IMG/VR virus record: IMGVR_UViG_3300032288_002854
Coordinates: 1 to 24,602 of that record
DNA length: 24,602 nt
From: a virus
Strand: one strand, 5' to 3'
A program made the translations under genes and the position numbers. Under the pieces are notes generated by a model. That model was not told where the DNA came from. It saw nothing but the letters and a program-made list of their open reading frames with translations, and ran no database searches. Positions 1 to 24,602 of this stretch are shown here, piece by piece (positions within the stretch are counted from its first letter, which is position 1; every line of letters begins with the position of its first letter).

Positions 1-115
1 AAACCCACCACCACTGTTTACCAAGAAGCAGGCCGGGAAAGATGATGGCGATTTTAGTCGCAAATCCCCAAGCCTCTACGATATTTGGCTTAGTCCAATA
101 CCCCTTGTGAGACAT
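1..115 (-). CDS. N-terminus of small membrane protein (partial, runs off left edge)
   Basis: An open frame starts with ATG at 115 and stays open for 38 codons to the window edge. It begins MSHKGYWTKPN and runs into a hydrophobic stretch from about residue 19 (KIAIIFPGLLLG), followed by three consecutive tryptophans. This looks like a first membrane helix with an aromatic interface belt. It is divergent from the P450 gene with only 49 bases between the two starts. No strong ribosome site is visible upstream. I do not recognise the family with certainty; a small phage inner-membrane protein is the safest description, and a holin-type role is only a possibility. Confidence 0.6.
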   Translation of the reverse strand, partial: MSHKGYWTKPNIVEAWGFATKIAIIFPGLLLGKQWWWV

Positions 116-127
116 TGTCTTTGTTGC

Positions 128-157
128 TTGTATTACTTTGTTAAACACAGGTAGAAT
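128..157 (+). promoter_or_regulatory. Candidate promoter for the P450 gene (possibly leaderless)
   Basis: A TAGAAT hexamer at 152-157 resembles a sigma70 -10 box. A weak TTGTAT at 128-133 sits 18 bases further upstream. The -10 box ends only 7 bases before the P450 ATG at 165, so transcription would start at or next to the start codon. No Shine-Dalgarno sequence is visible in the short leader, which fits leaderless translation. The -35 match is poor, so this is tentative. Confidence 0.3.
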
Positions 158-164
158 CTAGCAT

Positions 165-1394
165 ATGTCTATAAATGTAAACAACCTTGAAATGCCATCT
201 TTCAGTTCACGTGTTGAAATCAAGCAAGAGAACCATACCCGAGATGAATTCTTTCACCTTGCCAGAAAAGTTAGCAAAGAGTCATGGATTGCTCGTAGCG
301 CGATTGGCTACAGCATTTTTCACCACGAAGACGTATCGGCAGCAATGAGGGACAAAAGATGGCACAGCGCCTTGGGATTATTGGCCGACGTCAACCCGTA
401 CACGACTCCTGATTTTAAACGTCGTCGCAAAACCTCAATCATTGCCATAGATGGAGAAGCGCACAGCAGGCTGAAGCGTCTTTTGACTCCTCACTTTACC
501 CCGTCTATTGCAGACGACCTTCGCTCATTCATGAGGGATGTAGTTAACGAACTGATTGACGAGGTTGTGGATAAAGGGAATTGTGACATAGCAAAAGACA
601 TTTCCAGTAAATATCCAGTACGTATTATTTGCAAACTTCTCGGCATACCGCATAGCGACATGGACAAGTTCATGAAGTGGGCAGTTGACATGCTCAGCAA
701 CTTTGATATGAACTATGAAAAATCAACAGAAGCAATTCTAAAGTCACAAAAAGAGATGGATGAGTACGTTGAGAATTTCATTGAAATGCGTAGAAACAAC
801 CCTCAAGATGACTTAATATCGGTTCTTGTTCATACTGAAGTGGATGGCGAGAAGTTGTCACCAGAAGAAATAATAACCCTTATTGAGGCATTAATGATTG
901 CCGGTATTGATACAACACAAAACCAACTTAGTACGGCAGTTTCTATTCTTATAGACAACCCAAGCGCGTGGGACACGCTCGTCAATGAACCGTCTAGTGC
1001 AAAGTTTATAGTTGAAGAATTAATGAGAATTAGCGGAGCGGTAGCCAGCACTGCCAGGATTGCCGCAGAAGACATTGAGTACAAAGGGGTTCTTTTTCCA
1101 AAAGGAACTATTTTGTTTGTGAATCTTTCTACAGCCAATTATGACGAGCAAACATTTACAAAACCAGATGAATTTATTCATAATAGGCGAGAACTTGAAT
1201 CAACGCATATGTCTTTTGGTATGGGGGTTCATTACTGTATAGGGGCACCATTGGCCCGAGCCGAGATACAAGAGGCTTTGGTCGTGATAGCAAATAGGCT
1301 AAAAAACATTCAACGCAATGGGGAAGTTCTCTATAAAGAAGAAAATTCTGCAGTATATGGACCGGTTTCGCTGCCTGTCACTTTTTCTAAATAA
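165..1394 (+). CDS. Cytochrome P450 monooxygenase, bacterial soluble type
   Basis: The 409-residue product has the length of a complete bacterial class I P450, a haem monooxygenase fed by separate electron-transfer partners. All signatures are present in order: a C-helix-like DGEAHSRLKRLLTPHF (96-111), the oxygen-activating I-helix AGIDTT (246-251), the K-helix ExxR motif (E285-R288), a PERF-like segment near 331-341, and the haem loop FGMGVHYCIG (351-360), where Cys358 would be the thiolate ligand. There is no membrane anchor and no fused reductase. It is the only plus-strand gene and converges on the minus-strand accessory operon, overlapping the last gene there by 64 bases. No Shine-Dalgarno site precedes the ATG. 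The family call is firm, but the substrate is unknown. Nothing in the motifs suggests inactivation. Confidence 0.95.
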   Translation: MSINVNNLEMPSFSSRVEIKQENHTRDEFFHLARKVSKESWIARSAIGYSIFHHEDVSAAMRDKRWHSALGLLADVNPYTTPDFKRRRKTSIIAIDGEAHSRLKRLLTPHFTPSIADDLRSFMRDVVNELIDEVVDKGNCDIAKDISSKYPVRIICKLLGIPHSDMDKFMKWAVDMLSNFDMNYEKSTEAILKSQKEMDEYVENFIEMRRNNPQDDLISVLVHTEVDGEKLSPEEIITLIEALMIAGIDTTQNQLSTAVSILIDNPSAWDTLVNEPSSAKFIVEELMRISGAVASTARIAAEDIEYKGVLFPKGTILFVNLSTANYDEQTFTKPDEFIHNRRELESTHMSFGMGVHYCIGAPLARAEIQEALVVIANRLKNIQRNGEVLYKEENSAVYGPVSLPVTFSK

Positions 1395-1471
1395 GAAAGT
1401 TCTTCTTCGGAAAGAATTATGCCCGACTGAAGAAGCATTGCTTTCAGTTCTTCAATACGGTCAGTTTTCAT
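1331..1471 (-). CDS. Small hypothetical protein, antisense to the P450 3' end
   Basis: A 46-codon frame starts with ATG at 1471, overlapping the stop of the 221-residue gene in an ATGA arrangement, which indicates translational coupling. It ends with TAG at 1331-1333, inside the P450 gene, giving a 64-base convergent overlap. The product begins MKTDRIEELKAMLLQSG, is acidic and probably helical, and has no recognisable domain. It is supported by the exact start/stop coupling and by filling the only space between the operon and the P450 stop. It could still be a chance frame. Confidence 0.5.
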   Translation of the reverse strand: MKTDRIEELKAMLLQSGIILSEEELSYLEKVTGSETGPYTAEFSSL

Positions 1472-2133
1472 AGTTCATCTAGCATTTCTTCAAATGATTT
1501 TTCTGCATAATCAATAGACAACTGTAAAACCCACGATTTAAATTCGTCAGATACTTCAGGGTATGGATGAGGAATGAGTTTGTAATCAGACCTACCCTTT
1601 AGGAATTTGGCCAAGTGCATGTCAGGCAAGGCGTCAATCTCGTCAAGAATTTCTTGTGGTGGGTTCAAGGTGTCAAATACAAGTTTAGAATATATAGCCA
1701 TTGGATGGTCGGAACTAAAGGGTTCGTCAACAAGGAAAGACCATTCACGTAAGTTTTTAAAAAGTTGAAATATTGACTTTGCAGACCACATGGTAGATGG
1801 AGTTGGGTCTGCTTCATTGTCAAACCAGGTATCGAGTTCAATATATGTAATATAAAAATGTGGAGTTACGGCTATTGGGTTCTCATACTTAACAACTTTA
1901 CGTAATTCTATAACAAAACTGGACACAAGCGTATCTGTGTAAAGCGAATGAGCATGAGAAGCGTACGGTGTTCCTTCTGTAGGAATAACGCCACTAAACG
2001 AAACATTGTCGCACCGTTTACCTGCTGCAATGCCTGTTGTTTCTCCTTCAACTACGAATACGCATTTTGAAAGCATGAATATGCCTTTTATTTTTGGGTT
2101 TGAGTTGCGAAGAAGTGTTTCTGTATTAAGCAT
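1468..2133 (-). CDS. Hypothetical protein, 221 residues
   Basis: I do not recognise this family. The product begins MLNTETLLRNSNPKIKG and is acidic and soluble-looking, with no signal peptide or membrane segment. It has scattered aromatic residues (for example WFDNEADPTPSTMW) and a C-terminal helical, acidic tail ending EEMLDEL. It sits in the accessory operon: its start overlaps the end of the 88-residue gene by 8 bases and its stop overlaps the next small gene in an ATGA. Its co-transcription with the halogenase and oxygenase genes suggests a role in the same process, but that is inference only. Confidence 0.75.
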   Translation of the reverse strand: MLNTETLLRNSNPKIKGIFMLSKCVFVVEGETTGIAAGKRCDNVSFSGVIPTEGTPYASHAHSLYTDTLVSSFVIELRKVVKYENPIAVTPHFYITYIELDTWFDNEADPTPSTMWSAKSIFQLFKNLREWSFLVDEPFSSDHPMAIYSKLVFDTLNPPQEILDEIDALPDMHLAKFLKGRSDYKLIPHPYPEVSDEFKSWVLQLSIDYAEKSFEEMLDEL

Positions 2134-2389
2134 TGTTTAGTTCATCCAGTTTTTTGTTTACGGCGATTAGTTTAGCAATGCTACTATTAATGACACTGTA
2201 GGCAATGTGGTCTTCATGATGTACTGTTTTGGGAAATAAAGCAATAAATTCTTCTGAATTGTGAGTCTCAATATTTAATGTTTCTGCGTCAATTCCCAAT
2301 CTGACAGAAGCGGTATATATGCTTTTGTGCAACTTAAATGCAATATTGTTTAAAAACTCTATTTTTTCAATATTTGTCATAGATGTCAT
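2126..2389 (-). CDS. Small hypothetical protein, about 87 residues
   Basis: A short, probably helical, soluble protein with no recognised domain. Three in-frame starts are possible: GTG at 2392, ATG at 2389 and ATG at 2380 (MTNIEKIEFLNN). None has a strong Shine-Dalgarno site. I use 2389 because it is an ATG closest to the upstream stop at 2402. Its 3' end overlaps the next gene by 8 bases, placing it firmly in the operon. No function can be assigned. Confidence 0.6.
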   Translation of the reverse strand: MTSMTNIEKIEFLNNIAFKLHKSIYTASVRLGIDAETLNIETHNSEEFIALFPKTVHHEDHIAYSVINSSIAKLIAVNKKLDELNNA

Positions 2390-2401
2390 CACTACATCTT
2401 A

Positions 2402-2980
2402 TCAAAACCCTAAAAGGGTTAAATGAGAGTTTTCTTTTTTATCGTACGCATGACTGGTCCATGGCCCATTGGCGTCTACATAATGGTAAAAACCTTGAAT
2501 ATGATAGGAATCTTGGGGGACACTGAACACGGGTCGGAAGTGGTTGACGTCCATTCCCCTATATATAGCGCCGTCACCCGGTTTCATGACGATTGGGCTG
2601 TCACCCATAACAAGGGGCCATTCATAATCCTTGCGGCGATAGTTGTATTCGTAGCAGACGCTCACAGATATTTCGCAAGCAGGTCGGTCTATGTGTGGAG
2701 CCAGTTCCTGACCGCGCCTGTAAACCCTGTAAAACGAATATGTGGGTATTAGCGACAACCCGGTGACTTCTTCTACTTTTTCTTTGTAGTCAAGAAGTAG
2801 GGACTCCATTAGGAAGTCCGCATAGACGGCGTGGGCGTTAATAACCTGAGCAGTGTCCGGCGTAAAGGAATATGCTTCTTTTAAGAGTGCATATTTTGAC
2901 ACAACAGAGACAACCGAGGCGTCTACAAAATTAGGTATATGAACGTAATTATCTATAAGAAAATCTCTCGTCTTACTCAT
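2402..2980 (-). CDS. Fe(II)/2-oxoglutarate-dependent oxygenase-like protein (second copy, divergent family)
   Basis: The product (192 residues from this start) matches a phage family of 2-oxoglutarate oxygenase-fold proteins. An SFYRVYRRGQELAPHID strand carries the H-x-D iron pair, followed by a RPACEISVSV strand, a KPGDGAIYRG turn and a second histidine in GMDVNHFRP; a QGFYHYVDANGPW segment follows. These give the 2-His-1-carboxylate facial triad. The 2-oxoglutarate-binding Arg/Lys is not placed with certainty. I chose ATG at 2980 (MSKTRDFLIDN) because it overlaps the preceding stop by only 8 bases. A longer frame from GTG at 3019 would overlap by 47. It is very different from the neighbouring 193-residue oxygenase, so the two probably have different substrates. 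Confidence 0.8.
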   Translation of the reverse strand: MSKTRDFLIDNYVHIPNFVDASVVSVVSKYALLKEAYSFTPDTAQVINAHAVYADFLMESLLLDYKEKVEEVTGLSLIPTYSFYRVYRRGQELAPHIDRPACEISVSVCYEYNYRRKDYEWPLVMGDSPIVMKPGDGAIYRGMDVNHFRPVFSVPQDSYHIQGFYHYVDANGPWTSHAYDKKENSHLTLLGF

Positions 2981-3554
2981 AACGCAGCCACGTAACAAGA
3001 GAGTACCTAATACCTTCACTTACAGGGTGGACAATGTGTGGAAATGAATAACAAGAAGGAAAGAACACAACATCACCAGCAGATGGAATGTATGTTATTC
3101 CTAAAGTTGGAAACTCTAATTTTCCGCCTTCAAAATCATCATTCAAAAAAGCAACCATGGACAAGACCCTATCTTTGTGGTCTCCACCACAATCATGGTG
3201 TTGCTTGTACTGCGTCCCCTTTTCATATTTTAAAATAAAATATCCTTCATCAAATAAGCCTCCCAAATTGTGGTGTCCGGCATATTGCTGGGTTGCTCCA
3301 GTAACTGCGTTAAAAACGTATTCATCAAGTTTCTGTGTACCGCCATCAATCATTACGTCGTTTGTTAAGTATATAGACTTGTTGCTTCTATATAGATTCT
3401 GAATATTTGGATTGTCTCTATCTTCAAAAGTGCTGGCGTATCCCCAGTTTAAAGAAATGTCGTTGTCTATTGCTTTTTCTATAGAGTCAATAATGATTTG
3501 AGGTTCACTCAACAACTTGTCGTAAACCCACAACGAAGGGTGTAGTACTTGCAT
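2973..3554 (-). CDS. Fe(II)/2-oxoglutarate-dependent dioxygenase, prolyl-4-hydroxylase-like
   Basis: The 193-residue product is a compact double-stranded beta-helix oxygenase of the P4H-like type. The iron ligands are visible as H119-x-D121 and a distal H173 in FPHIVHPVSEG. R183 in GIRYSLVTW is placed to bind 2-oxoglutarate. Between them lie the usual SMVAFLNDDFEGGKLEFP and PSAGDVVFFPS strands. It would hydroxylate a protein side chain or small molecule using O2 and 2-oxoglutarate. Its start overlaps the 247-residue gene stop by one base (TAATG). Its 3' end overlaps the second oxygenase. It lies about 2.5 kb downstream of collagen-like fibre genes, whose proline-containing repeats are one conceivable target. 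Confidence 0.9.
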   Translation of the reverse strand: MQVLHPSLWVYDKLLSEPQIIIDSIEKAIDNDISLNWGYASTFEDRDNPNIQNLYRSNKSIYLTNDVMIDGGTQKLDEYVFNAVTGATQQYAGHHNLGGLFDEGYFILKYEKGTQYKQHHDCGGDHKDRVLSMVAFLNDDFEGGKLEFPTLGITYIPSAGDVVFFPSCYSFPHIVHPVSEGIRYSLVTWLRYE

Positions 3555-4297
3555 TATTTTTCTTTTTTGGCTAGTTCAATATCAACTTTATGCTTATGCC
3601 GTCTATATGGTGCTGCGGTGCCTGTTGAAGGCATGATGTATCCCGACCCTAAACCGCTACTTGCAACATATTTAAAATAAGATTCATCTTCAAACTCAAT
3701 AGAAGAAAGATTAGTGCTTCGCTTAAATGGGACAACCTGCATCATTGGTGTTCCATACGGAATCATAAAATCAGTATTGGCTTTAATGTTTAAAACAATA
3801 TTAACTGTATGGTAAAAATCTGTATGAACAATTGCGGGTAAAACATCATAGTTTTCATTTGCTTCCCAATAAATAGGAAGCACCAAAGACGACCATCCTG
3901 GAGCGGTCTCAAAACGCCACGGAGTAACAATTTTAGGATATTGCATGTTTTCAAGTTTGCGAACACCAACAACAGGACATCCTGGGGTGTCCTGAATGGG
4001 AAAACCTTGAACCGATATGTTCTGAATAGGCGGATTCATGTTTTCAATGCGTGATTCCCAAAATCCGCCTTCTGGGTTTGGTCTAAAAAATAGATTGCTC
4101 CAAAGAGGAACAGTCATTCCCGATGAAAGATAGTCATTAACGCCTGCACACTTTTTTAAACCGGAACCATTAGGCATTGTTTTGTACCATTTTGGCATCG
4201 TTATTTGAGAGTTCAAATATGGAGGCATCTCCATTAAGCGGTTATCTTCTGGCGTTACCCTGATGTGCCCAGGTTTTACCGACTTTTTCTTTTTCAT
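3554..4297 (-). CDS. Uncharacterised phage protein, often seen with halogenase/oxygenase cassettes
   Basis: I cannot give a function. The 247-residue product starts with a lysine-rich segment (MKKKKSVKPG). It then has a pattern I associate with uncharacterised aquatic phage proteins: MPKWYKTMP, a LKKCAGVNDYLSSGMTVPLW segment, FETAPGWSSLVLP, an acidic/aromatic HTDFYHTVNI stretch, then IPYGTPMMQVVPFKR. The alternating strands and the conserved Pro/Trp turns suggest a beta-rich, possibly cupin-like fold, but I see no clear metal triad. It starts in an ATGA overlap with the halogenase stop, so it is translated with that enzyme and may supply substrate binding or another step in the same reaction path. 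Confidence 0.75.
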   Translation of the reverse strand: MKKKKSVKPGHIRVTPEDNRLMEMPPYLNSQITMPKWYKTMPNGSGLKKCAGVNDYLSSGMTVPLWSNLFFRPNPEGGFWESRIENMNPPIQNISVQGFPIQDTPGCPVVGVRKLENMQYPKIVTPWRFETAPGWSSLVLPIYWEANENYDVLPAIVHTDFYHTVNIVLNIKANTDFMIPYGTPMMQVVPFKRSTNLSSIEFEDESYFKYVASSGLGSGYIMPSTGTAAPYRRHKHKVDIELAKKEK

Positions 4298-5790
4298 TGC
4301 TTGTATTCCTCGTCTAAGTTTTCAATCTCCAGCAATCCGGCTCTATGGTCAACTAACTCGTGGTTGTGTCTAGAGTTCCTAAAGTTGTCCATTTCCATAT
4401 TTGTTTTTTGCCGTAAACCGAGTCTATCAAGAGCAAGCGAGGATGGCTCTTTTGGCAATAATCCCTGCCCCTGCATGACGTGAACCAAATGAGGCACCTG
4501 GAACATTAAGTTAATTTTTTGATACGGGTCATATCTGGATGGTGCTTTTTCAGACCATAAATCAATTAGTTCTTGAAGTTCGTCATTTAAAGGCATTTTA
4601 GACTGGTCAATCCAGAACTGTGAGTCTTGCCTATCGGATATATAGTGCAACCTAATCATCGTTAGTATGTTGCGCATTGTTTCAGTAATTGTTTTATTGT
4701 ACGCAATTTGCATCTTTGACGATTTTTTAGTATACGAAGCAACGTTTTGAATAAGCATTTTTAATTGAATCAACGTGCTTCCGATACTTGTGGCTTCCAG
4801 GGGTTCAACAAACGAGGAAGCAAGACCTACGGAAACACAGTTTTTTACCCACTGGTTTTTTAAGAATCCTGCATCGTATTTAAAAGTTTTGGGATTTTCT
4901 GAAACCTTGTATCCAGTCATCGCTTCCGCTTCTTTGATGGCCTCGTCTACGGATATGTGGGCAGAAGAAAAGATATAGCCATTGCCGCGACGCTCTTGTG
5001 TTGGTATTTCAAACATCCACCCCGAAGATGCTGCTCTTGCACGGGTGTACGGACGAATCTGCCCATTAGGGTCAGACTCTGTCGGGAAAGCAATTGCCGA
5101 GTCACAAAGAAGGTAAGAAGAAAAAGACTCCCACTCCGTATTTTCCAATTTAGTCATGAGCACTCTAGAAAATCCAGTAGCGTCAATCCAAAAATCTGCA
5201 GAAATAGTTGTTTGCTGTTCTGTGGTTACTGAAGATATTTCACCAGTTTCAGAATCAAGTTCTATTGAATCTACTTCGGCATCAACGAACTTAATCATTC
5301 TTGAGAAACATAATCCTGTTAAATAATCGTTTAGTTTATTAGTATCAAAATGAAACTGGTTTGTTGTCTTGTGAATGTTTCGTCTACCAATTTTGTTTTG
5401 TACAAGACCAGCACTCCCCGTCTGAGTAGTAATTAGTTTATTGGAGTCAATAAATCCTGCATAGGTAGCATATAAGCCGTGTGCAAAGATTTCATCCACT
5501 CCGCCAATGCTGTGAAAATAGTCCGGGGTATGGGTTGTCCAGTTCTCAAAACGAAGACCATATTTGTGTGTTGCGCTGGTATTTTCAATAAGTTCACCGG
5601 TTGGAATGTCACACTGATTCATGAACTCACGCCAGTGTTCTGTAGAGCCTTCACCAACGCCAATGATTCCTATTTTAGAAGAAGAAATTATTGTAATTTC
5701 TGAATGTTCAAACGCTTTTCGCAGCATTAAAGCAGAAACCAAACCGGCAGTTCCTGAGCCAACAATACAAAACGATAAACTATTATTCAT
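4294..5790 (-). CDS. FAD-dependent tryptophan-halogenase-type enzyme
   Basis: The 498-residue product has the normal length and order of flavin-dependent halogenases, which use FADH2, O2 and chloride or bromide to halogenate an aromatic ring. It shows the N-terminal FAD fingerprint IVGSGTAGL (9-17), GIIGVGEGST (41-50), and a lysine in ATHKYGLRFENW (K76) matching the catalytic Lys79 of PrnA. FVEPLEATS supplies E332, matching PrnA Glu346. The family signature WxWxIP appears as WMFEIP (258-263), with Phe in place of the second Trp. No flavin reductase lies in the window. The ATG has no Shine-Dalgarno site and follows a short inverted repeat containing a -10-like box, so this gene probably opens the accessory operon. 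Related genes are known in cyanophages. The substrate is unknown. Confidence 0.92.
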   Translation of the reverse strand: MNNSLSFCIVGSGTAGLVSALMLRKAFEHSEITIISSSKIGIIGVGEGSTEHWREFMNQCDIPTGELIENTSATHKYGLRFENWTTHTPDYFHSIGGVDEIFAHGLYATYAGFIDSNKLITTQTGSAGLVQNKIGRRNIHKTTNQFHFDTNKLNDYLTGLCFSRMIKFVDAEVDSIELDSETGEISSVTTEQQTTISADFWIDATGFSRVLMTKLENTEWESFSSYLLCDSAIAFPTESDPNGQIRPYTRARAASSGWMFEIPTQERRGNGYIFSSAHISVDEAIKEAEAMTGYKVSENPKTFKYDAGFLKNQWVKNCVSVGLASSFVEPLEATSIGSTLIQLKMLIQNVASYTKKSSKMQIAYNKTITETMRNILTMIRLHYISDRQDSQFWIDQSKMPLNDELQELIDLWSEKAPSRYDPYQKINLMFQVPHLVHVMQGQGLLPKEPSSLALDRLGLRQKTNMEMDNFRNSRHNHELVDHRAGLLEIENLDEEYKQ

Positions 5791-5796
5791 TAGGCT

Positions 5797-5823
5797 GACT
5801 TTATACTATTTTTCTCTAAAGTC
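5797..5823 (-). promoter_or_regulatory. Inverted repeat with -10-like box upstream of the halogenase
   Basis: GACTTTA (5797-5803) and TAAAGTC (5817-5823) form a perfect 7-base inverted repeat around a 13-base spacer, between the stop of the 75-residue gene and the halogenase ATG. On the minus strand it contains TATAAA (5800-5805), ending 9 bases before the ATG. It could be a promoter giving an almost leaderless transcript, an operator, or a weak hairpin. It lacks the GC-rich stem and T-run of a Rho-independent terminator. Confidence 0.35.
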
Positions 5824-6050
5824 TAGGACAATGAAGCAATTTTCGCGTCTGCGCGTGCAATATTAGTCAACAGTGAATCTATTCGTGTTTCGTCACCTGT
5901 TGCCGATTCTAGAAGCACCCATGTTGTAGGGTCAAATTCGTCGGGGTCAATCCCGATTCTTAAAAGATGTCCAAACAATTCATTGAGCATGCTCGTTTTG
6001 GTTTCATTTATTGCCCTAATTTTTTGTTCTGTATTTAAGTTGAATTCCAT
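5823..6050 (-). CDS. Small hypothetical protein, 75 residues
   Basis: The product is acidic and mostly helical, with a central DPDEFDPTTW turn; no family is recognised. The ATG at 6050 has a good Shine-Dalgarno GGAG (6056-6059) at a 5-base spacing, so translation initiation looks independent. It sits between the histidine-rich fibre gene and the accessory operon. It could be a fibre chaperone or small virion protein by position, as fibre genes are often followed by assembly factors. There is no sequence evidence for that role. Confidence 0.75.
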   Translation of the reverse strand: MEFNLNTEQKIRAINETKTSMLNELFGHLLRIGIDPDEFDPTTWVLLESATGDETRIDSLLTNIARADAKIASLS

Positions 6051-6065
6051 GATTTCTCCGTTGTG

Positions 6066-7913
6066 TTAAGTGTTTAAGAGTATGTATGTGGTTCCAGAAG
6101 AAGCCGTATACGTGTCAGATGCTGCTGTAGTGCCAGAACGCACATCGTAGGACAATCCAGACGGTGTAGTTTCTGTCAAGATAAGAATAGCACCACCGCC
6201 ACCCGCTCCGCCTCTCACTCCACTTGCGCCTGTTGTTCCTGCACCCCCTGCGCCTCCAGCACCTCCTGCTCCGCCAGCACCTCCTGCTCCGCCTGCGCCT
6301 CCAGTACCCCCGGCTCCACCTGCTCCTCCTGCTCCTCCGGCTCCACCTGCTCCTCCTGCTCCTCCAACGTAGTGAACGGTTGCATTGGCAACATGGGTTG
6401 CATGGGAAGGAGAATGAGGATTTACGTGCTGCTGAGAATGAGGATTTACGTGCTGCTGGGAATGAGGGTGAGAATGGGGATTTACGTGCTGTTGGTGATG
6501 AGGATTTGCAGTGTGATGAGGATTTGTGTGATGATGGGTCGTATGATGCCCACCAGGAGTATGGTGTCCACCGTCATGATATCCATGACTATTATCGTGA
6601 AATTGACAACAAACGTGATGGGGATGTACGTGATGATGTGTGCCGTGATGCCCACCATCAACATGATGGTGACCATTATTCACATGGTGCGGGGTCGTAT
6701 GGTGACCATTGTTAACATGTGCATTGCCGTGATGATGTGGAGTTGTATGGTGACCATTGCTGTGATGGGTCGGGGTCGTATGGTGACCATTGTTAACATG
6801 AGTTGGAGTAGCCGAATGCGGGGTAACCGTATAGTCGGGGGCTTTTGTTCCAGTAGCACCCGTAGTTCCAGTAGCACCAGTAGTTCCCGTGGCTCCCGTG
6901 GTTCCTGTTGCGCCAGTAGTTCCTGTGGCTCCAGTAGTTCCGCTAGCACCAGAAGCACCAGAAGCGCCTGAAACACCAGTAGCGCCGACAGTACCTATCA
7001 TGGCAAGAGACATAACCGTTCCGGTTCCCGTAATAGTCTTGGCGATAATTGCAACTACCGGTCCGCCCATTCCACCGCTTCCACCAATGCCGCCCGCACC
7101 TGAAACCCCACTTGCACCTCGTGCTCCACTTGCGCCAGATGCTCCAGATGCGCCCCTTGCTCCAGAAGCACCACTTGCGCCAGATGCTCCTTGTGCTCCG
7201 CTTGCTCCTCTTGCTCCAGATGCGCCTCTACCACCAGCAGCACCTACTGTTCCACCATCAGAAGGGTGTCCGCCAGCAACTCCAGTTGCACCAGCAATAC
7301 CTGTTGCTCCTGCCAAACCTGTGGCTCCTGCCAAACCTGTGGCTCCTGCAAGTCCGGTTGCTCCGGCGACTCCCGTTGCACCTGCCAGTCCTGTGGCTCC
7401 AGCGGTAGTGACACCAGATGCACCTGTAGTTCCACTAGAACCTCCTGCTAACGCAACAGGTGTAGGGCCGTAGACAGCGTCAATAATTGCGCCACCAAGC
7501 ATTGAAGTAACACTTTTAAGAAGATATGTAGGAAGAGCACTGACATTTGGGTCGGTGTTTCCTCCGCCTTGTCCACCTAGTCGGTAAGTAATGGCACCAG
7601 AAGTGTGACCAGAAAGCGTTCCTGTTGAAACAGCAGAGGCCGTACTGGCGATTGTTCCATTGCTAGAGCCAGCAGTATTACCAGTGACGTCACCAATACC
7701 AACAACGCCGTTGATGACTGCAGCGCCTTTAACAAATATTTTGAATCCCGAAGTAAGAAGAATGTTTCCTAGTGGGACAGTCAGTGTGTTGTAGTACATA
7801 TCCCTTGTAAGGGTTACGGTTCCACTGATGGTCACGTCGCCATCTGCGCCATTTCCGTAAACAGCATCATTTCCTGAACGAACAACGCTTGTTTCAATTC
7901 TTGAAATTGCCAT
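6066..7913 (-). CDS. Modular tail fibre/spike with collagen-like, His-rich and Gly-Gly-Ala regions
   Basis: The 615-residue product is a fibre or spike homologous to the upstream 254-residue protein but heavily expanded. The order is: an N-terminal domain shared with that protein (about 15-70, VYGNGADGD, LTRDMYYN, FKIFVKG); collagen-like GATGLAG repeats (about 168-213); GASGARG repeats (about 228-270); a short core segment GPVVAIIAKTITG (about 284-297); GTTGAT repeats (about 325-356); a histidine-rich stretch (366-514) with about 52 His and a Cys pair (435-436); Gly-Gly-Ala repeats (517-559); and a C-terminal strand region (GGGGAILILTE) matching the end of the 254-residue protein. The reading frame is continuous through all blocks. 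It starts two bases after the preceding stop, with AGG about 8 bases upstream. A receptor-binding or surface role is likely. Metal binding by the His-rich part is inferred from composition. Confidence 0.85.
   Translation of the reverse strand: MAISRIETSVVRSGNDAVYGNGADGDVTISGTVTLTRDMYYNTLTVPLGNILLTSGFKIFVKGAAVINGVVGIGDVTGNTAGSSNGTIASTASAVSTGTLSGHTSGAITYRLGGQGGGNTDPNVSALPTYLLKSVTSMLGGAIIDAVYGPTPVALAGGSSGTTGASGVTTAGATGLAGATGVAGATGLAGATGLAGATGLAGATGIAGATGVAGGHPSDGGTVGAAGGRGASGARGASGAQGASGASGASGARGASGASGASGARGASGVSGAGGIGGSGGMGGPVVAIIAKTITGTGTVMSLAMIGTVGATGVSGASGASGASGTTGATGTTGATGTTGATGTTGATGTTGATGTKAPDYTVTPHSATPTHVNNGHHTTPTHHSNGHHTTPHHHGNAHVNNGHHTTPHHVNNGHHHVDGGHHGTHHHVHPHHVCCQFHDNSHGYHDGGHHTPGGHHTTHHHTNPHHTANPHHQQHVNPHSHPHSQQHVNPHSQQHVNPHSPSHATHVANATVHYVGGAGGAGGAGGAGGAGGAGGTGGAGGAGGAGGAGGAGGAGGAGTTGASGVRGGAGGGGAILILTETTPSGLSYDVRSGTTAASDTYTASSGTTYILLNT
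6240..6365 (-). repeat. Gly-Gly-Ala coding repeat
   Basis: About 14 degenerate 9-base units encode Gly-Gly-Ala (once Gly-Gly-Thr), residues 517-558 of the fibre. Glycine at two of every three positions is unlike a collagen helix. It is closer to polyglycine-II packing, known for glycine-rich phage adhesins such as S16 gp38. Confidence 0.8.
6372..6818 (-). repeat. Histidine-rich coding minisatellite
   Basis: These bases encode residues 366-514 of the fibre, about one third histidine. Imperfect units are evident in both DNA and protein: HVNNGHHTTP-type units in the first half and SQQHVNPH-type units near the end. On the plus strand the first appear as recurring ATGGTGACCATTG blocks (near 6667-6800) and the last as recurring GAGGATTTACGTGCTGCTG blocks (near 6415-6500). 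This suggests growth by slippage or unequal recombination. Confidence 0.85.
6846..7433 (-). repeat. Collagen-like coding repeats of the His-rich fibre
   Basis: Three blocks of Gly-X-Y triplets are coded here: GATGLAG units (about 7274-7412), GASGARG/GASGAQG units (about 7105-7232) and GTTGAT units (about 6846-6941). They are separated by short non-repetitive segments that match the 254-residue homologue. X and Y are mostly Ala, Thr, Ser, Leu and Val, with a few Arg, and almost no proline. Confidence 0.8.
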
Positions 7914-7915
7914 AG

Positions 7916-8680
7916 TTAGACCTGCTGAATGTAATTTACAGTTCCAGCGTTTGCTCCGGTTACATCTGTTGAGACAGTACCAGGGAGTGCGCTTGCGGAA
8001 GAGACTATGAGTATGACGCCACCACCAGCGGGTGCAGTTGCTGGTGCTTGAATATATCCAGTTCCAGATGATGGACCGCTGATGTAACGAGCAGCAAGGA
8101 TGACAACTCCGCCACCTGCCTGTCCAGTACTACCAGCGCCTCCACGAAGGAACGTAGGTCCACCCGATGCGGTTATGGAGTATCCATTGATTGCCTGTAG
8201 TGGTTGTTTGAAATAGTTAGCGCCACCTAACGCTGTAGTAGGTGCAGTGGCTGTATAGGTTGCAGTTGCGTTGCCACCGAGACTATGTGTCACCGAGGTA
8301 GTTGCTGCTCCGCCTTGCATGATTGAACCACTAGTTGCGTATCCAGTCGTAAAGCCAACAATAGAACTTGTTCCAAAACGCAAGGTTCCCTTAACGAAGA
8401 TTCTGTAACCATTAGGAGCAAGACGGACGCTATTGCCTAATGTTAAGTCGTTGAAGTAGATATCGCGCGTCATGGAGTACACGCTTGAGGATGGAGCCAT
8501 GCTTAAAACTGTCGTGGTTCCGTCCAGGGTCGCGTCACCATCAGCACCAGTTCCATAAACGGTGTCAACGCTTTCGTTGTAGTAGGCATTCCACACAGCC
8601 CCATCCCATTGCCAACTCTTAGGACCAACAGTATAAATTTGATTTACATACGGAGAAGCAGGAAAAGTAATCGCTGGCAT
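7916..8680 (-). CDS. Tail fibre/spike protein, glycine-rich beta-type
   Basis: The 254-residue product begins with a short attachment-type segment ([16 protein letters not shown], then SWQWDGAVWNAY). This is followed by a domain shared with the 615-residue fibre: VYGTGADGDATLDG, MTRDIYFNDLTL, NGYRIFVKGTL. The remainder is glycine- and alanine-rich, with hydrophobic strands (GGGVVILAARYISG, GGGVILIVSS) suggesting a repetitive beta structure. It starts in a TAATG one-base overlap with the preceding fibre gene. It looks like the unexpanded relative of the His-rich fibre; the two may co-assemble or be alternative tips. The receptor is unknown. Confidence 0.8.
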   Translation of the reverse strand: MPAITFPASPYVNQIYTVGPKSWQWDGAVWNAYYNESVDTVYGTGADGDATLDGTTTVLSMAPSSSVYSMTRDIYFNDLTLGNSVRLAPNGYRIFVKGTLRFGTSSIVGFTTGYATSGSIMQGGAATTSVTHSLGGNATATYTATAPTTALGGANYFKQPLQAINGYSITASGGPTFLRGGAGSTGQAGGGVVILAARYISGPSSGTGYIQAPATAPAGGGVILIVSSASALPGTVSTDVTGANAGTVNYIQQV

Positions 8681-10458
8681 TATGCGGCCTCGTATGTTCC
8701 AGAGATAACGATGTAATCAGCACTACCAAAAGTAATTGGAGCCACAGAGCTAACTCCAACCCATGTATTACCTGATGAAGCAGGTGTGATTGCAGTAAAG
8801 TAGGAAGTGCTGCCCTTGTAGTTACCAGGAATAATTGCTGCATACCATGCATTTCCACTATCAAGAATTGAGCCAGTAAACTGATAGTTTGTGTCATAGG
8901 CAGTGACTGGGAGAGTAAACATCCATGCCCCTGATGCACCTGTAGTAGTACTTCCGTATGTTAGTTTCATACTAAAGTTTACTGTTTTTCCAATCTGTTG
9001 GTAGCGTCCTGTTATTGAACCATTACCAATGCTAGGGGTTCCTGAGTCAGCAGTCCAAGTTGGTGTGTAGGTTGTCCAAGCGCCAGTCCAAGCATAAGCA
9101 ACCCATGACGAACCGTTATACACAAACATTTTATTTGTGTCTGTTTCATAGATGGTTTGACCAGTCCACGGTGCAGATGGACGAGTAGATGAAGTAACTT
9201 GCATTGGCGACATTGAACCGCCACCTAGTTCAACCCATGCCGAGTTGTAGTAGATGTAAGAAGCACCAGTAGTTGTGTCAAACCAAACTTGACCAGCAGT
9301 TGGTGATACTGGTGCAGTTGCAGAACTTGTAATTCCTATAGGTCCTGTTGGGCCCGTTACGCCTGTTGGTCCTGTAGCACCTGTTGGACCAGTTGCACCT
9401 GTCGTCCCACTTACGCCTGATACTCCTGAGACACCAGAAACGCCAGAGACTCCAGACACACCAGATATTCCTGAAACACCACTTACACCAGAGACGCCTT
9501 GAGGACCAGTTGGACCTACGGGTCCGATACCTCCAGTTTCAACCCACTCAATAAGGTCTGTGCCAATTTTGATGGCACTACCAGCAGCAGTGCCGTAATT
9601 CGATTGAATATAAGTTGTACCTGCATGGTCGCCTTCAGCAACAAGAGTGAAGTCTCCGTTTTCAACTTGACCAGCAATACTGTTGTCAAAGTCGGTTGCA
9701 CGAGTAAACTTGTATTTAGAACCCGCAGAACCAAGACTTGTTACGGTGTAAATACCGTTTTCAATTTTATTTGTTCTTCCTGAAAAAAGAACACGGTCGC
9801 CAACAATGATTGTTGCTCCGCCAATTGCAGAAATAGCACCATTAGCATTTGCTTCAATGTACGCGCCAATACCGTAACCTTCGCTTTGGTCGGCGGTTCC
9901 AGCAAAATAAGTACTTGAACCCATGGTGTCTACAACTGTTTTTACGGTTGCGTGGGCGTTTTGTGCTCCAGGAACACCAGAAACTCCGCTTACGCCCGAT
10001 ACGCCACTAACTCCAGAGACACCAGAAACACCCGACACCCCTGAAACTCCAGAAACGCCCGTTGCTCCGATTACTCCACTGACACCCGATACTCCAGAAA
10101 CACCTGAGACTCCACTAACACCCGAAACGCCTTGAATTCCCGTAGGACCAGTCGCTCCCGTTGCGCCTATGACACCACTTACACCCGAGACACCCGAGAC
10201 ACCGGACACTCCAGACACTCCACTGACGCCTGTTGGTCCGATTACTCCACTAACACCTGAAACACCCGAGACTCCAGAAACTCCAGATACACCCTGGGGT
10301 CCAGAACTGTAAGCAAGGGAAGTCCAAGCAGTACTACCATTACCTACCTTGAACTTACCTGTGTCGGTTTCTGCGCCGAGTTCACCTACGGCAAGAGTCG
10401 GGTTTGCAGCCGTCCACTCTGCGGCGGTGCCACGTCTAAATTGAATCTGAATAGCCAT
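8680..10458 (-). CDS. Large collagen-like tail fibre
   Basis: From the ATG at 10458 the product is 592 residues. The order is: an N-terminal Mtd-like module ([16 protein letters not shown], then [16 protein letters not shown]) that usually attaches fibres to the baseplate; 38 uninterrupted Gly-X-Y triplets, mostly Gly-Val-Ser (53-166); a globular domain with [20 protein letters not shown] (about 170-310) also present in the 434-residue fibre; 22 more triplets (312-377); two GQxWxxTxTG-type modules (about 385-455); and a C-terminal head ([18 protein letters not shown] and onward). A TTG three bases earlier is possible, but the ATG has AGGAGG at an ideal 6-base spacing and overlaps the previous stop as TGATG. 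Its likely role is trimeric host-receptor recognition. Confidence 0.87.
9334..9531 (-). repeat. Collagen-like coding repeat, second block of the large fibre
   Basis: About 22 Gly-X-Y triplets: GPV/GPT/GPQ, then a run of Gly-Val-Ser, then GPT/GAT triplets ending GPIG. The 9-base units are degenerate at third codon positions, so selection has kept the amino-acid pattern rather than the exact DNA. Confidence 0.85.
9964..10302 (-). repeat. Collagen-like coding repeat, first block of the large fibre
   Basis: 38 consecutive Gly-X-Y triplets with no interruption. Runs of 5, 6, 6 and 9 Gly-Val-Ser triplets are separated by GVI-GPT or GVI-GAT punctuation, giving a higher-order repeat. The block ends GVP-GAQ. 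This is the longest collagen-like helix in the window. Confidence 0.87.
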
Positions 10459-11171
10459 CAAACACCTCCTGAATCAAGCGAAGAAATACCACCGTAATTA
10501 GTGGATGGCTCACCACCATCAATATTAACAACAGAACTGCCCGTGGGACCGGTACTACCTGTAGCACCCGTCGGACCGACAGGGCCAGATGGACCAGACG
10601 GACCAGTGGGTCCAATCTGTCCTAGAGGCTGTGCTCCAATTTCAATCCACTGGGAATCGTAATAAACGAAAGTCTTACCCGTATCTGACTCAAACCAAAT
10701 CTGACCAGCGAACGGGGTGGCTGGGGCACTGTCGGAGACTGTTGCTCCACCTGCAGCATTTGAGTTTACCCACGCAGTTCCGTTGTATTGCAGAACTTGG
10801 TTGGTAGCAATGCTTGTTATGGTTACGTCAGTTAAGTCATCAATAGAAGCTACGGTTGATGCAACTCCTGGAATGAACTTGGTTCCGTTGAATTTAAGTA
10901 CCTGGTCGCTTGTCGCGCCAGTTGTGTCTACTTCAATCCCGTCAATGAAGAGAGCAGGGACCTTGAAGGTATCGTCTGTTTTGAGTACGTTTGCTGCGTC
11001 ACGATAGAGGTTTACGTCCCCGCCCTGGGTTCCGTCACCCCAAACAAGGCGACCACCACCCTGAATCTGCAGTCTTGCAAAAGTTTCTTGGTCTACAAAA
11101 ATTGTCAACCCATCAGAACCAGCAGACGACAGCTGCTTAATGGCGATAGGGGTTATAAATTTTTGAGCCAT
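10458..11171 (-). CDS. Tail fibre protein with short collagen-like tail
   Basis: The 237-residue product starts [14 protein letters not shown], like the 434-residue fibre (MAQKFLTNIDLNQ), suggesting the same attachment site. It has a short beta segment ([18 protein letters not shown]) and two VLKFNGT / VLQYNGTAW modules separated by [33 protein letters not shown] module follows, also found twice in the large fibre. Then come 8-9 collagen triplets (about 187-211, GPT/GPS/GPV), and it ends with [15 protein letters not shown]. It is followed by the large fibre in a TGATG overlap. It may be an adaptor or a separate short fibre. Confidence 0.82.
10465..10470 (-). promoter_or_regulatory. Strong Shine-Dalgarno site deciding the large-fibre start
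   Basis: AGGAGG on the minus strand lies 6 bases before the ATG at 10458, favouring that start over the TTG at 10461. Confidence 0.75.
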
Positions 11172-11191
11172 GACCTCAGTCGTTTCTCTTG

Positions 11192-11218
11192 TTAATGCCC
11201 CTCAGGGCTAAGCATTAA
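11192..11218 (-). promoter_or_regulatory. Stem-loop between the holin-like gene and the 237-residue fibre gene
   Basis: TTAATGC and GCATTAA form a perfect 7-base inverted repeat around an inner CCC-TGA-GGG hairpin (with a TTAG bulge). The sequence overlaps the stop codon of the 62-residue gene and ends about 20 bases before the next start. There is no following T-run, so it is not a typical Rho-independent terminator. It could be an RNA processing or stabilising element, or an attenuator. Confidence 0.4.
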
Positions 11219-11403
11219 GCTTTTTTGCCGAATGCTGTATCTTTTGGATTCAGGTAACGCATGATAACAGGGAGGGCGGCTGCCCAGAGAGCATTTGCTG
11301 CCATCTTGATGTCTCCTGTTGATGCGTAAACCGCGACTGCTGCACCAAGGACGCTTCTTGCGTACGATGCTGCCATTGCTTTTTGTTCTGCTGTAATTTT
11401 CAT
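11215..11403 (-). CDS. Small holin-like hydrophobic protein
   Basis: The 62-residue product has an N-terminal charged segment, then two alanine-rich hydrophobic stretches (SVLGAAVAVYA, about 17-27, and ANALWAAALPVIM, about 36-48), and a basic C-terminus (RYLNPKDTAFGKKA). Small proteins of this pattern are common in uncultured phages, and a holin lying near fibre genes would parallel PBSX, where a holin follows the fibre genes. No endolysin is next to it. The hydrophobic stretches are short, so a structural role cannot be excluded. It has an AGGA ribosome site 5 bases before the ATG, overlapping the gap after the 434-residue gene. Confidence 0.55.
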   Translation of the reverse strand: MKITAEQKAMAASYARSVLGAAVAVYASTGDIKMAANALWAAALPVIMRYLNPKDTAFGKKA

Positions 11404-11408
11404 ATTTC

Positions 11409-12713
11409 CTATCCGGTTACTACGATTGTGTAGTCGCCTGCTGTAATTGTTCCGAGAAGAGTCACTGTTACCGTGTCTGCGTTCGTGCGGACAACATCGC
11501 CAATTACGGTCGCTCCACTTGATACTTCATAAATTTGGACAATGACGTCAGTTGAGTTGAACAAGTGGGTAACCGTGGTTGACGAAGTGCCAGCGGCACT
11601 TGCAGCACAGGCTTGTTTTGCGATTCGCGCAAGGGCTGGGGTGGAAGTTGTTGAAGTTCCAGCGGAGGTTACGATACCAAGGTTTGTACGAGCGCCAGCA
11701 GCTGTCGATGAACCAGTACCACCGTCTGCGACGGCTACGTCTGTGCCGTTCCAAACACCAGTCGTAATCGTTCCAAGGGTTGTAATTGAAGACTGACCAA
11801 CATAGGTTGACGCAATGTCAATCGCGTCTGCGGTAATAGCTGTTCTGTTAGCTGTTACATTGACATTGACTTGTGTGCCGTTCTTTGAAAGACCATCTCC
11901 TGCATCAAACGAGCCAGCGCCAGAGAACTGTGTCCAAGTAATTGGGTCTGTGCCAACAGCGATTGTTCCGTCTGTAGAAACAACAAAGCCCGAATCAAAG
12001 TTAACGGTTCCTTCTTCAACAAAAGTAAAAGTTCCTGACTTGAGTTCGCCAGTATCAGCTGTTCCGTTAGCGTCAGACGAACGAGAGGCCGCACCCGAAG
12101 CGACGGCAACATAAATACCGTTTTGAGATGCTGTAGTTTGATTTTTTAGAAGTACACGGTCACCAGCAACAAGCGTGACTCCGTCAATAACGTCTCCGGC
12201 TTCAAGTCCGGTTGTAATGGCTACGTTCGCGGTTGATGCCACTCTTACGGATTGCTTAACATCAAGACCTTGGCGAGCGGCGTCTACATAGCCTTTTGTG
12301 GCAATGTGTGCTGCATCTGTAGGAGTGGCGACCTTAGCGTTGCCGCTTGCGTCTCTTTTTACTAACTTAGAAGCAGTTGCGTCAGAAGTTGCGTCATTGA
12401 GCATTTGCCAGAAAGATGCGGACAATAAACCAGCACTGTCGGTATCAGCGACGTTGAGAGTAAGGGTTACTGTGCCGTTTGACTCTGAAACCGTAAGGGC
12501 TTCAGCGATGCCTGTGCCACCGCCAGAAACGATGGAATGAACTGACTTCCTCCAAGCACCATTGGCGTACACCATGAGGGTGAACGTGGCGGTGTTGAAG
12601 TACATCCGGCCTTCAAAGTTGCCAGAAGATGGGTTTGTAGCTAGTGCCTCAAACTTGGCATTAATCAGTTGATTCTGATTTAGGTCAATATTTGTGAGAA
12701 ATTTTTGTGCCAT
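11409..12713 (-). CDS. Tail fibre / structural protein, cyanophage-type modules
   Basis: The 434-residue product starts MAQKFLTNIDLNQNQLINAK, followed by GRMYFNTATFTLMVYANGAW, a typical attachment module of aquatic phage fibres. ATPTDAAHIATKGYVDAA (about 130-147) is a trimerising linker found in many fibres. The domain with GDRVLLKNQTTASQNGIYV (about 150-270) is shared with the large collagen-like fibre. A GVWNGTDVAVADGGTGSST segment (about 317-335) and a C-terminal tip domain (VTHLFNSTDVIVQIYEVSSG, ending GDYTIVVTG) complete it. It contains no collagen repeat. A GAGG ribosome site precedes the ATG. Role: virion fibre, receptor not known. Confidence 0.85.
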   Translation of the reverse strand: MAQKFLTNIDLNQNQLINAKFEALATNPSSGNFEGRMYFNTATFTLMVYANGAWRKSVHSIVSGGGTGIAEALTVSESNGTVTLTLNVADTDSAGLLSASFWQMLNDATSDATASKLVKRDASGNAKVATPTDAAHIATKGYVDAARQGLDVKQSVRVASTANVAITTGLEAGDVIDGVTLVAGDRVLLKNQTTASQNGIYVAVASGAASRSSDANGTADTGELKSGTFTFVEEGTVNFDSGFVVSTDGTIAVGTDPITWTQFSGAGSFDAGDGLSKNGTQVNVNVTANRTAITADAIDIASTYVGQSSITTLGTITTGVWNGTDVAVADGGTGSSTAAGARTNLGIVTSAGTSTTSTPALARIAKQACAASAAGTSSTTVTHLFNSTDVIVQIYEVSSGATVIGDVVRTNADTVTVTLLGTITAGDYTIVVTG

Positions 12714-12725
12714 TTTGCCTCTACC

Positions 12726-13040
12726 TTACGTAAGATATGCTTTTCCAGAGAATGCCGCAGAGAACGTCACCGTAACCTGAGTATTACTATTGTATTGTAC
12801 CTCACCAAATACATGAGTATCTGCAGAATCCACAATGGTCACTTGTGGTTTGCCTCCAAGCGCATGAGTTATGACCCATGTTGCCGCCGCGCTCTGCTGA
12901 ACAAATTCAAGCCTGCTTGTAACTGCACCAGAAGGGGAGTTTGAGCGAACGATAACAAGGTTTGGTGCATCTTGGTCAACGGTTACAAGGTTTGGAGTAT
13001 CTTGATAAACGTTTACGTTGTTTGGAATTGTATTACTCAT
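12726..13040 (-). CDS. Small fibre-tip-like virion protein
   Basis: The 104-residue product has a duplicated N-terminal motif (VYQDTPNLVTV, then DQDAPNLVIV). This is joined to a beta-sandwich domain typical of phage fibre C-termini: ATWVITHALGGKPQVTIVD, then GEVQYNSNTQVTVTF and FSGKAYLT. As a stand-alone gene in the fibre region it is probably a minor virion or fibre accessory protein. Its start overlaps the preceding stop as ATGA, so it is translationally coupled to the 124-residue gene. Confidence 0.75.
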   Translation of the reverse strand: MSNTIPNNVNVYQDTPNLVTVDQDAPNLVIVRSNSPSGAVTSRLEFVQQSAAATWVITHALGGKPQVTIVDSADTHVFGEVQYNSNTQVTVTFSAAFSGKAYLT

Positions 13041-13411
13041 CGTGTTACCTCTAAGGAAAGCGTAAATGTTCCCTGAATAACTCTTGATACAAGCCCACCA
13101 GAGCTAATAATTTCAAGGTCGTAAACTCCGCTAGAAGTAAGAGCCGAAGTATCCGCGGCACTTATGGTGAGGGTTATTAAGCCTGCAGCACCATTTACAG
13201 CAATTCTTCCATTCTCGGTTGTCAATGTAATAAGTGGAGTTGTTGACTCAATAGTTCTTCTAACCTGCATTCTCGCTGTGTGGTTCGTGAGAGGGTAGAC
13301 CTCGTATTCATCCGGGTTTTCTTCAGTTGGAGTCCTTGGCTGCTCGAGTGCTATGACGCGCGCAAAACTAGCCCCCTGCTGACAGAGTATATTGTAATTT
13401 CCAGCTATCAT
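13037..13411 (-). CDS. Small beta-sandwich baseplate/fibre accessory protein
   Basis: From the ATG at 13411 the product is 124 residues (MIAGNYNILCQQGASF). It has the pattern of small immunoglobulin-like phage baseplate accessory proteins (as in the N-terminal domain of BppU-type proteins): ARMQVRRTIESTTPLITLTT, then NGRIAVNGAAGLITLTISA, then SGVYDLEIIS and RVIQGTFTLSLEVT. A TTG six bases earlier is open, but a GGAG at 13420-13423 is spaced 8 bases from the ATG and only 2 from the TTG, so I prefer the ATG. It likely links fibres to the baseplate. The family assignment is from pattern only. Confidence 0.7.
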   Translation of the reverse strand: MIAGNYNILCQQGASFARVIALEQPRTPTEENPDEYEVYPLTNHTARMQVRRTIESTTPLITLTTENGRIAVNGAAGLITLTISAADTSALTSSGVYDLEIISSGGLVSRVIQGTFTLSLEVTR

Positions 13412-13419
13412 TGACAAAT

Positions 13420-13423
13420 CTCC
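13420..13423 (-). promoter_or_regulatory. Shine-Dalgarno site deciding the 124-residue gene start
   Basis: GGAG on the minus strand lies 8 bases before the ATG at 13411 and only 2 bases before the alternative TTG at 13417. Confidence 0.55.
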
Positions 13424-13472
13424 ATAGAACCATAACTATTGTAGATGAACAAAAGGTAGCTCAGTATTAGGT

Positions 13473-13712
13473 CTAGTCTTCATCATCCATGCTTCTTGAA
13501 TCACCGGTAGAAATAATGCTGGCAGCATGCTCCAGCATTCCAGATGCTAACCAAGGAGTCATCCCTCCTGAAACCGAAACCGACAGCTCGCTAGAGTCGC
13601 CGTCCACAACCTCGGCAACGATTACAAAATTCGTAATCAGCCTTGATGGGAGCATCCCCTTCATAAGGAGCTCAAACTGCTGTCTTAGGCCGGCGTCGTC
13701 TTCGTCAAACAT
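13473..13712 (-). CDS. Small acidic hypothetical phage protein
   Basis: The 79-residue product is acidic at both ends (MFDEDDAG and SMDDED) with a central SVSGGMTPWLASGMLEHAA motif that I have a sense of from small proteins of other phages, without a known function. It has an excellent ribosome site, GGAGG at 13718-13722 with a 5-base spacing, indicating strong expression. A 61-base gap with no coding content follows before the 124-residue gene. It may be a minor virion component or assembly factor. Confidence 0.75.
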   Translation of the reverse strand: MFDEDDAGLRQQFELLMKGMLPSRLITNFVIVAEVVDGDSSELSVSVSGGMTPWLASGMLEHAASIISTGDSRSMDDED

Positions 13713-13736
13713 GAATACCTCCGTAGCATAATTTTA

Positions 13737-14960
13737 CTACGGCGCAACCATTTCGTGAGTCACAAGTACTCCCAAAGGTCGGGCTTTAGACACGGCTTCA
13801 AGAACCAAAGGCGAAGACTGCCCAATCAGCGCCACGTCCCCTCCAAGGGTTTCGTCCCATCTCGTCACTACATTAATCTCAAAAGGAGAAGTGGAATAGT
13901 CGTATTCTAATGAAACTGTCTTCGTTCCAATAAGCATCAGCTTCGCAGACTCTTTAAGTGCATTGTCACTACCAGAATTAATCCCATAGTATCCATTATC
14001 TATCTGCCACTTAACAAGACCTCTCTGGTCTTCTTCGTCAATAGCAGGAGGGTTCAATTCTGAGTAGCTAGTCACCCTTAATGTGTCTGCCGAATCGAGG
14101 GTACTTGCATCTAAAACAAAAGGCTCAGTAACTGTCTCTAGCGAAGAAGCGAACCTTGTAATCGGAAGTGTGCCAGAAAATTTAGCCAACCAAATAAGCG
14201 TCTCTAAGTCTGCGTTGTTTGTCTCGACAAGGGAACTCTCTAAATCTGTGTTTCCTTCAACATACCCTTCAGATATATCGAAAAAGGTATACCCAACAGC
14301 ATTATTAGAGATGACGTTCATTTGCGATGTGGCTACATCGAGATAACGAAACATTGGTAAATCCAGGTCATCGGTAACTGAAAAGTCTGTCTCTATAAAC
14401 AGCTCAGGCAAATACCCAAAAAGGTCCGACAAGGAAGCATTTTGTGCCAAAAACTCATATCTAGGGTAAAAAGCAGGACGAGTAAAATAAATAAATTCAC
14501 CAGTATCTTGTGGGTCTATTGTAATTGAAATATTAAAAGTTGGAGATTCAATATCCGCAACTATCTCTGTATTGAACCTAACTATCGACCATTGTGGTGA
14601 ACTTACGCCCTCGGCGTTGACTGATGCAGTCGCTGCAGAAATTGTCTTTGTTTCTGCTGAAAGTGTCGATACGGAAACATTTTCCGTAATTGATGATGTA
14701 ATGGTTCCGCCAGATGGCATCTTGATAGCAAAAAGAAAAACAAAAGGTAAATCACCGTCATTATCAAATGTTGTCAGATTGTCTAGACTCAACTCCACAG
14801 TGGCCGACGTAACACCAATTTTTAACTGACGATAATTTGTAAATGGCGATAATTCAGATATGCCGCCGTCGTATATTGTTCCGCCAGAAACTTGCCATTG
14901 CGAAGAGCCGCCAGTAAATACAAGAGTTTCCTGCACTCCGGTGAGTCTGTTTGTAATCAT
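13737..14960 (-). CDS. Tail protein I-like baseplate protein with N-terminal beta domain
   Basis: The C-terminal part (from about residue 170) has the features of tail protein I (P2 gpI/XkdU type), which connects the baseplate wedge to the tail fibres: LFGYLPELFIETD, MFRYLDVATSQM, LETLIWLAKFSG, RGLVKWQIDNGYYGINSGSD and ESAKLMLIGTKTV. The first 165 residues form an added beta-rich domain with alternating Thr/Ser strands and a segment like a carbohydrate-binding sandwich. At 407 residues it is about twice the usual gpI length because of this addition. It begins in a TAATG one-base overlap with the J gene, the normal J-I order. Confidence 0.85.
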   Translation of the reverse strand: MITNRLTGVQETLVFTGGSSQWQVSGGTIYDGGISELSPFTNYRQLKIGVTSATVELSLDNLTTFDNDGDLPFVFLFAIKMPSGGTITSSITENVSVSTLSAETKTISAATASVNAEGVSSPQWSIVRFNTEIVADIESPTFNISITIDPQDTGEFIYFTRPAFYPRYEFLAQNASLSDLFGYLPELFIETDFSVTDDLDLPMFRYLDVATSQMNVISNNAVGYTFFDISEGYVEGNTDLESSLVETNNADLETLIWLAKFSGTLPITRFASSLETVTEPFVLDASTLDSADTLRVTSYSELNPPAIDEEDQRGLVKWQIDNGYYGINSGSDNALKESAKLMLIGTKTVSLEYDYSTSPFEINVVTRWDETLGGDVALIGQSSPLVLEAVSKARPLGVLVTHEMVAP

Positions 14961-16447
14961 TACACAACAACTATTTCTACCGTTGCCCGCGGAAGAACGC
15001 CCATGTACAGAATTTCATATCCTACAGTTTCTGAACCACTAGTCAATTCAGAAACTAGTAAATCGTTCCCCGGAGCAACGGTAGAAAGAACGTAGCTAGG
15101 AACTGAGCTTACAATTCCAGTAACGCCTGATACGCCAAGTGTCTTTACGGCTTCTACAACAAGGTCATAATACCTTATTGTTGTTCCCCAGTCTGGCCAG
15201 TTTTCTGGAGAAACATAAGACTCAAGCGCAGTACCAACATTTGTGGCAACTGAACCTGATGCATATTCCGAGTTAACTTTAATTGAAACAGTAAATGAAA
15301 CATCAACAACTATAGGGTCAAGAACCTGGAAAGATAGACCTGCAACTATACGGGATTTAACATCATCGTAAATGGTTGTTTTAAGAGCGGAAGATATTGG
15401 GTTTCCGTTTTCATCACAGATAAATACAGCAAAATATCCAGGTGCATCGACCGCTGTGTCAATCTCAAATGGAGCCATATCCACTACGCTTACAGGGCTA
15501 GCGGAATGAGTGGCGACGTTTGTGTATGCAAAAGTACCAGCGCCAGAGTTGGGGCTTGCTGGAACAAAACAACCAGTTGGGGTGCCTACAAGGTCAGCGT
15601 TTGTTGTTGAATTGTTTACTATTCTGAACAAACCGCTTGTAAAATCGGCAGCGGCAAAAAATGCAGTTTTTGCAGTTCCTGTCATTGTTACAGTCACGGT
15701 CGAACCACTAGCGGTCGTATTATCTGTTGTCAAGTTCACGTACGTAACGGCTTTTGTTAAATCATAAACCTTGCACCGATGAACTTCGTCATACGTAGTA
15801 AGTATGTAGGCTTCAACCTGAGCAGCAGTAACGAGGGTAGAGTTTAAAAGCTGCAGCTTAGAAGTGGCTCTACTGAAGTACTCTTCATCTGTTTCTGGTT
15901 GGTTTCCCTGGACTAGAAGAGCTGTTGTTGTACATAAAAGAACGCTTCCGTTAGGTTGAGCTATTGCTAGTTCTGTGCCTACTGGAATGGACGGCAGTAT
16001 TCCTGCAACTGATGCCGTTAACGTTGCCGAAATAGTGTCAAGACCAGCACCAGCGGTGACTATCTCGGTTGTGTAAAATGGATACTCCGCAAATACTTCA
16101 CCTTCTGTCGATTCGTAAATAACATAAAAATCAGATGCAATACTCTGGTTAACGTCAATCATTTCAAACTCAACGTTAATTGTTCCAAACGTTGCTTCAA
16201 ATCTCGTTATCCCCATCAGTCTAAGGATTCCCTCCATTAAGCCATCCGGAAGACTGTTGATAGAACCAAGAGTAAGGGAAGCAAGCAGTGAAGTCGCCTG
16301 CATTATCGCGTCTTCTACGGTTCCGGTTCTTGGTGCAAATTCAGGAAGTGCCAATCTGGCGTACTGAACAGCTTGAGTGTAGAGCTCATCTGGGCCGAGG
16401 TTGTTCCCAGAAAGGTCAATGTATGGACTGAAGTCAGGAGATGCCAT
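14960..16447 (-). CDS. Baseplate J-like protein
   Basis: The 495-residue product is a baseplate wedge protein of the gpJ/XkdT/T4 gp6 group. It shows the N-terminal LPEFAPRTGTVEDAIMQA helix, MEGILRLMGITRFEA, a beta region with a PVGTELAIAQPNGSV strand set, and the family hallmark ETDEEYFSRATSKLQLLNST (185-204) followed by TAAQVEAYI. The C-terminal domain contains DVKSRIVAGLSFQVLDPIVV and YYDLVVEAVKTLGVSGV. A Thr/Ser-rich stretch at about 233-325 looks like an inserted domain. It follows the gp25-like gene by two bases and precedes tail protein I in a one-base overlap. Confidence 0.93.
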   Translation of the reverse strand: MASPDFSPYIDLSGNNLGPDELYTQAVQYARLALPEFAPRTGTVEDAIMQATSLLASLTLGSINSLPDGLMEGILRLMGITRFEATFGTINVEFEMIDVNQSIASDFYVIYESTEGEVFAEYPFYTTEIVTAGAGLDTISATLTASVAGILPSIPVGTELAIAQPNGSVLLCTTTALLVQGNQPETDEEYFSRATSKLQLLNSTLVTAAQVEAYILTTYDEVHRCKVYDLTKAVTYVNLTTDNTTASGSTVTVTMTGTAKTAFFAAADFTSGLFRIVNNSTTNADLVGTPTGCFVPASPNSGAGTFAYTNVATHSASPVSVVDMAPFEIDTAVDAPGYFAVFICDENGNPISSALKTTIYDDVKSRIVAGLSFQVLDPIVVDVSFTVSIKVNSEYASGSVATNVGTALESYVSPENWPDWGTTIRYYDLVVEAVKTLGVSGVTGIVSSVPSYVLSTVAPGNDLLVSELTSGSETVGYEILYMGVLPRATVEIVVV

Positions 16448-16449
16448 AT

Positions 16450-16743
16450 TTATGCACTAAAGTCCACGTTTAGCCTTTTAGCGCCAAACTTATCGGGAGA
16501 AGAAATTGATATTTCATTCAGTTTTATTTCCGGCCAATAGACAGCAAGAACTTGGTACACTTCTGATTTTCTAAAAGCCGAAAACGTTGGGTCGTTAATT
16601 CCATAAGTAACCTCCAGCGGCATTTCGCCACGCTCTACCTGGCATGCAATAGCAATAATCTGTGAGTAGTACTCGCGACTGCCGTCGGCCAAGACGCCCA
16701 TACGCCCTTTGTCAAATGTTATTGGTAATTTTATGGTGTCCAT
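16450..16743 (-). CDS. gp25-like baseplate wedge protein
   Basis: The 97-residue product matches the short W/gp25-like wedge proteins (XkdS position): ADGSREYYSQIIAIACQVERG, then a PLEVTYGINDPTF segment, then VYQVLAVYWPEIKLNEI and a terminal beta strand (AKRLNVDFSA). It forms the inner wedge with the J protein and nucleates the sheath in contractile tails. Its presence is strong evidence for a contractile rather than a flexible tail. A 64-base non-coding gap precedes it. Confidence 0.85.
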   Translation of the reverse strand: MDTIKLPITFDKGRMGVLADGSREYYSQIIAIACQVERGEMPLEVTYGINDPTFSAFRKSEVYQVLAVYWPEIKLNEISISSPDKFGAKRLNVDFSA

Positions 16744-16807
16744 AGTGAGTCCGGTTCAATAGCTGCAATTACAGTTTATTACGTTGAGAGGCCTGGTGGG
16801 AACAGCA

Positions 16808-17068
16808 TTAAGCTGCTTTACCAACAAGAACTACTTCATCAAATTTATTGTCAATAAATGTACATAAAACACTGTCTCCTACAGCCAGTGCTTCTGAAAA
16901 GAATTTTTTACATGGTCCAAAAGTTACGCCAGGAGCAACCTTGGGTATCTTTACAAAAATACCGCCGGAGGTCCGAGAAACTTTTCCAATGTAATGACCG
17001 TTTTTTATTGGTTTTACAGAGGAGCCCTTGGTGCTTTTTGTAAATCTTGATTGCGGGTCGGGCATCAT
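16808..17068 (-). CDS. Small OB-fold baseplate spike protein (XkdR/DUF2577-like)
   Basis: The 86-residue product has a basic N-terminus, then a five-strand OB-like pattern: HYIGKVSRTSGGIFVKIPKV, then TFGPCKKFF, then LAVGDSVLCTFIDNKFDEVV and LVGKA. Proteins of this size and pattern sit between the hub and gp25 genes in PBSX-type tails and form the central spike base. The start at 17068 overlaps the hub stop as ATGA. AGGAG at 17076-17080 gives a 7-base spacing. An adjacent in-frame ATG at 17065 is equally possible and would remove one residue. Confidence 0.82.
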   Translation of the reverse strand: MMPDPQSRFTKSTKGSSVKPIKNGHYIGKVSRTSGGIFVKIPKVAPGVTFGPCKKFFSEALAVGDSVLCTFIDNKFDEVVLVGKAA

Positions 17069-18594
17069 CGAGGGGCTCCTAAGTTGGTAGCACTGGAAGC
17101 AAAAAGGTTCCGTGTGGGAGAGGTTCCGTACAACGAGGTTATTGGTTTGCTTTGTTGATTTGTAAGTTCCTCTGGTGTCCTGAATTGAACTTTTGCCGAA
17201 TCTGGCGAGCCTTCACTAAAAGATACGGAAGTGATTAAATATCCACCAAAAAAATAGTTTGGTTCAGGACCGATTAGCCCTGTGTACCCAGGCCTCAACT
17301 GACCACCATTCGGCATAAGGACCTCACAACTACCACTAGCGGCAAGCGGGTCATTGTCCGATGTCTCAAAACTCGGATATGTAGCAAGCTGAAATGCTTT
17401 TCCAGTAACCGTATCGGCGTCAGGATTTTGACCTATAAAACCCTCATTTATCAAGAGTCTTAAGTCAAGCTCTGTTCCTAATGTAGGGATATGAAGAAGA
17501 GGAACATATTTTTTAGTTTCTGTTTTTTTAGTTTTTCTGTTGTAGACCTTTGAGCTTAATAGACCAAATTTCCACATTAACCATTCTTGTTGTGCGTATA
17601 CTAAAACACCATCAACCTCAAAAACAACATATTGATTTTCTTGTGCAGTTCTGGTCAAAACGTCCCATACCGATTCTTCACTACTGTCTGTTTTTGTGCT
17701 AAATGTATTTTTTGTTTTTGCTGTTTGCTGACCTACAAAATTAAGGCCAAATTTTTTTGCTGCTCGTCCAGCGTATTCATATGCGGAAGACGCACTTACG
17801 GAACCGCTTCTTTTGTCTCGTTTCATTCTTTGAATGGATTTGTTGCATATTGCTAGGGAAACACGGGGAGAACCTCCGTCGCCAGGGCCAACACTGACGT
17901 CGGCTATCTCGTACCTAGTGCCCCGGTACCAAATATCCCTACGAGGAACAAAATAATTCATTTCTGTCATTCTGTAGCCAGGGTCAACAAGCTCTATGTT
18001 TACTTGAGAGTTGAGGTCCATGCTCCAGTCAACATCGACACTGAGTATATTGTTCATAAAAGTTAACTGAGCTAAATCATCGTCAATGTCTGACAGTCGA
18101 ACTATTCCAGAAAACGGAGCGCCAGGTATGTATTCTTCTTTATACTCCTTCATCAAAGACACTGGAGCCCAGGTGTCTCCTTGTGGAACCGTAATGTTTT
18201 CTAAAACCCCATGAATCTGAATGGCAACATTTAGTTTTTTTACATATTTTTCAGCAGCTTTTACTGAAGTAAAAACCCCCAAGTGTCTTCCAGTAGCTTG
18301 ATAAAGTTTTACGGCGTTGGCCTTTGATATTGGTTGGCCATCTTCTGTCATCGTCGGTATAAGTATTGCGACCAATTTGGGTAATACATATTCAAGTGCT
18401 GTTGCAACAGGGCTTGGCATGTAGACGATTTTGTTAGTTATTATTGCGGAGCTAATTACAGTATTAGATTTTGTTTTTTTTGAATAGGCTTTTACGCGGG
18501 TGTCAATATTAATTGTTCCGTACGAAATAACGCTCGTGTCGCTTATGCCTGCAGTTTTTGCGCTTGGATACACTGGTTGAGGAGATAAAATCAT
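17065..18594 (-). CDS. Baseplate hub protein (XkdQ/gpD-like) with small inserted N-terminal domain
   Basis: I place the start at ATG 18594 (MILSPQPVYPSAKT, 509 residues). The frame is open further upstream but would overlap the previous gene by over 200 bases. Residues about 165-500 show hub features: GIVRLSDIDDDLAQLTFMNN, NSQVNIELVDPGYRMTEMNY, RGTRYEIADVSVGPG, AYEYAGRAAKKFGLNFVGQQ, SVWDVLTRTAQENQYVVFEV and the closing GGYLITSVSFSEGSPDSAKV. Such hubs form the trimeric centre of contractile baseplates. Residues 73-122 (ILIPTMTEDGQPISKANAVK, then TGRHLGVFTSVKAAEKYVKK) match a small repeat found in several large phage virion proteins. GGAGG at 18606-18610 supports the start. Confidence 0.83.
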   Translation of the reverse strand: MILSPQPVYPSAKTAGISDTSVISYGTINIDTRVKAYSKKTKSNTVISSAIITNKIVYMPSPVATALEYVLPKLVAILIPTMTEDGQPISKANAVKLYQATGRHLGVFTSVKAAEKYVKKLNVAIQIHGVLENITVPQGDTWAPVSLMKEYKEEYIPGAPFSGIVRLSDIDDDLAQLTFMNNILSVDVDWSMDLNSQVNIELVDPGYRMTEMNYFVPRRDIWYRGTRYEIADVSVGPGDGGSPRVSLAICNKSIQRMKRDKRSGSVSASSAYEYAGRAAKKFGLNFVGQQTAKTKNTFSTKTDSSEESVWDVLTRTAQENQYVVFEVDGVLVYAQQEWLMWKFGLLSSKVYNRKTKKTETKKYVPLLHIPTLGTELDLRLLINEGFIGQNPDADTVTGKAFQLATYPSFETSDNDPLAASGSCEVLMPNGGQLRPGYTGLIGPEPNYFFGGYLITSVSFSEGSPDSAKVQFRTPEELTNQQSKPITSLYGTSPTRNLFASSATNLGAPR

Positions 18595-18598
18595 GGAG

Positions 18599-19426
18599 TT
18601 AGTAACCTCCAATCCTTCCCGACACAATGAGCGCAAGCCGTTTTTTTTCTTTTGCAGCAATAGCAGCCAGTCTTGCTTTTTCTCTCCAGTATGCAGGGTC
18701 GTTGACCCCTCCTGTGTTTTTGTCTGTCTTCGGCTTTTTTGTCGTTGGAAATTTTCCATATCTAAACTTTGGTAAAAGTATAAACTTTTGCCTAAGTGGC
18801 TTATACTCAATTAAGGAAATGTTGCACGAAGCAGAAACTGTTTCACCTGTTCGGTTGTCGCGCGTATAGGTAAATGTAAGATTATCTATATACCAGTAAT
18901 TTTCGCGCATTATTGCGTTGACATTGTCGAAACCTACTGGCATTCCCATGTCTGTTATTAATTGAAGTTGTTTAATTTCAGATTCAATGCTGGCGTAAAA
19001 GTTATTAATATACTCCCAGTTGGTTCCTGTTGCTCTTTTAACAATTAAGAATTCAAAAGAAACCCTCCTGCTTTTACCTCCTTTTATGTCAACTATCGGA
19101 ATATTGTATGGTCTTGGTAGTTCTGACAACTCTGCGCCAAAACCCTCTACAGTAAAACTTCCAGGAGCAACAGAAAACACGTATTCATAACCTGGTTCAG
19201 CCATCATGTACATGGTTCTCCACTCTGGGGTAATGTCCACTGCTTCCGGCAAAGGGGGTAGCTGCAAGACAAGACCATTGATTTGAGCTTCTCTTGCTTT
19301 TGCAAGAGCGTTTCTTTCTGCAAGACTCTTACCGGCATCTCTAGCCGGCGCACGAACAGCCGCTCTTCTTGCGTAGGCATCTGCGTCAGATGAGCTAAAT
19401 TCCCTTCCAGTAATACTGATTCCCAT
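18599..19426 (-). CDS. Contractile-tail tube/LysM-type protein (XkdP-like)
   Basis: The 275-residue product lies directly after the tape measure gene and before the hub, the position of XkdP in PBSX. Residues 60-230 have the expected pattern: MMAEPGYEYVFSVAPGSFTV, GGKSRRVSFEFLIVKRATG, EIKQLQLITDMGMPVGFDNV, YWYIDNLTFTYTRDNRTGE and ISLIEYKPLRQKF. XkdP-type proteins usually end in a LysM domain; here the C-terminus is instead a basic, lysine-rich tail (AYWREKARLAAIAAKEKKR), so a LysM is not evident. It starts in a TAATG one-base overlap with the tape measure stop. Confidence 0.75.
   Translation of the reverse strand: MGISITGREFSSSDADAYARRAAVRAPARDAGKSLAERNALAKAREAQINGLVLQLPPLPEAVDITPEWRTMYMMAEPGYEYVFSVAPGSFTVEGFGAELSELPRPYNIPIVDIKGGKSRRVSFEFLIVKRATGTNWEYINNFYASIESEIKQLQLITDMGMPVGFDNVNAIMRENYWYIDNLTFTYTRDNRTGETVSASCNISLIEYKPLRQKFILLPKFRYGKFPTTKKPKTDKNTGGVNDPAYWREKARLAAIAAKEKKRLALIVSGRIGGY
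18606..18610 (-). promoter_or_regulatory. Shine-Dalgarno site supporting the hub start
   Basis: GGAGG on the minus strand lies 11 bases before the ATG at 18594, spacing somewhat long but the only good site near the end of the preceding gene. Confidence 0.5.
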
Positions 19427-22400
19427 TACGACCTACGTCTCCAAGTTTTTTGAATTTCTGCTATTTGTCTTACGACCTCTTGGGCTGTAGCTTTTGCGTC
19501 TTTACTCTCCACCACAGTGATGTTAAAACTATCACCTTCATACGTTGAAGATGCTGGAGATGCACCAACTGAACCCATGCGACCAGACGAAGTATCACCC
19601 ATTGGGCTTGGCGGAGGCACAACATGCAAATGACGAGAGCCAGCAGAACCGTGGAATTCAGCAAAGCCACCAGAGGTATTGATTAGGTTTGCATACATTC
19701 CTAGGTTTTGACCAGTCAGGTCATAAGCGTTTCCTGTTACATGGTCAGAGCTTGGTGAGCCAAGTCCATAGTTGCGCCATGAACTTGTTACGCTTCGCTT
19801 GCCGCCCACGAGACCGTTGAAGTAGTTATGTCTACTCATGGTTCTGCCAAGCGTCTTAGAGACAGACGTATCGCCTATAGCGCCAGCACGTGGTGAACTC
19901 GTGTCTGCTGGAACAATCTTATTATCTTCAATTTTTAATCCTTCCGCCCACCATGACGGAGTGTTGTTCCACCATTCCGGCTGTGACGTAGCAGACATAA
20001 GGCCGGAGTTAATAGCTTCGAGGAACCCGTCTCTAATAGTTGACTGCGTTTCTGTTAGCTGCTTATTAGCTTCTGCGCCAGTTTTGTCAGCACCTAATTT
20101 AAACCCGCCAAATGAGCTTCCCAAGTTTTTGGTATTTGCACCCTCTGCTGTTCCACCGAGAAGATTTGACAAAATCTTTGCATTGTTATTATTGTCTTTA
20201 GTAAAAATGTTTCCACTTCCAGAAAGTGTTGACTGCAGACTGGTTAATTCCGTTATGGCGGTTTTGTCTCCACTACCAGCTTTGTCGAGAAGCTTACTTA
20301 TTTTATCTTGCATCATTGCGGATGCGCCTTCAGCGTCCTCAAAGTTAACTCCAGCTCCTGTTAGCTTTGAGCCAAGCTGTGCAGTCATTGTTTTTGCTAG
20401 GTCGGTTTGTTCCTGTGTAAGGGCTTGGCCTGCTAAAGCGTCAAATTCTGCGTTTCGTTTTACGCCATAAAGAGCGCCGCCTTTTTCGTAAGCTGCTCCG
20501 CTCTCAAATTCTTTTTGCCTTGCAAGAAAGTTACCCAGCGGGTCATTTGGATTTTCAGCATTTTGAAAGTCCATGGCTTTCGTGTAGTAATCCATGTAGG
20601 CTTCGGTGCTTGTATCTCCACCACGCAACTTGTTACCAGCAGACTGAATAGCGTCTTGCATTTCTTTTTTCTTAGTAAACTTATCGAACACACTAAGGCT
20701 TTTCACGCCAACGTCACGTAAGGCTTGATTGAATTGGTCAGCCGTTTTAATCATTCCTGCACCAAGTTTTACAACAGCATCTTCTAGCTTGATGGTTGGG
20801 TCATAAAGGTTAACGTTCATCTTTGTAGCAAGGGTTACAATTTCTTCAGATGTCATGCCCGTAGAAAGCTTTAAACTGCTCATAATGTTGTCAAACTGGT
20901 CAAATGCTGGCGTTAATGCCTTGTCCATATCTTCAGAAACAGTAAGCATCTTTTTACGAGCATCGTCAGATGCATGACCTTCGCTCATCGTGTCGTATGT
21001 CGTCTGGTCAATAACACCCTGGTCAAGGTATGTTTTGAGCATTGCTCTTCTTTTTGTGTTATTTTCTTTTCCGCTAGATGTTCGTGAGTTAAAATCTTGA
21101 GCAAATGTTTTGAACTCGCTTAGATTTTTCCTAGCGTTTTGTGTTGTTCCTGTTTTAAGACCTTCTTCAATAGCTGAAGTAGCAATTTTAAACATATTCG
21201 AGTTTGCAACTGCTTCGGCACCTTTTTTAGCCATCTTTGCTTGGTTTTTTCTAGCAAAAGCCATACCGACAACGGCACCAATACCGGCTCCAATTACTGC
21301 ACCCCACGGACCAATCATTGCTCCTATTGCGGCTCCAGAGGCAGCTCCAGCCAGCGCTCCACCCTTCTTGGTTCTTGCTCCCATTGCGGCACCACCAAAT
21401 CCAACTGCAGCGCCAAGTAGCGGGTTAACGGCCATCAGGGCAGCACCGGTACGCATAGAGTTTTGCGCGCTTTCATCGCCAATCAGCTTTTTTCCCATTC
21501 CAGTATTAAGGAAGAGGTCCGTTCCGACTCCAGCTAATGCCCCCATGCCAGACATTGAGTTTTTTATTCCGGCTTTAACCATCTTTCCGCGGCTAAGTTT
21601 TTCGCCAGCTTCCTGCTGTCTCTTGCGTTCTACTTCCATTCCTTCCTCAAAGTTGCCGCCGCCTAATCCAGGGATGCCGCTCATCTTGAAACCTTCGGTA
21701 CCAAAACTCTGTCCAAATAGTCCTCTACCAAGTCTGGCGCGTATTCCAGTATTAAAAGATGCTCCAGGACCAGTTCCGGTACCAGCGGTCACTTGACCAC
21801 CAACACCAAATCTTGCCCTTATTGCACCCATCTTTCCGCTGACGCCTTTTGCGTCACCAATGCTTGGCAAGTCTGGCCTAGCTCCGCCCCAGTATGCTTC
21901 TTTGGCTAGAGCTGGAACACCCTTAAGGTACATTTTTGTACCCCCAAGACTTTCTTTTACGCTCGCCTTTACAGCTCCAGGAATTCTTTTAAAAAAACCA
22001 CCAGCTCGTTTAAATCTTCCACGTGGAGAACGTCTCTCTTTTTCAGCATCTTGCTCGTCCATTGCCGTGCGCCACCATTCGCGGTATGAACCACTTTCTA
22101 GCTCGCTTTTTGTTGCAGCTTCAAGTGCCTTTTGCTGACCAATTTGTTTTGCTTGCTGGGCTCCGTAAGACTTGTTAACCCAGTCTTCACTAGCCCTGGC
22201 TCTCTCATATGCTGACTGGGCACTTTCTTGACCTGGACGGTTTCCTCGTTGTTCAAGGGGGAGTGCGCTTGGTTCTTCAAGGCCTAGCATTCTTCTGTAT
22301 GCTATTTGACGCCTTTTTATGGCATCTTTCTTTGGGTCCCCCGTCATCATGGACTCGTCTAGTACTGCATTCTTCTCTAATGCGGCACTGAGGCCACCTT

Positions 22401-24552
22401 GAGCCGCCATCCAGGCTTTCATGTCTTGTCTATATGTTGCGCTGTCTTGACCTGGTTTTCTGGTTGGGAAATTTAGTATGTCTCCAGCTCGGTCAACTGA
22501 ACCTCCTGTTTTGCCGCCTCTAAGTGAATCTCCATAGCTTCCTGAAGCAAATTTTGTTACAGCTGTCTGAAATTCAGTAACAGCAGCCATTTGAGTTTCG
22601 GCCGCTATTGCCATTTTGTCTGCAGCAGGTTCCGCAACTGGTATTAAGGACTCTAGATTTTTCTCCGCCATAGCAACGGCTTTTGATTTTGTTTTTTTGC
22701 CATCAGCCAGTGCATCACCAATAACTTTTGCAGCTTTTACATCGTCAGCGTGAGAAGTGATTTGGTCCATCAGCGCAGGACCAGAGCCAGGTGTGGTCAT
22801 ACGTCCAGCTATTCCTAGTGCGTCGTTCATTGCCCTGTCAGCACTTGGTGCTTCCATTGTTGGCATAGTAAGTCCACTGCCGACAAACTCGTCTGGATTT
22901 ACGATAACTTTTCCTCTGTTGGCTCCAGATTTGACTCTTTGCTGTCTGTTTGCGTTTCTTCCTTTGTACGCAAGATACGACATGCCGGCAATTCCTGCTG
23001 CTCCACCAAAAGAACCAAGCCCAGAAAGCAAACGCAGCACCTTTGCTACCGCGTTCATGATTGTAGATATAGCGTCTAAAACTTTATTAATTACCGGAAG
23101 GGCAACTACAAAGGCTTCTTTCGTAGCTGCTCCCATATTAAAGAAGGCTTCGACTATCCCCTTTAATCTTTCACCAAACTGTTTGTAGATGTCTTTGTTC
23201 TTTACGCCGAGATTTGCAAGGTGTTTGACGTTGTCGCCAATTGACTTAAAAATTTGGACTAACGGAAGACCAAATGTTTTTATTATTGCTGAGCCGCCTT
23301 CTCTAAGTGGAGCTAGAGAGTCTCTGACGTCCCTGAATTCAGCAGCAAAAGCCTTAAAAGCATCTCCTGTTCTTTTCCACCATCCAGCAGCAGCGGGAAG
23401 AAATTTTCTAAACAAGTTAATTGAAAACTCTTCTGTCTTTGCTGCCAAGTTAACCATGGCTGGCAAAACACCACCTCTACCGAACGCTGTAAAGTCACCG
23501 CTAAGTCTTCTGAAAGACTGCCTCAATCCAGCAAAAATCTTATCCATTGCGTCACTAAGTGGGGCAAGCATTCTTCTACCAACATCGCCAAGCTCGACAT
23601 ACATGTTGGTGACCATGCCTTTAAACTTGCCAAAGATTGTTCCAGCAACTGTATCGGCTTGACCAGCAACTCCAGCTTTTTTGGCTAGCTTGCCAGACAT
23701 CAGGTCTTGCAATAGCTTTCCAGTATCGCCTACGTTGTTACCTTTGAACATATTGGAGAATGCTGGGCCAACTTCTTGTGCGGCGGCTTTTAGTTCACCC
23801 GCAAAGTCGGTATTAGCTTTGGCTCCGCGCTGAATAAGGCTTAGAAAGTTTGCAGCACCTTGTAGTTGCTTGTCTTGGTTAGGTCCGGCACTAACGAAGT
23901 CAGCCATCGCCTCTAGCTGCTTAATCATTTTCCCGTCAACTTTTGCATTCTTTGATGCAGTTGCATATGCGGAGCTGAGCGATTTAATACCGTACGATGC
24001 AAGTGTTGCGTTGGTCATCATCATTCGCATTGCGTCTGCTGATTGCTCCAGTCCTGTTCCGAGGGTTTTAGAGTCTTTATAATTGAACGCGTACTGTGCA
24101 GCTTGAAACTCTTGGAATGCTGCAGCCGCTGCCATCGCTGCGGCCCCTAAGGCCGCTAGACCGCCAGCAACAGCCTGCATGCCCCACCGATATGCCTGCA
24201 TAGCTATTTTTCCAAGAGCAAATGCTGCGTTTACGCTGGCTAATGAAAGTGCCGTAACGGCAAACTCAAGGCCCATTCCTATAACGGCATAAGTAACAAC
24301 TCTTGCCATTTTCAGGGCTTTACCGCCAACTTTTTCTAAAAGCGTAAGGTCCCTAACAAGTTGTTTTGCACCTTTTGAATTTGTGGTCACTTGTGTATTG
24401 GAAAGACCCATCTTTCCAGCAAGGCCACCCATTGCTTTTTCTGTTGCAGTTCCCTGTCTTCCGAGTGCGAGCAGCTGTGTTTGCAGAAGCGCTATTTGCC
24501 TCTGGTCTTTGACATCAATGTCGATTACTACTGATACGCGTTCGTCAGCCAC
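19426..24552 (-). CDS. Tape measure protein with C-terminal LAS-type metallopeptidase signature
   Basis: The 1708-residue product is by far the longest and sets tail length as a scaffold inside the tube. The start is GTG at 24552 with GGGG upstream. It has an N-terminal helical region, a long hydrophobic Ala/Gly stretch (about 85-146), basic helical parts, a glycine-zipper membrane-like region (about 1040-1105, GAASGAAIGAMIGPWGAVIG) and a helical second half. Near the C-terminus SSDHVTGNAYD (H1604-x6-D1611) and HLH (1641-1643), with E1632 between, give the zinc-ligand pattern of M15/LAS peptidases, which cut peptidoglycan peptide links. The hydrophobic segments would help cross the host membrane at injection. 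At about 1.5 angstrom per residue a tail near 250 nm is implied; that figure is inference. Confidence 0.93.
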   Translation of the reverse strand: MADERVSVVIDIDVKDQRQIALLQTQLLALGRQGTATEKAMGGLAGKMGLSNTQVTTNSKGAKQLVRDLTLLEKVGGKALKMARVVTYAVIGMGLEFAVTALSLASVNAAFALGKIAMQAYRWGMQAVAGGLAALGAAAMAAAAAFQEFQAAQYAFNYKDSKTLGTGLEQSADAMRMMMTNATLASYGIKSLSSAYATASKNAKVDGKMIKQLEAMADFVSAGPNQDKQLQGAANFLSLIQRGAKANTDFAGELKAAAQEVGPAFSNMFKGNNVGDTGKLLQDLMSGKLAKKAGVAGQADTVAGTIFGKFKGMVTNMYVELGDVGRRMLAPLSDAMDKIFAGLRQSFRRLSGDFTAFGRGGVLPAMVNLAAKTEEFSINLFRKFLPAAAGWWKRTGDAFKAFAAEFRDVRDSLAPLREGGSAIIKTFGLPLVQIFKSIGDNVKHLANLGVKNKDIYKQFGERLKGIVEAFFNMGAATKEAFVVALPVINKVLDAISTIMNAVAKVLRLLSGLGSFGGAAGIAGMSYLAYKGRNANRQQRVKSGANRGKVIVNPDEFVGSGLTMPTMEAPSADRAMNDALGIAGRMTTPGSGPALMDQITSHADDVKAAKVIGDALADGKKTKSKAVAMAEKNLESLIPVAEPAADKMAIAAETQMAAVTEFQTAVTKFASGSYGDSLRGGKTGGSVDRAGDILNFPTRKPGQDSATYRQDMKAWMAAQGGLSAALEKNAVLDESMMTGDPKKDAIKRRQIAYRRMLGLEEPSALPLEQRGNRPGQESAQSAYERARASEDWVNKSYGAQQAKQIGQQKALEAATKSELESGSYREWWRTAMDEQDAEKERRSPRGRFKRAGGFFKRIPGAVKASVKESLGGTKMYLKGVPALAKEAYWGGARPDLPSIGDAKGVSGKMGAIRARFGVGGQVTAGTGTGPGASFNTGIRARLGRGLFGQSFGTEGFKMSGIPGLGGGNFEEGMEVERKRQQEAGEKLSRGKMVKAGIKNSMSGMGALAGVGTDLFLNTGMGKKLIGDESAQNSMRTGAALMAVNPLLGAAVGFGGAAMGARTKKGGALAGAASGAAIGAMIGPWGAVIGAGIGAVVGMAFARKNQAKMAKKGAEAVANSNMFKIATSAIEEGLKTGTTQNARKNLSEFKTFAQDFNSRTSSGKENNTKRRAMLKTYLDQGVIDQTTYDTMSEGHASDDARKKMLTVSEDMDKALTPAFDQFDNIMSSLKLSTGMTSEEIVTLATKMNVNLYDPTIKLEDAVVKLGAGMIKTADQFNQALRDVGVKSLSVFDKFTKKKEMQDAIQSAGNKLRGGDTSTEAYMDYYTKAMDFQNAENPNDPLGNFLARQKEFESGAAYEKGGALYGVKRNAEFDALAGQALTQEQTDLAKTMTAQLGSKLTGAGVNFEDAEGASAMMQDKISKLLDKAGSGDKTAITELTSLQSTLSGSGNIFTKDNNNNAKILSNLLGGTAEGANTKNLGSSFGGFKLGADKTGAEANKQLTETQSTIRDGFLEAINSGLMSATSQPEWWNNTPSWWAEGLKIEDNKIVPADTSSPRAGAIGDTSVSKTLGRTMSRHNYFNGLVGGKRSVTSSWRNYGLGSPSSDHVTGNAYDLTGQNLGMYANLINTSGGFAEFHGSAGSRHLHVVPPPSPMGDTSSGRMGSVGASPASSTYEGDSFNITVVESKDAKATAQEVVRQIAEIQKTWRRRS

Positions 24553-24567
24553 CTGAACCCCAGAATG

Positions 24568-24602
24568 CTACTTAATAGCCTTGAGCTTTGCGCTCAGAGG
24601 CG
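24568..24602 (-). CDS. 3' end of the gene upstream of the tape measure (partial, frame ambiguous)
   Basis: Two frames enter from the right edge and remain open: one ends PLSAKLKAIK at TAG (24568-24570), the other ends SERKAQGY at TAA (24572-24574). One is presumably the end of the preceding gene, by position a tail assembly chaperone or tail protein. The short visible part does not decide between them. Confidence 0.3.
   Translation of the reverse strand, partial: PLSAKLKAIK

Follow-up and report, generated by a model that had tools for sequence, protein, structure and literature searches.

The window analysed here is a 24,602-base IMG/VR virus fragment that carries a contractile-tail module on the minus strand. 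The module runs from the tape measure through the baseplate genes, including a baseplate-J homologue, to several fibre genes. One of these encodes a 615-aa protein with a long His-rich segment, and a halogenase-like gene lies behind it. The features of the locus, all on the minus strand, are as follows.

2402-3019, minus: putative second 2OG-Fe(II) oxygenase (our reading of an HxD...H pattern; the PHROGs family label is 'ferrochelatase')
2973-3554, minus: 2OG-Fe(II) oxygenase (phrog_61, E 1e-28)
3554-4297, minus: 247-aa protein linked to the halogenase (phrog_7084)
4294-5790, minus: flavin-dependent (tryptophan) halogenase-like gene (PF04820, E 8.2e-103)
6066-7913, minus: 615-aa tail-fibre protein with the His-rich segment (Pfam Collagen, E 7.7e-12; PHROG tail fibre profiles)
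6069-6215, minus: C-terminal domain GGAILILTETTPSGLSYDVRSG..., residues 567-615, with the C-terminal beta element
6237-6365, minus: (GGA)n glycine-rich repeat, residues 517-559; its start motif Y[VAP]GG[AP]GG is retained in most relatives
6372-6818, minus: His-rich hypervariable segment, residues 366-514, 52 His in 149 residues; composition kept in 36 distinct relatives
6606-6611, minus: Cys435-Cys436 pair inside PHHVCCQFHDN (PHHHCCDSH[DN] in the five closest haplotypes)
6846-6986, minus: collagen-like repeat 3, (GTTGAT)n, residues 310-356 (best Pfam Collagen stretch 307-357)
6993-7058, minus: predicted beta element VVAIIAKTITGTGTVMSLAMIG, residues 286-307, with a counterpart in the small paralogue by eye
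7065-7235, minus: collagen-like repeat 2, (GASGAR)n, residues 227-283
7269-7433, minus: collagen-like repeat 1, (GATGLA)n, residues 161-215
7443-7913, minus: N-terminal domain DGDVTISGTVTLTRDMYYNTLTV..., residues 1-157, common by alignment to the small paralogue and to relatives without His
7916-8680, minus: small His-poor paralogue, 254 aa, with a related N-terminal domain, directly upstream of the fibre gene
8680-10461, minus: neighbouring collagen-like fibre with an Mtd_N domain and long (SGV)n arrays
19426-24552, minus: tape measure

The earlier assignment of the protein to a tail fibre is supported by its collagen and tail-fibre profiles, the adjoining Mtd_N fibre and the baseplate/tape-measure module. 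With Gly-X-Y repeats in a tail-module gene (Pfam Collagen, PHROG profiles, baseplate-J and tape-measure neighbours), it is a predicted collagen-like phage tail fibre. The fibres of PHROG 6320, 5073 and 8745 have collagen repeats and tail-module position in common with it, but their profile matches do not include the His-rich segment. A low-confidence model places beta strands at residues 26-74 of the N-terminal domain. The small His-poor paralogue accompanies the fibre in 60/60 His-rich loci.

We checked whether the His-rich segment is real and coding. Its extent and its counts are exactly those of the preliminary description: residues 366-514, read on the minus strand from window position 6818 to 6372, hold 52 His in 149 residues (35%), and Cys occurs at 435-436 only. 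In comparison, the rest of the 615-aa protein has 2 His. A single unbroken ORF runs from the collagen-like repeats through the His segment into the GGA repeats, also as described before. Across the segment, the remaining two minus-strand frames contain 4 and 7 stops; one plus-strand frame is open as well (0 stops), as expected from the composition. We assign the minus-strand frame as coding because six independent haplotypes (the window, L001, L004, L005, L007 and L022/L028) keep it open despite differing in segment length (114-153 aa, with 42-51 His), and because the changes in this frame are synonymous. In an ungapped 52-codon His core common to three relatives, we counted 14-19 synonymous versus 2-5 non-synonymous differences, and the His codon differences were mostly CAC versus CAT rather than losses of His. 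The dN/dS of the core was 0.013-0.062, versus 0.08-0.24 in the N-terminal domain of the fibre (three relatives). The histidines of the segment are under strong purifying selection in close relatives. A frameshift inside the repeat, which the preliminary description had named as fatal to its proposal, disagrees with the frame kept in six haplotypes and with the low dN/dS; together with the stops in the alternative minus-strand frames, these results exclude a frame artefact.

Performing a chance control, we found that none of 413 other ORFs (at least 200 aa, related loci) exceeded 10 His per 60-residue window, with a median of about 2, while the fibres of the His-rich family have 10-27. Simple expansion of CAY repeats was also rejected by a control scan: among 120 other viral contigs with the HHHxxxHHHxxxHHH DNA pattern, nearly all matches fell in short frames and none in a fibre-like long ORF.

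A search for similar His-rich fibres in viral metagenomes, proposed at the outset, was carried out and recovered about 60 related loci. Pattern and profile scans of viral contigs (IMG/VR) yielded first a sister clade and later a set of 76 loci whose scaffolds are related. Of these, 60 contain an ORF that reaches at least 10 His in 60 residues, the His-positive set being defined by this His threshold and the denominator by scaffold patterns independent of it; L166 qualifies too and was dropped by an overlap filter. Most of the remaining scaffold loci are either truncated at a contig end or distantly related. An added scaffold-motif filter gave 54 loci with 36 distinct fibres, which group into 22 scaffold clusters at 80% identity. 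Each of the 36 has one His-rich segment in the same place, between the collagen-like stretch and the GGA repeats, and 13-40% of its residues are His, versus 0-1% outside it in that protein. A single long run of about 45-290 residues makes up the segment. The preliminary description had also considered that most strains might lack the segment; among the relatives, it is present in essentially all close ones. In the sister clade (L152, L154, L155 and L156), the segment holds about 48 His (40%) and lacks Cys, and collagen repeats are nearly absent from the fibre. The Cys-Cys pair was accordingly rejected as an essential feature, since this clade keeps its His without it. L154 sits on an 88.8-kb contig, which can serve the group as a reference genome.

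We compared segments with scaffolds across the family. In many cluster pairs with scaffolds 56-72% identical, the identity of the segments lay mostly within 1-2 s.d. of shuffled controls (window/L170, 0.39 versus 0.41; L186/L216, 0.31 versus 0.33), and related segments were retained in some pairs (L197/L225, L179/L185 and L167/L176). Since the segments resemble shuffled sequence while their scaffolds do not, it is the composition, and not the sequence, that is conserved. The segment thus varies more than the preliminary description supposed. Distant members of the family have non-repetitive segments, still with 13-30% His, and relatives without His have Gly-rich sequence in place of the segment. 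In a tree of the short scaffold domain (84 columns, moderate inner support), the His-bearing fibres form one group (90/84) that includes one long-branched row without His, and the other His-less relatives and the small paralogues fall outside. The His-rich fibres are thus essentially one clade with nearly all His-less relatives outside it, and so His-richness was retained rather than re-acquired.

The mean composition of the segments, taken over 22 cluster representatives, is 25% His, 12% Gly and 7-8% each of Asn, Pro, Ala, Ser and Thr. Lys, Arg, Asp and Glu together make up about 6% of the residues, which leaves His as the one ionisable or ligating side chain present in abundance. Cys amounts to 1.2% in the segments versus 0.18% elsewhere in the same proteins (odds ratio 6.9, p 2.5e-11). 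The segments contain nine CC pairs, mostly beside His, and motifs with His near CC occur in clusters with otherwise dissimilar segments (HTCCGH, HAPCCT, HVCCTSGHHHACCSYH and HHVCCQFH). Metal binding or a pH-dependent charge of the segment is plausible, and the Cys enrichment and the CC pairs add support. Two or three Cys-Cys pairs stand beside His in the segments of L166, L232 and L170 (HTCCGHHHH, HAPCCTAGPHY and HVCCTSGHHHACCSYHTHDACCTRG); these would be the best candidates for discrete metal sites.

The spacing of the histidines was checked next to that of known metal sites. In T4-type fibres and in the fibre of Alteromonas phage R22Y, HxH iron sites are the basis of the published idea that phage tails carry iron (PMC11705849). 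His in a phage fibre has been proposed or shown to bind metal at the T4 gp37 tip and in R22Y (PMC11705849), a likeness to our fibre; those proteins have 6-7 regularly placed HxH, while here there are about 50 His per chain, Cys is present, and HxH is depleted in the window segment (8 observed versus 17.6 expected, z -3.5). Across the family, HxH is neutral (181 versus 193 expected, z -1.2). The model of T4 gp37-type iron sites mentioned in the preliminary description is therefore not supported, and these counts reject the HxH motif as the organising principle. HH, HxxH (z -5.3) and HxxxH (z -4.1) are under-represented in the family segments, and the spacing of 7 residues shows a modest excess (z 4.4), to which repeats contribute. 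The repeats of the window segment make 5, 6, 10 and 11 its prevailing spacings. Hence the spacing statistics point to no HxH iron needle and to no helical zinc sites of the HxxxH type. A better fit would be a coordination network such as His-rich structural proteins have, or a role of polyhistidine without metal.

Two known systems share the layout of the fibre. The gp38 adhesins of T2 and S16 bind receptors through hypervariable regions flanked by glycine-rich motifs (PMC12892980). Like the gp38 of T2, S16 and PP01, with its PGII sandwich and hypervariable loops, our protein is a phage fibre that joins a Gly-rich-flanked hypervariable segment to a beta-rich body. The gp38 loops are not His-rich, however, and the flanks here are collagen-like GXX and GGA repeats around one long segment. 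No sequence homology to gp38 was found in the PDB profile search, and the PHROG matches are collagen-like fibres. The preCols of the mussel byssus combine collagen, Gly-rich and His-rich domains in one chain with reversible His-metal bonds; their His-rich domains bind Zn, Cu and Ni and respond to pH near pKa 6.5 (PMC6477608). The phage fibre likewise joins a His-rich domain (about 20% His or more) to collagen-like and glycine-rich domains in a single chain, as an analogy only: preCols are load-bearing animal proteins with terminal domains of 20-100 aa and about 20% His and have no homology to the fibre, whose segment is internal and hypervariable.

Structure and database searches gave little. 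The AlphaFold monomer model of the full fibre had a pLDDT of 35.6 (31-42 in the His segment, with no structure there), the model of the small paralogue was too poor to use, and Foldseek found nothing significant in the PDB. The segment profile had no PDB match at E up to 1, hence no preCol or solved His-rich homologue, and the PDB profile search of the fibre returned collagens and unrelated chains, with no adhesin. Searching 50,697 phage genomes with the fibre, the paralogue and the N-terminal domain of a relative gave no match, at a sensitivity limited by low-complexity masking, and no isolated phage with this fibre was found among them. The sole find of a GTDB scan was a contig from a Patescibacteria MAG with the scaffold and without the His segment. 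Among ORFs of at least 150 aa, the cultured actinophages nearest by tail genes had no recognised counterpart; in Gordonia phage Hanem, up to 14 His per 60 occur in unfiltered frames that are apparently non-coding. Full-text literature searches returned phage fibres with six or seven HxH sites and nothing of comparable His density. The fibre would belong with the known phage fibres that have hypervariable adhesin segments and His that bind metal, and we found no description of such a His density.

The host was approached through the tail and packaging genes. The window baseplate-J homologue matches Arthrobacter, Gordonia and Brevibacterium phages. On the 88.8-kb contig of a relative (G002), the terminase is 44% identical to those of Gordonia phages, and all matches of the tail sheath are to actinobacteriophages. 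From these matches, the host is likely actinobacterial. Actinomycetota have anionic wall polymers. To our knowledge, these Gram-positive bacteria have no TonB-type outer-membrane siderophore receptors.

Our preferred reading, to which we give a probability of roughly 0.42, is that the segment is a hypervariable, probably receptor-facing part of the fibre whose shape would be set by metal coordination through His (and Cys). We infer its virion and distal location, the trimer, the metal binding and the receptor role. In a trimeric tail fibre, the segment would be a hypervariable part that lies exposed and probably recognises the host, entered by the collagen-like shaft and left through the (GGA)n stretch, with a histidine-based scaffold in place of a hydrophobic core. 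The His, aided by Cys or Cys-Cys in several lineages, would coordinate transition metals both inside each of the three chains and from one chain to the next; Zn or some other soft divalent ion is the most likely metal. This coordination would fix an otherwise structureless, nearly uncharged loop, and the residues between the His would then be free to vary for receptor recognition. We favour a metal-organised segment because the composition is retained, Cys is enriched, other ionisable residues are scarce and the layout is gp38-like. Against it, the spacings typical of known metal sites are not enriched, the AlphaFold model is structureless across the segment, and the genome searches turned up no isolated phage with the fibre. 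If true, the fibre would reveal a design rule for variable binding proteins for which we found no precedent, where the chemistry (His and some Cys) is kept and the rest changes. Metal dependence in phage fibres would then go beyond a few HxH sites and reach tens of ligands per chain, and trace metals and pH would influence how phages attach in natural waters. The fibre would also offer a testable candidate for what phage-encoded halogenases modify in nature.

The main rival, which we hold to be possible though rather unlikely, is adhesion that depends on pH and polyanions without metal. About 150 His per trimer would titrate near pH 6-7, and the segment, neutral in lake water, would become polycationic near an acidic or anionic surface and bind teichoic acids or other wall polymers. 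It agrees with His being the only abundant titratable residue and with the anionic walls of the probable Actinomycetota hosts, and the mussel-thread domains offer a precedent for pH response near pKa 6.5 (PMC6477608). A metal-free His-rich polyelectrolyte would show the identical sequence signature. Such adhesion, however, leaves the Cys enrichment and the recurrent Cys-Cys pairs beside His unexplained and gives no reason why Lys or Arg is not used.

The genes behind the fibre raise the question of whether the segment is a substrate. The halogenase-like protein matches PF04820 and carries the motifs of flavin-dependent halogenases: GSGTAG for GxGxxG, WMFEIP for the WxWxIP type (Phe replacing the second Trp), and KYGLRF with a candidate catalytic Lys. 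A halogenase lies behind the fibre in 40/40 His loci whose sequence extends at least 4.5 kb downstream versus 0/7 relatives without His (L188, which carries a His-rich ORF, is not among the seven), at 31 to 4142 bp from the fibre (median 1.3 kb). The 247-aa protein and the 2OG-Fe(II) oxygenase accompany it in most loci, and most loci retain the WxWxIP-type motifs. On this reading, the halogenase and the 2OG-Fe(II) oxygenases would modify His, Tyr or collagen Pro and thereby harden or diversify the fibre. The linkage and the kept motifs speak for it, as do weak matches of the halogenase to the protein-modifying flavoenzymes LodB, GoxB and QhpG and the viral halogenase VirX1, which is described as iodinating diverse substrates (Gkotsi et al. 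2019, cited in PMC10452541). But the loci are one lineage, and the linkage may reflect common descent only; the LodB, GoxB and QhpG scores are far below cut-offs, and in the window segment Trp is absent and Tyr occurs twice. Moreover, cyanophages and a pelagiphage (e.g. S-H38, P-SSM2, HTVC008M and Syn10) carry halogenases of the same enzyme family (PF04820, phrog_2928; 24-38% identity), sometimes near 2OG oxygenases as in the window, and yet no His-rich ORF lies within about 10 kb of the halogenase in S-H38, HTVC008M, P-SSM2 or S-SCSM2R. We consider the substrate reading improbable. The jaw proteins Nvjp-1 and Nai11527 of Nereis are Gly-/His-rich and Zn-binding and form a halogenated material (PMC13120676), but they are animal proteins, and the tie of the phage fibre to halogenation is gene neighbourhood only. 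We give a slim chance to a viral counterpart of such metal-hardened, halogenated animal materials, an adhesin matured both by metal and by enzymes, with a metal-crosslinked His/Cys segment that the halogenase and the Fe(II)/2OG oxygenases would also modify.

Metal cargo of the Ferrojan type, with the fibre mistaken for a siderophore complex or feeding iron or another metal to the host, is very unlikely to us. The idea has been published for T4-type HxH fibres and R22Y (PMC11705849). Against it stand the HxH depletion in the window segment and the Cys-containing variants, which favour soft metals over iron. The binding of a metal-siderophore receptor, suggested in the preliminary description, is weakened by the nearest isolated phages (terminase, sheath and baseplate J), which infect Gordonia, Arthrobacter and Brevibacterium; it fits poorly because the probable Gram-positive, actinobacterial hosts would have no TonB-type outer-membrane receptors. 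Least probable of all is a slippage-made neutral spacer with functionless His, which the length variation (114-153 aa) and the repeats of the closest haplotypes (e.g. HVNPHSQQ and HHHVNGG) would suit, but which is opposed by the core dN/dS of 0.01-0.06, the non-repetitive, 13-30% His segments of distant members, the confinement of other DNA-pattern matches to short frames and the Gly-rich replacement in His-less relatives.

Three further observations were made alongside. At the fragment end, on the opposite strand (165-1394, plus), lies a cytochrome P450 gene (PF00067, E 1.9e-32), and among NCBIfam models the cyclodipeptide-synthase-associated P450 family comes closest to it, with a score below cut-off; the gene had no match in the records of six relatives and may be specific to the window phage. 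The ORF of L122 with HHHWHHHWHHHHARHHHARHHHHRH spans 300 residues, in which an apparent signal peptide precedes a His-rich stretch, and is unrelated to the fibres. Large fibres in L182 (4738-7866), L185 (5962-7824) and L209 (6652-8745) have extra domains of the type IGDTGPAGGxIFITPS...SDWFLPSxNEL, which adjoin or sit within the His-rich fibre and suggest domain shuffling.
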